Shown here: positions 1-64,000 of the stretch, in pieces
How the letters are laid out: each line of letters starts with the position of its first letter
How positions within the stretch are numbered: position 1 is the first letter of the stretch
Assembly: GCF_034008315.1 (NCBI RefSeq)
Contig: NZ_CP125377.1
Location: forward strand, 4,214,501 to 4,278,500
From: Pseudomonas sp. P8_241
Lineage (GTDB): Bacteria; Pseudomonadota; Gammaproteobacteria; Pseudomonadales; Pseudomonadaceae
DNA: 64,000 bases
Direction: 5' to 3'
Position numbers and translations under genes: made by a program
The notes under the pieces: generated by a model
Databases searched by the model: none
Told to the model about the DNA's origin: nothing
What the model saw: only the letters and a program-made list of their open reading frames with translations

Positions 1-294
1 GATATCCCCCGGCATCAGGGTGATGCAACTGCCCTGCTGCTCCATCACGGCCTCTCCGGCCAGCTGAAACGCCGCGTAATAATGCGCGCCCTCGCCCTGA
101 TCGATCTCATGCTGCGTGCGGAACAGACAGGCCTGGGACACGTCGACGAAACTCATCTTCAGTTCACCGCTGCGGTACTCATCGATGGAGCCGGCGAACT
201 GCCCGCCCAACAGATTCGCACCGAAACGCCCGCAGACCTGATTGACCTTGTCGAGCCACTGATCAAAGCGCTCGTCCTGTTGTGCATTGCTCAT
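1..294 (-). CDS. feaR: FeaR-type AraC family transcriptional regulator (5' part only)
   Basis: The gene runs off the left edge, so only about 98 N-terminal residues are present. I read it on the reverse strand from ATG at 294 (MSNAQQDERFDQWLDKVNQV). The reading frame stays open to base 1 and ends in the edge with an LMPGDI stretch. The pattern WLxxVNQVCGxF, then FQLAGEAVMEQQG and GDI, matches what I remember of the ligand-binding N-domain of FeaR, the activator of aromatic-amine (phenylethylamine, tyramine) oxidation genes. The DNA-binding domain lies outside the window. It is divergent from the porin that starts at 576. The family assignment (AraC-binding-like N-domain) is firmer than the FeaR name. 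Confidence 0.7.
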   Translation of the reverse strand, partial: MSNAQQDERFDQWLDKVNQVCGRFGANLLGGQFAGSIDEYRSGELKMSFVDVSQACLFRTQHEIDQGEGAHYYAAFQLAGEAVMEQQGSCITLMPGDI

Positions 295-439
295 CACAGC
301 CTCATCCATCGCATTATTCGCTGCGAGGCGCCCTGCACTTTTCGTTCCCGCCCTGCGCCGCCAACAAACTTCACGACCGCCAGGCAAAAGCGTGCGCGAT
401 AACGGCGCAATGCTCCAACCAGCGCACCAAAACCTGACG

Positions 440-458
440 GCATGGCAACACGCCATGC
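440..458. promoter_or_regulatory. Inverted repeat, possible AraC/FeaR operator
   Basis: GCATGGC-AACAC-GCCATGC is a perfect 7-bp inverted repeat with a 5-bp spacer. A further GGCATGC lies at 464-470. It sits in the 281-bp gap between the divergent FeaR-like regulator and the porin. TGGCA-type half-sites are reasonable for an AraC-family activator, but no binding is shown. Confidence 0.35.
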
Positions 459-575
459 AATCTGGCATGCACAACCAACTAATTGGCAAACAGGGAAAAG
501 GACAAATAAAAGTCGCGCCGTAGTATCCGGACAGACCGCAAACCTGCGCTCAAGAACAAGAACGGATGTCACACC

Positions 576-1898
576 ATGCTCAAGTCCCCCTTGCTTCGTC
601 TCTCGACGCTCGCGCTGATGATCAGTGCCGGTAATGCCGGTGCCTATGAACTCTACGCCGATGACGCCAGCCACCTGAACGCTACCCTGGAAGCCGTGTT
701 CGGCATTTTCCACAGCCAGGAAAACTACGCCCTGTCCGGTCGCCTGGAAGAAGGCAACTCGTCGTGGCGCGAGGGCTACATCAAATACGGCTTGAGCTTC
801 GATCAAGGCCTGGGCGGGATGGGTACCGCATACGGCGCGGGGAACATGCTCAGTTCCGGCACCTGGGGCGACGGCGACGCCGCAGGATTCAGCGATGGTT
901 CGGAACGCACCACCAAGTTCGAAGACGCCTACCTCGGCTGGCGCTCGGCCGATCTGATCGGCGCGCTGGGCAGTGATGGCATCGACGTGTCTTTCGGTCG
1001 TCAGAACATCGTGGTCGGCGACGGTTTCCTGATCGACGGCGACGCACTGAACCTGGGTAAAGGCCTGGCCGACGGCGAATTCAACCGTGGCGGCGCCTAC
1101 TACCTGGCGGCACGCAAGGCATTCGACGAGACGGCCGTGCTGCGTATCGGCGGCAAGGAAGGCTGGCGCAGTGACCTGATGTGGCTCAAGTCCAACAACC
1201 GCGGCCAGGCGATGACCGAAATGTACGTCGGCACCCTGGAGCACGTGGCCGAAGCCGGTACGGTTGGCCTGACCTACGTCGACACCACCGATGTCGACGA
1301 ACAATACGCCTCGCCGATCCAGCTCGAACGCGACGGCATGAAAACCTACAGCCTGCGGGCGGCGGGCAACGCCGGAGTCAAAGACCTGTTCCTGTCCGGT
1401 GAATACGCCAAGCAGGACAAACCTCACACGTCCAGCGAAGACGCCTGGTACCTGGAAGCGGGTTGGACCTTCTCCGATGCGGTCTGGACACCTAGCGCCA
1501 GCTACCGCTACAGCCGTTTCTCGGAAGGCTACGACACCCTGTTCTACGGTTTCAGCCGTGGCTACGGCACCTGGTTCCAGGGCGAAGTGGCGGGCAACTA
1601 CGCCGGGCCGTTCAACAGCAACTCGCGCATCCAGAACGTCACGCTGAAAGTCGCGCCGCTGGAAAACCTGAGCGTTGGCGCGATGTACTTCAACTTCGAC
1701 ACCATCGACCGCAACCTCGGCAACACCGATGGCCACGAAGTCGACCTGTACGCCGAATGGCATGTCAACGACCACCTGACCGTAATGCCGCTGGTGGGTA
1801 TCTACCAAGCAGACAAGAGCGCTGAAAACGGTGGTACCCAACTGGGTAACAACGACCAGAACGTCTACGCCCAAGTGGTGTTCGCCACCGGTTTCTAA
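576..1898 (+). CDS. Outer-membrane beta-barrel porin (OprD/alginate-export-like)
   Basis: The protein has 440 residues. A Sec signal peptide (MLKSPLLRLSTLALMISAGNAGA) precedes a mature part starting YELYADD. The rest alternates short hydrophobic strands and charged loops and ends in VVFATGF, the terminal aromatic typical of BAM-assembled barrels. Length and layout fit the substrate-specific OprD superfamily or related alginate-export-type porins, which pass small organic anions through the outer membrane. It lies opposite the FeaR-like regulator and 54 bases ahead of a chemoreceptor, so uptake of the regulator's inducer is a reasonable guess. I cannot place it in a specific Opd/Occ subgroup. 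The start is set by the signal peptide; the ribosome site is weak. Confidence 0.75.
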   Translation: MLKSPLLRLSTLALMISAGNAGAYELYADDASHLNATLEAVFGIFHSQENYALSGRLEEGNSSWREGYIKYGLSFDQGLGGMGTAYGAGNMLSSGTWGDGDAAGFSDGSERTTKFEDAYLGWRSADLIGALGSDGIDVSFGRQNIVVGDGFLIDGDALNLGKGLADGEFNRGGAYYLAARKAFDETAVLRIGGKEGWRSDLMWLKSNNRGQAMTEMYVGTLEHVAEAGTVGLTYVDTTDVDEQYASPIQLERDGMKTYSLRAAGNAGVKDLFLSGEYAKQDKPHTSSEDAWYLEAGWTFSDAVWTPSASYRYSRFSEGYDTLFYGFSRGYGTWFQGEVAGNYAGPFNSNSRIQNVTLKVAPLENLSVGAMYFNFDTIDRNLGNTDGHEVDLYAEWHVNDHLTVMPLVGIYQADKSAENGGTQLGNNDQNVYAQVVFATGF

Positions 1899-1952
1899 TC
1901 TCGGCCGTGGGCAGTGGACCTGCCATTGCCCACGTGGAAAAAGGTATTTCCA

Positions 1953-4079
1953 ATGCACAAAACATTCCTGACGATCCAGAGCAAGATCGCCCTGCTCGCC
2001 GGTCTCTGCCTGCTGTTGGTCGTGGGCTTGTTGATGGGATTGTCGCTTTATCAAACCCACCAGAGCAGCCAGCAAGTGGCCGAGGCCAGCAGCGACATGC
2101 TCGCCAGCGCCGCCAAGGAACACATGCAAGCCCTCGGTACGGTCCAGGCCATGCAAGTGCAGCGCACTTTCATGCAGACCCACGAATACGGCCAGGGTTT
2201 ATCGCGTTATTTGCTCTACCTGCGACAACTGCAACACCAGGGCAATCTGACCCGCCAACAACTGCGCCAGGAGCTGAGCACCCAGCTTCATCAGGCACTC
2301 ATCGACAAGCCCGACCTGCTCGGGCTTTATGTCATTTTCGAACCCGATGGACTGGATGGCGCCGACGCCGGTTTCGTCGGTCAGGCCGCGTTGGGCAGCA
2401 ACGAAACCGGGCGCTTCGCCCTGTATTGGGTGCAAAGCAAGCCCGGTGAACTGCAAGCGGTCATCGGCGATGAAGGCCTGCTCGCCAACACCGAACCGGG
2501 GCCGAGCGGCGCGCCGTACAACGCTTTCTACACCTGTGCCCGCGACACCCGTCAGGCCTGTGTGCTGGAGCCGTATTTCGACGAGGCATCGGGCAGTCGC
2601 AAACTGGTGACCAGCGTTGCCTTCCCGCTGCTGGAAAACGGCAAAGTCATCGCCGTCGTCGGTCTCGACATCAACCTCGCTGCCTTGCAACAAAACAGTG
2701 AAGCCAGCGCCCACGAACTGTTTGATGGCAATGGCCAGATCAGCATCGTCAGCCCGCGCGGTGTGATTTCTGCCAATAGCCAGGACGTTAGTCGCCTCGG
2801 TCAGCCGATGGACAATGCCGAGGTGTTGGACAGCTTGCGACAAGGGCAACCGAAGGTGTTTGTCGACGCGCAGCAGATCAAGGTCCTTGAACCACTGGCG
2901 CCGATTGCCGGGGCTGCGCCGTGGGGCGTTTTGGTGGGTGTACCGCAGAGCGTGTTGCTGGCACCGGTCACCACGCTGCAAAAAGAACTCGACGCTCAAG
3001 GCGTGCAAAGCACCGCACTGGAACTGCTGCTCGGTGGCGGCTCTGCCCTGCTCGGCCTGCTGTTGATCTGGTACACAGCGCTGCGCATCACCCGGCCGCT
3101 GCAAGTGCTGACCCGGGTCATGGAAGACATTTCCCTTGGTGAAGGCGACCTGACTCGTCGCCTGCAAGTGCAATCGCGGGATGAAATCGGCCAACTGGCG
3201 ACTGCCTTCAACCGCTTTGTCGAGCGCATTCACCACTCGATGCGCGAAGTGGCCTGCGCGGCAGTGGGCGTCAATGAAGGCGCCCGGCGCGTGCTGGTGG
3301 CGTCGAACTCGTCCCTGAGCAATTTCGACGATCAATCCACCCGCACCAACAGCGTGGCGGCGGCCATCAACCAACTGGGTGCAGCCGCCCAGGAGATCGC
3401 CCATAACGCCTCCGATGCTTCGCAACAGGCATCCTCCGCGCGCCAACAAGCCGAAGATGGACGCCAGGTGGTCGAGCGCACGATCGAAGTAATGAATGAG
3501 CTGTCCGGCAAAATCCGTGCGTCGTGCGCCAACATCGAAGTGCTCAACGACAAGACCGTGAACATCGGGCAGATCCTCGAAGTGATCAAGGGCATTTCCC
3601 AGCAAACCAACCTGCTGGCGCTCAACGCCGCGATTGAAGCGGCGCGGGCCGGTGAAGCGGGCCGTGGTTTTGCGGTGGTGGCGGACGAAGTGCGCAGTCT
3701 GGCCGGACGCACCCAGACCTCGGCGCTGGAAATCCAGCAGATGATCGAAGAGCTGCAAGTGGGCGCACGGGATTCGGTCGCCACCATGACCGAAAGCCAA
3801 CAGCACAGCGAAGAAAGCGTGACCATCGCCAACCTCGCCGGCACCTGCCTGGGCAGCGTGACCCAACGCATCGGCGAGATCGACAACGTCAACCAGTCGG
3901 TCGCGGCGGCTACCGAGGAACAGACAGCAGTGGTCGAGGCGTTGAATGTCGACATCACCCGGATCAACACCCTGAACCTGCAAGGGGTGGAGAATCTGCA
4001 ATCGACATTACGCGCTTGCACCGAGCTGGAGCAGCAGGCCGGGCGGTTGAATCAGTTGGTGGGGAGTTTTCGGATCTGA
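1953..4079 (+). CDS. Methyl-accepting chemotaxis protein, dCache type
   Basis: The protein has 708 residues from ATG 1953, preceded by AAAAGG. An in-frame ATG at 1914 has no ribosome site. Order of parts: a membrane segment at about residues 8-28, a large periplasmic region of about 320 residues containing LYVIFEPDG and VVGLDIN typical of double-Cache ligand modules, a second membrane segment near 355-378, a HAMP linker ([15 protein letters not shown]), then the cytoplasmic signalling domain. The hairpin tip [20 protein letters not shown] is the near-invariant MCP contact site for CheA/CheW. There is no C-terminal receptor-methylase pentapeptide. Ligand unknown. Dicarboxylate, amine or amino-acid sensing would fit dCache receptors and the porin/FeaR neighbourhood. 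Confidence 0.93.
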
Positions 4080-4106
4080 GATCCGGGTGGCCTGACCGGC
4101 GCCGTT

Positions 4107-4192
4107 ATCGCGCGCAGGCTCGCTCCTGCAGTGGATTTTTAGCGCACACATTACGCGTGTTCATTGAAAATCCCTGTGGGAGTGCCGGTCTG
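4107..4192. repeat. REP-like half elements in the 4080-4398 gap
   Basis: GCGCAGGCTCGCTCCTGCAG at 4112-4131 and CCCTGTGGGAGTGCCGGTCT further on are diverged halves of the 'TGTAGGAGC..GCTCCTACA' REP family seen throughout the window. Apart from these and the -10 box at 4299 the 319-base gap holds nothing I recognise. Confidence 0.5.
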
Positions 4193-4275
4193 CAAGCTGA
4201 CAGTCGCAAGCGCCACTGCGTCATCACGAGCGAACGCCCTCCCTCCGATTTTACGCGCTGACTGCAGGCCGAAGG

Positions 4276-4304
4276 CTGGTCAACCCCGCAAGAGTCCCTA
4301 TAAT
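4276..4304 (+). promoter_or_regulatory. Candidate sigma-70 promoter for the PhnDCE-like operon
   Basis: A perfect TATAAT lies at 4299-4304. The hexamer 17 bases upstream (CTGGTC) is a poor -35. It is about 95 bases ahead of the substrate-binding-protein start, which leaves room for a regulated leader. Confidence 0.4.
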
Positions 4305-4398
4305 CGCGGCGTTTTCGTCTAACCTCACGGAGCGTCGTGTCGCAATCAGCTTGTGCGGGGCGCATCGACATTTTTCCGCTATTGAACCGGAGAACTTC

Positions 4399-5250
4399 AT
4401 GCTCAAACGTACCCTGGCATTGGCCGTCGGCCTGACCTTGTCCCTTTCCTCCTTGTTGGCGCAGGCTGCCGACACCCTGAAAGTCAGCGCCATTCCTGAC
4501 GAAGCCCCCACCGAACTGCAGCGCAAATTCAAGCCGCTGGGCGAATACCTGGAGAAGCAGCTGGACATGAAGGTCGAGTTCGTCCCGGTATCCGACTACC
4601 CCGCCGTGGTCGAAGCGTTGGCCACCGACCGCATCGACATGGCCTGGCTGGGCGGCTTCACCTTCGTGCAGGCGCGACTGAAAACCGGCAACGCCATTCC
4701 CCTGGTTCAGCGTGAACAAGATGCCCAGTTCACCAGCAAATTCATCACCGCCGACCCGAACGTCAAATCCCTGGCCGACTTGAAGGGCAAGTCCTTCGCC
4801 TTCGGTTCGGTATCCTCCACCTCGGGCAGCCTGATGCCGCGTTACTTCATGCTCAAGGATGGCATCAAGCCGGAAACCTGGTTCAGCCGCGTGGGTTACT
4901 CGGGCGCCCATGACGCCACGGTCGCCTGGGTCCAGGCCGGCAAAGTGGACGCCGGCGTACTCAATGCCAGCGTCTGGGAAAAACTGGTCAAGGCCGGCAA
5001 GGTCGACACCGACAAGGTCAAGGTCTTCGCCACCACGCCGGCCTACTTCGACTACAACTGGACGGTACGCGGTACGCTCGACCCGGCCCTTGCCGACAAG
5101 ATCAAAAAGGCTTTCCTGGCGCTGGACCCGGCCAATCCGGAGCAAAAAGCGATTCTGGATTTGCAGGCCACCAGCCGTTTCATCGAGACCAGCCCTGAGA
5201 ACTACAAGGGCATCGAGGAAGCCGCACGCGCCGCCGACCTGCTGAAATGA
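4399..5250 (+). CDS. PhnD-like ABC transporter substrate-binding protein (oxyanion; putative selenate/phosphonate class)
   Basis: The protein has 283 residues with a signal peptide ending LLAQAA. It starts at ATG 4399 behind CCGGAGAAC; the ORF extends further upstream, but without a ribosome site. It belongs to the PhnD/PtxB periplasmic family: [11 protein letters not shown] at the mature N-terminus, DYPAVVEAL and [11 protein letters not shown], and the [16 protein letters not shown] loop that contributes anion ligands. The DMAWLGG/TFVQA variant resembles the subfamily catalogued as 'putative selenate ABC transporter'. That name rests on genome context elsewhere; no selD gene is visible here, so phosphonate, phosphite or selenate all remain possible. 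It is first in a four-gene operon and overlaps the ATPase start by 4 bases (ATGA). Confidence 0.88.
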
Positions 5251-6044
5251 CCTTGCATCTGACTCAGGTCAGCCTCACGCACGCCAATGGCGTGCGTGCG
5301 CTGGACACTATCGATTTGCACATCGGTGCCGGTGAGCAAGTGGCGATTATCGGCCCGTCCGGTGCGGGCAAGTCGAGCCTGCTCAACCTGTTGGCCACCG
5401 CCCTGCGCCCGAGCAGTGGCGCGATCGAGGTGCTCGACGCGCAAGCCTGGCAGCTCAGCGCCCACCAGCGTCAGCGCTTGCGCGCGAGGATCGGCCTGGT
5501 GCATCAATCGCCACCCCTGCCTCCGCGCCAACGCGTGATCACCGCCGTGCTGGCCGGCAAACTGGGTCAGTGGGGTTTTGCCAAAAGCCTGCTGAATCTG
5601 GTGCATCCGCTGGACATTCCCGGTGCGCGGGCGGCGCTCGCCCGGCTGGACCTGGGTGACAAACTGTTCGCCCAGTGCCAGCAACTGTCCGGCGGCCAAC
5701 TGCAACGTGTGGGCATTGCCCGGGTGCTGTATCAGGCGCCCGAAGTGCTACTGGCCGATGAACCGGTCTCGGCAATGGACCCTGTTTTGGCCGCACACAC
5801 GCTGTCGACGCTCTGTCGCCATGCAAAAGAGCACCGTGTGACGCTGGTCGCCAGCCTGCATGCGGTGGATCTGGCCCTGTCGCACTTCTCACGGATCATC
5901 GGCTTGCGCGACGGTCAGGTCTTTTTCGATCTGCCCGCCAGCGACGTCGATCACGATCTGCTCGACGGGCTCTACGCCAACGAACAACTGCAATCCCCGC
6001 CCGTTCCCGTGGCGCCTTTGAGTGTGCAGATTCCCCGATGCTGA
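5247..6044 (+). CDS. PhnC-like ABC transporter ATP-binding protein
   Basis: The protein has 265 residues. Walker [10 protein letters not shown] is at about 36-44, the signature [15 protein letters not shown] at about 147-161, and Walker B VLLADEP just after, followed by the H-loop region [13 protein letters not shown]. It is a single-domain importer ATPase of the PhnC type. It begins inside the stop of the binding-protein gene and overlaps the first permease by 7 bases, so the operon is translationally coupled. It should energise uptake of the oxyanion bound by the protein encoded at 4399. Confidence 0.9.
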
Positions 6045-6865
6045 AGCGTGATACGCGGGACCCGTCCGCCCTGCCTCGGTTGCTGCTCAGCCTGTTGGCG
6101 ATTGCGCTGCTGTGGCCGGGCATCCGTTTCAGTGAGCTGGACCCGGGCGTACTGTTCATGGCTGACAGCCAGAGTGAGATGGGCCGTTTTGTTGCAGCCT
6201 TCTGGCCCCCCGCCCATGGTGAAGAGTTCCTCCAATTGCTGTGGCAAGCCACCTTGCAGACACTGGCCATTGCCACCGCCGGCATGGCCCTGGCCTTGCT
6301 GTTGGCCGTACCTGCGAGCCTGCTGGCGAGTCGGGCGCTGTCGCTGTCGGCGGCTTCGCGCAGCGGACGCCCGAGCCTGCTCGGTCGATTGCTGCGCTGG
6401 CCGGTACGCGGGCTGTTGATCTTCCTGCGCAGCGTGCCGGAAATCGTCTGGGCGCTGCTGTTCGTCCGTGCTGTGGGCCTTGGACCCACGGCCGGGGTGC
6501 TGGCCATCGCCATCACTTACAGCGGCATGCTCGGCAAGGTCTACGCGGAAATTTTCGAGTCGGTCGACCAGCGCCCCGCCCATGCCTTGCTGCAAGCAGG
6601 CAGCAGTCGCTTGGCCGCCTTCTGCTACGGCATCCTGCCCAATGTGGCGGCGGAGCTGCTGTCCTACACGGTGTACCGCTGGGAATGCGCGATCCGCGCC
6701 TCGGTGGTGATGGGATTCGTCGGCGCAGGCGGCCTGGGCCAGCAAATCGATCTGTCGTTGCGCATGTTCGCCGGTGGTGAAGTGGCGAGCATGCTGCTGA
6801 CGTTCTTTGTCCTGGTGTTGTTCGCCGATCAGATCAGCCGCCTGCTGCGTTGGAGGTTCGCATGA
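6038..6865 (+). CDS. PhnE-like ABC transporter permease, first copy
   Basis: The protein has 275 residues and several membrane segments: an N-terminal one near 10-28, a pair around 70-105, and more to the C-terminus. The EAA-type cytoplasmic loop is visible as [20 protein letters not shown], and the C-terminal [21 protein letters not shown] is characteristic of PhnE permeases. It overlaps both neighbours by 4-7 bases. Two different PhnE-like permeases in one operon suggest a heterodimeric channel rather than the homodimer of E. coli PhnE. Confidence 0.88.
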
Positions 6866-7629
6866 ATCGCCTGATCAACCTGATGCTGATCGCGCTGATC
6901 GTCGCCGCGGCCATCGCCTCGTTCAGCTACCTGGGTCTGGATCTGGGAGAACTGGCGGGCAGCGGCAACCTCAACCACATGGGCGCTTACGTGCTGCGCT
7001 TTCTCAGCCCGGACCTGAGCGCCGGTCACTTGCAAGCCATCGTTCGTGGTGCTGTGGAAACCCTTGCCATGTCCGCCTTGGGCACCTTGCTGGCGGCGGT
7101 GTTCGGGCTGGTATTGGCCCTGCCCGCGGCCGGGCGTTTCGGCTGGCCGTTGCAGAGCGCGTCGCGCCTTGTGCTCAATGCCCTGCGCGCCATTCCTGAA
7201 CTGGTGTGGGCCGCGTTGATGGTGTTGGCGGCCGGTCTCGGCCCGAACGCCGGCACGTTGGCATTGGCCATGCACACCACCGGCGTACTCGGTCGCCTGT
7301 TCGCCGAAGCGCTGGAAAACACCCCGCCGGAACCGGCCGAAGCGATTCGTTTGCAGGGCGGTAACATCGTCTCGGCGTTCTGCTACGGCACCCTGCCCAA
7401 CCTGTTCCCCCAGTTGCTGGCGTACATTCTGTACCGTTGGGAAAACAACATCCGCATGGCCAGCGTGCTTGGCTTCGTTGGTGCCGGCGGCTTGGGGCAG
7501 ATGCTCTATGTCAGCCTCAGCCTGTTCCAGGAAGCCCAGGCCAGCACGGTGATTCTGGCCATGTTGCTGTTGGTGTTTGCGGTCGACGGCCTGAGCAGCT
7601 GGAGTCGCCAGCGCTGGGTCAAGGCGTGA
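6862..7629 (+). CDS. PhnE-like ABC transporter permease, second copy
   Basis: The protein has 255 residues from ATG 6862, which overlaps the previous stop (ATGA) and follows GGAGG at 6852-6856. It repeats the layout of its upstream partner: FAEALENTPPEPAEAIRLQG is the ATPase-contact loop and [20 protein letters not shown] the PhnE C-terminal signature. It is the last gene of the operon. The next 129 bases contain no gene; a GACTGATCAGTC palindrome there has no T-run, so I do not call a terminator. Confidence 0.88.
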   Translation: MNRLINLMLIALIVAAAIASFSYLGLDLGELAGSGNLNHMGAYVLRFLSPDLSAGHLQAIVRGAVETLAMSALGTLLAAVFGLVLALPAAGRFGWPLQSASRLVLNALRAIPELVWAALMVLAAGLGPNAGTLALAMHTTGVLGRLFAEALENTPPEPAEAIRLQGGNIVSAFCYGTLPNLFPQLLAYILYRWENNIRMASVLGFVGAGGLGQMLYVSLSLFQEAQASTVILAMLLLVFAVDGLSSWSRQRWVKA

Positions 7630-7758
7630 TGGGGAATTGCACAGGCTTGTTCGACTGATCAGTCAGCAAGGCACGTTTTCATCCCCTGGTTTTAAAAGGT
7701 GAAGCTTCACTCGATAACAGGCGAAGTCTCGACCGAACCCTCCAACGGAGTGTTCCAA

Positions 7759-8313
7759 TTAGTCATTTTCTGCCTCGGGCGCTCGGAAGGCCTTGCTGTA
7801 GTAGCCGGACTGGTCGAAACAGCAAACGTGCTTCTTGCCGGATGCAAGCATGTCGCAGGCATCACCAATTCGTTTTGCGCGGGTCTTGAGTTGTTTGGCT
7901 GAAGTAATCCAGTGTATCCAGTCTACTCGTGCGATGGTCGTTGTATTGTTCCAAACCTTGCGAGCCTCAGGAGTGGCTGCCAGTGCTTCCTGAAAATCTT
8001 GTGGGATATCCGGTTCCGGTTCCTTCTTCACAGGGGTCAGCTCCAGCGTAACGATATCCCCAACGGCCGCGCCTGCAGCCTCGAGTAACTCTCTACTGAC
8101 GTGCAGCCAATGGCTCAGTTGACCATCCGGCTCAAGGGTTGCCTGGAAAGGGTGCCCATTGATTGTGCCTTCAACTGTCGTCCTTCCTCGCCTCGGTAGC
8201 GGTTCACTCGCGTCTCTTGGCAATACTGCGAACGCCCACGACGTATCATCGCCAGGCTTTGCCGGACGAAGAAGCTTTGTTTCGAATCGGGATTTCGCAT
8301 CAATTGTTTACAT
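7759..8313 (-). pseudogene. YdeI/OmpD-associated family gene (DUF1905 + YdeI) with a stop at codon 2
   Basis: On the reverse strand a good ribosome site (GGAGGAG) is followed by ATG at 8313-8311 and immediately by TAA at 8310-8308. The same frame then stays open for about 180 codons. It reads TIDAKSRFETKLLRPAKPGD, then TSWAFAVLPRDAS, RGRTTVEGTINGHPF (DUF1905 core) and a C-terminal PDIPQDFQEALAATPEARK, the YdeI/OmpD-associated part with W and IHWI motifs. An AAA to TAA change at the second codon explains everything. In-frame alternatives are an ATT at 8304 or a TTG at 8223; the TTG would drop the N-terminal third of DUF1905. The rest shows no decay, so the lesion is recent, a sequencing error, or bypassed by re-initiation. 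Confidence 0.75.
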
Positions 8314-8413
8314 GGCTACTCCTCCAACTAATACGCCTGATTACTCTCTGGCGACAGCGAAGGCAACACCGCTTGAGGAAACCAGGGCGTAATGCCCTGG
8401 CAGATAGCTGACG

Positions 8414-8650
8414 TCACTTTTTCTTTTTCGCGGGCTTTTCAGCCTTGTCTGATTTCTTGGCCTTTTCTGGCTTGCTATCAGCTTTTTTTGCAGCTTTCTT
8501 TGGTTCGGCAACTTTTTTCTTGTCTTTCTTATCGGAAGATTTCGAAAGAGCCGACGCCGCCGATTTCTTTGCCGGTGATGACTTTTTGTCTTTCAATTCC
8601 TTGCTGGCTTTTGAAGACTCCCCTTTGCTTTTCTTCTCGTCTTTAGCCAC
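8414..8650 (-). CDS. Lysine-rich low-complexity protein (histone H1/AlgP-like composition)
   Basis: The protein has 78 residues from GTG 8650, preceded by GAGAGGTGG. An upstream in-frame GTG at 8659 would overlap that ribosome site. The sequence is almost only K, A, S, E, D and P (MAKDEKKSKGESSKASKELK, later KPAKKKK at the end), with no hydrophobic core, so it is likely disordered and strongly basic. Such proteins in Pseudomonas (AlgP-like, H1-like) bind DNA or polyanions. That role is inference from composition only. It lies downstream of, and on the same strand as, the EGKCG/EF-hand gene but beyond its terminator. Confidence 0.65.
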   Translation of the reverse strand: MAKDEKKSKGESSKASKELKDKKSSPAKKSAASALSKSSDKKDKKKVAEPKKAAKKADSKPEKAKKSDKAEKPAKKKK

Positions 8651-8771
8651 GTTGACCACCTCTCGGAGTGTGCCGGGATAGGCACATTGCCTGTGGGATT
8701 ACCCACACGCTAATCATTAGGCGAGCGCGGCTGACGGCGGTTCAAATTCTTTTGATGCGTCGAGACACGCC

Positions 8772-8804
8772 AAAAACCCTTCCTGCGTGTCGGCACAGGA
8801 AGGG
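8772..8804 (-). terminator. Rho-independent terminator of the EGKCG/EF-hand gene
   Basis: CCCTTCCTG (8777-8785) pairs with CAGGAAGGG (8796-8804). Reading the reverse strand, the stem is followed by a T5 run (A's at 8772-8776). It lies 19 bases beyond the stop of the gene at 8823. Confidence 0.75.
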
Positions 8805-8822
8805 CCCTTTCGTTTTGGCGGA

Positions 8823-9287
8823 TCAGTCTTTTGCCTTGCTCAGTTCGGTATACAGCTCGGTCGGCACTTTCTTGCCGTTGGCGGTGAACTGGTTGGTGCG
8901 GAACGTGTACACCTCACCCTCGGACAGGAAGCCATCGCTATTGGCATCGATCGCCTTGAATTCCTCGGTGCCCTTCGGTGCCACCGCCAGCAGTTCCTTC
9001 AACGAAACCCGACCATCATGATCCGCGTCCGTCCGTGCAAAGGAAGCATCGCCACACTTGCCTTCACCGCACTTGCCCTCGGCCTGGGTCTTCTGGGCGC
9101 TGGCATCGCTGGCACCGCACTTGCCTTCGCCACACTTGCCTTCGCTGGTCTTCTCTGCCGAAGCCAGTTGATAGCCCTGAGGCAGGGCTTCGGCGGAAAA
9201 CGCGGACGACGCAAAGTTGATACCGCCGACCAGTGCAACAGCGATCAGGCCAATACGGGTTTTATTCGGGGACTGGATACGAGACAT
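8823..9287 (-). CDS. Secreted EGKCG-repeat, EF-hand protein (HvfA-like candidate metallophore precursor)
   Basis: The protein has 154 residues from ATG 9287 behind CCGGAG. A membrane/signal segment (IGLIAVALVGGINFASSAFS) precedes the mature part. Four EGKCG pentapeptides lie in two tandem pairs at residues 49-58 and 70-79. Two EF-hand loops follow, D87-x-D-x-D-G...E98 and D114-x-N-x-D-G...E125. EGKCG repeats behind a signal peptide are the hallmark of HvfA-type precursors, whose cysteines are converted to oxazolone/thioamide groups by DUF692-type enzymes. No DUF692 or DUF2063 partner is visible anywhere in the window, so modification, if any, must act in trans. The fused EF-hand part, probably calcium binding, is an unusual addition. 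It could instead be an unmodified cysteine-rich metal-binding protein. Confidence 0.75.
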   Translation of the reverse strand: MSRIQSPNKTRIGLIAVALVGGINFASSAFSAEALPQGYQLASAEKTSEGKCGEGKCGASDASAQKTQAEGKCGEGKCGDASFARTDADHDGRVSLKELLAVAPKGTEEFKAIDANSDGFLSEGEVYTFRTNQFTANGKKVPTELYTELSKAKD

Positions 9288-9731
9288 GTTGATACTCCGG
9301 ATCTTTTGCGTGGCTGGACCGTCATGGGTCGTGCCACAAGGGTTGATAACCTGGTGGCGAGGTGCGAAGTGCATCTCGCTTTGGCAGGTCTATTTGGCCC
9401 CAGCGGTGTATCCGGGCTGTATCCGTGCAGGACTGGTTTTGTAAGGTTGTTTAAAGATTTCAGGCCTTGATACACAGTGATACGCGGAAGACGGTATTCC
9501 CGCAGGCGTTTGCTCAAACGTTTGTAGGGCATTTCCTGAAGGCTTCGACACCTTGCGTCGTTGCCTACAGTTACGCCAGAATCCGCCGGCTTGTGCGCCT
9601 GGGGGCCCGTCGGTAACTTGATTCGCGTCACTGCCCATCAGTGATCGGGTTTCGCAGCCGGGGTAATCTCTAGACTCACAACGTCTTCCGTCCGAGGACA
9701 GATCCTTCATCAGGTCTGTATCTCATGTCAT

Positions 9732-9806
9732 GGCGGCTGTGCGTGGGAGACCTTCGGGTCTGCCGGGTTCCTGGAGTCCTGGTCTGCGAACCCGCGTACA
9801 GCTGCC
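9732..9806 (+). ncRNA. Branched structured RNA leader ahead of the DUF6124 gene
   Basis: A 12-bp outer stem (9732-9743 GGCGGCTGTGCG with 9795-9806 CGTACAGCTGCC, two G-U pairs) closes two inner hairpins. The first is AGACC-TTCG-GGTCT at 9748-9761 with a UUCG tetraloop. The second is CGGGTTC/GAACCCG at 9764-9770 and 9788-9794. The helices abut almost without spacers, giving a three-way junction. It ends 57 bases before the GTG start of the DUF6124 gene. I recall similar sequences before other genes of this family in Pseudomonas, suggesting a cis-regulatory RNA or small RNA; I cannot assign an Rfam name. Upstream, 9288-9731 contains no gene; CACTG-CCCAT-CAGTG at 9636-9650 may be another stem. 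Confidence 0.6.
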
Positions 9807-9863
9807 ACCTTATTTTCGTTTCGCAGCGAAGGGTGGTAGCTCCATGCTCCAGGAGTTTTCACC

Positions 9864-10222
9864 GTGTTCAAGGTCACCCCCAACCCACCGGACGCCGATC
9901 CGATCTCCCCATACGAACCCGATTCAACCCGGCTCAACGACGCCGCCGAACGTGCCCTCGACTTTCACTTCCCCTCGACGGCCGATATCAAGGCCACACC
10001 GCGTACGCCCAGCACTCTGTTTGCCGTGGCACCCGAGATCGATACTGAAACCATGAGGGGTATCTGGTCGAGACCCTGGCTTCGGTCGATGTGATGGTGC
10101 ATCAGTTGGTGGATCATCTGGACGGCGGATCGCGCAATGCCCTGCTGGGGATTTCCAACAGCGTGATGCTGGCGGAGATCACGGCGAACCGGGTACTGGA
10201 CCAGATCGATCTCCGCCAATAA
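9864..10222 (+). pseudogene. DUF6124 family gene with a frameshift
   Basis: The gene starts at GTG 9864 (MFKVTPNPPDADPISPYEPD, STLFAVAPEIDTET). At 10050-10055 the frame breaks: the original frame stops at 10094, while the -1 frame reads EGYLVETLASVDVM, then a QLVDHLDGGSRNALLG stretch, and VLDQIDLRQ, stopping at 10222. Loss of one base in a C run (CCCATGAG to CCATGAG) restores one continuous DUF6124 protein of about 119 residues. Members are small, abundant Pseudomonas proteins of unknown function. The intact second half suggests recent inactivation or a sequence error. Confidence 0.72.
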
Positions 10223-10288
10223 TGCGCTTGCCTGTGGCGAGGGAGCTGCTCCCTCTCTACAAACGTCATCTTTTGCCAGGCTGAGGCT

Positions 10289-11305
10289 TTAGTTCGGATC
10301 CAGCAGCCCGCCACTCCAGTTGCGCGACACCCGGCTGCCGGTAAATTTCGCCACGCCCATGCCCTGTGAGATTAGCCGGTCGCGATAGCGCGTCACCAGG
10401 CGCCCCGCCTGTTCGGCGTGCAGCACCACTTCGGAAGAGGGATCACCCGGCCGCCCGAGAATCCGCGCAAAGCGCTGGCCTTCCTCGACGAAGTCACCCA
10501 ACTCCGTTTCGAAGATCAGCACGCCCGGTTGAGGCGCGAGGATGGTTTCCATGTGGCCCATGTCTACCGCCTCGACAGGCCAGTCTGCTGATACGCCGTT
10601 CTCATCAATGACGCCAAAACCGCACAGCCAGTTGTACACCCCTTCGGCATCCGATTCGGCAAAACGGTCACAGACGTCGCCCTGCCCGCGCAGCTCCAGC
10701 GTCGCGGCCATGCGACCGTCAGTGGCGCCTTCGCGCAACCACGGGGCAATGATGGTTTCTTCGAACGAACCATCGCCGCCGTCGTCCCAGATGATCGCCA
10801 CGTCCATCTTCATCGCCGCTGCCAGGTCACGGCCCCGGGGCCAAAAGCTGCGGTGCACGTACAGGTATGGCAGGGCTTCGTCATCGGTATGCAAGTCGAG
10901 CATCACGTCCGCCGTGGCCGCCAGTTGCACCAGACTTTTCTGCCATTGCTGGACGTTGGTTGAAGGGCGCTCCATCGCCGCCGACAAGTCGAATGCGCGG
11001 TTGAAGTTTTGCCCGGTGGCGTCATGGTAACGGCCAAGAATCCGCCCTTGGCGAAACTGCCCGATGCCCAGCGGGTTGGCCTGCGGCACAACGGTGATGC
11101 ACCCCTTGAGCCGCCCCTGAGACTCGGCGACCTGCAGGCGTTGCATCAGCAAATGCAGGACCAGCATCCCGGCAATTTCGTCGGCGTGCACCCCGGCCTG
11201 CAAGTGCACCGACGGCCCGCTGCCGTCGCCTTCGTAACGCCAGGCACCGACCCGCACTGCCTCCCCGTTGTTGTTGCGAACATTGAACGAAACATCCTGC
11301 GCCAT
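10289..11305 (-). CDS. M14-type succinylglutamate desuccinylase/aspartoacylase family deacylase
   Basis: The protein has 338 residues, starting behind GGGAGGACAAGCCA. Zinc ligands are visible as the HxxE pair in QAGVHADEIAG (near residue 40) and the histidine of DLHTDDE (near 150). The C-terminal beta domain contains APQPGVLIFETELGDFVEEG. Enzymes of this fold remove N-acyl groups from amino acids (succinylglutamate, acetylaspartate, N-acetyl-diaminobutyrate, as in DoeB/EutE). It is divergent from the TetR gene and shares its palindrome. Together with the amino-acid importer and aminotransferase upstream it suggests uptake and deacylation of an N-acylated amino acid. The exact substrate cannot be read from sequence. 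Confidence 0.82.
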   Translation of the reverse strand: MAQDVSFNVRNNNGEAVRVGAWRYEGDGSGPSVHLQAGVHADEIAGMLVLHLLMQRLQVAESQGRLKGCITVVPQANPLGIGQFRQGRILGRYHDATGQNFNRAFDLSAAMERPSTNVQQWQKSLVQLAATADVMLDLHTDDEALPYLYVHRSFWPRGRDLAAAMKMDVAIIWDDGGDGSFEETIIAPWLREGATDGRMAATLELRGQGDVCDRFAESDAEGVYNWLCGFGVIDENGVSADWPVEAVDMGHMETILAPQPGVLIFETELGDFVEEGQRFARILGRPGDPSSEVVLHAEQAGRLVTRYRDRLISQGMGVAKFTGSRVSRNWSGGLLDPN

Positions 11306-11364
11306 TGGCTTGTCCTCCCGTCATGTCTGTTTGAATCGCTGTATCGCCCTTGCCGAACTGGAGA

Positions 11365-11380
11365 TTGAACGCACGTTCAA
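11365..11380. promoter_or_regulatory. TetR-type operator, copy 1
   Basis: TTGAACG-CA-CGTTCAA is a perfect 7-bp inverted repeat lying midway between the divergent deacylase (start 11305) and tetR (start 11421). Thirteen of 16 bases recur at 17368-17383 ahead of the aminotransferase/ABC operon. Confidence 0.65.
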
Positions 11381-11420
11381 CTAAGCTCGCCAACGTGGAA
11401 TCGAATCCAGGAAAAACCGT

Positions 11421-12056
11421 GTGACTACCCATGCCCCCCCGAACCGCCGCACCGCCCCCGATGACCGCCGCGAAAGGCTGGTGGCCGCAACGCTGCGCTG
11501 CCTGGGGCGCGACGGTCACGCCGGCATTTCCGTGCGGCGCATCGCCACCGAGGCCGGGGTGTCGGTCGGTTTGCTCAACCATCATTTCGGCAGTATCGAA
11601 GCGCTGATTGCCGATACGTACCAGCGGCTCGCCAGCGAACTGACCAGCGCACTGCTCCAGGAAATCGCCCAGGCCGAAACACCTGCGCAGAAGATCGATG
11701 CGTTCCTCGTCGGCTCGTTTTCCCCCCGAGTCATGGACCCGCAACTGCTCGGCGTGTGGGTGGTGTTCTGGAGCCTGATCCGGCACTCCGAACACGTCAG
11801 CCAATCCCATGAAAAAACCTACCGCGCCTACATCGATCTGCTCAGTCAATTGCTCGATGAACTGGCCGCCAGCGAAGGCTTCGTGATCCACGACACCCGC
11901 CTGGCGGCCATCGGTCTATCGGCGATGCTCGACGGTCTCTGGCTCGAGTGGTGCCTCAACCCCGAGACCTTCAGCGCCGCCAACGGCCTCCACATCTGCC
12001 GATGCTGGATAAAGGGGCTGCGACACGGAGCATTCAGCGCCGACGACGTCTTGTGA
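11421..12056 (+). CDS. TetR family transcriptional regulator (BetI-like)
   Basis: The protein has 211 residues from GTG 11421. The N-terminal helix-turn-helix is clear: RRERLVAATLRCLGRDGHAG, ISVRRIATEAGVSVGLLNHH, FGSIEALIADTYQ. The C-terminal part (VWVVFWSLIRHSEHVSQSHE, LSAMLDGLWLEWCL) resembles BetI-type ligand domains. It is divergent from the deacylase and probably autoregulated through the palindrome at 11365. The matching palindrome at 17368 makes it the likely repressor of the aminotransferase/ABC operon too. Its last 141 bases overlap, tail to tail, the 3' end of the EamA gene on the other strand. Confidence 0.88.
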   Translation: MTTHAPPNRRTAPDDRRERLVAATLRCLGRDGHAGISVRRIATEAGVSVGLLNHHFGSIEALIADTYQRLASELTSALLQEIAQAETPAQKIDAFLVGSFSPRVMDPQLLGVWVVFWSLIRHSEHVSQSHEKTYRAYIDLLSQLLDELAASEGFVIHDTRLAAIGLSAMLDGLWLEWCLNPETFSAANGLHICRCWIKGLRHGAFSADDVL

Positions 12057-12920
12057 GGCGTGCCGGCCGAAGATCATCGCCAGCGTGCCGCTGACCGCGA
12101 TCAACCCGGCGCCGATCATCAGCGACATGTCCATCAGCGTGCCCCAGATCAGGCTCGACAGCGCAAACGCCCAGATCAGCCCGGTGTATTCAAAAGGTGC
12201 AAGCAAGGTCGCGGTGGCCCGGCGAAAACTGGCGAACAGCAAGAACTGGCCGATACCGCCCACCAGACCTGCGCTGAGCATGCCCAGCCACGCCGGGGTC
12301 GGTGATGGCGTGTAGGTCAACGGCAAGGCGACCACCATGCAAATCACGAACACCACGTTGGTGATGAGCATCTGTTCCAGCACCGAGGTCTGGTCATCCA
12401 CCTGCCGCAACTGGATATAGGTGAACGCCCAGCACATCGCCGCCAGCAGCGTCAGGACGATGGGCAACGGGTCGATCATGTTGTCGGGACGACAGGCAAT
12501 GACCACGCCGACAAAACCGATGATCAGGCTGAACCACTGCCAGCCGCTGGCGCGTTCCTTGAGAATCACCGCTGCCAGCACCGTGACCATGATCGGTGCG
12601 GAAAAGTACAAGGTGGTCATCTCGGCCAGGGTCAGGTCCCGTGCCGCCGTGTAGTACAGCACCCACGCGACAATCGACAGCAGCCCACGCACCACCAGCA
12701 AACGCCGACTCGGCGAGTGCCAGGCCCGCTGGACCAGGCGCAGGCGCCCCACCAGCAGCACCGCCGCGACCACCACCAGACTGCGCCAGAACAGAATGGT
12801 CACCACCGAGTAATCGGCCACCAGCCACTTGATCACCGCATCCTGCAATGCCAGGAACGCATAGCCCAGGGTGCACAGGCCAATGCCTTGCAGCGAACGG
12901 TCAACCACTGGCGAACTCAT
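11916..12920 (-). CDS. EamA/DMT family transporter
   Basis: The protein has 334 residues from ATG 12920, which shares one base with the upstream permease stop (TGATG). About ten hydrophobic segments form two EamA repeats. Typical pieces are LGYAFLALQDAVIKWLV, LVVRGLLSIVAWVLYYTAAR and LLAPFEYTGLIWAFALSSLI. The polar C-terminal tail of about 45 residues overlaps the convergent tetR gene. As the last gene of the amino-acid importer operon it is likely an efflux or overflow carrier for the substrate or a product. Direction and substrate are inference. Confidence 0.85.
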   Translation of the reverse strand: MSSPVVDRSLQGIGLCTLGYAFLALQDAVIKWLVADYSVVTILFWRSLVVVAAVLLVGRLRLVQRAWHSPSRRLLVVRGLLSIVAWVLYYTAARDLTLAEMTTLYFSAPIMVTVLAAVILKERASGWQWFSLIIGFVGVVIACRPDNMIDPLPIVLTLLAAMCWAFTYIQLRQVDDQTSVLEQMLITNVVFVICMVVALPLTYTPSPTPAWLGMLSAGLVGGIGQFLLFASFRRATATLLAPFEYTGLIWAFALSSLIWGTLMDMSLMIGAGLIAVSGTLAMIFGRHASQDVVGAECSVSQPLYPASADVEAVGGAEGLGVEAPLEPETVEHRR

Positions 12921-13618
12921 CAGGTGGACCTGCGCACGGGCGTCCCGCGCCGTTCGGCAAAGGCAAACAGCGCCTCGATCAGGAATGTCAGGCAAACGTA
13001 CACGCCGGCCACCAACAGTAGCGGTTCATAGACTTGCAGGGTCTGGGCACGAACCACGTTGGCGGCGCCGAGCAAGTCGATCACCGCGATGGTCGAGGCC
13101 AGTGCGGTGGACTTGAGCAGCATCACGGTTTCCCCGGCCAGGGTCGGCAACAACAGGCGCATCGCCCGGGGCAAACGCACCCGCAGCAAGGATTGGCGCG
13201 CGGTCATGCCAAAGGCCGAGGCCGCTTCCATTTCACCTTTGGGCACCGCCAGCAGGCCGCCGCGAATCACTTCGCCGACATAGGCACCCACCGACACCAC
13301 CAGGGCAAACACGATGTACCAGTAACCGTCCCGCAGGTACGGCCACAGAAAGCTGCCGCGAATCAGCGGGAACTGGGCGAACAGACTGCCCAGCCCGTAG
13401 TAGAAAATATAGATCTGGATCAGCAACGGCGTGCCGCGCGTCACACTGGTGTAGAACAGGCTGACCTTGGCGATGACTTTGTTTTTCGAGATCCGCGCCA
13501 GCGCCACCAGCACCGCCAGGGCAAATCCGAACACACTGGAAATCAACAGAATGGCGATGGTGGTTTGCAACCCTCGGCCCAATAACGCCCCGTATTCAAC
13601 TATCCACGCTGGAATCAT
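12920..13618 (-). CDS. Polar amino-acid ABC transporter permease (HisM/GlnP type)
   Basis: The protein has 232 residues and about five membrane segments. The N-terminal LGRGLQTTIAILLISSVFGF and the conserved loop LLAVPKGEMEAASAFGMTAR (the EAA motif contacting the ATPase) are typical of the His/Glu/Gln/Arg-opine class. It is the second of two adjacent permeases, which normally form a heterodimer. It is coupled to the EamA gene by a one-base overlap. Confidence 0.92.
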   Translation of the reverse strand: MIPAWIVEYGALLGRGLQTTIAILLISSVFGFALAVLVALARISKNKVIAKVSLFYTSVTRGTPLLIQIYIFYYGLGSLFAQFPLIRGSFLWPYLRDGYWYIVFALVVSVGAYVGEVIRGGLLAVPKGEMEAASAFGMTARQSLLRVRLPRAMRLLLPTLAGETVMLLKSTALASTIAVIDLLGAANVVRAQTLQVYEPLLLVAGVYVCLTFLIEALFAFAERRGTPVRRST

Positions 13619-13636
13619 TTCATTCTCTCTGCCGGT

Positions 13637-14350
13637 TCAGTCAACAAGAGGCATCCAGCGACGAATACGTCGCTCAAGCCGTCCCGACAGATAGTTCGAC
13701 ACCAGCGTCACCGCGTAATACAAAGCCGCGGCCGTGAGGTAGAACAACAGGTAATGACGCGTCGAGCCCGCGGCCTGCTTGGCCGTGTACAACAACTCGT
13801 TGGTGCCGACCACGCTGATCAGCGCGCTGTCCTTGATCAGGTTGATCCACAGGTTGGCCATCCCGGCCATCGCATACGGCGCCATGATTGGCAGCGTGAC
13901 GCGGCGGAACAGGCCGAAACCGCTCAGGCCGAACGCCTTGGCCGCTTCGATCTGGCCGAAGGGAATCGCCTGGATCGCCGCACGAAAAATCTCCGAAGCG
14001 TAGGCGCCTTGCACCAGCCCCAGCACCACGATCGCCGCCAACGGACCGCTGACGTTGACCACGCCGTAACCGAGATGAGTCATCAACGAATTGAGGAGCA
14101 TGGAGCCCACGTAGTACAGCAACAGGATCAGCAACAACTCCGGTACCGCCCGGAACAACGTGGTGTAACCGCGCATCAAGGCCGCAATCGGTTTCGGCGC
14201 GCCAAGTTTGAGGCAAGCCACCACCAACCCGATGGCCAGACCGAGCACAAAGGCCCCGGCGGAAATCTGCAGGGTCATCCAGAGCCCCTTCAACAGCGCA
14301 CCGCCCCACCCTTGCTCGGTGAAATTGATCAGATCGAACATTGCTGGCAT
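13637..14350 (-). CDS. Polar amino-acid ABC transporter permease (HisQ type)
   Basis: The protein has 237 residues. I chose ATG 14350 (MPAMFDLINF), which follows a G5 ribosome site; an in-frame ATG at 14380 lacks one. It shows LLKGLWMTLQISAGAFVLGL near the N-terminus and the EAA loop AIQAIPFGQIEAAKAFGLSG. The pair with the permease at 12920 should build the membrane channel for the binding protein at 14479. Confidence 0.9.
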   Translation of the reverse strand: MPAMFDLINFTEQGWGGALLKGLWMTLQISAGAFVLGLAIGLVVACLKLGAPKPIAALMRGYTTLFRAVPELLLILLLYYVGSMLLNSLMTHLGYGVVNVSGPLAAIVVLGLVQGAYASEIFRAAIQAIPFGQIEAAKAFGLSGFGLFRRVTLPIMAPYAMAGMANLWINLIKDSALISVVGTNELLYTAKQAAGSTRHYLLFYLTAAALYYAVTLVSNYLSGRLERRIRRWMPLVD

Positions 14351-14391
14351 TTCAACCCCCAGTAACGACCATAAAGACACTGCCCAACCCT

Positions 14392-14464
14392 TGTAGGAGC
14401 TGGCTTGCCAGCGAAGCTTTTGACGGCCTCAAGGGCCCCTTCGCCGGCAAGACGGCTCCTACAG
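14392..14464. repeat. REP/BIME pair
   Basis: TGTAGGAGCTGGCTTGCCAG at the left and CGGCAAGACGGCTCCTACAG at the right form an inverted REP pair of 73 bases. It sits within the operon, between the binding-protein and permease genes, where such hairpins can attenuate transcription or protect 3' mRNA ends. Confidence 0.8.
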
Positions 14465-14478
14465 AATCTGTGTGCTGG

Positions 14479-15261
14479 TCAGAACGCAGGCTTCACGCTG
14501 GTACCGAAGTAGCTCTGCGACAGCTCGTCATAGTCTTTGCTCGCCAGCAGTTCCTGGATCGCCTTGTCGAGCTTGGCCTTGAGCTCGGCATCGTCCTTGC
14601 GCATACCGGCGCCGACGCCTTTGCCGAAGATCGGGTCGTAGGGCACCGAGCTGAGGTAAGCCAGGTCCTTGGCGTCCGGGGTTTTGACGAACGCGGCCAT
14701 GGCCGTGCCATCCGCCATCATCAGGTCGATGCGCCCGGCGATCAGGTCGGCGTTGGCCGAATCCTGGGTATCGTAGTATTTAACGTCGGCGATTTTTTCG
14801 TAGTAGGTCTTGAGGTAACTGGCGCTCACGGTAGAGTTCTGCACGCCAATGATCTTGCCCTTGAGGTCATCCGGGTATTTCTTGACTGAAGCGTCCTTCG
14901 GCCCGACAACGGCTATCACCGAGTCGTAATACGCCTTGCTGAAGGCGATCTGTTTTTCGCGCTCTTCAGTCACCGACATCGAAGAGAAAATCACGTCGAT
15001 CTTCTTCGCCAGCAGCGACGGAATGATCCCGTCCCACGCCACTTCCCTGATCTCGCACTCGGCTTTCATTTCGCTGCACAGCTTGTGAATCAGATCGACT
15101 TCAAAACCTTTCCATTCGCCATTGGCCTGCTTTTCGGTGTACGGCGGATAGGGTTCCGCGGCCACTGCGAACCTGATCGGCTGCGCCTGTGCCGCGCTCA
15201 TCCCGGCCAGCATGATGCAGGCCGCACCGCTCAACCAGTTTGCAAAACGTCGATTTCCCAT
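14479..15261 (-). CDS. Amino-acid ABC transporter substrate-binding protein (family 3)
   Basis: The protein has 260 residues with a signal peptide ending MSAAQAQ. The family-3 signature is plain: AEPYPPYTEKQANGEWKGFE, VDLIHKLC, ECEIREVAWDGIIPSLLAKK, and IDVIFSSMSVTEEREKQIAF. The glycine/serine loop and DLMMADGTAMAAF form the ligand site. It belongs with the two permeases downstream and the ATPase domain of the fused protein upstream. Ligand class: polar amino acid, opine or a modified amino acid. Confidence 0.92.
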   Translation of the reverse strand: MGNRRFANWLSGAACIMLAGMSAAQAQPIRFAVAAEPYPPYTEKQANGEWKGFEVDLIHKLCSEMKAECEIREVAWDGIIPSLLAKKIDVIFSSMSVTEEREKQIAFSKAYYDSVIAVVGPKDASVKKYPDDLKGKIIGVQNSTVSASYLKTYYEKIADVKYYDTQDSANADLIAGRIDLMMADGTAMAAFVKTPDAKDLAYLSSVPYDPIFGKGVGAGMRKDDAELKAKLDKAIQELLASKDYDELSQSYFGTSVKPAF

Positions 15262-15288
15262 GTTGTTTTCCCGTCTTTTTATGATGAG

Positions 15289-17292
15289 TTAGCGAGTCTG
15301 ATGAGCGTTGACGAATTGTCGGCAACGCTCGCTGCGTGGGTGTACGAACACGTCGTCCGGCGAACCGGTTTCCTCGATCAGCCCTTGATGCAGGAAGGCG
15401 ACTTTGGAAGAGACATCGCGTGCAAAAGCCATTTCATGAGTCACCAGGATCATGGTCCGGCCTTCTTCGGCGAGGGAGCGGATCACCCGCAGCACTTCAC
15501 CGACCAGTTCCGGGTCGAGTGCCGAGGTGGGTTCATCGAACAGCATGACCTTGGGCCGCATGGCCAAAGCCCGGGCAATGGCCACCCGTTGTTGCTGTCC
15601 CCCGGAGAGAAACGCCGGGTACTCGTTGCGCTTGGCCGCAAGACCCACGCGTTCGAGCAGGGCTTCGGCCCGTTCAGTGGCCTCCGCACGGCTTTCACGC
15701 AGGACCTGGGTCGGCGCTTCGATGAGGTTTTCCAGCACCGTGCGATGGGGCCAGAGGTTGAAGTTCTGGAACACCATGCCCAGGCTGGAACGGATGCGCA
15801 CCAGTTGTTTGGCGTCTGATACCAGCGGTGCGCCGGGACGATTCTGGTTCAGGTGAATGCTTTCGCCATCGACCAGGATGCGTCCCTGGTCCGGCACCTC
15901 AAGCATGTTGATGCAGCGCAGCAAGGTGCTTTTACCCGAGCCGCTGGCGCCGATCAGGGAGATCACCTCCCCCTCGCAAGCGGTCAGGGAAACGCCTTTG
16001 AGCACCTCGATATTGCCGAAGCGTTTGTGCAGGCGATCGACTTCGATCATGGTTTTGGCCGCGGTCGGTTCGACGGTCGTGGTGCACGTTACGGTACGGG
16101 TCACCGGCCGTGGCGCTTCTGCGTTCAACACCAGCACAAAGTCGCGAATGCGCTGGCAGGCCTGGGCCAGCCGTTCTTCTCCAAGGGTGAACGACAACCG
16201 TACAAAACCTTGGGCCGGTTCGCCGAATGCCGCTGCATCCAGCACCGACACACCGGCTTCGCGCAGCAGACGCCAGGCGAATTCCAGCGACGTCAGTCCA
16301 GTGCCGCGCACGTCGACCAGGACGAACATGCCGGCATCGGGATTGAGCACGCCAATGCCCGGGCAATCCGCCAGTCCTGACACCACCAGATCGCGACGGC
16401 GGCGGTAGATCTCACGCATGCCATGGGTCACTTCGTCGTGGGACTGCACGGCCTTGAGCGCCGCCTCCATGACAAACCCCGGCAGGCCGTAAAGCATGCT
16501 CAACACCAGGGTTTCGACGTGATTGACCAACGCTTCATCGGCCACGATCCAGCCGATCCGCCAACCGGTCATCGCATGGGATTTGGACAGGCTGCCGATC
16601 ACCACGCAGCGCTCGGCCATGCCGGGCAACGCTGCGAGACTCAAATGAGTGCGCTCATAGGCAAGGCTCTCGTAGACCTCGTCCACCACCACCCACAGGT
16701 CATGGGCGATGGCGAGGTCGGCGATGGCTTGCAACTCCTCGCGGTTGAGCACTACGCCCGTAGGGTTGTTCGGGTTGGAGAAGAAAATCGCCCGGGTTCG
16801 CGGGGTAATCGCCTTCGCCAGCACCGCGGCATCGAGGCGGAAACCGGCGTCCGCGGCACAGGGCACGCGCACCAGCGTGGCACCGGACGCCTTGAGCGTG
16901 GCTTCGTAGGTGACGTACATCGGGTCGAGCGCTATTACCTCGTCGCCCGCGCTGAGCAGGCACATCGAGGCGGCGAACAGCGCATTTTGCGCCCCTGCCG
17001 CGACAATCACGTTGGCCGCTTGCAGTTCACGGTCGATCACATCGCTGTAGCGGGCGGCGATGGCCTCACGCAGGGCCTGGCGACCGGCGATTTCGGTGTA
17101 GTGGGTGTCACCTTCGCGCAGCGCATGGATCGCGGCATCGGTGATGAAATCGGGGGTGGGGAAATCCGGGTCGCCGACACTGAGGATGATCACATCCTCG
17201 CCATTGCGCTGGGCGGCATTGGCCGCGTAGTGGATATCCCAGGCGGCAACGCCTTGGCCACTGATCCGCTCAACAAAGGGTGAAAACCGCAT
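15289..17292 (-). CDS. Fusion: class I/II PLP aminotransferase + amino-acid ABC transporter ATPase
   Basis: One frame of 667 residues with no internal stop. Residues 1-392 are a class I/II aminotransferase: FSNPNNPTG at 171-179, VDEVY at 203-207, and the PLP lysine K237 in [12 protein letters not shown]. After a linker rich in T/P (393-413), residues 415-667 are a complete importer ATPase: Walker [10 protein letters not shown] at 448-456, [19 protein letters not shown], Walker [15 protein letters not shown]. The internal ATG at codon 415 (base 16050) has no ribosome site, arguing for one polypeptide. It is first in the operon with the binding protein 27 bases downstream. The likely biology is import of an amino acid coupled to its transamination, though a tandem gene pair fused by loss of a stop would look the same. 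Confidence 0.85.
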
Positions 17293-17367
17293 GCCAGTGC
17301 CTCGTTCGAATTGAAGAAACGCAAGCCCGCAACCAGCCGGGGAAAGGTGAACCCAACATAGTCCAGA

Positions 17368-17383
17368 CTGAACACTCGTTCAA
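17368..17383. promoter_or_regulatory. TetR-type operator, copy 2
   Basis: CTGAACACTCGTTCAA matches the perfect palindrome at 11365-11380 in 13 of 16 positions, keeping both GAAC/GTTC cores at the same spacing. It lies 76 bases upstream of the fused aminotransferase/ATPase start, so one regulator probably controls both promoters. Confidence 0.55.
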
Positions 17384-17448
17384 CAGAAAACTGACAAGGC
17401 TTCGCGTTCAGCGCAAACAGGTCGTTTTCACGACAGTCGCGCCGTTTT

Positions 17449-18840
17449 TCAGCACGAGGGGGCGGCGACTCGGGAACGGCGCTGGCTGAGGATGCCAATG
17501 ATCAGCGCCGCGCCAATCAGCCCGGCGGCGACCATGAATGTGAGGCGCATTCCCGGCACGATGGCTGCGGGCCCGGCCTGCAAGATGTCGCTACTGGCCG
17601 AGCCGAAAGCGAATATCGCGCCCATCACCGAAGCGCCTGTGATCAATCCGAGGTTGCGTGACAGGCCGAGCAATCCGGAAACGACACCACGTTGGCGGGC
17701 TGTCACGTCCGCCATGACGGCCGTATTGTTGGCCGTCTGGAACAGGGCATAACCGGCGGTCATCACAGCCAGCGGCAGGATGTACCCGAGCACTCCGAAC
17801 CCGGTCGGCATGGCAGGCAGCAGGCATGCGCCGATCAACATCGCAATCAATCCGAGCGTACTGGAGCGATACGCACCCAATCGATCGACCCAGCGTCCTG
17901 CCGCAATCGCGGCCAGTGCCGCAACCAGCGGCCCCGTGGACATCACCAATCCGGCGCTCGCTGCATCCAGCGCCAGCGCCCCCGTCAGATAAAACGGCCC
18001 GACGACCAGGGTGGCCATGACCACTGTCGTCACCAGTGCGTTCATGGCGAAACCTGCACTCAAGGGCGGATGGCACAACATCGACAATCGAAGCAGCGGC
18101 GACTCGGCTGCCTGCTCGACGTAGACAAACCCGCACAACCCGATCACTGCCGCCAGCAACAAAGCCGCATTCAACGAACCAAAGCTGCCACGCCCGAGGG
18201 TCATCGCCAGGGTATAGGACAGCAGCGTCAGCCCCAGCACCACCGTGCCCAGGACATCGACATCCGCCCTCTTCTCATGGCGATCATTGGGTAAAAAATG
18301 CTGCGCCAGCCCAATCGCCAAAATACCCAACGGCACATTGATCAGAAAAATTGCCGGCCATCCCAGACTGGCAATCAAAAAACCGCCGAGGGTCGGTCCG
18401 AGCGACGTGCCAATCGCCGACATCGTGCCGAGCGCGCCCATCGCGCTGCCCATCCGGGCCTTCGGCACCGCCTCACCCACCAGCGCCATGGTCAACGCCA
18501 TCATGATCGCTGCGCCTGTGCCTTGCAGGGTTCGGGCTGCGATCAGCAGCCAGAGATCGGGTGCCAGTGCGCACAGGATCGAGGCCAGCGTAAACAACGA
18601 CATCCCTATCAATAACAGGCGCCGACGGCCAAAGACGTCGCCCAACCGCCCAGCGCCAACGATCAGGGCGGTGATGGCCAGCAGATAGGCGAGCACCACC
18701 CACTGCACTTGCTGGAAGGATGCGCCAAACGCTTGGGCCAGTGTCGGCAAACCAACGTTCGCAATGCTGGTGCCGAGGGACGACAGCAACATGGATAACG
18801 AAAGGCTGATCAATGCTCCACGTTCAGATCGGGATTTCAT
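17449..18840 (-). CDS. MFS drug-efflux type transporter (DHA2 family)
   Basis: The protein has 463 residues and about 14 hydrophobic segments. The motif A region GAGRLGDVFGRRRLLLIGMS and motif C-like GALGTMSAIGTSLGPTLGGF are those of QacA/EmrB-type proton antiporters. It is divergent from a LysR gene 121 bases away, the usual arrangement for a locally controlled exporter. No membrane-fusion partner is adjacent, so it probably works alone in the inner membrane. Substrate unknown. Confidence 0.88.
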   Translation of the reverse strand: MKSRSERGALISLSLSMLLSSLGTSIANVGLPTLAQAFGASFQQVQWVVLAYLLAITALIVGAGRLGDVFGRRRLLLIGMSLFTLASILCALAPDLWLLIAARTLQGTGAAIMMALTMALVGEAVPKARMGSAMGALGTMSAIGTSLGPTLGGFLIASLGWPAIFLINVPLGILAIGLAQHFLPNDRHEKRADVDVLGTVVLGLTLLSYTLAMTLGRGSFGSLNAALLLAAVIGLCGFVYVEQAAESPLLRLSMLCHPPLSAGFAMNALVTTVVMATLVVGPFYLTGALALDAASAGLVMSTGPLVAALAAIAAGRWVDRLGAYRSSTLGLIAMLIGACLLPAMPTGFGVLGYILPLAVMTAGYALFQTANNTAVMADVTARQRGVVSGLLGLSRNLGLITGASVMGAIFAFGSASSDILQAGPAAIVPGMRLTFMVAAGLIGAALIIGILSQRRSRVAAPSC

Positions 18841-18961
18841 GCTCGGGTCACTCGCAATCAGGTTGTCCCAAGCCTAAGCTCGCAACTGACATGGCGGAAG
18901 ACGCATCGTTTGCACTTGATACATGCATCAGACGCCACATGAACAATGTGAGACCCATTGA

Positions 18962-19846
18962 ATGCCGGATCTGAATCTGCTGATCACCCTGAATGTATTG
19001 CTGGAGGAACGCAGCGTGGCTCGCGCCGCAATACGTCTGCACCTCAGCCCATCGGCCATGAGCCGGGCCTTGGCACGCTTGCGCGAAACCCTGGGCGACC
19101 CACTGCTGGTCAGGGCTGGTCGCGGCCTGGTGCCCACGCCCAGGGCGCTGGCGTTGCGTGAACGAGTCAGCGCACTGGTGCACGACGCCGAGGCCGTGCT
19201 GCGACCGGACGAAGCACTCGACCTCCGGCAACTGGTCCGCACCTTCACCCTGCGCACCAGCGACGGCTTCGTGGAAAACTTCGGGCCGTCACTTATCGCC
19301 CGGGTAAACGAAGAAGCCCCCGGTGTCCGCCTGAATTTTGTGCAGAAGCTGAACAAGGACAGCACCCTGTTGCGCGACGGCTCCGTCGATCTGGAGACCG
19401 GCGTCATCGGGCAATCCACCAGCCCGGAAGTGCGCACCCGCCTGTTGTTTGGCGACCGCTTCATCGCTGCGGTGCGCAAGGGGCATTCATTGACCAGGGG
19501 CAGCATGACCGCCGAGCGCTATGCGGCAGCCAGGCACATTCTGGTTTCACGGCGCGGGCACGACAAAGGCGTCATGGATGAAGCGTTGAACCTGCTCGGA
19601 CTGGAACGGGAAATCGTCACCATCGTCGGCGGTTTTTCTGCGGCGCTGGCACTGGCGCGGGCTTCGGACCTGGTCGCCACGGTGCCTGAACGCCACGTCG
19701 GCCACCTCTGTGAAGGGATGCATTGCTTCGACTTGCCGTTCGCCACACCGACCATCACCGTCTCGATGCTCTGGCATCCGCGCATGGATGCAGACCCCGC
19801 CCATCGCTGGTTGCGCGGTTGCGTGCGGGACATTTGCAGTCGGTAG
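18962..19846 (+). CDS. LysR family transcriptional regulator
   Basis: The protein has 294 residues. The N-terminal winged helix-turn-helix is clear: LITLNVLLEERSVARAAIRL, HLSPSAMSRALARLRETLGD, PLLVRAGRGLVPTPRA. A periplasmic-binding-like effector domain follows. It is divergent from the MFS exporter and probably controls it. The arrangement resembles NodD/SyrM-type regulators in the N-terminal PLLVR sequence. The ribosome site is weak (GAGACCC). Confidence 0.9.
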   Translation: MPDLNLLITLNVLLEERSVARAAIRLHLSPSAMSRALARLRETLGDPLLVRAGRGLVPTPRALALRERVSALVHDAEAVLRPDEALDLRQLVRTFTLRTSDGFVENFGPSLIARVNEEAPGVRLNFVQKLNKDSTLLRDGSVDLETGVIGQSTSPEVRTRLLFGDRFIAAVRKGHSLTRGSMTAERYAAARHILVSRRGHDKGVMDEALNLLGLEREIVTIVGGFSAALALARASDLVATVPERHVGHLCEGMHCFDLPFATPTITVSMLWHPRMDADPAHRWLRGCVRDICSR

Positions 19847-19856
19847 CCGCGACGCG

Positions 19857-20288
19857 TTACTCCTTGAGAATCAACAGCGGCTCGCCCTTCTGCACCATGT
19901 ACGTCGCCAGCTCCGACGCTTTGTCCGAACCGACATTCTTCGCCACATGCGCCACACCGGCAGGAATGAACAGCGAGTCGCCGGCCTTCAGCGTGACCGG
20001 CGCGCGCCCTTCCAGTTGATACTCGAAAGTACCGCTGATGACATAGGCGACTTCCACCCCCGGATGTGCGTGTTTGGGCGACACCACTCCCGAATCGAAA
20101 TCCACGCGCACCTGAATGACTTCGGGATTGGATACGTCCAGATCCTGACGAATCAGGTCGGTGCGATGAAGGCCCTGCTGCCAGCTTTTGGCTGGCGTCG
20201 CAGCTGCCGGTCTCAGCTCTTGTGCCTGAACGTAGCCGACCACGGAGGCGAGTACCGCCGCGCTGACCAGTAAAAGATTGCGTCGCAT
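19857..20288 (-). CDS. Secreted cupin-domain protein
   Basis: The protein has 143 residues behind AGGACG. A signal peptide (MRRNLLLVSAAVLASVVGYV, QAQ) is followed by a single small cupin: PKHAHPGVEVAYVISGTFEY gives the two histidines and the glutamate of motif 1, and AGDSLFIPAGVAHVAKN gives motif 2 with its histidine. It is therefore likely a metal-binding periplasmic cupin of unknown reaction. It is convergent with the LysR gene, 10 bases apart. Confidence 0.85.
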   Translation of the reverse strand: MRRNLLLVSAAVLASVVGYVQAQELRPAAATPAKSWQQGLHRTDLIRQDLDVSNPEVIQVRVDFDSGVVSPKHAHPGVEVAYVISGTFEYQLEGRAPVTLKAGDSLFIPAGVAHVAKNVGSDKASELATYMVQKGEPLLILKE

Positions 20289-20428
20289 CGTCCTGCCCTC
20301 TCAAAGTAATGAAGTCTTACTTTGCTTGAGGAAAATAGCGGCGATGTGTCGGGATTGGGGCGTTTGTTATGCGCGTGTGTACACCCCAGGCATTGATACA
20401 CGGGCATACAAACCGGCAAGGGGAATTG

Positions 20429-20460
20429 AAAAACCGCGACCGGGTATCAGACCCGGTCGC
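20429..20460 (-). terminator. Rho-independent terminator on the reverse strand
   Basis: GCGACCGGGT (20436-20445) and ACCCGGTCGC (20451-20460) form a perfect 10-bp stem with a 5-base loop. On the reverse strand it is followed by a T5 run (20429-20433). It would end transcripts from the phage-remnant region to its right. Confidence 0.8.
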
Positions 20461-20483
20461 TCCCTTCCCTATTATTCAAAATC

Positions 20484-20630
20484 AATAAAAATCAGCTCGC
20501 TCTGGAAGCCGCCATCATGGAGCTTTCAAACTGGGTCGCGCTGCGCGGATCGGCTGATGTCGCCAAAAACGTGCGTGGCGCTCTGCAAGCCATCGACAAG
20601 AATGAAGAGCTCATCAAGATGACGCTCGCG
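20484..20630 (+). pseudogene. Open fragment of an unidentified gene, truncated at both ends
   Basis: The forward strand reads KNQLALEAAIMELSNWVALR, then GSADVAKNVRGALQAIDKNE, and ELIKMTLA: a helical, protein-like stretch. There is no ribosome site. Downstream, the frame runs into sequence that makes sense only on the opposite strand (scaffold fragment). I read it as a gene piece joined to that fragment by a rearrangement near 20630. This is pattern recognition, not a database match. Confidence 0.3.
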
Positions 20631-20812
20631 GTGCTTTTTCTCGGCTGTCTTTTTCTCGCTGAGAAGTTCATCCACTTTGGCCTGGAGGCCGGATACATCT
20701 TCTTGCTGTGGCAGACTTCAATACCGAGGAAAAATTTGCCTTCCTTCTCGGTGTAAAGAGCGCGCACGGATTCATCGACACCCTCCAGGTTGTCCAATAG
20801 GTATTTCAGCAT
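20620..20812 (-). pseudogene. Phage scaffold-like (GP20-type) protein remnant, frameshifted
   Basis: It starts at ATG 20812 behind GGGAG: MLKYLLDNLEGVDESVRALY, then TEKEGKFFLGIE, as in minor structural/scaffold proteins of tailed phages. The frame then changes by one base. The -1 frame reads PQQEDVSGLQAKVDELLSEK and KTAEKKHRE, the expected coiled-coil continuation. After about residue 60 similarity ends and the sequence runs into the fragment on the other strand. It is a broken 5' end of a phage gene. Confidence 0.55.
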
Positions 20813-20856
20813 TGGTTGTCTCCCAGAGAAGATTTGCGACCCAGCCCGCAGATATG

Positions 20857-20881
20857 AAAAGGCCCCGTCATTGACGAGGCC
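20857..20881 (-). terminator. Hairpin with T-run, reverse strand
   Basis: GGCC-C-CGTC (20861-20869) pairs with GACG-A-GGCC (20873-20881) around an ATT loop, and on the reverse strand leads into TTTT. It is a second stop signal directly behind the one at 20900. Confidence 0.55.
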
Positions 20882-20899
20882 GGTGTAAATCGTTGGCAT

Positions 20900-20924
20900 A
20901 AAAAACCCCGGCAGGCTGCCAGGG
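20900..20924 (-). terminator. Terminator of the acidic-peptide gene
   Basis: CCC-C-GGCA (20906-20913) pairs with TGCC-A-GGG (20917-20924) over a GGC loop. On the reverse strand it is followed by T6 (A's at 20900-20905). It lies 65 bases beyond the stop of the 52-residue gene at 20989. Confidence 0.6.
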
Positions 20925-20988
20925 CTTTATTCAAAGCATGTAGGCTCGTGCGAATGGGCGGGCCTTTTGGGTGTTAAATTTCTCTGTG

Positions 20989-21147
20989 TCAGTCGTCTTG
21001 ATCTATCTGGTCAAGAAAATCAACGTCATCCTCTTCTTCATCAACAATTGCCTGAGCGTCTTCTTCAACCCATGACTCGTCATCATGGAATTCATGATCG
21101 AGCAGGTGGTCGTGCTCGGGCTCTGGAATATCTCGTTCTTCGCTCAT
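20989..21147 (-). CDS. Extremely acidic 52-residue protein
   Basis: It reads MSEERDIPEPEHDHLLDHEF, then HDDESWVEEDAQAIVDEEED and DVDFLDQIDQDD, stop. Twenty-five of 52 residues are D or E, there is one R and no K, so net charge is near -24. It has a modest ribosome site (GGTAAG) and its own terminator. It lies within prophage debris. Composition recalls DNA-mimic or anti-restriction peptides and acidic chaperone-like tails, but nothing in the sequence proves a role. The frame is coding-like and too short for most gene callers. Confidence 0.5.
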   Translation of the reverse strand: MSEERDIPEPEHDHLLDHEFHDDESWVEEDAQAIVDEEEDDVDFLDQIDQDD

Positions 21148-21281
21148 GACTTACCGAAACAAAAATTGAAAGAACGGACACAACGCGCCCACGGAACAGC
21201 TTGGCGTTGTCTCCCCGACGTAGTGCAGACCTACCTGCGGGCATAGCCCCCCCCCCGAAACTGGTCTGTCTTTTTCATTTA

Positions 21282-21484
21282 TTAGCGAAAATAGACCATT
21301 CGAATCGTTTCAACAACTTCAGGCCCATATGGTTTCTGTCCAAAAGCTTTAACACCCAAGTCGTCCAGCCCAACCCCAAATTTCCTGGCCGTCTCGAGGA
21401 GATCAGGATATTCGGCAACAAATGAGATAATTTCTTTGGACTCAGCATCCAAATATTTTGGCGGCTATTGCTTTCTGAACTCAT
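21282..21484 (-). pseudogene. Small unidentified gene, apparently frameshifted
   Basis: The gene would begin at ATG 21484, directly after the stop of the upstream small gene (TAAATG): MSSESNSRQ. A one-base change in the run CCAAAATAT then shifts to the frame reading KYLDAESKEIISFVAEYPDL, LETARKFGVGLDDLGVKAFG, QKPYGPEVVETIRMVYFR, stop at 21282. The second frame is much more protein-like than the unshifted one. No family recognised. A TTG start at 21452 is an alternative that needs no frameshift. Confidence 0.4.
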
Positions 21485-21595
21485 TTAGTAGGACTTCAGC
21501 ACCATCTGGCTTGCTTCGTATACGAAGTACGCGCTGGTGATAGATGAAGCGGTTATGGCTAGCCCGAAAGCCACTAAAAGTGCTCTGTTACTCAT
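21485..21595 (-). CDS. 36-residue single-span membrane peptide
   Basis: It has a strong ribosome site (AGGAGA) six bases before ATG 21595. The peptide is MSNRALLVAFGLAITASSIT, then SAYFVYEASQMVLKSY: one hydrophobic segment at residues 5-24 and a polar, slightly basic tail. It is followed without gap by the next small ORF (TAAATG), so the two were probably co-translated. Candidates are a phage lysis accessory or holin-like peptide, a type I toxin, or a small stress peptide. No homologue recognised. Confidence 0.5.
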   Translation of the reverse strand: MSNRALLVAFGLAITASSITSAYFVYEASQMVLKSY

Positions 21596-21703
21596 TCGGC
21601 TCTCCTGCCAATCGAAAAAAAGCGCGAACCCTACCTAACCATTCCCCTCAATGCCACCTCATCAGACAGATGGCATCCGGGAGATTCCCATGAGCACATT
21701 TCA

Positions 21704-22021
21704 GTGTTTGATATGACCTGCGATGTCGTCATGACCGAGGCCAGGAAAACCGGCAAAACTACACGATCTGATCCGAAGCGAAATGACCAAACCATCGAGC
21801 TCACCGTTGATGAGTGGATGCACAAGGTTGGTGTTCGCGCAGACCAGATCATGGCCGGCACAAAGGTGAAGCAACCCAGCCCGCTATTCGACGCTCCACA
21901 GTATGCCGAGCAGTTCATTGAGCTAGCACGCAAGTCGGGAAAATGCCGCGACATGAGGATCAGAACGATAGCCGTCTTGGTTGACGCCAAAGGCAAGCCA
22001 ATCATCAACCCAAAGACTTAG
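21704..22021 (+). CDS. Hypothetical protein, probably 5'-truncated
   Basis: The frame is open from about 21577 to the stop at 22021, but the first usable codons are GTG 21704 or ATG 21713, neither with a ribosome site. Upstream in-frame sequence is also protein-like (KREPYLTIPLNATSSDRWHP). The product shows SPLFDAPQYAEQFIELARKS and ends VDAKGKPIINPKT. It has a charged, globular composition, no membrane segment and no family I recognise. Lower GC than neighbouring regions and the position in prophage debris suggest a remnant. Confidence 0.4.
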   Translation: MFDMTCDVVMTEARKTGKTTRSDPKRNDQTIELTVDEWMHKVGVRADQIMAGTKVKQPSPLFDAPQYAEQFIELARKSGKCRDMRIRTIAVLVDAKGKPIINPKT

Positions 22022-22247
22022 GCGCCGAAGGTCGGGTTCGCAGAGTGGCCGCCAAAACAAGAAGTTCAAGTCGCCGCGTAACCAATCTCCACCGCCAGGG
22101 CATGCCCCGCCATAGGGCCCCATGAAGACCCACCGCATGCGGAGTGTGGATGCCTAAGCCAATGGCTGTCGAAAGCCAACGAGCCTACCTACCTCACCGG
22201 TACGGAGTGAATGCCATGGCAGCTCCGCTCTACATGCTCCGGCTCAT

Positions 22248-22484
22248 CTACAAGGGACCACAAATTCCCGCGACCTTTAACATCTCGACCTGTACCCGCC
22301 CATCGGCCATGAGCTGCAGATACTCTCGCCAATTCTGAAAAGCTTGCTGCTGCCTGAGGGAAGCTGCCAGCCAAAGTGCGCCACCGAGGTGTTCTACCGG
22401 GATGGACATCATCTGCGCGATTGCAAGATCAAGTTCATTTGCGAGATCGCTCCCATTCGGCAAATCGAGGATTAGTGGTCGCAT
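22248..22484 (-). CDS. Hypothetical 78-residue protein
   Basis: ATG 22484 is preceded by AACAGG. The sequence MRPLILDLPNGSDLANELDL, then AIAQMMSIPVEHLGGALWLA, is coding-like and looks helical. No domain recognised. It lies between the truncated ORF at 21704 and the integrase fragment. The 226 bases before it and the 212 after it hold no gene I can support. Confidence 0.45.
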   Translation of the reverse strand: MRPLILDLPNGSDLANELDLAIAQMMSIPVEHLGGALWLAASLRQQQAFQNWREYLQLMADGRVQVEMLKVAGICGPL

Positions 22485-22696
22485 AAGAAACCTGTTTTTT
22501 TTGGGCTACTTCATCGACTTTTCGATTTGATGATCGTGCGCAAGCTCCGACGAACGGTTTAACCCAATTTACCTGTTTTCTGCCGCCACGCGCGGCATGG
22601 ATCACATATAGGGTCAGATACGAGGGTAGCTCTCCTTCTGAACTGGAGAGCCCTGCAGCATGCCGGATACATCGACCGGCTCATCTGGATGCCGGC

Positions 22697-25209
<2,513 letters not shown>

Positions 25210-25266
25210 TTATTTTGTTTTCAGCTAACCACCCTTGAGCGTGGATCCGGATGACCGATTAATGAA

Positions 25267-25304
25267 ATAGCTTTTGGACATGGGATCCATAGCCTTAAGG
25301 CTAT
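25267..25304. promoter_or_regulatory. Candidate OxyR site upstream of katG
   Basis: ATAG at 25267 and ATAG at 25289 are spaced 22 bases, with ACAT and GCTA(T) between and after at 11-base steps, as in the OxyR tetrad ATAG-N7-CTAT-N7-ATAG-N7-CTAT. The right half is an 18-bp perfect palindrome, CATAGCCTTAAGGCTATG (25288-25305). It lies about 70-110 bases before the katG start. The rest of the gap to 25543 shows no gene. Confidence 0.45.
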
Positions 25305-25543
25305 GACTGCCTCGTGATCAGGCGCTCTAGAACAACCATTAAAGTACCGGTCTGGGAAACTGTCGTTACAACAGGCACAGATAGCTGATAAACAGCGTAA
25401 AACGACGGGATCGAGCGCCGACTGGTCGTGTCCAGACCGGTATTGGCATGAATGCTCGCCACAATGCATGAGATCGGTCGGTGTGATGGCGACCGTGCTG
25501 TACCGGCGGGGCCGGATGCCCTGGACTGTTGACCATGCGGCAT

Positions 25544-25573
25544 AAAAAAACCGGCCTTTGGGGCCGGTTTTTT
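25544..25573 (-). terminator. Terminator of the cstA-ybdD operon
   Basis: AACCGGCC (25549-25556), loop TTTG, GGCCGGTT, flanked by A7 and T6, forms a strong bidirectional hairpin directly behind the ybdD-like stop at 25581. Confidence 0.85.
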
Positions 25574-25580
25574 CATTCAT

Positions 25581-25778
25581 TCAACAACACTTCGGTCCGG
25601 CCTTGCTGCCGTACCGTGCTTCCTGGCGTTCGCGGAAGAACGCCTCGTAGTCCATCAGCGGTTTGTCCGGGTGCCGGGTCTGCATATGCTCGACGTAGTT
25701 GTCGTAGTCGGGCATGCCGACCATCAGGCGCGCAGCCTGACCGAGGTATTTACCGAGGCGACTCAGGTCATTGAACAT
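25581..25778 (-). CDS. YbdD/YjiX family small protein
   Basis: The protein has 65 residues: [40 protein letters not shown], ending in a GPKCC tail. This family is nearly always encoded right after CstA/BtsT-type transporters, as here (2 bases between stop and start). Function is undefined; it is proposed to assist the transporter. Confidence 0.9.
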
Positions 25779-25780
25779 GA

Positions 25781-27838
25781 TCAGGCATCCGGCAGCGCTT
25801 GGAATGGCGCTTCTTTATCCGTACGTTCCTGGGTGCCCCAGGCAGCGATGCCGACCTTGAGCGCGAAGAACAGGATGCTGAACACCACGAACAGGAACAA
25901 TGCCGTCAGCGTTGCGTTGGTGTAGGCGTTGAAGATCACGTGCTGCATCTGGTCGATGCTCTTGGCCGGAGCCAGCACCTGACCATTAGCCAGGGCATCG
26001 CTGTATTTTTTCGCCAGCGCCAGGAAGCCAATCGCCGGGTTGGCGTCGAACAGCTTGATAAAGCCTGCGGTGGTGGTGCAGATCAACAGCCATACAGCCG
26101 GCAGCAAGGTCACCCAGACATAACGCTGGCGCTTCATCTTGATCAGTACCACGGTGCCGAGCATCAATGCGATACCGGCCAGCATCTGGTTGGAGATGCC
26201 GAACAACGGCCACAAGGTGTTGATGCCACCCAGTGGATCGATCACGCCCTGGTACAGCAGATAACCCCACATGGCCACGCAACCGGCGGTGGCAATCAGG
26301 TTGGCGGTCCAGGATTCGGTGCGTTTCAACGCTGGCACGAAAGAGCCGAGCAAATCCTGGAGCATGAAGCGCCCGGCTCGGGTGCCAGCGTCGACTGCCG
26401 TCAGGATGAACAGCGCTTCGAACAGGATCGCGAAGTGGTACCAGAACGCCATGGTGTTCTCGCCCGGCAACAGCTGGTGCAGGATCTGCGCGATACCGAC
26501 CGCCAGGGTCGGCGCACCGCCGGCACGGGCCAGAATCGTGGTTTCACCGATGTCGTGGGCCACCGCTTGCAGCGCTTGCGGGGTAATTGCAAAGCCCCAG
26601 CTACTAACGGTTTGTGCAACGGCCACCGCATCGGCGCCCACCACGGCCGCCGGGCTGTTCATGGCGAAATACACGCCCGGATCAATCACCGAAGCCGCGA
26701 CCATGGCCATGATCGCCACGAAGGACTCCATCAGCATGCCGCCGTAGCCGATGTAACGGGCATGCCCCTCATTGGCGAGCAACTTCGGCGTGGTGCCGGA
26801 AGCGATCAGCGCATGGAAACCCGACACCGCGCCACAGGCGATGGTGATGAACAGGAACGGGAACAGACCGCCCTTCCATACCGGACCGGTACCATCGATG
26901 AACTGGGTCAGCGCCGGCATTTTCAGCTCGGGCATGGTCACCAGGATGCCGATGGCCAATGCGACGATGGTGCCGATCTTGAGGAAGGTCGACAGGTAGT
27001 CGCGCGGGGCCAGGATCAGCCACACCGGCAACACTGCGGCGACGAAACCGTAGCCAATCAGCATCCAGGTAATTTGAAGACCGGTAAAGGTAAAGGCCTT
27101 GGCCCAGACCGGATCAGCGGCAATCTGCCCGCCGAGCCAGATCGAACCGAGCAGCAACAGCACGCCGATCACCGAGATTTCGCCGATGCGACCCGGGCGG
27201 ATGTAGCGCATGTAGATGCCCATGAACATCGCGATCGGGATGGTCGCCATCACCGTGAAAATACCCCACGGGCTCTCGGCCAGGGCTTTGACCACGATCA
27301 GCGCCAGCACCGCGAGGATGATGATCATGATCAGGAAGCAGCCGAACAGCGCGATGGTGCCGGGAATCCGGCCCATTTCTTCGCGGACCATATCGCCCAG
27401 GGAACGACCGTTGCGGCGGGTGGACATGAACAGGACCATGAAGTCCTGAACGGCACCGGCCAGCACCACGCCGGCGATCAGCCACAGCGTGCCGGGCAGA
27501 TAGCCCATCTGCGCCGCCAGGACCGGGCCGACCAGTGGACCTGCACCGGCGATGGCCGCGAAGTGGTGACCGAAGAGCACGTGTTTGTTGGTCGGAACAT
27601 AGTCCAGACCATCATTGTTGAGCACAGCCGGAGTGGCCCGAGCTGGATCGAGCTGCATCACTTTGTTGGCGATGAACAGGCTGTAATAGCGGTAGGCAAC
27701 CAGATAGATAGCGACAGCTGCGACGACGATCCACAAGGCGTTGATCGCTTCGCCGCGGCGCAGGGCCACGACACTCAGCGCAATCGCTCCCAGGACAGCC
27801 ACGGCAAACCAGGCAAGGTGTTTAGCCAGACGGGGCAT
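25781..27838 (-). CDS. cstA: CstA family carbon-starvation/pyruvate-peptide transporter
   Basis: The protein has 685 residues with about 16-18 membrane segments and starts behind AGGAGACACGC. The family signature is clear: [48 protein letters not shown], and [20 protein letters not shown]. Members (CstA, BtsT) take up pyruvate and perhaps peptides and respond to carbon limitation. It is divergent from a Cache-domain kinase/LuxR pair, which parallels the BtsSR-BtsT logic although the regulators are of another class. An 18-bp palindrome lies in the shared promoter gap. Confidence 0.93.
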
Positions 27839-27965
27839 AGCGTGTCTCCTGCCACAGCCAGTGAACTGCGGCGGTAATTTTTATAATTGTGTCCGCGGTG
27901 CGGAGCTGGCCCAATATCTGCGCATGGCGTCCACAAATAAATCCGCGTTACTACGTACGTGGTGT

Positions 27966-27983
27966 CTACGTAGTACTACGTAG
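27966..27983. promoter_or_regulatory. 18-bp palindrome in the cstA / two-component promoter gap
   Basis: CTACGTAGTACTACGTAG is a perfect palindrome 128 bases upstream of cstA, with a related TTACTACGTACG just before it (27948-27959). Stacked TACGTA/CTACGTAG units suit a dimeric LuxR-type response regulator, and one is encoded at 29590. Apart from this and a REP pair the 372-base gap (27839-28210) is empty. Confidence 0.5.
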
Positions 27984-28074
27984 GCGCCGCAGTATTCGAG
28001 GGTGTACACACACTCACATCCGCCACAAATCAACTGTGGGTTGACCGTCGGATCAGGGGCCATCCTCGATCAAA

Positions 28075-28160
28075 TGTAGGAGCGAGCCTGCTCGCGATGG
28101 TATTTCAGGCGCTGAGCCGCGTCGGCCGTACCTTTTTCGCGAGCAGGCTCGCTCCTACAG
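28075..28160. repeat. REP/BIME pair
   Basis: TGTAGGAGCGAGCCTGCTCG and, inverted, CGAGCAGGCTCGCTCCTACA flank a 45-base spacer, just ahead of the sensor-kinase gene. Confidence 0.85.
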
Positions 28161-28210
28161 GGCGCCTCTTTGGCATATCATCCCGAACCTTCGCGCGGGC
28201 AGGAGTCAAC

Positions 28211-29581
28211 ATGCAGCTCAAACACAAGATCGTCGCCCTCGGGATTCTGCCGCTGGTGCTGGCCATTGCTGTCATCTGCGCGCTGGTGATTTCCCTCAAC
28301 CGCCAATTGGGCGATCAACAGGCGCAACTGATCGAAGACAGCATTCTGGCGAGCAAGCGTGCAGAGCTGAAAAACTACGTGGAGATGGCCCAGAGCCTGA
28401 TCGCGCCCCTGTACGACGATGGCCACGGTGACGCCCACGCCCAGCAACAAGTGCTGGAAGAACTGCGCAAGCTCAGTTTCGGCGTCAACGGCTACTTCTT
28501 CGTCTACGACCACCAAGGCCGCAGTCTGATGCATGCGCGCCAGTCGGAACTGGTGGGCCAATACCTGTGGGACATGAAAGACCCCCACGGCCTGCCGGTG
28601 ATTCAGGCGCTGCTCCAAAGCGCGCAATCGGGCCAGGGTTTTCAACGCTACGCCTGGAACAAACCTTCCTCCGGCCAGGTGACCGACAAGCTCGCCTATG
28701 TGGTGATGCTCGATCGCTGGGGCTGGATGCTCGGCACCGGCATCTACCTGGAAGACGTCGAGCGCGCCACCCAGCAGGCTCGTGTCGAAGTGGCCATGGG
28801 CATCCGCAAGACCATGATGGCGATTGCCGTGGTCGCGCTGGTCGCGGTGCTGTTCGTGTTCGCCACCGGCATGACCCTCAACGTCAGTGAACACCGTCTG
28901 GCGGACAAGAAACTGCAGCGCCTGACCCAGCGTATTGTCAGCTTGCAGGAGGAAGAGCGATCCCGGGTGTCCCGTGAGCTGCACGATGGCATCAGCCAGG
29001 TGTTGGTTTCGATCAAGTTTCAGTTCGAACTGGCCAGCCATCTGCTTGAAAACGGACAGACAAACGACAAGGGTTTGAACACTTTAAGGGATGCCACCGA
29101 TCGCCTGGGCGATGCCATCGGCGAAGTCCGCAGTCTTTCCCATGACCTGCGCTCATCCCTGCTGGACACCCTCGGCCTGCCAGCGGCCATTGGTCAATTG
29201 GCCGCCGAATTCGAGCAGCGCAGCGGGCTGACCGTGACCTATGACGAAAATGAATTCGACTGCCAACTGGTCGACGGCGCCGCGGTTTCGCTGTTCCGCA
29301 TCGTCCAGGAAGGCCTGACCAACATCGAACGCCATGCGCAGGCGCAGAACGTGTCCATTACACTGCGCGGCTGCGACGAATCAGTGCGGCTGACAGTGGT
29401 CGATGACGGCATCGGTTTCAACGTTGCCCAGGTCGAACGTCGTCAGGCTGGCATTGGCTTGCGTAACATCCGCGAACGCGTCGAACATTTTGGCGGGCGC
29501 TTCGATCTGATCTCGATGCCGGGCAGAAGTGAGCTGGACGTACGACTGCCGATGAAACCTGGCACAAAACTACAAGAGTGA
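28211..29581 (+). CDS. Sensor histidine kinase, sCache + HisKA_3 type
   Basis: The protein has 456 residues from ATG 28211 after AGGAG; the ORF extends upstream only through a REP element. It has membrane segment 1 at about 8-28, then a periplasmic single Cache domain with GYFFVYDHQGRSLMHARQ and LDRWGWMLGTGIY, then membrane segment 2 at about 195-218. It also has a HisKA_3 dimer domain with the phospho-histidine in RVSRELHDGISQVL, and a HATPase_c domain (NIERHAQAQNV, VDDGIGFN, GLRNIRERVEHFGG). It pairs with the LuxR-type regulator 8 bases downstream. Cache_2 modules often sense pyruvate, acetate or similar acids, which fits the divergent cstA. Confidence 0.92.
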   Translation: MQLKHKIVALGILPLVLAIAVICALVISLNRQLGDQQAQLIEDSILASKRAELKNYVEMAQSLIAPLYDDGHGDAHAQQQVLEELRKLSFGVNGYFFVYDHQGRSLMHARQSELVGQYLWDMKDPHGLPVIQALLQSAQSGQGFQRYAWNKPSSGQVTDKLAYVVMLDRWGWMLGTGIYLEDVERATQQARVEVAMGIRKTMMAIAVVALVAVLFVFATGMTLNVSEHRLADKKLQRLTQRIVSLQEEERSRVSRELHDGISQVLVSIKFQFELASHLLENGQTNDKGLNTLRDATDRLGDAIGEVRSLSHDLRSSLLDTLGLPAAIGQLAAEFEQRSGLTVTYDENEFDCQLVDGAAVSLFRIVQEGLTNIERHAQAQNVSITLRGCDESVRLTVVDDGIGFNVAQVERRQAGIGLRNIRERVEHFGGRFDLISMPGRSELDVRLPMKPGTKLQE

Positions 29582-29589
29582 AACCTTGC

Positions 29590-30222
29590 ATGAACCTGCC
29601 CTCCCCGATCCGCGTCGCTCTGGTCGACGATCACTCCCTGGTCCGCGACGGCATCAAAGCGTTGCTGGCCGTGATGTCGCCCCTGGAAATGGTCGGCGAA
29701 GCGGAGAACGGCGCGCAGGCCATCGAGATGGTCGGACGCTGCCAGCCGGACCTGCTACTGGTCGACATCAGCCTGCCGGACATGAACGGCCTGGAGTTGA
29801 CTCGCGTGCTGCGTAGCCAGTACCCCTCACTCAAGGTGTTGGTGCTGAGCATGTACGACAATTATGAATACGTCAGTGAATCGGTGCGCTCCGGCGCCAG
29901 CGGCTACGTGCTGAAGAACGCCCCGTCACGGGAAATCATCGCCGCCATCGAAGCCATCAGCAGTGGCGGCACCTTCTACAGCGCCGAGATCGCCCAGCGG
30001 CTGATCGCGGACCGGAACACCGACAACGAACTGACCCCGAGGGAAAGCCAGGTCTTGTCGAAGATGGCCCAAGGGCTGAACAACAAGGAAATGGCGCGCG
30101 AACTGGACATCAGCGTGCGCACGGTGGAGACGCATCGCTTGAGCATCCGGCGCAAGCTCAACATCGACAAGCCCGCGGCACTGGTCAAGTACGCCATCGA
30201 TCATGGGCTTATCTCCCGCTAA
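29590..30222 (+). CDS. LuxR/NarL-type response regulator
   Basis: The protein has 210 residues from ATG 29590. The receiver domain carries VALVDDHSLVRDG (acidic pocket), the phospho-aspartate in LLVDISLPDMNG, and a lysine in GYVLKNAPS. The C-terminal LuxR helix-turn-helix reads LTPRESQVLSKMAQGLNNKE, then MARELDISVRTVETHRLSI. It is the cognate partner of the kinase at 28211 and the likely binder of the palindrome in front of cstA. Confidence 0.93.
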   Translation: MNLPSPIRVALVDDHSLVRDGIKALLAVMSPLEMVGEAENGAQAIEMVGRCQPDLLLVDISLPDMNGLELTRVLRSQYPSLKVLVLSMYDNYEYVSESVRSGASGYVLKNAPSREIIAAIEAISSGGTFYSAEIAQRLIADRNTDNELTPRESQVLSKMAQGLNNKEMARELDISVRTVETHRLSIRRKLNIDKPAALVKYAIDHGLISR

Positions 30223-30249
30223 CGCCCCCTCATTCGTTCCACACAACTG

Positions 30250-30338
30250 TGAGAACGGGCTTGCCCGCGATAGCGTCCGTTGAGCCGCCATTGAAGTTGA
30301 CTGACACACTGCGATCGCGGGCAAGCCCGCTCCTACAG
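30250..30338. repeat. REP/BIME pair
   Basis: Halves TGAGAACGGGCTTGCCCGCG and GCGGGCAAGCCCGCTCCTACAG face each other. It lies between the response regulator and the catabolic cluster. Confidence 0.75.
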
Positions 30339-30428
30339 GGTCGGTGTGTGCGCAAAGAATCTGTTTTTCTCCCCTCATTGCGACCACCCGACCAGAAACT
30401 CCGTTCAGGGACTTGCGTCATCGGTATT

Positions 30429-30440
30429 ATGGTATACCAT
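30429..30440. promoter_or_regulatory. FadR-type GntR operator, copy 1 (perfect palindrome)
   Basis: ATGGTATACCAT, 38 bases before the first gene of the catabolic cluster. The same motif recurs with 1-2 changes at 38675 and twice at 39999-40025. TGGT-N-ACCA cores are typical for FadR/FCD regulators, and one is encoded at 36102. Confidence 0.65.
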
Positions 30441-30477
30441 CAGACGCACAGACACCCAAACCTCTACGGAGCAGCTC

Positions 30478-31068
30478 ATGAGTTTCGAAATCCGCAAGAT
30501 CGTCAGCTATGTCGAAGAAACCTTTATTGAAGGCGGCAAAGCCACCGATAAGCCCGTGACCATGGTCGGTCTGGCCGTGGTGATGAAAAACCCGTGGCTG
30601 GGCAACGGTTTCGTCGAAGACCTCAAGCCACAGATCCGCGCCAACTGCTCCGACCTCGGCGCCCTGATGGTCGAGCGTCTGGTGGGCATCATCGGCGGTG
30701 CCGAGAAAATCGAGGCGTACGGCAAGGCTGCGGTGGTCGGCGCCGATGGCGAAATCGAACACGCTTCGGCGGTGATCCACACCCTGCGCTTCGGTAATCA
30801 CTACCGCGAAGCGGTCAAGGCCAAGAGCTACCTGAGCTTCACCAACAAGCGCGGCGGCCCCGGCACTTCGATCCAGATCCCGATGATGCACAAGGACGAC
30901 GAAGGCCTGCGTTCGCACTACATCACCCTGGAAATGCAGATCGAAGACGCCCCGCGTGCCGACGAAATCGTCGTGGTCCTGGGTTGCGCCGACGGCGGCC
31001 GCCTGCACCCGCGCATCGGTAACCGCTACATCGACCTGGAAGAACTGGCCGCCGAAAAAGCCCAGTAA
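30478..31068 (+). CDS. 'Amino acid synthesis' family protein (PF06684, DUF1185)
   Basis: The protein has 196 residues from ATG 30478; longer upstream frames pass through the operator. Characteristic parts: FEIRKIVSYVEETFIEGGK, VGLAVVMKNPWLGNGFVEDL, GIIGGAEKIEAYGKAAVVGA and RGGPGTSIQIPMMHKDDEGL. Structures of this family show a chorismate-mutase-like fold, but no reaction is established. It is the first gene of the operator-controlled cluster, followed by a hydrolase and a dehydrogenase, which suggests an isomerase- or hydrolase-like step in a degradation route. That is inference. Confidence 0.88.
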   Translation: MSFEIRKIVSYVEETFIEGGKATDKPVTMVGLAVVMKNPWLGNGFVEDLKPQIRANCSDLGALMVERLVGIIGGAEKIEAYGKAAVVGADGEIEHASAVIHTLRFGNHYREAVKAKSYLSFTNKRGGPGTSIQIPMMHKDDEGLRSHYITLEMQIEDAPRADEIVVVLGCADGGRLHPRIGNRYIDLEELAAEKAQ

Positions 31069-31112
31069 CCGGCCAGCAGAACGACAACAAGAAGGCATTG
31101 CAGGAGCGCTCC

Positions 31113-31946
31113 ATGATTCGGCTCACCGCTGAACTCACCCCGGCTGGCACCAGTTACCTGGCGACCGGCCAAGGCCAGCCCGTGGTCTTGATCCACGGCG
31201 TGGGCCTGAACAAAGAAATGTGGGGTGGCCAGATCGTTGGCCTGGCCACGCAGTACCGCGTCATCGCCTACGACATGCTCGGACATGGCGCCAGCCCGCG
31301 CCCTTCGATCGGTACGCCGCTGCTCGGCTATGCCGACCAGTTGCTGGAGCTGCTCGACCACCTGCAATTGCCCAAGGCTACGGTGATCGGTTTTTCCATG
31401 GGCGGGCTGGTGGCGCGGGCCTTTGCCCTGCACTACCCGCGACGCCTGGAAGGTCTGGTGGTGCTCAACAGCGTGTTCAACCGCAGCGCCGAACAGCGCG
31501 CCGGGGTCATCGCCCGCACCAGCCAGGCTGCCGAACACGGGCCGGACGCTAATGCCGAAGCGGCGCTGTCGCGCTGGTTCAGCCGTGAATACCAGGCCGC
31601 GAACCCGGCGCAGATCGCCGCGATTCGCCAGACCCTGGCCGGCAATGACCCGCAAGGTTACCTGACGACCTATGAATTGTTCGCCACCCAAGACATGTAT
31701 CGCGCCGACGACCTGGCCAGCATCCAGGTGCCGACGCTGATCGCCACCGGCGAACTGGACCCCGGCTCGACCCCGGAAATGGCCAGACAATTGGCCGAAC
31801 GCATTCCCGGCGCAACCGTCGCCGTGCTCGCCGAGCAACGGCATATGATGCCCGTAGAGTCTCCGCGCCTGGTCAACCAGCTGTTGCTGGAGTTTCTGCA
31901 GACCGCGCATTCCCAGCAAAACCAGATCAAGGGGATCGTTGCATGA
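31113..31946 (+). CDS. Alpha/beta-hydrolase
   Basis: The protein has 277 residues from ATG 31113 after CAGGAG. VVLIHGVGLNKEMWGG gives the oxyanion region, VIGFSMGGLVARAFA the nucleophile elbow (Ser in GFSMG), TGELDPGSTPEM the acid and EQRHMMPVESP the histidine. It is closest in style to 3-oxoadipate enol-lactonase/RutD-type enzymes that hydrolyse small lactones, esters or carbamates in catabolic operons. It overlaps the next gene by 4 bases (ATGA). Confidence 0.88.
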   Translation: MIRLTAELTPAGTSYLATGQGQPVVLIHGVGLNKEMWGGQIVGLATQYRVIAYDMLGHGASPRPSIGTPLLGYADQLLELLDHLQLPKATVIGFSMGGLVARAFALHYPRRLEGLVVLNSVFNRSAEQRAGVIARTSQAAEHGPDANAEAALSRWFSREYQAANPAQIAAIRQTLAGNDPQGYLTTYELFATQDMYRADDLASIQVPTLIATGELDPGSTPEMARQLAERIPGATVAVLAEQRHMMPVESPRLVNQLLLEFLQTAHSQQNQIKGIVA

Positions 31947-33424
31947 CACTCGCACGCTTCCAGATGTGCATCGGCGGTGAATGGGTCGATGCCCTCTCCG
32001 GCAAGACCTTCGAAAGCCTCAACCCGGCGCTGGCCGAGCCTTGGGCTGAACTGCCCGATGCCGACGAAGCCGATGTCGAGCGCGCCGTGCACGCCGCGCA
32101 AAGCGCTTTCGACAGCCCGGCATGGCGCGGTTTGACCGCCACCGCTCGCGGCAAATTGCTGCGACGCCTGGGCGACCTGATCGCCGAGAACAAGGAACAA
32201 CTGGCGCAGCTGGAAAGCCGCGACAACGGCAAGCTGATCCGCGAAACCCGTGGCCAGGTTGGCTATCTGCCGGAGTTTTTCCACTACACCGCAGGCCTCG
32301 CGGACAAGCTCGAAGGCGGCACCCTGCCGCTGGACAAGCCGGACCTGTTTGCCTACACCGTGCACGAAGCCATGGGCGTGGTTGCCGCGATCATTCCGTG
32401 GAACAGCCCGCTTTATCTGACTGCAATCAAGCTGGCGCCGGCCCTCGCGGCAGGCAACACCATCGTGATCAAGCCGTCGGAACACGCCTCGGCAACGATT
32501 CTTGAACTGGCGCGTCTGGCGCTGGAAGCGGGCATTCCACCCGGTGTGGTCAACGTCGTCACCGGTTACGGCCCGAGCACCGGCGCCGCCCTCACCCGCC
32601 ATCCGCTGATCCGCAAGATCGCCTTCACCGGCGGCGCGGCCACGGCACGGCATGTGGTGCGCAGCAGCGCGGAGAACTTCGCCAAACTGTCGCTGGAACT
32701 GGGGGGGAAATCGCCGAACATCATTTTCGCCGACGCCGACCTCGACAGCGCAATCAACGGCGCCATCGCCGGGATCTACGCCGCCTCCGGACAGAGCTGT
32801 GTCTCCGGTTCGCGCCTGCTGGTGCAGGATGAAATCTACGATGAGTTCGTTGGCCGTCTGGTGGAACGCGCCCAGCGCATCCGTATCGGCAACCCCCTGG
32901 ACGACAACAGCGAAATGGGACCGATGGCCACCGCGCAGCAATTGGCCGTGGTCGAAGGCCTGGTCGCCGATGCCATCGCCGAAGGTGCGCGTCTGCGCCT
33001 GGGCGGCAAACGTCCGACCAATCTGGGTGAGGGCTGGTTCTACGAACCGACACTGTTCGAGTGCGACCGCAACTCGATGAAAATCATGCAGGAAGAAGTC
33101 TTTGGCCCGGTGGCCTCGGTCATCCGGTTCAAGGACGAAGCCGAAGCGCTGGCGATTGCCAACGACTCGCAGTTCGGACTCGCCGCCGGCATCTGGACCC
33201 GCGACCTGGGCCGCGCCCATCGCCTGGCCCGGGACGTGCGCTCAGGGATCATCTGGGTCAACACTTATCGCGCCGTGTCGGCCATGGCGCCGATTGGCGG
33301 CTTCAAGAACAGTGGCTATGGACGCGAAAGCGGCATCGATTCGGTGCTGGCCTACACCGAGGTGAAAACGGTATGGATCAATCTCTCCCAGGCACCGATG
33401 CCTGATCCGTTTGTGATGCGCTAG
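31943..33424 (+). CDS. NAD(P)-dependent aldehyde dehydrogenase
   Basis: The protein has 493 residues. Cofactor region IIPWNSPLYLTAIKLAPALA, catalytic glutamate in LELGGKSPNIIFADADL, nucleophilic cysteine in SGQSCVSGSR, and EVFGPVASVIRFKDEAEALA near the C-terminus. This is a class of broad aldehyde dehydrogenases close to betaine-aldehyde/hydroxymuconic-semialdehyde enzymes. It should oxidise an aldehyde formed within the same pathway. Start overlaps the hydrolase stop. Confidence 0.92.
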   Translation: MTLARFQMCIGGEWVDALSGKTFESLNPALAEPWAELPDADEADVERAVHAAQSAFDSPAWRGLTATARGKLLRRLGDLIAENKEQLAQLESRDNGKLIRETRGQVGYLPEFFHYTAGLADKLEGGTLPLDKPDLFAYTVHEAMGVVAAIIPWNSPLYLTAIKLAPALAAGNTIVIKPSEHASATILELARLALEAGIPPGVVNVVTGYGPSTGAALTRHPLIRKIAFTGGAATARHVVRSSAENFAKLSLELGGKSPNIIFADADLDSAINGAIAGIYAASGQSCVSGSRLLVQDEIYDEFVGRLVERAQRIRIGNPLDDNSEMGPMATAQQLAVVEGLVADAIAEGARLRLGGKRPTNLGEGWFYEPTLFECDRNSMKIMQEEVFGPVASVIRFKDEAEALAIANDSQFGLAAGIWTRDLGRAHRLARDVRSGIIWVNTYRAVSAMAPIGGFKNSGYGRESGIDSVLAYTEVKTVWINLSQAPMPDPFVMR

Positions 33425-33436
33425 GAGTCCTGGAAA

Positions 33437-33922
33437 ATGATCGAACCCGGCATTTACAAAGACGTCATGAGCTCGTTCCCGTCCGGGGTCACGGTGGTCA
33501 CCACCCTCGACCCGGACGGCGGCATCGTCGGCATCACCGCCAGCGCGTTCAGTGCGCTGTCGATCGACCCGGCACTGGTGCTGTTCTGCCCCAACTACGG
33601 CTCCGACACCTACCCGGTGCTGCGCGACAGCAAGCAGTTCGCGATTCATTTGCTGTCCGCCGAGCAGACCGCCGAAGCCTATGCCTTCGCCGGTAAAGGC
33701 AAGGACAAGGCCAAAGGCATCGAATGGCATTTGAGCGATCTGGGTAACCCGATCCTGGCCAAAGCCACGGCGATCATCGAGTGCGAACTGTGGCGCGAAT
33801 ACGACGGCGGCGATCACGCGATCATCGTCGGCGCGGTGAGAAACCTGATCCTGCCCGCGCAACCGGTGACGCCGATGATCTATCACAAAGGCAAGCTGGG
33901 CCCGCTGCCCACCCTGGCCTGA
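33437..33922 (+). CDS. Flavin reductase family protein
   Basis: The protein has 161 residues behind AGGAG. SSFPSGVTVVTTLDPDGGIV, GITASAFSALSIDPALVLFC and FAIHLLSAEQTAEAYAFAGK are the FMN-binding fold of HpaC/RutF-type reductases that supply reduced flavin to a separate monooxygenase. No flavin-dependent oxygenase gene is in the window, so its partner is missing here or unrecognised. Confidence 0.9.
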   Translation: MIEPGIYKDVMSSFPSGVTVVTTLDPDGGIVGITASAFSALSIDPALVLFCPNYGSDTYPVLRDSKQFAIHLLSAEQTAEAYAFAGKGKDKAKGIEWHLSDLGNPILAKATAIIECELWREYDGGDHAIIVGAVRNLILPAQPVTPMIYHKGKLGPLPTLA

Positions 33923-33932
33923 CACAGCCCCC

Positions 33933-34033
33933 TGTAGGAGCGAGCCTGCTCGCGATGGTCGTGAACGATAACGCGTGCTGTCTGACAGCCCTTGGCGTTC
34001 TCGGGTTTTTCGCGAGCAGGCTCGCTCCTACAG
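33933..34033. repeat. REP/BIME pair
   Basis: TGTAGGAGCGAGCCTGCTCG and, inverted, CGAGCAGGCTCGCTCCTACA, with a 60-base spacer containing GTCGTGAACGATAACGCG. It lies between the flavin reductase and the second dehydrogenase. Confidence 0.85.
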
Positions 34034-34059
34034 GTAACCCATTATTCTCAGGAGCCGGC

Positions 34060-35511
34060 ATGAGCCCAGCAGCCTCGTTACTGTTCCGCCAACAGGCCTA
34101 CATCAATGGCCAATGGCTGGACGCGCCGGATGGCGCCTGTCAGGACATTTTCAACCCGGCCACCGGTGAACTCATCGGCCGGGTGCCGAACCTCGGCGCC
34201 GAGCATGCGTGCCTGGCCATCGAGGCCGCCAACAAAGCCTGGCCGGCCTGGCGTGCACTGACCGCCAAGGAGCGCAGCAATACGCTCAAGCGCTGGCACG
34301 CCTTGATGCTGGAAAACGCCGACACCCTGGCTGAAATCCTCACCCTTGAACAAGGCAAGCCACTGGCCGAAGCCAAGGGCGAAATCCTCTACGCCGCAAG
34401 CTTCATCGAGTGGTTCGCCGAAGAGGCCAAGCGCATCTACGGCGACACCATTCCCAGCCACAAGGGCGATGCGCGCATTGTGGTCAGCAAGGAGCCGATT
34501 GGCGTCGTCGCGGCCATCACGCCGTGGAACTTCCCGGCGGCGATGATCACCCGCAAGGCAGGCCCGGCGCTGGCGGCCGGTTGCCCGTGCATCGTCAAAC
34601 CGGCGCCGGAAACGCCGTTCTCCGCGCTGGCGATGGCCGCATTGGCGGAACAGGCCGGGATTCCCGCCGGCATTTTCAACGTGATCACCGGTGATGCCGT
34701 TGCCATCGGTGGTGAGCTGACCTCAAGCCCACTCGTGCGCAAACTGTCGTTCACCGGCTCCACCGGGATCGGCAAATTGCTGATGGCCCAGTGCGCGCCG
34801 ACGTTGAAAAAAGTCTCGCTGGAACTGGGCGGCAATGCGCCGTTCATTGTCTTTGACGACGCCGATCTGGAGCGCGCCGTTGACGGTGCCCTGATCGCCA
34901 AATTCCGCAACGCCGGGCAGACCTGCGTCTGTGTCAATCGCTTCCTGGTGCAGGACGGCATCCACGACGCCTTTGTTATGCGTTTAGCCGAACGGGTTTC
35001 GCAACTCAAGGTCGGCAGCGGTTTCGATGATGGCGTCACTCAAGGGCCACTGATCAATGAACGTGCCGTGGCCAAGGTCGAAGACCACGTGCAAGACGCG
35101 CTGGAGCACGGTGCACAACTGCTGTGCGGTGGCGAACGTCATGCGTTGGGCAATGGTTTCTTTCAGCCGACCGTACTGATCGACGTCACCACGCAAATGA
35201 AGGTCGCCCGGGATGAAACCTTTGGTCCGCTGGCCGCCGTTTTCCGCTTCGATACCGAGGCCCAGGCCGTCGAGATGGCCAACGACACCGAATTCGGCCT
35301 CGCAGCCTACTGCTACACCCGCGACCTTGGCCGTGCCTGGCGCATGAGCGAAGCACTGGAATACGGCATGGTCGGGATCAACGAAGGGCTGATTTCCACC
35401 GAAGTCGCGCCGTTTGGCGGCATCAAGTCCTCGGGGCTGGGCCGTGAAGGGTCGAAGTACGGCATCGAGGATTACCTGGAACTCAAATACACCTTGATGG
35501 GTGGCCTCTGA
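34060..35511 (+). CDS. NAD(P)-dependent succinate-semialdehyde dehydrogenase-like enzyme
   Basis: The protein has 483 residues from ATG 34060 after GGAG; the longer upstream frame is REP sequence. Typical SSADH/GabD pieces: EQGKPLAEAKGEILYAASFI, ITPWNFPAAMITRKAGPALA, the glutamate in LELGGNAPFIVFDDADLE, and the active-site stretch NAGQTCVCVNRFLVQDGI with two cysteines two residues apart, as in redox-switched SSADHs. It makes succinate-level products, so the pathway may end in succinate semialdehyde. Confidence 0.9.
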   Translation: MSPAASLLFRQQAYINGQWLDAPDGACQDIFNPATGELIGRVPNLGAEHACLAIEAANKAWPAWRALTAKERSNTLKRWHALMLENADTLAEILTLEQGKPLAEAKGEILYAASFIEWFAEEAKRIYGDTIPSHKGDARIVVSKEPIGVVAAITPWNFPAAMITRKAGPALAAGCPCIVKPAPETPFSALAMAALAEQAGIPAGIFNVITGDAVAIGGELTSSPLVRKLSFTGSTGIGKLLMAQCAPTLKKVSLELGGNAPFIVFDDADLERAVDGALIAKFRNAGQTCVCVNRFLVQDGIHDAFVMRLAERVSQLKVGSGFDDGVTQGPLINERAVAKVEDHVQDALEHGAQLLCGGERHALGNGFFQPTVLIDVTTQMKVARDETFGPLAAVFRFDTEAQAVEMANDTEFGLAAYCYTRDLGRAWRMSEALEYGMVGINEGLISTEVAPFGGIKSSGLGREGSKYGIEDYLELKYTLMGGL

Positions 35512-35526
35512 AACGCGGGTTCAACC

Positions 35527-35593
35527 TGTAGGAGCCGGCTTGCTGGCGAAGGCGTCTTCGAGTACGCCATCGTCAGCAAGCCGGGCTCCTACG
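35527..35593. repeat. REP/BIME pair
   Basis: TGTAGGAGCCGGCTTGCTGG faces CAGCAAGCCGGGCTCCTACG in the 113-base gap before the CMD gene. Confidence 0.8.
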
Positions 35594-35624
35594 AGATCCA
35601 AATCCCCCACGGGAGAGCATCGGA

Positions 35625-36014
35625 ATGAACAACGAGAAATACGAAAAAGGCCTGAAGATCCGCACCCAGGTGCTGGGCGAGGCCTACGTCAACCGTTCCA
35701 TCGAAAACGCCGACGACTTCACCCGGCCGTTGCAGGAAATGGTCACCGAGTACTGTTGGGGCCACGTCTGGGGTCGCGAAGGCTTGTCGCTCAAGGAGCG
35801 CAGCATGATCAACCTGGCGATGATCTCGGCCCTCAACCGGCCCCATGAACTCAAACTGCATGTGCGCGGCGCCTTGCGTAACGGCCTGAGTCGTGAGCAA
35901 ATACGCGAAATTCTGCTTCAGGTCGGCATATATTGCGGTGTCCCCGCTGCCGTCGACAGTTTCCGGCTCGCCCGAGAAGCCTTCGCCGAAGCCGATGCCG
36001 AGGCCTCCAGTTAA
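35625..36014 (+). CDS. Carboxymuconolactone decarboxylase (CMD) family protein
   Basis: The protein has 129 residues behind GGGAGAGCATCGGA. RPLQEMVTEYCWGHVWGREG, LSLKERSMINLAMISALNRP and EIREILLQVGIYCGVPAAVD are the 4-carboxymuconolactone decarboxylase pattern. The family also includes AhpD-like proteins, but the CxxC peroxidase motif is absent, so a decarboxylase/isomerase role is more likely. Confidence 0.9.
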   Translation: MNNEKYEKGLKIRTQVLGEAYVNRSIENADDFTRPLQEMVTEYCWGHVWGREGLSLKERSMINLAMISALNRPHELKLHVRGALRNGLSREQIREILLQVGIYCGVPAAVDSFRLAREAFAEADAEASS

Positions 36015-36101
36015 CCCTTGGCTGTTTGATCGACCGGGCACCCAGATTCCCGTAATCGACGTGCTCTTTTTGCATGGACAGCCACAATCAGAGCGGACCC
36101 C

Positions 36102-36854
36102 ATGAAACGCCTGCCACTCGACGACAGCTTCAAGGTCAATCGCAACCCCGTTACCCTGCGCGAAATCGTGCTGGATAAACTGCGAAGCGCCATCATGAAC
36201 TTCCAGCTTCTGCCGGGAGACCGTCTGGTCGAACGCGATCTGTGCGATCGCCTGGGCGTCAGCCGTACTTCCGTGCGCGAAGCCTTGCGTCACCTCGAAT
36301 CCGAAGGCCTGGTGGAATTCGCCGACGCCAAGGGCCCGCGTGTCGCGATCATCACCCTGGCCGATGCCGTGGACATCTACGAGCTGCGCTGCGTGCTCGA
36401 AGGGCTGATCGTGCAACTGTTCACCCTGCGCGCCAAGGCCAAAGACATCAAGGCCCTGGAAAAAGCCCTGGAAGAAAACCGCAAGGCGTTGAAAGACGGC
36501 GAACTGCAGCAGGTTATCGACTCGGTTCAGGGTTTCTACGATGTGCTGCTCGAAGGCTCGGGCAACCATGTCGCGGCCACTCAGTTGCGTCAGTTGCAGG
36601 CACGCATCAGCTACCTGCGCGCGACGTCGGTATCCCAGGAAAATCGGCGCGGTGCCAGCAATCAGGAGATGGAACGCATGGTCGAGGCGATCAAGGGTGG
36701 CGATCCGCTGGTTGCCCACCAGGCTTGCGTCGACCACGTGCGTGCGGCCGCCGCCGTGGCCCTGGATTACCTCAAGCGCAAGCAGGAAGAAACCGGTGCC
36801 ACGCCGCCGATCACCCTGCCCATCGCGCTGAAAGAACCGCGCATAGGTCGCTGA
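36102..36854 (+). CDS. GntR family transcriptional regulator, FadR/FCD type
   Basis: The protein has 250 residues. N-terminal winged helix: LREIVLDKLRSAIMNFQLLP, GDRLVERDLCDRLGVSRTSV, REALRHLESEGLVEF. The C-terminal FCD all-helical ligand domain starts at ADAVDIYELRCVLEGLIV. It lies inside the cluster whose promoters carry four copies of ATGGTATACCAT or close variants, and is the only regulator there, so it is the best candidate to bind them. The inducer is probably a pathway intermediate. Confidence 0.9.
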   Translation: MKRLPLDDSFKVNRNPVTLREIVLDKLRSAIMNFQLLPGDRLVERDLCDRLGVSRTSVREALRHLESEGLVEFADAKGPRVAIITLADAVDIYELRCVLEGLIVQLFTLRAKAKDIKALEKALEENRKALKDGELQQVIDSVQGFYDVLLEGSGNHVAATQLRQLQARISYLRATSVSQENRRGASNQEMERMVEAIKGGDPLVAHQACVDHVRAAAAVALDYLKRKQEETGATPPITLPIALKEPRIGR

Positions 36855-36856
36855 AA

Positions 36857-37420
36857 ATGTTCAGCCCGAGCTTTTGCCCCAAGTGTGGCAGCGCTGATCT
36901 CGGTCAGCAGTTGCCGCCGGGCGATACGCACGAGCGCCTGATGTGTCGCGGTTGTGGCTACATCCATTACATCAATCCAAAGATCATTGCCGGCTGCATC
37001 ATCGAGCAGGATGGCAAATACCTCTTGTGCCAGCGAGCGATCCCGCCGCGTCCCGGCACCTGGACGCTGCCGGCAGGCTTCATGGAAAGCGGCGAGACCA
37101 CCGAGCAGGCGGCCTTGCGCGAGGTCTGGGAAGAAAGCGGCGTGCGGGCGGAAATCGTCTCGCCGTATTCTATTTTCAGCGTGCCGAAGATCAGCGAGGT
37201 GTACATCATCTTCCGCGCCATCGCGCTGGAGATCACCGGCCAGTACGGCCCGGAAACCCTCGACTACAAGTTTTTCGCGCCTGAGGATATCCCTTGGGAG
37301 AGCATCTACTACCCGGCGATCCGGCAGATTCTCGAGCGTTATATCGAGGAGCGGCAGGCTGGGGTGTATGGCATTTACATGGGTAATGATGACAGCGGGA
37401 AGATTCACTTTATTCGCTGA
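36857..37420 (+). CDS. Zinc-ribbon Nudix hydrolase
   Basis: The protein has 187 residues, starting 2 bases after the GntR stop. The N-terminal ribbon has paired cysteines (FCPKCGS and MCRGCGY). The Nudix box GFMESGETTEQAALREVWEE, SG fits GX5EX7REUXEEXGU exactly. Such proteins hydrolyse nucleoside-diphosphate derivatives such as NAD(H), FAD or ADP-ribose; housekeeping versions sit alone. Operon position next to FMN-dependent genes hints at flavin-nucleotide turnover, which is inference. Confidence 0.9.
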   Translation: MFSPSFCPKCGSADLGQQLPPGDTHERLMCRGCGYIHYINPKIIAGCIIEQDGKYLLCQRAIPPRPGTWTLPAGFMESGETTEQAALREVWEESGVRAEIVSPYSIFSVPKISEVYIIFRAIALEITGQYGPETLDYKFFAPEDIPWESIYYPAIRQILERYIEERQAGVYGIYMGNDDSGKIHFIR

Positions 37421-37510
37421 TCTGTTTTCTGTTGTTCGAATTTTGGTAACCGACTCCCCTGTAGGAGCGAGCCTGCTCGCGAAGATTTGTCGTTCGACGC
37501 TGGCTTTCGG

Positions 37511-38342
37511 GTGTACACATCCATTCCTGCGGTAACGGCCGCTTATGGTTCCGCTCTTACAGCGGGTCACTTTGAAAAGCCCAAAGTAACCAAAGGCTCT
37601 TGCCCCTTTCGTTCGGTGCCTCGCCTAGGCTCGGCATGCCCTCGCTCCGGTCCTGCTCCGTGGGCCCGCCGCCATCGGCCATCCATGGCCGGGGGCGGCT
37701 AACCCGGCATCCATGCCGGGTTGCCCACTGCGCAGAACCTCCACTCGGCCTCTCGATGGGGCAAGAAGATCAAAAGCCAAAGCGAGGCGGCCTACCGGCC
37801 GGCCTGATCGTGAGGCTCTACACCCTCCCTGTAGGAGCTGGCTTGCCGGCGATGGCGCCACCCCAGCCAACCCTGCGGCACCTGACACACCGCCATCGCC
37901 GGCAAGCCGGGCTCCTACAGAGATTGAGTACATCTGAGAGGGATTGGTTGGCTTGCAGGCCGCCATCGCTAGCAAGCCAGCTCCTACAGTTTGATTTGCG
38001 TGTATCTGCGAGGGATTGGTTGGCTGGCAGGCCGTCATCGCTGGCAAGCCAGCTCCTACAGAAAAGCAAAAAGAAAAAAGCAAAAGCGGCGTACACCCAT
38101 GCTCTTCACCACTCATCAGGCCGAGCGTTAGCTCGCCTGCAGCTCTTGATCTTGATCCACCCGCCCCCTCGGGAGGCTGAGTGGAGGTGTTCATCCGGGG
38201 ATGGGCGCGCAGCGCCGTTCGACGCAGTCGAACTCATCGCATGTAGGTGCCAGCGAAGCCAACCGGAGGGCGTTTGCCAAAAGTGACCCGCTGTAAGAGC
38301 GGAACCATAAGCCGCCGTTACCGCAGAAACGGATATGTACTC
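37511..38342. repeat. ~830-bp non-coding element bounded by ~63-bp inverted repeats
   Basis: The left end 37511-37573 (with GGTTCCGCTCTTACAGCGGG inside) recurs inverted at 38279-38342 (CCCGCTGTAAGAGCGGAACC) with only a handful of mismatches. The interior holds GC-rich sequence with short palindromes (CATCCATGCCGG) and a REP array, but no credible gene on either strand. A lone REP half (37460-37484) lies just outside. It resembles long dispersed intergenic repeats of fluorescent pseudomonads. Whether it moves as a unit is unknown; no transposase or clear target duplication was seen. Confidence 0.65.
37830..38061. repeat. REP array inside the inverted-repeat element
   Basis: Four REP halves: CTGTAGGAGCTGGCTTGCCG at the start, then three in the opposite orientation (CGGCAAGCCGGGCTCCTACA, GCTAGCAAGCCAGCTCCTAC, GCTGGCAAGCCAGCTCCTAC), the last two as ~75-base direct repeats containing GAGGGATTGGTTGGCT. 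Confidence 0.8.
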
Positions 38343-38351
38343 AGGCGTTTT

Positions 38352-38648
38352 TCAGAGCCCCACCACCCCCTCGACAATGATGACCTCAGCCAAAGCCACC
38401 CCTTCACGATACCCCTTGGCCTCCTGATACAACGCCGAGTGATAGCAAGCCACCGCCTGCTCGTAGGAATCAAACTCGATCACCACACTACGCTGCGGCG
38501 TCAACCGCCCTTCCATCGCCTCACTACGCCCACCCCGAGCCAGAACCCGACCGCCATACAGCGCAAACGCCTGCGGCGCCCGCTGGGTGTATTGGCTGTA
38601 TTGATCAGCATCAGTGACATCCACATGAGCAATCCAGTACGCCTTCAT
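38352..38648 (-). CDS. DUF1330 family protein
   Basis: The protein has 98 residues: MKAYWIAHVDVTDADQYSQY, GGRVLARGGRSEAMEG, RSVVIEFDSYEQAVACYHSA. It is the standard small ferredoxin-like dimer of DUF1330, common beside catabolic enzymes, without an established reaction. It is divergent from the RibBX gene, and the shared gap holds a GntR-type operator, so it should belong to the same regulon. Confidence 0.92.
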   Translation of the reverse strand: MKAYWIAHVDVTDADQYSQYTQRAPQAFALYGGRVLARGGRSEAMEGRLTPQRSVVIEFDSYEQAVACYHSALYQEAKGYREGVALAEVIIVEGVVGL

Positions 38649-38674
38649 AGTGACCTCTTGGTTTATTTTGTATT

Positions 38675-38686
38675 ATGGTATACCAG
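38675..38686. promoter_or_regulatory. FadR-type GntR operator, copy 2
   Basis: ATGGTATACCAG matches the palindrome at 30429 in 11 of 12 positions. It lies between the divergent DUF1330 (start 38648) and RibBX (start 38719) genes and could govern both. Confidence 0.6.
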
Positions 38687-38718
38687 ATTACCCATCCAAC
38701 AAACACCGAGACTCCAGC

Positions 38719-39828
38719 ATGCCCTTCAACAGCATCGAAGAAATCATCGAAGATTACCGCCTCGGCAAAATGGTCCTGCTGGTCGACGATGAAGACCGGG
38801 AAAACGAAGGCGACCTGTTGCTGGCCGCCGATTGCTGCACACCCGAGGCGATCAGCTTCATGGCCCGAGAAGCACGCGGCCTGATCTGCCTGACCCTGAC
38901 CGACGAGCACTGCAAACGCCTGGGCCTGGAGCAAATGGTGCCCAGCAATGGCAGCGTGTTCAGCACCGCCTTCACCGTGTCCATCGAGGCTGCAGTCGGA
39001 GTCACCACCGGCATCTCGGCAGCGGATCGGGCATGCACTGTGGCCGCTGCCGTCGCCGCCCGTTCCGGCCCCGACGACATCGTGCAACCCGGCCACATCT
39101 TCCCGTTGCGCGCCCGTGAAGGCGGCGTGCTGACCCGTGCCGGCCATACCGAAGCCGGCTGCGACCTGGCGCGCCTGTCGGGTCATACCCCGGCCTCGGT
39201 GATCGTCGAAGTGATGAACGATGACGGCACCATGGCCCGCCGCCCGGACCTGGAAATGTTTGCGTGCAAGCACGGGATCAAGATCGGCACCATCGCTGAC
39301 CTGATCCACTATCGCCTCAGCACCGAGCACACCGTGGTGCGCATCGGTGAGCGCGAACTGCCGACGGTGCATGGCACCTTTCGTCTGATCACCTTCGAGG
39401 ATCGCATCGAGGGCGGTGTCCACATGGCCATGGTGATGGGTGATCTGCGTCGCGAAGAACCGACGCTGGTGCGTGTGCATGTGATCGACCCGTTGCGCGA
39501 TCTGGTCGGTGCCGAATACAGCGGACCGAGCAACTGGACGTTGTGGGCGGCATTGCAACGGGTGGCGGAGGAAGGCCACGGCGTGGTGGTGGTGCTGGCC
39601 AATCACGAATCCTCGCAGGCGTTGCTCGAACGAGTGCCGCAACTGACCCAGGCGCCCCGGCAGTTCAATCGCTCGCAATCGCGGATTTATTCGGAGGTGG
39701 GCACCGGTGCGCAGATCCTGCAGAACCTCGGCGTCGGCAAGCTGCGCCACCTCGGCCCGCCGCTGAAGTATGCGGGTTTGACCGGGTATGACCTGGAGGT
39801 GGTGGAGAGCATTCCATTCACCGAGTAA
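38719..39828 (+). CDS. ribB: 3,4-dihydroxy-2-butanone-4-phosphate synthase with degenerate GTP-cyclohydrolase II-like domain (RibBX type)
   Basis: The protein has 369 residues from ATG 38719. The N-terminal RibB domain is intact: LLVDDEDRENEGDLLLAADC, GISAADRACT and HIFPLRAREGGVLTRAGHTE with its catalytic residues, forming the four-carbon riboflavin precursor from ribulose 5-phosphate. The C-terminal domain has the GTP cyclohydrolase II outline (GTFRLITFEDRIEGGVHMAM, NLGVGKLRHLG) but lacks the zinc-binding cysteines of the CxxxxxGDxxxSxxCDC motif, so it cannot open GTP. This is RibBX-like. In this setting it probably boosts flavin supply for the FMN-dependent pathway rather than serving as the main riboflavin gene. 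Confidence 0.85.
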   Translation: MPFNSIEEIIEDYRLGKMVLLVDDEDRENEGDLLLAADCCTPEAISFMAREARGLICLTLTDEHCKRLGLEQMVPSNGSVFSTAFTVSIEAAVGVTTGISAADRACTVAAAVAARSGPDDIVQPGHIFPLRAREGGVLTRAGHTEAGCDLARLSGHTPASVIVEVMNDDGTMARRPDLEMFACKHGIKIGTIADLIHYRLSTEHTVVRIGERELPTVHGTFRLITFEDRIEGGVHMAMVMGDLRREEPTLVRVHVIDPLRDLVGAEYSGPSNWTLWAALQRVAEEGHGVVVVLANHESSQALLERVPQLTQAPRQFNRSQSRIYSEVGTGAQILQNLGVGKLRHLGPPLKYAGLTGYDLEVVESIPFTE

Positions 39829-39855
39829 CGCCGCCCTCCCAACATGGAAAAAACC

Positions 39856-39947
39856 TGTGGGAGCTGGCTTGCCAGCGAAGGCGGCGTGTCAGACGACTTC
39901 AACAATGGCTGAACGACCGCATTCGCTGGCAAGCCAGCTCCTCCAAG
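39856..39947. repeat. REP/BIME pair
   Basis: TGTGGGAGCTGGCTTGCCAG faces CTGGCAAGCCAGCTCCTCCA. It occupies most of the gap after RibBX; the rest, up to 40119, holds the two operators and the promoter of the transporter operon. Confidence 0.8.
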
Positions 39948-39998
39948 GGTTCTCTCATTTTTGCTGATAGCCGGTACGGCAAAATGCTTGCACAAAGT

Positions 39999-40025
39999 TT
40001 GGAATACCATAATATGATATTCCAT
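39999..40025. promoter_or_regulatory. FadR-type GntR operators, copies 3 and 4 (tandem)
   Basis: TTGGAATACCAT (39999-40010) and ATGATATTCCAT (40014-40025) each match ATGGTATACCAT in 10 of 12 positions and lie 15 bases apart. They are about 95 bases before the binding-protein gene, so the importer is likely co-regulated with the enzymes. Confidence 0.5.
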
Positions 40026-40119
40026 AGACCGGACAGTCAGCACTGACTCGACGGACCTACTGCTCCCGATAGGCGGGCAAGAAAGCCCCGCTCATAAACA
40101 CAACAATGAGGGCGTGAAA

Positions 40120-41145
40120 ATGGTGTTGAACAAACGTGCGACCGCAGTGCTTTTTGCGGGACTGCTGAGCGTGACCAGCCAGGCATTGATGGCAGCTGAA
40201 AGCGTCAACTTCGTGAGTTGGGGCGGCAGCACCCAGGATGCGCAGAAGCAGGCATGGGCCGATCCGTTCAGCAAAGCCAGCGGCATCACCGTGGTGCAGG
40301 ACGGCCCGACCGACTACGGCAAACTCAAGGCGATGGTCGAGAGCGGCAACGTCCAGTGGGACGTGGTCGATGTCGAAGCCGACTTCGCCCTGCGCGCCGC
40401 CGCCGAAGGCTTGCTCGAACCCCTCGATTTCAAAGTCATTGAGCGCGACAAGATCGACCCGCGCTTCGTCAGCGATCACGGCGTCGGTTCGTTCTTCTTC
40501 TCCTTCGTCCTCGGCTACAACGAAGACAAGCTCGGCGCCAACAAGCCTCAGGACTGGTCCGCGCTGTTCGACACCAAGACCTTTCCCGGTAAACGCGCCC
40601 TCTACAAATGGCCAAGCCCTGGCGTACTGGAACTGGCACTGCTGGCCGACGGTGTAGCGGCGGACAAGCTCTACCCGCTGGACCTCGACCGCGCCTTCAA
40701 AAAACTCGACACCATCAAGAAAGACATCGTCTGGTGGGGCGGTGGCGCGCAGTCGCAGCAGCTGCTGGCCTCCGGTGAAGCGAGCATGGGCCAGTTCTGG
40801 AATGGCCGGATCCATGCCCTGCAAGAAGACGGCGCCCCGGTCGGTGTGAGCTGGAAACAGAACCTGGTCATGGCCGACATTCTGGTCATTCCCAAAGGCT
40901 CGAAGAACAAGGACGCGGCGATGAAGTTCCTGGCCAACGCCAGCAGCGCCAAAGGACAGGCCGACTTCTCCAACCTGACCGCCTACGCCCCGGTCAACGT
41001 CGACAGCGTGGCGCGCCTGGATTCGGCGCTGGCCCCTAACCTGCCGACCGCTTACGCAAAGGATCAGATCACTCTTGATTTCGCGTACTGGGCCAAGAAC
41101 GGTCCGGCCATCGCGACACGGTGGAACGAATGGCTGGTCAAATGA
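40120..41145 (+). CDS. Polyamine-type ABC transporter substrate-binding protein
   Basis: The protein has 341 residues from ATG 40120 after GAGGG. Signal peptide ends QALMAA. The mature part opens ESVNFVSWGGSTQDAQKQAW, with VQDGPTDYGKLKAMVESGNV, QWDVVDVEADFALRAAAEGL and SHDHGVGSF-like loops. It is the PotD/PotF-type family that binds putrescine, spermidine, opines or other small N-compounds. It is preceded by two GntR operators and followed by its own permeases and ATPase. Ligand unknown; the neighbouring amidase suggests an amide-containing compound. Confidence 0.9.
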   Translation: MVLNKRATAVLFAGLLSVTSQALMAAESVNFVSWGGSTQDAQKQAWADPFSKASGITVVQDGPTDYGKLKAMVESGNVQWDVVDVEADFALRAAAEGLLEPLDFKVIERDKIDPRFVSDHGVGSFFFSFVLGYNEDKLGANKPQDWSALFDTKTFPGKRALYKWPSPGVLELALLADGVAADKLYPLDLDRAFKKLDTIKKDIVWWGGGAQSQQLLASGEASMGQFWNGRIHALQEDGAPVGVSWKQNLVMADILVIPKGSKNKDAAMKFLANASSAKGQADFSNLTAYAPVNVDSVARLDSALAPNLPTAYAKDQITLDFAYWAKNGPAIATRWNEWLVK

Positions 41146-42086
41146 AAATGACAGCAACCGCATCTCGCCCATCCACTGCCACCGGGAGCGCCACGGGCGC
41201 TGCCGGTTCGGCGAACGCCAAGGCAGCTGTGATGAAGCGATCTCCTTCCCTGGCACAACGCTGGCGCGGTTCGAGCAACCTGATCCCCGCTCTGCTGTTT
41301 CTTGGTCTGTTCTTCCTCGCACCATTGATTGGCTTGCTGTTGCGCGGCGTGCTGGAACCGGTGCCTGGGCTGGGCAACTACGAACAACTGTTCGCCAACT
41401 CGGCGTACGCACGGGTGTTGTTGAACACCTTCTCGGTGGCGGGTCTGGTGACGCTGTTCAGCCTGTTGTTAGGCTTTCCGCTGGCCTGGGCGATCACGCT
41501 GGTACCGCGTGGCTGGGGCCGCTGGATCCTCAACATCGTGCTGCTGTCGATGTGGACCAGCCTGCTCGCCCGCACCTATTCCTGGCTGGTGTTGCTGCAA
41601 GCCTCCGGGGTGATCAACAAGGCGTTGATGGCCATGGGCATCATCGATCAACCGCTGGAGATGGTGCACAACCTCACCGGCGTGGTGATCGGCATGAGCT
41701 ACATCATGATCCCGTTCATCGTGCTGCCGTTGCAGGCGACCATGCAGGCCATCGACCCGATGATTTTGCAGGCCGGTTCGATCTGCGGCGCCAGTCCCTG
41801 GACCAACTTCTTCCGGGTGTTCCTGCCGCTGTGCCGGCCGGGGTTGTTCTCCGGTGGCTTGATGGTGTTCGTGATGTCCCTCGGTTACTACGTCACCCCG
41901 GCACTGCTGGGCGGCGCGCAGAACATGATGCTGCCCGAGTTCATCATTCAGCAGGTGCAGTCGTTCCTCAACTGGGGCCTGGCCAGTGCCGGCGCCGCGT
42001 TGCTGATCGTGATCACGCTGGTGTTGTTCTACTTCTACCTGAAGCTTCAACCGGAATCCCCGGTTGGCGCCAGCAACGTGAGGTAA
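41142..42086 (+). CDS. ABC transporter permease (PotB type)
   Basis: The protein has 314 residues from ATG 41142, overlapping the previous stop (ATGA). A polar, alanine/serine-rich N-terminal tail of about 45 residues precedes six membrane segments. The EAA loop appears as TMQAIDPMILQAGSICGASP. It forms the channel with the permease at 42093. Confidence 0.9.
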   Translation: MKMTATASRPSTATGSATGAAGSANAKAAVMKRSPSLAQRWRGSSNLIPALLFLGLFFLAPLIGLLLRGVLEPVPGLGNYEQLFANSAYARVLLNTFSVAGLVTLFSLLLGFPLAWAITLVPRGWGRWILNIVLLSMWTSLLARTYSWLVLLQASGVINKALMAMGIIDQPLEMVHNLTGVVIGMSYIMIPFIVLPLQATMQAIDPMILQAGSICGASPWTNFFRVFLPLCRPGLFSGGLMVFVMSLGYYVTPALLGGAQNMMLPEFIIQQVQSFLNWGLASAGAALLIVITLVLFYFYLKLQPESPVGASNVR

Positions 42087-42092
42087 ACCGTC

Positions 42093-42902
42093 ATGCTCCT
42101 GACCCCCAATGCCATGAGCCGGCGCATGCGCTTCGGCCTGTACGCCACCACCGGGTTGATCGGTCTGTTCCTGCTGCTGCCGATCGTGTTCATCGTGCTG
42201 CTGTCGTTCGGTTCGTCGCAATGGCTGGTGTTTCCGCCGCCGGGCTGGACGATGAAATGGTACGTCCAGTTCTTCTCCAATGCCGACTGGATGAATGCCG
42301 CCATGGCCAGCCTCAAGGTTGCGGTGCTGACCACGTTCTTCGCCGTCGCGCTGGGCCTGCCAACCGCGTTTGCTCTAGTGCGGGGCCGCTTCCCCGGGCG
42401 GGAAATGCTCTACGGTCTGTTCACCCTGCCGATGATCGTGCCGCTGGTGATCATCGCCGTGGCGGTGTACGCGCTGTTCCTGAAACTGGGTTACACCGGG
42501 ACGATGTTCGCGTTCGTGGTCAGCCACGTGATCGTCGCGTTGCCGTTCACCATCATCTCGATCATCAACTCGCTGAAGCTGTTCGATCAGTCGATTGAAG
42601 ACGCGGCGGTGATCTGCGGCGCCTCGCGCTTGCAAGCGGTGTTCAAGGTGACGTTCCCGGCGATCCGTCCTGGCATGGTGGCCGGCGCTCTCTTCGCCTT
42701 CCTCGTCTCCTGGGATGAAGTGGTGCTGAGCGTGATGATGGCCAGCCCGACCCTGCAAACCCTTCCCGTGAAAATGTGGACCACCCTGCGCCAGGACCTG
42801 ACGCCCGTGATCGCCGTCGCTTCGACGCTGCTGATCGGCCTCTCGGTATTGGTCATGGTGATCGCCGCCGCTCTGCGCCGGCGCAACGAAATCAGCGCTT
42901 GA
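42093..42902 (+). CDS. ABC transporter permease (PotC type)
   Basis: The protein has 269 residues behind GAGGTAAACC. Six membrane segments; LLLPIVFIVLLSFGSSQWLV near the start and the EAA loop SIEDAAVICGASRLQAVFKV. It is the typical second permease of a putrescine/spermidine-class importer. Confidence 0.9.
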   Translation: MLLTPNAMSRRMRFGLYATTGLIGLFLLLPIVFIVLLSFGSSQWLVFPPPGWTMKWYVQFFSNADWMNAAMASLKVAVLTTFFAVALGLPTAFALVRGRFPGREMLYGLFTLPMIVPLVIIAVAVYALFLKLGYTGTMFAFVVSHVIVALPFTIISIINSLKLFDQSIEDAAVICGASRLQAVFKVTFPAIRPGMVAGALFAFLVSWDEVVLSVMMASPTLQTLPVKMWTTLRQDLTPVIAVASTLLIGLSVLVMVIAAALRRRNEISA

Positions 42903-42918
42903 GCGCCAGGAGTACGAC

Positions 42919-44073
42919 ATGAGTGCAGTGATCAAAGAGGCCGCGCAGCAAAATGACAAACCCCTGGTCAGCTTGCGCAACCTGAACAAGCACTACGGCG
43001 ACTTCGCCGCCGTGGACAACATCTCGCTGGACATCAAGGACGGCGAGTTCCTGACCTTCCTCGGTTCCAGCGGCTCGGGCAAAAGCACCACGCTGTCGAT
43101 GCTGGCCGGCTTCGAAACCCCAAGCAGCGGCGAGATCCTGGTCAACGGCCAGTCGCTGGTGAACGTGCCGCCTCACAAACGCGACATCGGCATGGTGTTC
43201 CAGCGCTACTCGCTGTTTCCACACCTGTCGGTACGCGACAACATCGCCTTTCCGCTGGCCATCCGCAAACTGGCGGCCGCCGAACGCGAACGCCGGGTCG
43301 ATGCGATGCTCAAACTGGTGCAACTTGAGCAATTCGCCCATCGCCGCCCTTCGCAATTGTCCGGTGGCCAACAGCAACGAGTCGCCATTGCCCGGGCGCT
43401 GGTCTATGAGCCGCGCATCCTGCTGATGGACGAACCGCTCGGTGCGCTGGACAAAAAGCTGCGCGAGGACTTGCAGGATGAGCTGCGCCAGCTACATCGG
43501 CGCCTGGGCATCACCATCGTCTACGTGACCCACGATCAGGAAGAAGCCATGCGCCTGTCCCAGCGCATCGCGATTTTCAGTCACGGCAAGATCGTCGGTT
43601 TGGGCAGCGGCTATGACCTTTATCAGAATCCGCCGAATGCCTTTGTTGCGTCGTTCCTCGGCAACTCCAACTTCCTCAAGCTCAAGGCTCAGGGCAATGC
43701 GGTGGCGACCTTTGAAGGCCAGCCGTTGTCGATCCGTCTGACTGCCGGCCTGCAAACCGACCAGGATGTGCTGCTGATGGTCCGCCCGGAAAAGGCCCTG
43801 GCCCTGAGTGCCGAACAAGCCGTGGCCGAACCGCTGGCCGCTGGCTGGAACGAGGTCTCGGCCAAGGTCGTGGAAGTGCTGTTTCTCGGGGAAAGCCAGA
43901 CCTGCAGCGTGATCACCGCCGGTGGCACCTCGATGACGGTAAAGGCGCTGTCCGCCGCCGGCATGCCGCTCAAGGCCGGCGACAGCGTAAAAGTGCGCTG
44001 GGCCACCGCCGACGCTTGCGTCTACACCGAATGGGCCGAAAGCGATCTGAACAAGGCTGCCGGCGCGCATTGA
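42919..44073 (+). CDS. ABC transporter ATP-binding protein (PotA type)
   Basis: The protein has 384 residues behind CAGGAG. Walker A GSSGSGKST at 49-57, signature [20 protein letters not shown], Walker B ILLMDEPLGALD, and a C-terminal TOBE-like regulatory domain (VLLMVRPEKALALSAEQAV, VEVLFLGESQTCSV). It completes the four-gene importer and is followed by a strong terminator. Confidence 0.92.
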   Translation: MSAVIKEAAQQNDKPLVSLRNLNKHYGDFAAVDNISLDIKDGEFLTFLGSSGSGKSTTLSMLAGFETPSSGEILVNGQSLVNVPPHKRDIGMVFQRYSLFPHLSVRDNIAFPLAIRKLAAAERERRVDAMLKLVQLEQFAHRRPSQLSGGQQQRVAIARALVYEPRILLMDEPLGALDKKLREDLQDELRQLHRRLGITIVYVTHDQEEAMRLSQRIAIFSHGKIVGLGSGYDLYQNPPNAFVASFLGNSNFLKLKAQGNAVATFEGQPLSIRLTAGLQTDQDVLLMVRPEKALALSAEQAVAEPLAAGWNEVSAKVVEVLFLGESQTCSVITAGGTSMTVKALSAAGMPLKAGDSVKVRWATADACVYTEWAESDLNKAAGAH

Positions 44074-44120
44074 TCACGCGGCCAATGGCTGTGATCCGGT
44101 GCTAAAATGAGTCACCCTCG

Positions 44121-44155
44121 GGCCACCACAACGTCGGGTTGTGGTGGCCTTTTTT
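44121..44155 (+). terminator. Rho-independent terminator after the importer operon
   Basis: GGCCACCACAAC (44121-44132), loop GTCGG, GTTGTGGTGGCC (44138-44149), then T6. It has a 12-bp perfect stem and lies 48 bases after the ATPase stop. Confidence 0.92.
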
Positions 44156-44210
44156 CTGGTTCTTTCACTGGTTTGGAGTTCACATCATTTTCGACTCGAA
44201 CGCGGTCTTT

Positions 44211-44311
44211 TGTAGGAGCTGGCTCGCCAGCGATGGTCGTTAACGATGACGCGTATAAACCGGATAAACGCGGCGCACCGGAGTCCATCGCCAGCAAGCC
44301 GGCTTCTACAG
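44211..44311. repeat. REP/BIME pair
   Basis: TGTAGGAGCTGGCTCGCCAG and inverted GCCAGCAAGCCGGCTTCTACAG around a spacer with GTTAACGATGACGCG, like the spacers at 33933 and 46263. Together with the terminator it accounts for most of the gap 44074-44459; the remainder up to 44459 is AT-rich and probably carries the amidase promoter. Confidence 0.8.
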
Positions 44312-44459
44312 TTCTCGGGAATGGGTGAAGTACCTTTTTCTTTCGTCTGTAAGATAAATTGGACAAGATATTCCTCTAAACCCGGTTTAATGCTAAATAG
44401 TGCTCAGTATTTTTAACACCCGACCCTGTCGCGCCAGACAGTGCAATGAGAATAACGAT

Positions 44460-44528
44460 ATGAACGTCCATTTCGAGAAACGTGAAGTGTTTGGGAACCT
44501 CCACCTGCAAACGGCGGTGGCAGCATGA
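44460..44528 (+). CDS. Possible 22-residue leader peptide coupled to the amidase gene
   Basis: ATG 44460 opens MNVHFEKREVFGNLHLQTAV, AA, and its TGA overlaps the amidase ATG (ATGA at 44525-44528). The ribosome site (GAGAATAAC) is weak, and the amidase itself has only GGTGGCAGC, so translational coupling would explain the arrangement. It could also be chance. Confidence 0.3.
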   Translation: MNVHFEKREVFGNLHLQTAVAA

Positions 44529-46240
44529 TCGAAGTTACCGAAGTTTCCATTGCCCAATTGCGCGCCGCGCTCGAATCCGGCCAGACCACGTCGGTTGAAC
44601 TGGTGCAAGCGTATCTTGCCCGGATCGAGGCCTATGACGGTCCGCATACACCCACCGCCCTCAACGCCGTCGTGGTGTCCAACCCCGAGGCGCTGGCCGA
44701 AGCTCAAGCGTGCGACGCCCGCCGCGCCAAGGGCGAAACACTGGGTCCGCTCGATGGCATCCCTTACACGGCCAAGGACAGCTATCTGGTCAAGGGCCTG
44801 ACCGCCGCTTCGGGCAGCCCGGCTTTCAAAGACCTCGTCGCCTATCGCGATGCGTTCACCGTCGAACGCCTGCGCGCCGGCGGAGCGATCTGCCTGGGCA
44901 AGACCAATATGCCGCCGATGGCCAATGGCGGGATGCAACGCGGGGTCTACGGCCGTGCCGAAAGTCCCTACAACGCTGAATACCTCACCGCCCCTTTCGC
45001 CTCCGGTTCGTCGAATGGCGCGGGTACGGCGACCGCGGCCAGTTTCGCCGCATTCGGTTTGGCGGAAGAAACCTGGTCAAGCGGCCGAGGCCCGGCCTCG
45101 AACAACGGCTTGTGCGCCTACACACCATCGCGTGGTGTGATTTCGGTACGCGGTAACTGGCCGCTGACGCCGACCATGGACGTGGTGGTGCCGTTCGCCC
45201 GAACCATGGCCGACCTGCTCGAAGTGCTCGACGTGGTAGTGGCCGATGACCCGGACACCCGTGGCGATCTGTGGCGCTTGCAACCCTGGGTGCCGATTCC
45301 GAAATCGTCTGAGGTGCGCCCCGAATCCTATGCCTCGCTCGCGGCAAACAGCGAAGCGCTCAAAGGCAAGAAGTTCGGCGTCCCGCGCATGTACATCAAC
45401 GCCGACCCTGAAGCTGGTACGTCCGAGTCGCCGGGCATCGGTGGGCCGACCGGCCAACGCATCCACACCCGCCCTTCGGTGATCGGTCTCTGGGAACAGG
45501 CGCGCAAGGCCCTCGAAGCCGCTGGCGCCGAAGTGCTCGAAGTGGATTTCCCGCTGGTCTCCAATTGTGAAGGCGATCGTCCTGGCGCGCCGACCGTGTT
45601 CAATCGCGGCATCGTCTCCAAAGAATTCTTACACCATGAACTGTGGGACCTGACGGCCTGGGCCTTCGATGATTTCCTGCAAGCCAACGGCGATCCAAAA
45701 TTGAATCGTCTGGTGGATGTCGACGGGCCGCAGATTTTCCCTCATGACCCGGGCACCCTGCCCAACCGTGAAGGCGACCTGGCCGCCGGCATGGATGAAT
45801 ACGTGCGGATGGCCGAGCGCGGCATCACCCCGTGGGACCAGATTTCCACGGTGCCGGATGGCCTGCGCGGTCTGGAGAAAACCCGCAAGATCGACCTGGA
45901 AGACTGGATGGATCGCCTGGGCCTCGACGCAGTGCTGTTCCCGACGGTCGCCGACGTGGGTCCGGCGAATGCCGATGTCGATCCAAAATCGGCGGATATC
46001 GCCTGGAGCAACGGGGTTTGGGTGGCTAACGGCAACCTCGCCATCCGTCACCTCGGTGTGCCAACAGTCACCGTACCAATGGGTGTGATGCCGGATATCG
46101 GCATGCCGGTCGGCCTGACGTTTGCCGGTCGTGCCTACGACGACTCGTCGCTGCTGCACCTGGCGTCGGCCTTCGAGTCGACCGGCAACAAGCGCATGAT
46201 CCCGCCACGTACTCCGCCTTTGAAGGCTGACCAACGGTAA
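44525..46240 (+). CDS. Amidase signature family hydrolase
   Basis: The protein has 571 residues. The AS-family lysine lies in GIPYTAKDSYLV and the serine-rich loop in FASGSSNGAGTATAASFAAF. The nucleophile region (SSGRGPASNNGLCAYTPSRG) follows, in place of the common TDTGGSIRxPA sequence. It hydrolyses a small amide; the diverged nucleophile loop and extra length (usual 450-520) prevent naming the substrate. It stands alone behind a REP element at the end of the GntR-linked cluster; no ATGGTATACCAT copy was found before it, so membership in the regulon is unproven. Confidence 0.85.
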   Translation: MIEVTEVSIAQLRAALESGQTTSVELVQAYLARIEAYDGPHTPTALNAVVVSNPEALAEAQACDARRAKGETLGPLDGIPYTAKDSYLVKGLTAASGSPAFKDLVAYRDAFTVERLRAGGAICLGKTNMPPMANGGMQRGVYGRAESPYNAEYLTAPFASGSSNGAGTATAASFAAFGLAEETWSSGRGPASNNGLCAYTPSRGVISVRGNWPLTPTMDVVVPFARTMADLLEVLDVVVADDPDTRGDLWRLQPWVPIPKSSEVRPESYASLAANSEALKGKKFGVPRMYINADPEAGTSESPGIGGPTGQRIHTRPSVIGLWEQARKALEAAGAEVLEVDFPLVSNCEGDRPGAPTVFNRGIVSKEFLHHELWDLTAWAFDDFLQANGDPKLNRLVDVDGPQIFPHDPGTLPNREGDLAAGMDEYVRMAERGITPWDQISTVPDGLRGLEKTRKIDLEDWMDRLGLDAVLFPTVADVGPANADVDPKSADIAWSNGVWVANGNLAIRHLGVPTVTVPMGVMPDIGMPVGLTFAGRAYDDSSLLHLASAFESTGNKRMIPPRTPPLKADQR

Positions 46241-46262
46241 TTTCAACGTGGGCACGCTCCCC

Positions 46263-46379
46263 TGTAGGAGCTGGCTTGTCGGGTCGCCGCATCGCAGCGA
46301 TGGGCGTTAACGATAACGCAGGTGAACTGGATAAACGCGGCGTACTTGGGTTCATCGCCAGCAAGCCGGCTCCTACGGG
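46263..46379. repeat. REP/BIME pair
   Basis: TGTAGGAGCTGGCTTGTCGG and inverted GCCAGCAAGCCGGCTCCTACGG around a spacer with GCGTTAACGATAACGCAG. Confidence 0.8.
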
Positions 46380-46403
46380 TTTCCGGGATTGGGTGGTGAA
46401 CCC

Positions 46404-46439
46404 AAAAAACGGGACTGGAGCGGCACAGGCTCCAGTCCC
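46404..46439 (-). terminator. Terminator of the BASS-family transporter gene
   Basis: GGGACTGGAGC (46411-46421) and GCTCCAGTCCC (46429-46439) form an 11-bp perfect stem. On the reverse strand a T6 run follows (A's 46404-46409). It sits 7 bases after the transporter stop. Confidence 0.85.
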
Positions 46440-46445
46440 AACTCA

Positions 46446-47444
46446 TCAAGGATCAACCTGAGCCATCAGCTCGGGAATCGACTCCGGTCGTTTGGCATAG
46501 CGCTGCGCCAACACTGCACACACCATCAATTGAATCTGGTGAAACAGCATCAGTGGCAAAATCAACAAGCCAATCGTGCTGCCAGCGAACAACACCTGCG
46601 CCATCGGCACGCCGGTCGCCAGGCTTTTCTTTGAGCCGCAGAAGAGAATGGTGATGCGGTCTTCCTGATTGAAGCCGAAGGCTTTGCCGAGCACCGTCGA
46701 CGCCAGCAACACCAACGCCAGAACGATGCAGCAAACCACCACCAACCCGACCAGATCCAGCAACGGAATCTGGTGCCAGATGCCTTCGATCACTGCTTCG
46801 CTGAATGCGCCGTAGACCACCAGCAGGATCGAGCCCTGGTCGACGAATTTCAGCCAGCTCTTGTTGCGTGCCACCCAGTCGCCAATCCAGCGCCGCGCAA
46901 TCTGCCCGACAATGAACGGCAGCAACAGCTGCACGCTGATCTTGAGGATGGCATCGAGGGTCGAACCGCCGTTGCCCTGAACATCCAGCAGCAACGTCAC
47001 GAGTAACGGCGTGAGAAATATCCCGAACAAACTGGACGCCGCCGCGCTGCAAATCGCCGCCGGAATATTCCCCCGCGCCAACGAAGTAAAGGCAATCGCC
47101 GATTGCACGGTCGCGGGCAGTGCACAGAGGTAGAGCATGCCCATGTACAAATCGTCGCCGATCAGCGGCGACAGCAGTGGCTTGAGCGCCAGGCCCAATA
47201 TCGGAAACAGCACAAAGGTCAGGCTGAACACCAGCAAATGCAGGCGCCAATGCCCGGCACCGGCGATGATCGACTCACGGGACAATTTGGCGCCGTGCAG
47301 AAAAAACAGCAAGGCAATGGCGATGTTGGTCAGCCAGCCGAACCCGACCGCCACCTGACCGCTGGCGGGCAGCAGGCTGGCAAGAATTACCACGCCGATC
47401 AGGGTCAGGGTGAAGTTGTCGGGTAATAAACGGGGGCGGGTCAT
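46446..47444 (-). CDS. Bile acid:sodium symporter (BASS/SBF-like, YfeH type) family transporter
   Basis: The protein has 332 residues from ATG 47444 (MTRPRLLPDNFTLTLIGVVI); an in-frame ATG four codons earlier lacks a ribosome site. About ten membrane segments. FLHGAKLSRESIIAGAGHWR, LPATVQSAIAFTSLARGNIP and FCGSKKSLATGVPMAQVLF are the SBF-like (PF13593) signatures. Substrates in bacteria are mostly unknown organic anions. It is divergent from an AraC regulator 73 bases away, probably its controller. Confidence 0.9.
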   Translation of the reverse strand: MTRPRLLPDNFTLTLIGVVILASLLPASGQVAVGFGWLTNIAIALLFFLHGAKLSRESIIAGAGHWRLHLLVFSLTFVLFPILGLALKPLLSPLIGDDLYMGMLYLCALPATVQSAIAFTSLARGNIPAAICSAAASSLFGIFLTPLLVTLLLDVQGNGGSTLDAILKISVQLLLPFIVGQIARRWIGDWVARNKSWLKFVDQGSILLVVYGAFSEAVIEGIWHQIPLLDLVGLVVVCCIVLALVLLASTVLGKAFGFNQEDRITILFCGSKKSLATGVPMAQVLFAGSTIGLLILPLMLFHQIQLMVCAVLAQRYAKRPESIPELMAQVDP

Positions 47445-47517
47445 GGGCTTGATCATCCGGGGGTTGCCAGTGCGTGAAAGCGACTCTAACGTGCCTGATC
47501 ATTACCGACTAACGCCG

Positions 47518-48318
47518 ATGAGCCAGCCGATGCCGCCTAAAGGACATGACAAAAGCGTTCGACGCACTATCCCGGGCCTGTCCAGCCTGCCGCGCCCCCT
47601 CTACGGTCGAACCGAATCGCTGCCCAATCGGGCCCTTACCCGGCGCCATAGCCATCCTTGGGTGCAGTTGTCGTATGCGATTCAAGGTGTGCTGGAAATA
47701 CAGACCGGCGCCGGGCGTTTCGTCGCCCCACCGGAGCGTGCGGTGTGGATTCCGGCGGGCATGCCGCACCGGGTGTTCAGCTCGCCGCGTACCGAGATGC
47801 GCAGTTTGTATATCGATTGCAGCGTGTCGACGTGGGCACCACCGGGGTGTCATGTGCTGGGCGTCAGCGACCTGTTGCGCGAGTTGATCCGCGCTTTCAG
47901 CCAGGTTCCGGTGGAGTACGATCAGAGCGGGCCGCACGGCCGGTTGGCTCAGGTGATTCTTGACCAGTTGGCTGAAGCGCCGCAGATCGACTTGATGCTG
48001 CCCCTGCCTCAGGACAGTCGCTTGCGGCAAATCGCCCAAAGCCTGGAATCACACCCGGAGCAACAAACCACGCTCAGTCACTGGAGCGAAAAATTCGGCG
48101 TGACCGAGAAAACCCTCAGCCGCCTGTTCCAGCGCGACACCGGCCTGACTTTCCGCGCCTGGCGCCAGCGCTTGCGGTTACTCGGGGCGCTGACGCCGCT
48201 GGAGCAAGGTGAGCGAGTCACCGACGTGGCGCTCGCTTGCGGCTACGATTCGACATCGGCGTTTATCGCCGCTTTTCGTCAGCAGTTTGGTGAGACGCCT
48301 GGAGAATTCTTCCGCTGA
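47518..48318 (+). CDS. AraC family transcriptional regulator (cupin N-domain)
   Basis: The protein has 266 residues from ATG 47518. The N-terminal cupin reads RRHSHPWVQLSYAIQGVLEI, VAPPERAVWIPAGMPHRVF. The two C-terminal helix-turn-helices read TTLSHWSEKFGVTEKTLSRL, FQRDTGLTFRAWRQRLRLL, and VTDVALACGYDSTSAFIAAF. It is a NimR/YqhC-like layout. It is divergent from the BASS transporter and most likely regulates it. Confidence 0.9.
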   Translation: MSQPMPPKGHDKSVRRTIPGLSSLPRPLYGRTESLPNRALTRRHSHPWVQLSYAIQGVLEIQTGAGRFVAPPERAVWIPAGMPHRVFSSPRTEMRSLYIDCSVSTWAPPGCHVLGVSDLLRELIRAFSQVPVEYDQSGPHGRLAQVILDQLAEAPQIDLMLPLPQDSRLRQIAQSLESHPEQQTTLSHWSEKFGVTEKTLSRLFQRDTGLTFRAWRQRLRLLGALTPLEQGERVTDVALACGYDSTSAFIAAFRQQFGETPGEFFR

Positions 48319-48331
48319 ACATGGCGGGTCA

Positions 48332-49141
48332 TCATCTGTCCTTCACCACTACCCACGTGAAACACATCGGCACCTGCGCCTCTTGCCGCTCATAGCGGTC
48401 ATAGAGTTCTTCGCGATTGGAGTGTGGGTATTCCTTGAAGTGGCGGATCTGCAACCCGGCCGCAATGGCCGCGCCGAACAAGTCGCCCAAGGTGTGGACG
48501 AACCAGTAGGACGGCGCAGCGGGTTGTTCGACCTTGCCTTCGTAGACGATCGGCTCATGCTGCACGAAAGGCTCTTGGCGAAAGTATGAAGTGGCCAGGC
48601 GAAAAGGATCGCTCGCCTCTGGATCGAGCAATTCCAGGAACGGGTGGGTCTCGTACACCACCAGTGCACCGCCTGGCTTCAATGCCTGCGCCACATGGCG
48701 AAAGAATTCGCCGATGTCGGGCATCCAGTTCAGGACGCCGATGGTGATCAGCGCCACGTCGAAGCGCTCATGCAGTTCAACGGGCAGACGGTGGATGTCG
48801 GCCTCGATGAATTGCGGCGCATGAGGTGAGTGCGCTGCCAGTTCCCGCGCCTGTTGGAGAAAGGCCTCGGACTGGTCGACGCCCACCACATGGCGTGCAC
48901 CCAACGCAAACAGCGACAGACTTTCGCGGCCGTTGTTGCAACCCAGTTGCACCACGTCCTTGCCCTCGATTCCTACCTGAATCAGCAACTTGGTCAGGGT
49001 GTCGTCCAGGCAGGAAAAATCCGTCTGCGCCACTGCGTGCAACAGGGGTTGCCAGTCAGGGCCGTTTTTATGATGTCGAGCGGAGTCATTCCAGGCCTCA
49101 CGATTGCTCGCGATGGCGTTTTCGTTTGTCGGCATTTCCAT
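48332..49141 (-). CDS. Class I SAM-dependent methyltransferase
   Basis: The protein has 269 residues behind GGAGCGTGCA. VVQLGCNNGRESLSLFALGA is motif I, GVDQSEAFLQQARELA the ribose-binding acid, FIEADIHRLP motif II, and LKPGGALVVYETHPFLELLD motif III. The generic fold does not reveal the acceptor. It ends 13 bases from the convergent AraC gene, and its 5' side faces a small secreted protein. Confidence 0.85.
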   Translation of the reverse strand: MEMPTNENAIASNREAWNDSARHHKNGPDWQPLLHAVAQTDFSCLDDTLTKLLIQVGIEGKDVVQLGCNNGRESLSLFALGARHVVGVDQSEAFLQQARELAAHSPHAPQFIEADIHRLPVELHERFDVALITIGVLNWMPDIGEFFRHVAQALKPGGALVVYETHPFLELLDPEASDPFRLATSYFRQEPFVQHEPIVYEGKVEQPAAPSYWFVHTLGDLFGAAIAAGLQIRHFKEYPHSNREELYDRYERQEAQVPMCFTWVVVKDR

Positions 49142-49312
49142 TGCACGCTCCAGCGCTTCGGGGTTTTCGATTGACCGAGCCGAGTCTAGATCACCCTAAT
49201 TCCGGGAGTTGTTGCGAAGGTGTAATCCATGCAGCACCAACATCCGCCCACGGGAACGCTATAGTTAATGGCCTTGGGGAATTGCGGGAAAACCGAAATC
49301 GCAGGTGTTGCC

Positions 49313-49696
49313 ATGAAAAAAGCCGATCTGACGCTGCTGTTCGCCCTTTGTCTGACTGCTGTCTTGAGTGCCCACGCCGACGACGCGCCGATGCAAACCG
49401 ACAGCTACAGCAGCGAGTTCAACTATTACGGCGCCGACCAGCCCTTTGCCCATCCTGTCCCGCCGAGCATCAGCACGGTGCCGCCGGGGGCGTACATCCC
49501 CACCTCGCCCGGTGATTTCATTCCGGTTTCAAGCGAGCACGTGTTTTCCGACTCGCGCCTGCCCACGGTGGCCGATGCCACCGTTCGCGTGTTCATCCGC
49601 TCCTATGATCCAGAGCGCGGCATCTACGTGAACCAGGAAGTCGACGATCCCGGTTGCGTGCAGGCGTGCTTAAGACAAGGCCCGCTGATGCAGTGA
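49313..49696 (+). CDS. Small secreted protein of unknown function next to mnxR
   Basis: The protein has 127 residues from ATG 49313. Signal peptide MKKADLTLLFALCLTAVLSA, HA. The mature part is proline- and tyrosine-rich (YYGADQPFAHPVPPSISTVP, GAYIPTSPGD), then VRVFIRSYDPERGIYVNQEV and two cysteines in DPGCVQACL. No family recognised. Its stop is 3 bases from the end of the convergent sigma-54 regulator. Cys pair and PPxAYIP pattern could suit a periplasmic or matrix-associated protein. Confidence 0.7.
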   Translation: MKKADLTLLFALCLTAVLSAHADDAPMQTDSYSSEFNYYGADQPFAHPVPPSISTVPPGAYIPTSPGDFIPVSSEHVFSDSRLPTVADATVRVFIRSYDPERGIYVNQEVDDPGCVQACLRQGPLMQ

Positions 49697-49699
49697 GTT

Positions 49700-51130
49700 C
49701 TACCACTGGCGTTTGTCCGGACGCGCCAGGCCGAGCTTTTCAATCCGGTAACGCAGCATGTCGCGACTCAGGCCCAACAGGCGCGCCGATTTGGTGACGT
49801 TCCAGTCGGTCTTGTCGAGCATCTTGCGCACCATGTCACGTTCAACTTCCGGCAGGTTCATCGACTCGGTGCCGTTGTAGGACGGTCGCTGATCGCTGGG
49901 CGGCATCTCATGCTGAAACATCGGCGGCTCGTCCACCAGGCTCAGGCAGACGTTCAGTTGATGGGCGGCAACCGTGTCGCTTTGCGCCAGCAACACGGTT
50001 TGCTCCAGCATGTTGCGCAATTCCCGCACGTTGCCCGGCCAGCTGTAGCTGAGCAGCAGCTCTTCGGCCTGGTCGCTGAAATGCAGGTTCGGCTTGCCGT
50101 AGCGCTTGCCATGGGTGGCCAGAAAGTGCCGGGCCAGCAGCAGGATGTCAGCGCCTCGGGCATACAGACGCGGGACCTTGATCGAAATGATGCGCAGGCG
50201 GAAAAACAGATCGCGACGGAATTTTCCTTGCTGAACCATTTGCTCGAGGTTGCAGTTGGTGGCGCTGATCACCCGCAGGTCGACCTTGCGTTCCTTCACC
50301 GAGCCAACCCGGCGAATGGTCCGGTCTTCCAGCAGTTTGAGCAGTTTGGCTTGCAGCAGCAGGTCCATTTCACCAATTTCATCGAGAAACAGCGTGCCGC
50401 CGTCGGCGGCTTCCACCAACCCGAGTCGACGATCCTTGGCGTCGGTAAAGGCGCCCTTCTCATGCCCGAACAGTTCCGACTCCACCAGATTGGAGGGGAT
50501 GGAGGCACAGTTGAATTCAATGAACGGGCCTTTGCTGCGCGGCCCGTCAAAGTGCAGTGCCCGGGCCACCAGTTCCTTGCCGGTGCCCGTCTCGCCTTCG
50601 ACGAGCACGGGCGGCAGATCACTGTTGGCCATGCGCCGCTCGGCGTCGAGCAACTGGGCGATGGTGCCCTTGAGGTAAGCCATCGGCGCCGACTCGCCAA
50701 TCAATGCCTGCACCCCGGATTTCTGGGCTTCGCGCTCCTGATAGAACGACAGCGTGCGCTCCATGCGGTCCGTGGCCAGCGCCTTGTCGAGTAACAGCTT
50801 GAGCTCCGGCAGAGCCACCGGTTTGGTCACGTAATGGAAAGCGCCCTCTTTCATCGCGACCACGGCGTCTTCGACGTTGCCATAGCCGGTCATCATGATC
50901 ACTTTCAGATCCGGCGCGCTGATGCGCAACTTCTGGATCAGGTCGTGACCACTCATGCCCGGCAACGAGTTGTCGGTCAGTACCACGTCCGGAAGGAAAG
51001 AACCCAATTGCTCCAGTGCGTCTTCAGCCGAATGGCAGACGGTCACCTCGAAGTCCTTTCGCTCCAGGTAGGTCTGAATATTCCCGGCAAGGATTTCGTC
51101 ATCCTCGACCAGCAGAATGCTGTGCTCCAT
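49700..51130 (-). CDS. mnxR: Sigma-54-dependent response regulator, MnxR-like (NtrC family)
   Basis: The protein has 476 residues behind GGAGGGGAAT. Receiver domain: ILLVEDDEILAGNIQTYLER, phospho-aspartate in VVLTDNSLPGMSG, lysine in YVTKPVALPE. AAA+ domain: Walker A VEGETGTGKELVARALHF, the sigma-54 contact motif as GAFTDA (usual form GAFTGA), Walker B DGGTLFLDEIGEMD. C-terminal Fis-type helix-turn-helix: TKSARLLGLSRDMLRYRIEK. It overlaps the kinase gene by 32 bases. The arrangement with two related kinases around a SCO1 gene matches my recollection of MnxR, the activator of Mn(II) oxidation in P. putida GB-1. The name rests on context and architecture. Confidence 0.8.
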   Translation of the reverse strand: MEHSILLVEDDEILAGNIQTYLERKDFEVTVCHSAEDALEQLGSFLPDVVLTDNSLPGMSGHDLIQKLRISAPDLKVIMMTGYGNVEDAVVAMKEGAFHYVTKPVALPELKLLLDKALATDRMERTLSFYQEREAQKSGVQALIGESAPMAYLKGTIAQLLDAERRMANSDLPPVLVEGETGTGKELVARALHFDGPRSKGPFIEFNCASIPSNLVESELFGHEKGAFTDAKDRRLGLVEAADGGTLFLDEIGEMDLLLQAKLLKLLEDRTIRRVGSVKERKVDLRVISATNCNLEQMVQQGKFRRDLFFRLRIISIKVPRLYARGADILLLARHFLATHGKRYGKPNLHFSDQAEELLLSYSWPGNVRELRNMLEQTVLLAQSDTVAAHQLNVCLSLVDEPPMFQHEMPPSDQRPSYNGTESMNLPEVERDMVRKMLDKTDWNVTKSARLLGLSRDMLRYRIEKLGLARPDKRQW

Positions 51131-52592
51131 ATTCCCCTCCCGATGCCACTTTGAAATTGAGACACACGCGGGTTCCTTCCTGCTCTTGACTGGTCAGTTC
51201 GACCGAGCCTTCAAAACGCTCCATTATTCTTTTGACCAATGCCAGGCCGACGCCCAACCCGCCTTGCTTGGTGGTAAAAAACGGCTTGAAGACCATTTGC
51301 TGCTGCTGCCTGGACATGCCCTTGCCGGTATCGGTCAGGGCCATGCGCAGCGTCCCGGGGCTGGGCGAATCGATATCGATCGTCAACACTCCGCCCTTGG
51401 GCATCGCCTCCAGCGCATTGGCAAACAGGCTATTGAGAATTTGCGTCAGCAGCACCTGTTGGCTGACGACCGGTGGAACACTTTGCGGGGTGAACCGTAC
51501 TTCGACGTTAGAACGCCTGATCAAGGGTTCGAAGGCACTCAAGGTATCTTCGAGCGCCAGGCTCAGATCGACCGTCTCATGGTCGTCATTCATCGGCCGC
51601 AACGACATCAGCAAATCGCGGACCCAACGCGACATTCGGTCCACCTGGCTGATGATGTCGCCAATATTCTTCTGCGCGGTCTGGCTGGCGATTTCCTGGG
51701 CCAGTTCGGCGCTGGAGCGGATATTGGCCAGTGGATTGCGCAGGCTGTGCGCGACGGCCGAGGACATTTCCCCGAGGGCGACAAAGGTTTCGTTGGCAAT
51801 CAATTGTTTCTGCTGGCTCTGCAGGAGCATGGCTGCGCGGCGCACAATCCAGAACAATCCCAGGTAAATCGCCGCCCCACCGATCAGGGTGGCCAGCCAG
51901 ATCGACTTGAAACCCCGCTGGATACGCGCAATCAGATCCCGAGGCTCCTTGTAGATTTCCACCATGGCAATCACTTTGCTGCGGTCGGCGTTGAACATCG
52001 GGATGTAATTTTCGATGAACAGATACTCGGGCTCGCGCAGCAAACGCTGTTCCGGACGCTCTTCGTCGATCTCGTGGTAACTGGTGGACACGGCCTCTTT
52101 CATTTCGAAGGATTCGTCGAGTTCATCATCGTCCTTGATACGTACGCCGATCAGCTCGGGATTGGTCGACCAGACCACCGTGCGGTCCAGGGCGTACACC
52201 GTCGCCAGCAAAATGTCCGGCAGGTGTTCCACATGGTCGAGAAACTCCACACGCGAAGACGCTCGGGCTGCCGGGCTGACATCGGGATAGGCATTGTCGT
52301 CACGCGGGTCGAGCATTTCACCCATGGTCCGGTTCGGGGTGATTCCGGCATGGCGTATCTCTGCTGCACCGATGGCTTGTATGAACTGCGCCGTCAGCAT
52401 CGAATCACGCTCGATGCTTTCATCCACCACAAAACGCGTGGAGATATAACCCAGCCCCAGCGCTACCCCAGCGATGATCAAAAAGCTTGCCAGGGAAAAC
52501 CAGCGCAACAGATTGAACTGCGGGCGCCATCCCTTGCGTTGCGCTGGCGGCAGTTGCGGCGCAGGTACTTTTTCTTGTTCCAGCATCTGCAT
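51099..52592 (-). CDS. Sensor histidine kinase, MnxS-like (operon partner of mnxR)
   Basis: The protein has 497 residues behind AGGACACCCCC. Membrane segment at about 30-50 (FSLASFLIIAGVALGLGYIS), a periplasmic domain of about 185 residues (TRFVVDESIERDSMLTAQFI), a second segment near 238-257, then the HisKA dimer domain with EMSSAVAHSLRNPLANIRSS (phospho-histidine). The HATPase has the N-box (NALEAMPKGG), DTGKGMSRQQQQ and GGLGVGLALVKRIMERFEGS. There is no PAS or HAMP. It is a clear paralogue of the kinase at 53977, most alike in the kinase core and TM1 region. A sigma-54 promoter lies 69 bases upstream of its start, implying positive autoregulation by the regulator encoded behind it. Confidence 0.9.
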   Translation of the reverse strand: MQMLEQEKVPAPQLPPAQRKGWRPQFNLLRWFSLASFLIIAGVALGLGYISTRFVVDESIERDSMLTAQFIQAIGAAEIRHAGITPNRTMGEMLDPRDDNAYPDVSPAARASSRVEFLDHVEHLPDILLATVYALDRTVVWSTNPELIGVRIKDDDELDESFEMKEAVSTSYHEIDEERPEQRLLREPEYLFIENYIPMFNADRSKVIAMVEIYKEPRDLIARIQRGFKSIWLATLIGGAAIYLGLFWIVRRAAMLLQSQQKQLIANETFVALGEMSSAVAHSLRNPLANIRSSAELAQEIASQTAQKNIGDIISQVDRMSRWVRDLLMSLRPMNDDHETVDLSLALEDTLSAFEPLIRRSNVEVRFTPQSVPPVVSQQVLLTQILNSLFANALEAMPKGGVLTIDIDSPSPGTLRMALTDTGKGMSRQQQQMVFKPFFTTKQGGLGVGLALVKRIMERFEGSVELTSQEQEGTRVCLNFKVASGGEYGAQHSAGRG

Positions 52593-52660
52593 GGGGGTGT
52601 CCTGGGGTCCTGGAAATCCAGCCTTTTCAGCCGCTTCGAATCAGTGTAGGTAACATTGAT

Positions 52661-52676
52661 AGCAATTGAATGGCCA
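52661..52676 (-). promoter_or_regulatory. Sigma-54 promoter of the kinase-mnxR operon
   Basis: On the reverse strand TGGCCATTCAATTGCT fits TGGCAC-N5-TTGCW with exact GG-N10-GC spacing. It lies in the 101-base gap between the SCO1 gene and the kinase, 69 bases before the kinase ATG. Confidence 0.7.
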
Positions 52677-52693
52677 ACGTAAGTATTTCGACA

Positions 52694-53818
52694 CTATTGC
52701 ACCTGCGTCATGTCCTTGGGTGCGACTGCATGATGATGCTCTTGCTCATCGTTACCACTGGCCAGTGGTGTCACCGGCGGATGCTGGCGATCGGTTTCTG
52801 CCTGCAGAAATTCGATGATCGACTGAGCCGAATGCTCATCGATGCGCAAGTTGGGCATCGGGATCTTGTTGAAGCGCTCGAACATTTGCATCGCAATCGG
52901 GTCTTTTTCCGCCAGCATGCGGTCCGGCTCACGGATCCAGCGGTTGAGCCAGGCCGGATCGCGTTGACGGGTCACGCCGATCAGGTCCGGGCCGATGCTG
53001 CGCAGTCCGATGCCCTGTCCGTCCATTGGCCCCAGGCTGTGACACGACGCGCAGCGGGTGCGGAACAGTTCTTCGCCATTGCTCGGCGGGCGAATTTGCG
53101 GCGCATTGGCGTAGCTTTCTGAAACGCTCTGCTGCTTCCAGTTATGCAAGGTGTTGGCCAGCTGGTCCGCCAGAATCCAGGGGTTCTCGAACGGCGATGC
53201 TTTCATCCAGCGCCCCGTGGCCTGGTTGCCGACGATCAGGCTCAAGTTGTGGTCCTTGCTGCGTCCGTTATCGACGCCTTCGATGAACAATCCGAGTTTC
53301 TGCCGCAGTTCGGTGACGTCGGCAAACTCCCCGGTGAGGAACTGCCAGCCCGGTCCGACCTGGAAACGTTGCGAGTAAGCCTTGAGCACCTCGGGTGTGT
53401 CGCTCAAGGGATCGATGCTGATGGAGTAAAAGAAGATGTCCTTGCCGACCCGATCCCCCAGCAGCTTCTGCACCTGGCGCAGACGCGCGGTTTCCAGCGG
53501 GCAGGAGTCACTGCACGAGGTGAAGATGAAATTGATCACCACCACCTTGCCCTTGATCATGTCATCGAAAAAATGCACCTGCCGACCGTCCTGATCGGTC
53601 AACAGCGTGTTGGGAAAGTAGTCGGCACCCCACGGCGTGGCGGAGTCGACGACAGCTGTAGAAGGCGGCTCGGCGACCGGTGCGGGTGTGGGCGGCGCTG
53701 GGTTGGCGACTAGCATGCGGCTCGCCAGCAACCCGGTCACCAGCACCAATATGAGGTGCATACCCAAGGCACGAGCGCGCGGAGTTTGCTTCGCCAGGTC
53801 GAGCGCTTTTTTGTCCAT
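52694..53818 (-). CDS. SCO1/SenC-cytochrome c fusion protein
   Basis: The protein has 374 residues from ATG 53818. An N-terminal membrane anchor (ALGMHLILVLVTGLLASRML) and a proline-rich linker precede a thioredoxin-fold SCO domain (about residues 65-230). Its copper/thiol motif is FTSCSDSCPLETAR, and the distal histidine lies in KDHNLSLIVG. A c-type cytochrome domain follows: heme site RCASCHSLGP, and methionine ligand candidates in IPMPNLR. The C-terminus is histidine-rich (EHHHAVAP). Both domains face the periplasm. SCO proteins deliver copper or act as thiol-redox factors. Here, between two Mnx-like kinases and behind its own sigma-54 promoter, a role in redox sensing or copper loading of a multicopper Mn oxidase is plausible. 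Confidence 0.88.
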   Translation of the reverse strand: MDKKALDLAKQTPRARALGMHLILVLVTGLLASRMLVANPAPPTPAPVAEPPSTAVVDSATPWGADYFPNTLLTDQDGRQVHFFDDMIKGKVVVINFIFTSCSDSCPLETARLRQVQKLLGDRVGKDIFFYSISIDPLSDTPEVLKAYSQRFQVGPGWQFLTGEFADVTELRQKLGLFIEGVDNGRSKDHNLSLIVGNQATGRWMKASPFENPWILADQLANTLHNWKQQSVSESYANAPQIRPPSNGEELFRTRCASCHSLGPMDGQGIGLRSIGPDLIGVTRQRDPAWLNRWIREPDRMLAEKDPIAMQMFERFNKIPMPNLRIDEHSAQSIIEFLQAETDRQHPPVTPLASGNDEQEHHHAVAPKDMTQVQ

Positions 53819-53859
53819 CACCAGCCGCCTCGAAGTCGTGAAGGGGGTGCTGGTGGTTT

Positions 53860-53875
53860 TGCAAGGATCTCGCCA
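53860..53875 (-). promoter_or_regulatory. Sigma-54 promoter of the SCO1-cytochrome c gene
   Basis: On the reverse strand TGGCGAGATCCTTGCA fits the -24/-12 consensus with exact GG-N10-GC spacing, 42 bases before the ATG. About 100 bases upstream, CCCGTTAACGGG (53973-53984) is a perfect 12-bp palindrome, and TCCCCAGTC / TCCCCAAGTC repeats lie between, so activator sites may be here. Confidence 0.72.
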
Positions 53876-53976
53876 GATTTGTAACCGGCTTATACAAATT
53901 TGTTTACACAACCAAAACAATGGCTTAACAACATCAAACTGCCATGACTTGGGGACCGACTGGGGATTGGCACCCG

Positions 53977-55449
53977 TTAACGGGGAGAATTCATACCCTT
54001 TTCAGGGGCAACCAACGTAAACGACAGGCGCACAGAGGTGCCCTCGCCCTCATGGCTGTTCAGCGTCACCGTACCGCCAAACCGCTCCATGATCCGCTTG
54101 ACCAATACCAGTCCGACGCCAAGCCCACCCTGCTTGGTGGTAAAGAAAGGGCGGAATGCCATGCGGCGCTGTTCCTCGGTCATCCCTTTGCCGGTGTCGC
54201 TGACCACCAGGCTCACCCGCTGAGCGTTGATCGGTTCTATCTTAAGGGTCAGGGTGCCGCCACGGTCCATGGCCTCCACCGCATTCGACAGCAGACTGTT
54301 GAGGATCTGCGTGAGCTGCACGTGTTGGCTCAGCACCATGGGAGTCTGTTCCGGCAGGAATTCGACACGGACCTTGGCCTTGGTGATTTGATACTCGTAG
54401 GCCATCAGGCTGTCATGCAGCGCTGCCACCAGATTGACCGGTTCGGGATCGTCGTTGAGCGGACGCAGGGATTGCAGCAACTCCCGTACCCATTTGGACA
54501 TGCGATCGACCTGGCCGATGATGTCGTTGATGTTCTTGTGCGCGGGCCCGGTGTCGAACTCCAGCGCCAGTTCGGCGCTGGAACGGATGGTCGCCAACGG
54601 ATTGCGCAAGCTGTGGGCCACCGCCGATGACATCTCGCCCAACGCCACAAACGTCTCATTGGTGATCAGTTGTTTTTGCTGCTCTGCCAGCAAAATCGCA
54701 GCGCGCCGCACGATCCAGTACAGGCCCAGGTAAATCAGGCCGCCGCCCAGGGCAGTGGCCAACCAGATCATCACCAACCCGCGCTCCATTCGGTTGATCA
54801 GGTCTTGCGGTTCTTTATAGATTTCGACCATGGCCGTGACCGTGCTGCCATCAGCGTCGAACAACGGAATGTAGTTCTCGATGAAAATGTATTCAGGGGG
54901 CACTACAAACTTTTGCTCCATGCGGGTCTTGTCGACATCGTGATAACTGGCCGACACCGGCGTCTTGGAGATGAACGCCCGATTGAGGTCGTCGTCGGCA
55001 TGAATCGTGGTGCCCATCAGAGACGGATTGGTCGACCAGATCACCATGCGGTCGGGGGCATAGATGTTGGCCAGGATCACGTCGGGCAGGTGCTCGATAT
55101 GGTCCAGAAATTCGCCTCGGGCACTGGCCCGGGCCAGTGGGTCAACGTCGGGAAAGTCGCGGTCCTTTCGCGGATCGAGCAATTCGCCCATGGTCCGCAC
55201 GTTGGGGATCGACACATGCCGCACCTCCGCCGCGGCAATCGCCTGAATGAATTGCGAGGTCAGTAACGCATCACGTTGCACGCTTTCGGTGATGACAAAA
55301 CGCGTCGAAACCGCCCCCAACGCCACGGCGACCGTGCCGATCACCGCCATGCTGATCAACGAAAACCAGCGCAACAGATTGAACGGCTGCTTGCGCGTAC
55401 TCAGGCGAATTTCGCTGTCGGACGGAAGTGCATCGGCAATTGTATTCAT
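53977..55449 (-). CDS. Sensor histidine kinase, second MnxS-like paralogue
   Basis: The protein has 490 residues from ATG 55449 (MNTIADALPSDSEIRL) after GAGAACC; in-frame ATGs at 55488 and 55473 are less well placed. Same plan as the kinase at 51099: membrane segment (RWFSLISMAVIGTVAVALGA), periplasmic domain, second segment, EMSSAVAHSLRNPLATIRSS, NAVEAMDRGG, DTGKGMTEEQRR and GGLGVGLVLVKRIMERFGGT. The shared TRFVxxESxxRD core next to TM1 shows the two arose by duplication, while the rest of the sensor region has diverged. In P. putida GB-1 the two kinases act in one pathway to the same regulator. It is convergently separated from nothing; its 5' end faces the fibre operon. Confidence 0.88.
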   Translation of the reverse strand: MNTIADALPSDSEIRLSTRKQPFNLLRWFSLISMAVIGTVAVALGAVSTRFVITESVQRDALLTSQFIQAIAAAEVRHVSIPNVRTMGELLDPRKDRDFPDVDPLARASARGEFLDHIEHLPDVILANIYAPDRMVIWSTNPSLMGTTIHADDDLNRAFISKTPVSASYHDVDKTRMEQKFVVPPEYIFIENYIPLFDADGSTVTAMVEIYKEPQDLINRMERGLVMIWLATALGGGLIYLGLYWIVRRAAILLAEQQKQLITNETFVALGEMSSAVAHSLRNPLATIRSSAELALEFDTGPAHKNINDIIGQVDRMSKWVRELLQSLRPLNDDPEPVNLVAALHDSLMAYEYQITKAKVRVEFLPEQTPMVLSQHVQLTQILNSLLSNAVEAMDRGGTLTLKIEPINAQRVSLVVSDTGKGMTEEQRRMAFRPFFTTKQGGLGVGLVLVKRIMERFGGTVTLNSHEGEGTSVRLSFTLVAPEKGMNSPR

Positions 55450-55654
55450 CGAGTGGTTCTCGGTAGACCCCATAGCTTTATAGCCCACTCATGGCGGATT
55501 GCCCCAATTCGGGTAATGCCTTTCCGCACCTCCCCCGCTCTCCCAATCCACCCCCAAACCTGGGGACAGTGGCCCTTTAGCGAAATCGCTGACTTGCTCC
55601 CCGACGCGCCCCGCAGGCCCGTGACGCGGGCACTTCGAGGCTGTTTTTACAAAT

Positions 55655-55670
55655 TGGTATGGAAGTTGCC
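55655..55670 (+). promoter_or_regulatory. Sigma-54 promoter of the curli-like fibre operon
   Basis: TGGTATGGAAGTTGCC has GG at 55656-55657 and GC at 55668-55669 with exactly 10 bases between, and TTGC at -12. It lies 58 bases before the first gene. About 100 bases upstream CCCCA-AACC-TGGGG (55550-55563) is an inverted repeat that could bind an activator. A TGGGGAC core also occurs upstream of the SCO1 promoter. Confidence 0.75.
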
Positions 55671-55727
55671 GAAGTCCTGTCAACTGGCCCATATCAAGGG
55701 ACAGGTACTCTGATAGAGGGAATACTC

Positions 55728-57074
55728 ATGCACCCTTTACTGTCGAAAACCGCGATCGCCTTGATCGTTACCGCTTTTGCCCAAGGCGCTGCCCAGGCGG
55801 CGCTGTTTGCTGTTGACCCCGGACCCTACCTGCCTGCCAATGGGAGCTTCGCCTCCTGGTACCAGGACACCCATGGCAGAACCCTCGATCTATGCCTGTC
55901 CAAGGCTGTCAGTTCTCGCGTCCCAAGTGCGCCGGGCGCCCCCACTTACATGTGCAATTTGCTGCCGACCCCCGGCGTATTTGACGACGCGCAACCGATC
56001 GTTTTCCCGACCAACTTTCCCGACGAAGCGTTCTGGTTTACCGCCGATGGCGCGATTGTCGATGCGGCCCGAGGCATTGACCTGACCTACGTGTCGGCCA
56101 TCGAAGCCGCGTTCGCCGCTGAAGAACCCGTCGAAGGTGACCAGGTCAGCTTCGCCCGTATCCGCATTCGCGTCGACGTGCCTACCGCCGGCACCTATAT
56201 CATCACTCACCCTTACGGCGTCGACGTCTTCAACATCGATACTCCTGGGCGCCGCGCCATCAACATGACTCGAGACATCGGCATCGGCACGCCGAAAACC
56301 TACGACGGCGCCCTCAAGGGTGACATCGGTCCGTTCCTGCGCAGTGTCAACGGCCCCTACACCGAAACCAATCCGCTCACCGGTACCGCTGAACAATTCG
56401 TTGGCGACCCGAACCTCTCGGAAGCTGTCACCGGCAGTCCGTTCAACACCAACTTCATCCGCATCGAAGGCCCCAATGGCCTGGACTTGCGTACCGACGC
56501 CTTCGCCGTTTCCGGCAAGTTGTCGACTGTCGTGCGGCCGACGCCCGTCATTGCCGAACGCAGCACGTATTCGCGCAAAGCCGGCGCCAGCGCTCCGGTG
56601 GCCCAGCAGGACGTGTTCGTCATGGCACCACCGGCGCCTGCCACCGTGACCCTGGACAGCAACAGCCCGGTGTTGAACCTGATTGAAGCCAACACCACGG
56701 GCCACTGGTACACCCAGTCCCCTGAAAACCCGACGTTGCCAAGCATGTTGCAAGTCACCGCTGACAACCACGTGGCTATTGCCAGCAGCACTCCGACCAC
56801 GATTGCCATGCCCTTGACTGACCTGGTGGTGATCTCACGTGCCGAGTACAGCCTGAGCAGCGGGCTTATCACGATTGTGGCCTCGACCAGCGATGAAACC
56901 TCACCACCGGTGCTCACCGCCACCACCGGCACTGGCGTCGCCATCGGCGCGTTGAGCGGTGACGGCGCAGTGAAAAGCCTGGCCACCGGCATCACGCCGA
57001 ATCCGCCAGCCAGGGTCCATGTGTCGTCTTCCAATGGCGGCGGCGACACCGAAGAAGTGGTCATCGTGCAATGA
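55728..57074 (+). CDS. Secreted protein, first of two paralogues in the fibre operon
   Basis: The protein has 448 residues from ATG 55728 after AGAGGGAAT. Signal peptide ends AQGAAQA. The mature N-terminus FAVDPGPYLPANGSFASWYQ is followed by SSRV, YMCNLLPTPGVFDDAQPIVF, EAFWFTADG, RIRIRVDVPTAGTYIITHPY and TGSPFNTNFIRIEGPNG. All of these recur almost word for word in the protein at 57110 over about 330 residues. The last 150 residues are beta-rich (VVISRAEYSLSSGLITIVAS) and end TEEVVIVQ. No database family comes to mind. It is likely an extracellular or surface beta protein, secreted through Sec, made together with the curli-like subunits. Confidence 0.75.
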   Translation: MHPLLSKTAIALIVTAFAQGAAQAALFAVDPGPYLPANGSFASWYQDTHGRTLDLCLSKAVSSRVPSAPGAPTYMCNLLPTPGVFDDAQPIVFPTNFPDEAFWFTADGAIVDAARGIDLTYVSAIEAAFAAEEPVEGDQVSFARIRIRVDVPTAGTYIITHPYGVDVFNIDTPGRRAINMTRDIGIGTPKTYDGALKGDIGPFLRSVNGPYTETNPLTGTAEQFVGDPNLSEAVTGSPFNTNFIRIEGPNGLDLRTDAFAVSGKLSTVVRPTPVIAERSTYSRKAGASAPVAQQDVFVMAPPAPATVTLDSNSPVLNLIEANTTGHWYTQSPENPTLPSMLQVTADNHVAIASSTPTTIAMPLTDLVVISRAEYSLSSGLITIVASTSDETSPPVLTATTGTGVAIGALSGDGAVKSLATGITPNPPARVHVSSSNGGGDTEEVVIVQ

Positions 57075-57109
57075 ACGCTCACATGCCCAGATCCTCATCA
57101 GGAGGCATC

Positions 57110-59338
57110 ATGAACAATTGGCCACGCCTGGCGCTCAACGCCCTGGGACTGACTCTATCGCTGTCCGGCAGTGCATTCGCGCAACTCGCTGCCGTCGACC
57201 CCGGCCCCTACACCTTCGCCACGGGGAAATTCCCCATGTGGTATCAGGACACCAACAATCTTTCGATGGAATTGTGCCAATCACGGGCGGCGAGTTCGCG
57301 GGTAGCGGTCAGCGTGCCACCGGCTTACATGTGCACCCTGCTGCCGGAACCTGGTGTGTACGACGACACCCAGCCCATGGTGTTCCCTGACAACTGGCCA
57401 CCGGAAGCCTTCTGGTTCCTGGCCGAGACGAACATCCCCAACAACGGCGCCGGCTACGGCATGGACGTCTACGTGGCCGGTATCGAAGCGGCATTCGCCT
57501 CGGAAAACCCGGTCGATGGCGATCAGCAAAGTTTCGCGCGGATCCGTATCCGCGTGAACGTGCCCACTGCGGGCACCTACACCATCACTCACCCGTACGG
57601 CGTGGAAACGGTCAACGTCACCACACCGGGACGCCGCGCCATCAACATCACCAAGGACATCGGCATCGGCGCTCCGGGCAATTTCAGCGGCGCCGTGGGC
57701 GGTGCAATCGGGCCGTTCCTGAAAAGTGTCAACGCGCCCTACACCGAAGTGAACCCGGACACCGGCGCCGTCGAAACCTACGTCGGCGATCCGAACCTCA
57801 CTGAAGCCGTCACCGGCAGCCCGTTCAACACCAACTTCGTGCGCATCGTGGGCCCGGCCGGGACCATCCAGACCAACCTGTTCACGGTGGCCGGCAAGGT
57901 GCTCGACAGCCGGGCGCAGACGCCGGTGGAAATCGACCGTGCCTCTTATCGCCGCACCGGAGCCGGAACCCGCGTAGAGGTCTTTGCCAAGTCAGGCAAC
58001 AGCTCGAGCTTGTGCTTCCGCGAATCCGTCGCCCTTGTCCCCGGACCGCCACCAACGCCGTGCCAGACCACTATGTGGGGCGACGACCATGGCCAGTTCT
58101 TCGCTAATCGCCTGTTCACCGGCAACGTGCCTCCAGTTGTTGTGGTCACCGCGACCAACCCGGCCGGCACCACTCGTCCCACGGCTGTCTCGAGCAAGCT
58201 CAGCGACATCGTGAAAATCCAGACGGCTCGCTACGACTGGAACAATCACAGCCTGCTGATCGAAGCCACGTCCTCCGATGAAACCGTGGTTCCGGATATG
58301 GTCGCCCAGGGCTTCGGACGCCTGTCGAAGAATGGCACCCTGCAACGCCTGACTGTCTCCGATCTGCCCCAACCACCGGCCACTGTCACGGTCAAATCGG
58401 CGGCGGGCGGCGCGGACACAGAAGCTGTCGTGGTGGCTGGTTCGGCACCGGACACCGGCGAGAACCGGGCGCCGATCGCGGTCTCTGATGCTGGCTCCAC
58501 CGGCTTCGGGGTACCGGTCACCCTCAACCTGCTGGCCAACGACAATGACCCGGATGGCGACACGCCGCTGAGCATCACGGAGCTGACTCCACCGGCCGCA
58601 GGCCAGGGCACCGTGGCATTGAGCGGTACGACTGCGGTGGTCTATACCCCGCCGGCCGTTGTCAACGGATTGCTGACCACAACCTTCACCTACAAGGCGA
58701 TGGACGCCAAAGGCCTGGCCTCGAGCACTGCGGCGACCGTGACCGTCACCGTTGCGCCTAACCAGTCTCCGGTGGCCGTGGTCGACAACATCTCGGTGCA
58801 GGGCTCATCGCCAATCACGATCAACGTGCTGGCCAACGACACGGATCCGGAGGGCAACGTACCGCTGGCGGTCGCCAGTGTCACCCCACCGGCGGCAGGG
58901 CGCGGCACGGTAAGCATCAGTGGTGCGGCCGTCGTCTACACCCCGCCGGCAACGATCCTGGCACCGTTCACCACGACCTTCACCTACGTCGCCCGGGACA
59001 GCTTCGGCGCCCTGTCGGCACCGGCCACGGTCACCGTGCAAGTGTCGCCAGCCGTGGTCCTGGAAGTGTTCAACGTAACGGCGTCCTCGGTCACTGCCCG
59101 TGCCGGAGGCCGCTTTACCTGGGCCTTCACCGGTACGTCGTCGGCGCTCCTCGGTAACTCGGTCACCATCCAGGTCACCACGCCGACCGGGTTGGTCACC
59201 CTCGGCACCGTCCCTGTGGCGATTACCGGGCGCTGGACCATGAACCTGACCAACGCGGTCGTTCCATCGGTCAACCCGACGGCAACCATCCGTTCCGCCG
59301 CCGGCTCCGTGCGCAACGTCGCGGTCACCGTGCAGTAA
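57110..59338 (+). CDS. Secreted protein with cadherin/Ig-like repeats, second paralogue in the fibre operon
   Basis: The protein has 742 residues from ATG 57110 after GGAGG. Signal peptide ends SGSAFA. Residues about 25-340 repeat the domain of its upstream neighbour (AAVDPGPYTFATGKFPMWYQ, YMCTLLPEPGVYDDTQPMVF, THPYGVETVNVTTPGRRAIN). A beta-rich segment follows (NNHSLLIEATSSDETVVPDM). Then two tandem cadherin-like/Ig-like units start NRAPIAVSD (about 450) and NQSPVAVVD (about 551), with NLLANDNDPDGD and NVLANDTDPEGN calcium-type motifs. A final beta domain of about 100 residues follows. There are no retention signals. It looks like an adhesive matrix protein, perhaps bridging cells and the amyloid fibres encoded next. 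Confidence 0.78.
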   Translation: MNNWPRLALNALGLTLSLSGSAFAQLAAVDPGPYTFATGKFPMWYQDTNNLSMELCQSRAASSRVAVSVPPAYMCTLLPEPGVYDDTQPMVFPDNWPPEAFWFLAETNIPNNGAGYGMDVYVAGIEAAFASENPVDGDQQSFARIRIRVNVPTAGTYTITHPYGVETVNVTTPGRRAINITKDIGIGAPGNFSGAVGGAIGPFLKSVNAPYTEVNPDTGAVETYVGDPNLTEAVTGSPFNTNFVRIVGPAGTIQTNLFTVAGKVLDSRAQTPVEIDRASYRRTGAGTRVEVFAKSGNSSSLCFRESVALVPGPPPTPCQTTMWGDDHGQFFANRLFTGNVPPVVVVTATNPAGTTRPTAVSSKLSDIVKIQTARYDWNNHSLLIEATSSDETVVPDMVAQGFGRLSKNGTLQRLTVSDLPQPPATVTVKSAAGGADTEAVVVAGSAPDTGENRAPIAVSDAGSTGFGVPVTLNLLANDNDPDGDTPLSITELTPPAAGQGTVALSGTTAVVYTPPAVVNGLLTTTFTYKAMDAKGLASSTAATVTVTVAPNQSPVAVVDNISVQGSSPITINVLANDTDPEGNVPLAVASVTPPAAGRGTVSISGAAVVYTPPATILAPFTTTFTYVARDSFGALSAPATVTVQVSPAVVLEVFNVTASSVTARAGGRFTWAFTGTSSALLGNSVTIQVTTPTGLVTLGTVPVAITGRWTMNLTNAVVPSVNPTATIRSAAGSVRNVAVTVQ

Positions 59339-59398
59339 CCGCTTGCCCCACCGGCCGGTACAGCCGGTGGGGCAAGCCTTCAACCCAAGGACTTCGCC

Positions 59399-59860
59399 AT
59401 GAAAACGTCGACCGCTGCCCTGCTCTGCCTGCTTCTGCTCTGCAGCAGTGCTGGCGTGCGCGCCGATGACTTGATGGAAAACGAAGACCTCGGCCCCGGT
59501 GGCGATCTCGGTGAGTTGCCACCACCCATAGGCCAACACGCTCTGATCGATCAGAACGGGCAGGCCAACCTCGCGCTGTTGCAACAGAACGGTCAGTCGT
59601 TGCTCGGCACCATTGTCCAGTCGGGCAGCAACCAGGAGGCTTATATCCTGCAACAAGGGAATGACCTGATGGCCATGATCAACCAGCAAGGTTCCGGCAA
59701 CGCCGCCTCGATTACCCAGAACGGCAGCCATAACCGCGCGCAGATTTCCCAGAACGGCAACAACAACGACGCCAGCATCGAACAGGCCGGCGCGGGGCTG
59801 CAAAGCGCCGTGACCCAGTCCGGGAACGGCATGAGCGTTTCGGTCAAACAGTATCGCTAA
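59399..59860 (+). CDS. Curli-like (CsgB-like) repeat protein
   Basis: The protein has 153 residues with signal peptide ending GVRA. After an acidic leader (DDLMENEDLGPGGDLGELPP) come about eight imperfect curlin repeats of the form Q-x-G-x4-N-x5-Q: IDQNGQANLALLQQNGQS, INQQGSGNAASITQNGSHNR and ISQNGNNNDASIEQ. It ends with a basic SVKQYR tail, recalling the C-terminal repeat of the nucleator CsgB. Size fits CsgA/CsgB (about 150). It lies directly before the giant curlin-repeat protein with a 27-base gap, so nucleator plus fibre subunit is the natural reading. csgE, csgF and csgG are not in the window. Confidence 0.82.
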   Translation: MKTSTAALLCLLLLCSSAGVRADDLMENEDLGPGGDLGELPPPIGQHALIDQNGQANLALLQQNGQSLLGTIVQSGSNQEAYILQQGNDLMAMINQQGSGNAASITQNGSHNRAQISQNGNNNDASIEQAGAGLQSAVTQSGNGMSVSVKQYR

Positions 59861-59887
59861 AGCACTGCACCACCTGGAGGTTTCATC

Positions 59888-61336
59888 ATGTTCAAATTGA
59901 CGCCCATTACCGCCGCCATCCTGGTCATTGTCAGTGCCCAGGCGATGGCTGACGACAGCCTGTCCAACCAGGACCAGGTCGGGACAGCCAACATCGCCGA
60001 TGTGAAGCAGAACCTGGCCCCGTTCAGTACCGCCACCCAACAGCAGTTCGGGGAAGGTAATGATGCGGCCGCCGTGCAGGATAACGCGAGCAGCACCATC
60101 GACCAGACGCAGATCGGTGATTTCAACGCCGGCTACGCCGAACAGCTTTACGAGAACGGCAGCACTATCACCCAACAACAATCGGGCACCACTAACGTCA
60201 GCCACGCCAGTCAGTCGATCGGCGTGGGTAGCAGCGAAGCATTGCAACAACAACAGGGCAACGGCAACTTCTCTTTCATCTATCAGGACAGTCAGGACGG
60301 CACGTCGGCCAAGAGTTTGCAGTTCGGTGACTTCAACGAAACCAACATCGAACAAATGGAGGTAGGCGTTGGCAATAACGCGCAAATCCAGCAGAGCGGC
60401 AACTTCAACTACGGCACCGCCGAGCAGGTGTTCCACAACGGAGGCCAGATCGGCATCGACCAGACCGGTGACGGCAACTATGCCTATGGCGATCAGCGCA
60501 ATGGTGAGGGCGGCAACGTGGCCATCAACCAGTTTGGCAACGGCAACGGCACCGAGGTCTGGCAGGAAAGCCAGCTTCCCAGCGAAGCCGCCGTCAACCA
60601 GATTGGTAACAGCAACGAAACAGTGGTCGACCAGAGTTACGGCGAAAGCAACGTGGCCCAAGTGCTGCAAGTGGGTGATCTGAACGCGATCTACGCCGAC
60701 CAGTTCGAGTCGATCGGCTCGACGGTCGCGCTGTACCAAGAGGGCACCGGCAACGTGCACTTCACCTATCAGAGTGGCGACAGTCACGTGCTCAATGCCA
60801 ACTCGGTGGGTGACGGCAACAAGGTCTATGCCAGCAATTGGAAGGGCCCGCAAGCCGGCGGTCAGTTCGGTACCGGCCAACGTGCAACCATCAACCAGAA
60901 CGGCAACGAAAACATCGCCAACTTTACGCAGAATGGCGAGGGCCATATCGTCACGACCAATCAGAGCGGTACTGGCAACAAAACCACGATCAGCCAGGCT
61001 GACTCTTACAACGAGCTGTATTTCGACCAGAACGGCTCCGACAACATCCTGATCTCCGATCAGCGTGGTACCACCAACCTGGCCGTCGGCACCACCAGCG
61101 GAACCGGCAACACCACCGAGTTCGACCAGTCCGGCACCGGAAACCTGGCCAATACCACCCAGCTGTATGGCAGCGACAACATGATCACTGTCAAACAGGC
61201 TGACACCATGAACGTGGCCTATGTCACCCAGGGCGGCACCGGCAACATCGCCAGCGTCGATCAGAGTGGCATGACCCAGACTGCCAACGTGCAGCAATAT
61301 GGATCGGCCAACCAGGCAACCGTGTTGCAGCAGTAA
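59888..61336 (+). CDS. Giant curli-like repeat protein (fibre subunit candidate)
   Basis: The protein has 482 residues behind GGAGG, with a signal peptide ending AQAMA. The whole mature protein is made of curlin-type repeats of 16-23 residues; I count about 27. Examples are QIGDFNAGYAEQLYENG, QTGDGNYAYGDQRNGEGG, QIGNSNETVVDQSYGESN and SGTGNLANTTQLYGSDN. It ends with YGSANQATVLQQ. E. coli CsgA has five such repeats, so this is several times longer. There are almost no charged clusters or cysteines. By analogy it should form a beta-solenoid amyloid outside the cell. It is followed at once by a terminator, so it closes the sigma-54 operon. Confidence 0.85.
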   Translation: MFKLTPITAAILVIVSAQAMADDSLSNQDQVGTANIADVKQNLAPFSTATQQQFGEGNDAAAVQDNASSTIDQTQIGDFNAGYAEQLYENGSTITQQQSGTTNVSHASQSIGVGSSEALQQQQGNGNFSFIYQDSQDGTSAKSLQFGDFNETNIEQMEVGVGNNAQIQQSGNFNYGTAEQVFHNGGQIGIDQTGDGNYAYGDQRNGEGGNVAINQFGNGNGTEVWQESQLPSEAAVNQIGNSNETVVDQSYGESNVAQVLQVGDLNAIYADQFESIGSTVALYQEGTGNVHFTYQSGDSHVLNANSVGDGNKVYASNWKGPQAGGQFGTGQRATINQNGNENIANFTQNGEGHIVTTNQSGTGNKTTISQADSYNELYFDQNGSDNILISDQRGTTNLAVGTTSGTGNTTEFDQSGTGNLANTTQLYGSDNMITVKQADTMNVAYVTQGGTGNIASVDQSGMTQTANVQQYGSANQATVLQQ

Positions 61337-61348
61337 TTGCCAGGCATG

Positions 61349-61386
61349 AAAAACCGCGGCCCTTGGGAAGAGCCGCGGTTTTTTTT
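61349..61386 (+). terminator. Terminator of the curli-like operon
   Basis: AACCGCGGC (61352-61360) and GCCGCGGTT (61372-61380) with an 11-base loop, flanked by A's and a run of T's to 61386. Strong in both directions, 13 bases after the last stop. Confidence 0.9.
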
Positions 61387-61401
61387 CTGGGCGTAGCACC
61401 C

Positions 61402-61500
61402 TGTAGGAGCGAGCCTGCTCGCGATGGACTCAAGAGCGCCGCGTTGAGGCAATCAGAACGCGTCATCGTTGACGACCATCGCGAGCAGGCTCGCTCCTAC
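61402..61500. repeat. REP/BIME pair
   Basis: TGTAGGAGCGAGCCTGCTCG and inverted CGAGCAGGCTCGCTCCTACA around a spacer containing CGTCATCGTTGACGACC. Confidence 0.85.
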
Positions 61501-61515
61501 AAAGACCCGTGCGGA

Positions 61516-62937
61516 TTAACCAATCGCGCCTCGGACAAGCCGCTGCGCCAGCGCCTTTGCCTGACTCGCCACATCCGTCACCGCCGTGCTTTCCCACCAC
61601 ATTCCACGCAATGGCGGCCCCATGGCAAACAAACGGCTGGCAGCCTGACCGTCGATGTTCAACACCGCGCCGTCAACCTCGGCAGCAATGCCCAAAGCCA
61701 ACGGCCCCGGCTGAACCAGCCCGCGGGCCAGCAGTTGCTGTGGCAATGGGCGTGCGACCCGGCGCCAGTCATATTCGATGCCGCTGGAGTTGATCAATGC
61801 TGCGCCGGTGACGACACCGGTGTGCGCTTGACCGCGACGTCGCAGGCGAATACTCACCCGGTCGCCGGTTGAAGACTCAAGTCCCTTGAAAGAAGCGGCG
61901 TGAATCCGCAATCGTCCTTCTTTATATAAGCGCGCCACCAATTCAGCGCTCAGCGGCGGCGAGCGGTGGTGATGGCTTTCCCACCACGGCCGTACATGCC
62001 GCACAAACTGCCGACGCTGCACGTCGCTGGCCTGATGCCACAAGCGGCCGATATGCGCGCGTACCGTGTCCAGCGGCGCCTGCCAGTCGATGCCTTGGGC
62101 GATGGCGTCCCGGCAGTGCCGACGAAGCTCGCGCATCAGCTGACGAGGTGTGCGAATGCTGTAGTCCTCAGCGAGAAAATCCTCCCATGCCGGAGGCTGG
62201 CGGCGCACATGGGGCAGCAAGCCATGTCGGGAAAACACTTCAATCGGCCCGCGATGCCCGGCCTGCTCCAGCGAGACCACGGCATCGACCATGGTCAGGC
62301 CGGACCCGATGATCAACACCGTCGACTGCGGATCGAGCTGCTGCATGGCCGCAACATCCCATGGATCGAGTGCGGCGGCGTTAAGGCCGCTGGATTCGGT
62401 TTGTGGTGTCCGCGCGGCGGGGAACATGCCTGTGGCCAGCACGGCAAATGCTCCGCGCAAGCAACGGCCGTCACTCAAGGTCAACCGCACGGCCTCGGCA
62501 TCGGTTTGCAAATCGACCACTTCGGCCTGCACGTGCTCAAGCGTCGAGCCGTTCAGAGCCCCCATCGCCTGCGCTTCTCTGAGACGTTGCTGCGCGTAAA
62601 GACCGAAAATCCCCCGAGGCGGAAACAGTTCGCTGATCGGCACAGGTTGTTGATCCGACTCTGGCCAGCCGCCGTCAGCAATATAGCGAGTCAGCCATTG
62701 GGTCAGGTCATCCGCATTGTCCGGGTCGACGCTCATCCGCGCGGCATTGCCGTTGAGCGTATGCCCCAATTCCACGGCACTGTAAGCTTCGCCCCGCCCC
62801 AGCTCCGCCCGAGGTTCGATCACCCGTACGCGCCGCTGTCCCGGCAGACGCAGCAACTGCGCCGCCAGCATCGTGCCGCTGAGCCCGCCGCCGACAATCA
62901 GGATATCCGCGTCACTGTTCAAGCCCTGCTCCATCAT
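61516..62937 (-). CDS. FAD/NAD(P)-binding protein
   Basis: The protein has 473 residues behind AGGGAGTGC. N-terminal FAD Rossmann fingerprint ILIVGGGLSGTMLAAQLLRL, with RVIEPRAELGRGEAYSAVEL. Second nucleotide-binding site VLIIGSGLTMVDAVVSLEQA in the middle. This FAD-NAD(P)-binding (PF13454-like) architecture is found in putative hydroxylases and HCN-synthase-like proteins; the reaction is not known. It starts 11 bases after the XRE-cupin gene and is likely co-transcribed with it. Confidence 0.85.
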   Translation of the reverse strand: MMEQGLNSDADILIVGGGLSGTMLAAQLLRLPGQRRVRVIEPRAELGRGEAYSAVELGHTLNGNAARMSVDPDNADDLTQWLTRYIADGGWPESDQQPVPISELFPPRGIFGLYAQQRLREAQAMGALNGSTLEHVQAEVVDLQTDAEAVRLTLSDGRCLRGAFAVLATGMFPAARTPQTESSGLNAAALDPWDVAAMQQLDPQSTVLIIGSGLTMVDAVVSLEQAGHRGPIEVFSRHGLLPHVRRQPPAWEDFLAEDYSIRTPRQLMRELRRHCRDAIAQGIDWQAPLDTVRAHIGRLWHQASDVQRRQFVRHVRPWWESHHHRSPPLSAELVARLYKEGRLRIHAASFKGLESSTGDRVSIRLRRRGQAHTGVVTGAALINSSGIEYDWRRVARPLPQQLLARGLVQPGPLALGIAAEVDGAVLNIDGQAASRLFAMGPPLRGMWWESTAVTDVASQAKALAQRLVRGAIG

Positions 62938-62948
62938 GCACTCCCTGT

Positions 62949-63524
62949 TCAGATCACCACATTACGCACAAACCGCGTCGCCACCGCCCCGTCGTTGCGA
63001 TAGCAATGTGGCTGATTGCTGGCGAACATGAAGAACTCGCCTTGGGCAATGTTCTGCGCGTGTTCGCCCAGCATGACCGTCAGGCAGCCTTCGAAGACAT
63101 AGATCTGCTCGCTCCAGCCATCGGCGTCCGGTTCGGATGGATACACTTCGCCCGGTTGCAGGCACCACTCCCACTGCTCCACTTCCCGGCTCGCGGTGGC
63201 CTTGGATAGCAACACCGCTTTACTGCCTGGGAGGGTTCCGGTCCAGGCCAGTTCATTGATGCGGCTGGGATCGCGGGCGTCGGGTGCCTGAATCAAATCG
63301 CTGAAGGCAACGTCGAGGGCTTCGGCAACACGATCGAGGGTGGTCAGGCTGACATTCTTTTCACCCGCCTCGATGGCCACCAGCATGCGCCGGCTGACAC
63401 CAGACTTCTGCGCCAATGCGGTCTGGCTCAAGTCGGCGGCATGGCGCAGGCGTCGAACATTTTGACTGACATGCTGCAGGACCGAAGCCCGCGGGGGAGA
63501 ATCTTTGTGCACTATATTGCTCAC
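62949..63524 (-). CDS. XRE-cupin transcriptional regulator
   Basis: The protein has 191 residues from GTG 63524 (SNIVHKDSPPRASVLQHVSQ); the frame stays open further upstream but crosses the promoter. Helix-turn-helix: NVRRLRHAADLSQTALAQKS, GVSRRMLVAIEAGEKNVSLT. The cupin reads EQWEWCLQPGEVYPSEPDAD, YVFEGCLTVMLGEHAQ, GEFFMFASNQPHCYRN. Divergent from the EamA transporter, with a perfect palindrome between them, so it probably controls both directions. Confidence 0.88.
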   Translation of the reverse strand: MSNIVHKDSPPRASVLQHVSQNVRRLRHAADLSQTALAQKSGVSRRMLVAIEAGEKNVSLTTLDRVAEALDVAFSDLIQAPDARDPSRINELAWTGTLPGSKAVLLSKATASREVEQWEWCLQPGEVYPSEPDADGWSEQIYVFEGCLTVMLGEHAQNIAQGEFFMFASNQPHCYRNDGAVATRFVRNVVI

Positions 63525-63537
63525 TTGGTAGGGTTGG

Positions 63538-63549
63538 GCAGTATACTGC
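63538..63549. promoter_or_regulatory. Palindrome between the XRE-cupin and EamA genes
   Basis: GCAGTATACTGC, a perfect 12-bp palindrome 14 bases upstream of the regulator's GTG and 48 before the transporter ATG. It is a likely autoregulatory operator. Confidence 0.5.
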
Positions 63550-63596
63550 GCAACATTCGACGCATTGTGCGTCCCTCTCAAGTAGCGTGCAAGGTC

Positions 63597-64000
63597 ATGA
63601 CGTCGTTGAATTCCCCCCAGGCTTCCTCCCGTTTCACCAGGTTCAGCAAGGCCGAATGCGTGCTGGTGCTGATCACCATGGTCTGGGGCGGCACGTTTCT
63701 CTTGGTGCAGCACGCAATGACCGTCAGCGGGCCGATGTTTTTCGTCGGCCTGCGCTTTGCCGCCGCGGCAAGCATCGTGGCGCTCTTCTCATGGCGTCAC
63801 CTGCGCCAACTGACCCTGTTTGAACTCAAGGCGGGGACCTTTATCGGCGTGGCGATCATGCTCGGTTACGGCTTGCAGACGGTCGGTTTACAGAGCATTC
63901 CCAGCAGCCAATCGGCCTTTATTACCGCCCTGTATGTGCCTTTCGTGCCGTTGCTGCAATGGCTGGTGCTGGGACGACGTCCGGGCTTGATGCCCAGCAT
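63597..64000 (+). CDS. EamA/DMT family transporter (cut by the right edge)
   Basis: About 134 residues are present from ATG 63597 (MTSLNSPQASSRFTRFSKAE), with AAGG close upstream. VLVLITMVWGGTFLLVQHAM and FFVGLRFAAAASIVALFSW are the first two segments of an EamA repeat. VAIMLGYGLQTVGLQSIPSS and AFITALYVPFVPLLQWLVLG are the conserved later ones. The frame is open to base 64000. It is divergent from the XRE-cupin regulator, a common regulator-exporter pairing. Confidence 0.88.
   Translation, partial: MTSLNSPQASSRFTRFSKAECVLVLITMVWGGTFLLVQHAMTVSGPMFFVGLRFAAAASIVALFSWRHLRQLTLFELKAGTFIGVAIMLGYGLQTVGLQSIPSSQSAFITALYVPFVPLLQWLVLGRRPGLMPS

Follow-up and report, generated by a model that had tools for sequence, protein, structure and literature searches.

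A curli-type fibre operon as a very probable member of the sigma-54 regulon of the Mnx manganese-oxidation regulators in Pseudomonas

Two sensor kinases, MnxS1 and MnxS2, and the response regulator MnxR control Mn(II) oxidation in Pseudomonas putida GB-1. In Pseudomonas sp. P8_241 counterparts of these genes lie divergently from an operon for a curli-like surface fibre, which raises the question of whether one sigma-54 regulon covers both and, if so, what purpose the fibre serves. We analyzed a window of 64,000 nt (contig NZ_CP125377.1, positions 4,214,501 to 4,278,500), in which positions 49268-61336 hold genes for MnxR, MnxS2, a SCO-cytochrome c protein and MnxS1 together with the divergent four-gene fibre operon.

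An Mnx-type system and a divergent fibre operon

Every part named in a preliminary description of this DNA (two paralogous kinases, a SCO1-cytochrome c fusion, an NtrC-type regulator and a four-gene curli-like operon) was located in the sequence. On the minus strand, mnxR (49700..51130) encodes an NtrC-family response regulator with a receiver, a sigma-54 AAA+ domain (Sigma54_activat) and a Fis-type helix-turn-helix; the GAFTDA loop is present in all 73 MnxR matches found in 84 loci. On the same strand lie genes for an MnxS2-type sensor histidine kinase (51099..52592), a SCO1/SenC plus cytochrome c protein with both domains matched (52694..53818), and an MnxS1-type sensor histidine kinase (53977..55452). 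Both kinases carry HisKA and HATPase domains and are 63% identical, so that the locus shows the paralogous HisKA pair adjoining an NtrC-family regulator that is a feature of the Mnx two-component system. Convergent with mnxR is a gene for a small secreted protein (49313..49696, plus strand; open frame from 49268, 142 aa). Of the 69 named loci with an mnxR match, 63 also have a match to this protein beside it; searches of Pfam and NCBIfam at E 0.01 assigned it to no family.

According to passages of PMC11409713, the Mn oxidisers MS-1 and DSV-1 share the order mnxS1-mcoA-SCO-mnxS2-mnxR, and Mn oxidation in MS-1 requires rpoN. The same order is found in many relatives that we examined, with the SCO gene adjoining mcoA. 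Compared with MS-1 and DSV-1, gene order at the present locus is identical except that no mcoA lies between mnxS1 and SCO. An mcoA homologue lies 34 kb outside the window (C1:4313084-4315825), its product sharing 76% identity with the McoA encoded within the cluster of a relative (G005), and mnxG lies 1.8 Mb off (C1:2466653-2472487); both names were assigned via operon partners and order in PMC11409713, not by direct comparison with GB-1 proteins. With both homologues in the genome and the MS-1/DSV-1 order matched apart from mcoA, the earlier assignment of an Mnx-type system holds.

The fibre operon, on the plus strand, begins with F1 (55728..57074), a secreted protein of 448 aa without known family, whose C-terminus has a predicted Ig-like domain in a structure model of low overall confidence. 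Its paralogue F2 (57110..59338; 49% identity) has extra Big_9/cadherin-like repeats. A CsgB-like minor curlin of 153 aa (59399..59860) and a CsgA-like curlin of 482 aa (59888..61336) follow, both with curlin repeats (Curlin_rpt, PF07012) above cut-off, and neither reaches the NCBIfam equivalog cut-offs of CsgA and CsgB. The CsgA-like protein has about 20 repeats, spaced mostly by 22-24 residues, and a computed pI of 4.05; the curlin sequence matches the solved curlin 8c50_A (E 8e-26). CsgG and CsgF were found in this genome by Pfam match, and CsgE by Pfam match in G005, with a corresponding open frame in G000. As in curli, or type VIII secretion, curlin repeats thus occur in two subunits alongside CsgE, CsgF and CsgG homologues, and the predicted product is an amyloid coat. 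The system differs from the known csgBA/csgEFG arrangement in the length and repeat number of its CsgA-like subunit, in the additional F1 and F2, in csgEFG being the last genes of a type II-like secretion operon, and in its predicted sigma-54/MnxR control.

That type II-like operon lies directly after the mnxG operon, where genes for a GspE-type ATPase, a T2SSM-like protein, a secretin and pseudopilins continue into csgEFG. P. putida GB-1 has a Gsp-related pathway, Xcm, that reportedly secretes its Mn-oxidising factor (work by de Vrind from 2003); Xcm is reported to have the same four kinds of component, and differs in that the operon described here extends into csgEFG. In many relatives mnxG, the secretion operon with its csgEFG tail, the fibre operon and mnxS/R form a single island, which is broken up in the present genome.

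Co-distribution across the genus

Of 149 genomes of the genus, 48 encode F1 and the identical 48 encode the Mnx kinase; neither was detected on its own (Fisher p 3e-40, a value that overstates independence since the genomes are related). At E<=1e-100, mnxG is present in 47 of these 48 genomes and in none of the remaining 101. Curlin repeats are found in 47/48 versus 3/101. Among 369 genomes of the class, F1 gave a match in this genome and one weak match elsewhere (65 residues, E 4.6e-4), so that at the search sensitivity used this family seems to be mostly restricted to Pseudomonas. A MAG labelled Paucimonas also carries the locus.

Such a pattern might arise if the fibre operon merely travelled with an Mnx island while under unrelated sigma-54 control of its own, and physical linkage is indeed frequent: the fibre operon lies less than 5 kb from the kinases in 32 of the 48 genomes, and less than 40 kb from mnxG on one contig in 30. 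However, co-presence is kept in 11 of the 48 in which fibre operon and kinases are separated by 14 kb to 1.3 Mb on a single contig, as it is here with the distant mnxG, so linkage alone is insufficient to account for the co-occurrence. The separated pieces also retain the palindromic box described below, which makes simple co-travel very improbable.

Sigma-54 promoters and a palindromic box

The preliminary description had placed sigma-54 promoters with GG-N10-GC spacing at 52661, 53860 and 55655, before the kinase-regulator operon, the SCO gene and the fibre operon. All three sites exist as written, but they differ in conservation. Bare sites of this kind prove little, because TGGYAYG-N4-TTGC has 77 matches in the window at up to two mismatches against 76.3 expected by chance; we therefore dropped GG-N10-GC matches alone as evidence. 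The 55655 site is the sole exact match in the window, the 53860 site has two mismatches, and the 52661 site has more than two and is absent from the 77. The last, a weak sigma-54-like site before mnxS2 (52661..52677, minus strand), is poorly conserved: of 70 loci, 10 have a counterpart upstream of mnxS2, located between -85 and -89.

The fibre-operon promoter, with the -24/-12 sequence TTGGTATGGAAGTTGCC (55654..55670, plus strand, the 55655 site; -12 element GC), is conserved. Among 80 named loci selected for encoding F1 (1.53 Mb in total), 78 have its counterpart 74-78 nt upstream of F1, with GC as the -12 element in 55 and GT in 23. In the 48 upstream sequences taken from 47 genomes of the genus the site lies at -75 to -110, with GT in 11/48. 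The site before SCO (53860..53876, minus strand) corresponds to the mcoA promoter in relatives with mcoA at this place, and a site scoring at least 18 follows mnxS1 in 70 of 71 named loci versus 52 of 1420 shuffles. No good sigma-54 site was found upstream of mnxS1.

Between mnxS1 and the fibre operon lies a palindromic box of the form CCCCA-N4-TGGGG, CCCCAAACCTGGGG (55552..55565), a candidate MnxR enhancer site located about 102 bp upstream of the fibre-operon promoter. The preliminary description had missed it. In the 6.39 Mb of this genome its exact form is found at only four places, three of them upstream of the fibre operon, mnxG and the secretion-csgEFG operon. The 80 named loci, six of which include less than 400 nt upstream, contain 66 exact boxes, and 65 of these are no more than 400 nt upstream of F1, whereas 6 of 4000 shuffled upstream sequences contain one; the exact box is absent before the fibre operon in 15 of these loci and in 7 of the 48 genus upstream sequences. 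Spacing from box to promoter in the 41 genus sequences with an exact box is 100-105 nt in 37 and 89-91 nt in four, and is thus near-fixed although the distance from promoter to gene differs. Together with the Sigma54_activat domain of MnxR, this spacing provides the activator and the enhancer-like site, about 80-200 bp upstream, expected of a sigma-54 regulon, with binding of MnxR to the box predicted.

The box persists when the loci are distant from one another. Among the 11 genomes with separated fibre operon and kinases, the exact box is kept at 10 of the fibre operons, and in G102 and G104 the separated fibre, secretion and mnxS1-mnxS2 loci each keep it; separated pieces in G000 keep it too. 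The gap between mnxS1 and mnxS2 was compared in 14 genomes, and in 12 it has a sigma-54-like site preceded, at 87-90 nt, by a box (exact in five) or near-box. G130, in which mcoA is missing between the kinases, shows no box there. Only imperfect boxes precede the promoters of SCO and mcoA, in this window TCCCCAAGTCATGGCA and TCCCCGTTAACGGGTG (53940..53986, minus strand, before the SCO promoter). Of 39 mnxG genes examined, 9 have the exact box upstream and 22 have a relaxed form of it, which implies looser recognition at mnxG.

A different regulator, such as another enhancer-binding protein or a factor tied to stationary phase or biofilms, might bind the box and count both Mnx and fibre genes among its targets, with MnxR acting downstream at some promoters only. 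The boxes upstream of mnxS1 and in the gap separating it from mnxS2 would be expected if mnxSR were itself a target, and another sigma-54 activator, BrfA, governs the Fap amyloid of P. fluorescens PF07 (passages of PMC9207406). Autoregulation by MnxR, however, accounts equally well for the mnxS/R boxes. Exact boxes are also commoner in Mnx-bearing genomes (median 5 per genome versus 3 in others), and the csg clusters of three Mnx-free genomes, which have no F1 or F2, carry no box, either exact or one letter off the 12. We regard control by such a regulator as unlikely, if less so than mere co-travel. No box was found at the second mnxG-csg cluster of G087 either, or where G042 and G060 carry a second csg cluster.

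Shared phyletic distribution, a common box at near-fixed distance and a -24/-12 element conserved when the loci are far apart make the co-regulation of Mnx and fibre genes proposed in the preliminary description very probable. The fibre operon would belong to the same sigma-54 regulon as the Mnx genes, and in many Pseudomonas the regulators of Mn oxidation very probably also turn on a curli-type surface fibre and its export machinery. In the full scheme, to which we assign a probability of roughly 0.85 from sequence comparison, MnxS1 and MnxS2 would relay a signal to MnxR, which would occupy CCCCA-N4-TGGGG some 90-110 bp upstream of -24/-12 promoters and, with sigma-54 RNA polymerase, activate transcription of one regulon. 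Its members would be the mnxG operon, mcoA and/or SCO, the type II-like secretion-csgEFG operon and F1-F2-csgB-csgA, so that Mn oxidases, the type II-like secretion pathway, the curli channel, the curli fibre and two large surface proteins may be produced together. It is probable that MnxR activates its own operon as well, and this positive feedback could underlie the published bimodal expression of mnxG and mcoA.

Possible roles of the fibre and relation to known systems

The preliminary description suggested that the fibre is perhaps the scaffold on which oxide forms. Such a dedicated mineralisation matrix would require that a Mn-related signal, through MnxR, co-expresses oxidases, export, curli channel and an acidic fibre with F1 and F2, that oxide is deposited on this material around the cell, and that MnxR autoactivation makes the whole an all-or-none state of a subpopulation. 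We consider this doubtful. Nine named loci have F2 and no curlin genes (two, L132 and L165, are discounted for having less than 500 nt beyond F2, and L153 ends before mnxS/R), and G137 retains mnxG and is missing csgG; loci with mnxS/R and F1/F2 yet without curlin genes, like G137, weaken the scaffold idea and do not refute it. The regulon may instead be correct and its purpose different, with F1, F2 and curli forming a general biofilm matrix co-induced with oxidation, for example in stationary phase, and nucleating no oxide. The curlin-less loci would fit such a role, as would the activity of the mnxG and mcoA promoters in stationary phase, which requires Mn (passages of PMC11930936). The secretion operon downstream of the mnxG operon ends in csgEFG, however, which points to a tighter link, and so does the second, divergent mnxG of G087, which also adjoins a csg cluster. 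A general matrix seems to us a little short of an even chance.

The closest parallel in control is Fap of P. fluorescens PF07, an amyloid operon with an adjoining gene for a sigma-54 activator, as passages of PMC9207406 describe it; at the present locus the amyloid is predicted from the genes, and both the amyloid genes and the activator differ. Mn oxidation is not mentioned for Fap in those passages, which do report an RpoN-dependent four-gene cluster without assigned function in PF07 (D7M10_RS18830-15) that may be a counterpart of the fibre operon. For the Mnx system, passages of PMC11409713 name mnxG, mcoA, mopA, mnxSR and operon partners, with no mention there of curli, amyloid, secretion or xcm. 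Among the matches listed from the open PMC literature, in the passages available, nothing connects MnxR or Mn oxidation with curli control. The relevant text of PMC3056050 treats csgEFG, csgAB and P. putida Mn oxidation in separate, unconnected sections, and a term search found no mention of curli in PMC8218464, PMC9634551 or PMC8360965.

Two questions converge on this locus. Passages of Dueholm 2012 (PMC3521004) state that csgD is not near the csg operons of Pseudomonas species, P. stutzeri excepted, and suspect other regulators in species without a nearby csgD, leaving curli control in the genus open; PMC11930936 still describes the reason for bacterial Mn oxidation, and its regulation, as unknown. 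A defined box, a regulator and target operons make both directly testable, and the box offers a handle for locating further members of the Mn-oxidation regulon. If the shared switch is true, mineral formation in these bacteria would be tied to the construction of an amyloid coat.

The Mnx locus and its partners in the genome

The genome of Pseudomonas sp. P8_241 is a single contig (C1) of 6.39 Mb, of which the window covers 4214501-4278500. The kinases, SCO-cytochrome c gene, regulator and four-gene fibre operon that the preliminary description had placed together are all present in window 49700-61336. On the reverse strand lie mnxS1 (53977-55452), the SCO-cytochrome c gene (52694-53818), mnxS2 (51099-52592) and mnxR (49700-51130). 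Divergent from the mnxS1 side, the forward-strand fibre operon comprises the genes for two paralogous secreted proteins, F1 (55728-57074) and F2 (57110-59338), followed by a csgB-like and then a csgA-like gene, up to 61336. The CsgA-like protein contains about 20 repeats, mostly 22-24 residues apart, has a computed pI of about 4, and matches the solved curlin 8c50_A in sequence (E 8e-26). The sigma-54 contact loop is usually GAFTGA; in MnxR (residues 226-231, window 50438-50455) it reads GAFTDA, as in 73/73 matches found. Convergent with mnxR, window 49268-49696 encodes a small secreted protein of no known family with two cysteines close to the C-terminus, and a match to it stands beside mnxR in 63 of the 69 named loci having mnxR (the named loci being 80 chosen as F1-encoding). 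Window 22930-25197 encodes a 755-aa protein that, judged from its N-terminus, presumably resembles catalase-peroxidase. One report describes a Salinicola KatG as a Mn(II) oxidase (PMC11573757).

The oxidase gene mnxG lies far from the window, at C1:2466653-2472487. Downstream of it come YVTN-like, two SCO, cytochrome/ABC and SurA-like genes, next the genes for a response regulator, a GspE-type ATPase, a T2SSM-like protein, a secretin and pseudopilins, and finally csgE, csgF and csgG, an order scanned partly in this genome and partly in its relative G005. In the latter, a Pfam match confirms CsgE, and because the csgE and csgF frames overlap by 4 nt in both genomes, csgEFG looks like the tail of the secretion operon. 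G005 holds a single island, consisting of the mnxG operon, the secretion-csgEFG operon, the fibre operon on the other strand, and then mnxS1-mcoA-SCO-mnxS2-mnxR. The window's genome has this island broken between csgG and the fibre operon, with 1.8 Mb separating them, and its mcoA homologue is at C1:4313084, 34 kb past the window end. Although mcoA lies between mnxS2 and F1 in 50/80 named loci, this in-cluster copy is absent both from the window (53818-53977) and from several relatives, all of which nevertheless keep the promoter before SCO, except that two loci (L168 and L191) also lack SCO and have a good sigma-54 site before mnxS2.

A published study (PMC11409713) describes the Mn oxidisers MS-1, in which Mn oxidation requires rpoN, and DSV-1, both sharing, apart from mcoA, the Mnx gene order of the locus studied here. 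For both strains the IMG numbers in its Table 4 leave 17 genes between the SurA gene and mnxS1, which, going by gene numbering, would match the 13 secretion-csg and 4 fibre genes in that interval of G005, where there is also one small doubtful ORF. A separate instance of mnxG beside curli is found at G087:C4:272001-292000 (L216), where another, divergent copy of mnxG, 75% identical and accompanied by its YVTN partner, adjoins a csgE-csgF-curlin-csgG-curlin cluster; this stretch has no mnxS/R matches and no box of the kind described below.

Co-distribution across the genus

All counts were made on one set of 149 genus genomes, with cut-offs of E<=1e-3 for F1 and E<=1e-60 for the MnxS1 kinase. 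Each was found in 48/149, and the two sets are identical (Fisher p 3e-40, which cannot be read as independent events because the genomes are related). In 32/48 genomes less than 5 kb separates F1 from the kinase; 11 others have the two on one contig with 14 kb to 1.3 Mb between them, and in the last 5 they lie on separate contigs. Of the oxidase genes, mnxG occurs in 47/149, every one inside the 48 (G021 is without it), and mcoA in 46/149, 45 of them inside, being absent from G060, G062 and G130 and a fragment in G022. Curlin repeats occur in 50/149 (47 inside the 48). Some CsgG match was found in 92/149 genomes; the strong ones are those of 46/48 Mnx genomes (G021 and G137 fall outside, and the G127 match is in two pieces) plus G020, G068 and G115, and the best match in the remaining genomes is E 5e-28 or worse. 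Named F1 homologues come from Pseudomonas, with few exceptions.

Sigma-54 promoters and a shared palindromic box

Of three sigma-54 promoters proposed earlier, the fibre site (55655) and the SCO site (53860) are well conserved, and that at 52661 is not. In a genus set of 48 fibre-operon upstreams from 47 genomes (G076 omitted, two loci from G002), a -24/-12 site stands 75-110 nt upstream of F1. Its scores (16.2-21.0) overlap the shuffled range (mean 16.2, 95th percentile 18.2), so the weaker sites rest on constant position more than on score. The -12 element is GT instead of GC in 11/48 genus sequences and 23/80 named loci; with either form, a site lies within 140 nt in 78/80. The SCO site is the same promoter as that upstream of mcoA in G005, and a site scoring at least 18 follows mnxS1 in 70/71 named loci. 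The 52661 site scores 18.7 in the window, but a counterpart at -85 to -89 occurs in only 10/70 loci, and any site of at least 18 within about 200 nt in 15/70. All 39 mnxG genes examined are preceded by a site scoring at least 19.2 (shuffled mean 16.6, 99th percentile 19.5).

A search for shared dyads in the fibre upstreams yielded the palindrome CCCCA-N4-TGGGG, a candidate MnxR enhancer site. The exact box occurs in 41/48 fibre upstreams vs 1/1920 shuffles, and its spacing to the -24 element is 100-105 nt in 37 of the 41 and 89-91 in 4. Across the 80 named loci, 65/66 exact boxes sit within 400 nt upstream of F1; 15 loci have no exact box, seven of these carrying a one-letter variant at 180-181. 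The window's genome has four exact boxes. Three precede mnxG, the fibre operon and the secretion-csgEFG operon, the last of these boxes standing immediately past the SurA-like gene, and the fourth, at 1835000, lies about 350 nt upstream of an ORF of no recognised kind; the backwards-read pattern occurs three times. The mnxG box is looser (exact in 9/39, relaxed in 22/39, with exact-box distances of 111-287). In the mnxS1-mnxS2 gap, the -24 site has a box or near-box at a distance of 87-90 nt in 12/14 genomes (exact in 5/14), the exceptions being G127 (78 nt) and G130 (no box). Upstream of mnxS1 there is a box, yet no convincing sigma-54 site. The csg clusters of Mnx-free genomes (3/3) have neither a box, exact or at 11/12 letters, nor F1/F2, and no box stands in the additional csg clusters that G042, G060 and G087 carry, including the one next to the second mnxG of G087. 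Exact boxes are commoner in Mnx-bearing genomes (median 5 vs 3, Mann-Whitney p 1e-8); two genomes carry 17 and 24, in G057 due to repeated sequence.

Loss of curlins and a probable MnxR regulon

The preliminary description had suggested that the curli-like fibre might be the scaffold on which Mn oxide forms, an idea weakened but not refuted by loci that lack curlins. F2 is found without curlin genes in nine named loci, of which seven count, since L132 and L165 hold less than 500 nt past F2; six of the seven (L133, L134, L135, L137, L140, L208) also have mnxS/R. L134 and G021 are probably one genome. Besides the curlins, mnxG and csgG are gone from G021, which keeps mcoA homologues; a single block deletion could account for these losses. 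G137 keeps mnxG and has no csgG match, one curlin-repeat match and csgB in pieces. At G049:C1:4391001-4409000 (L223), the fibre genes are disrupted by stops and frameshifts and mcoA is reduced to remnants, while the box and kinases remain. F1/F2 are thus the most tightly kept partners of MnxSR, and curlin genes can be lost.

The question of what regulates Pseudomonas curli was raised by Dueholm in 2012 (PMC3521004), and within the portion of the open PMC literature covered by our search, no paper linking Mn oxidation or the Mnx system with the curli system was found. The simplest account of the sequence patterns is a single MnxR/sigma-54 regulon, in which MnxR and sigma-54 would switch on the oxidases, the secretion pathway, the curli channel and the fibre together. 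MnxR would also drive its own synthesis; such autoactivation is probable, as the promoter upstream of the mnxS2-mnxR or SCO-mnxS2-mnxR operon is accompanied by a box or imperfect boxes. The bimodal activity of the mnxG and mcoA promoters in GB-1 (PMC11930936) fits a self-activation loop of this kind.
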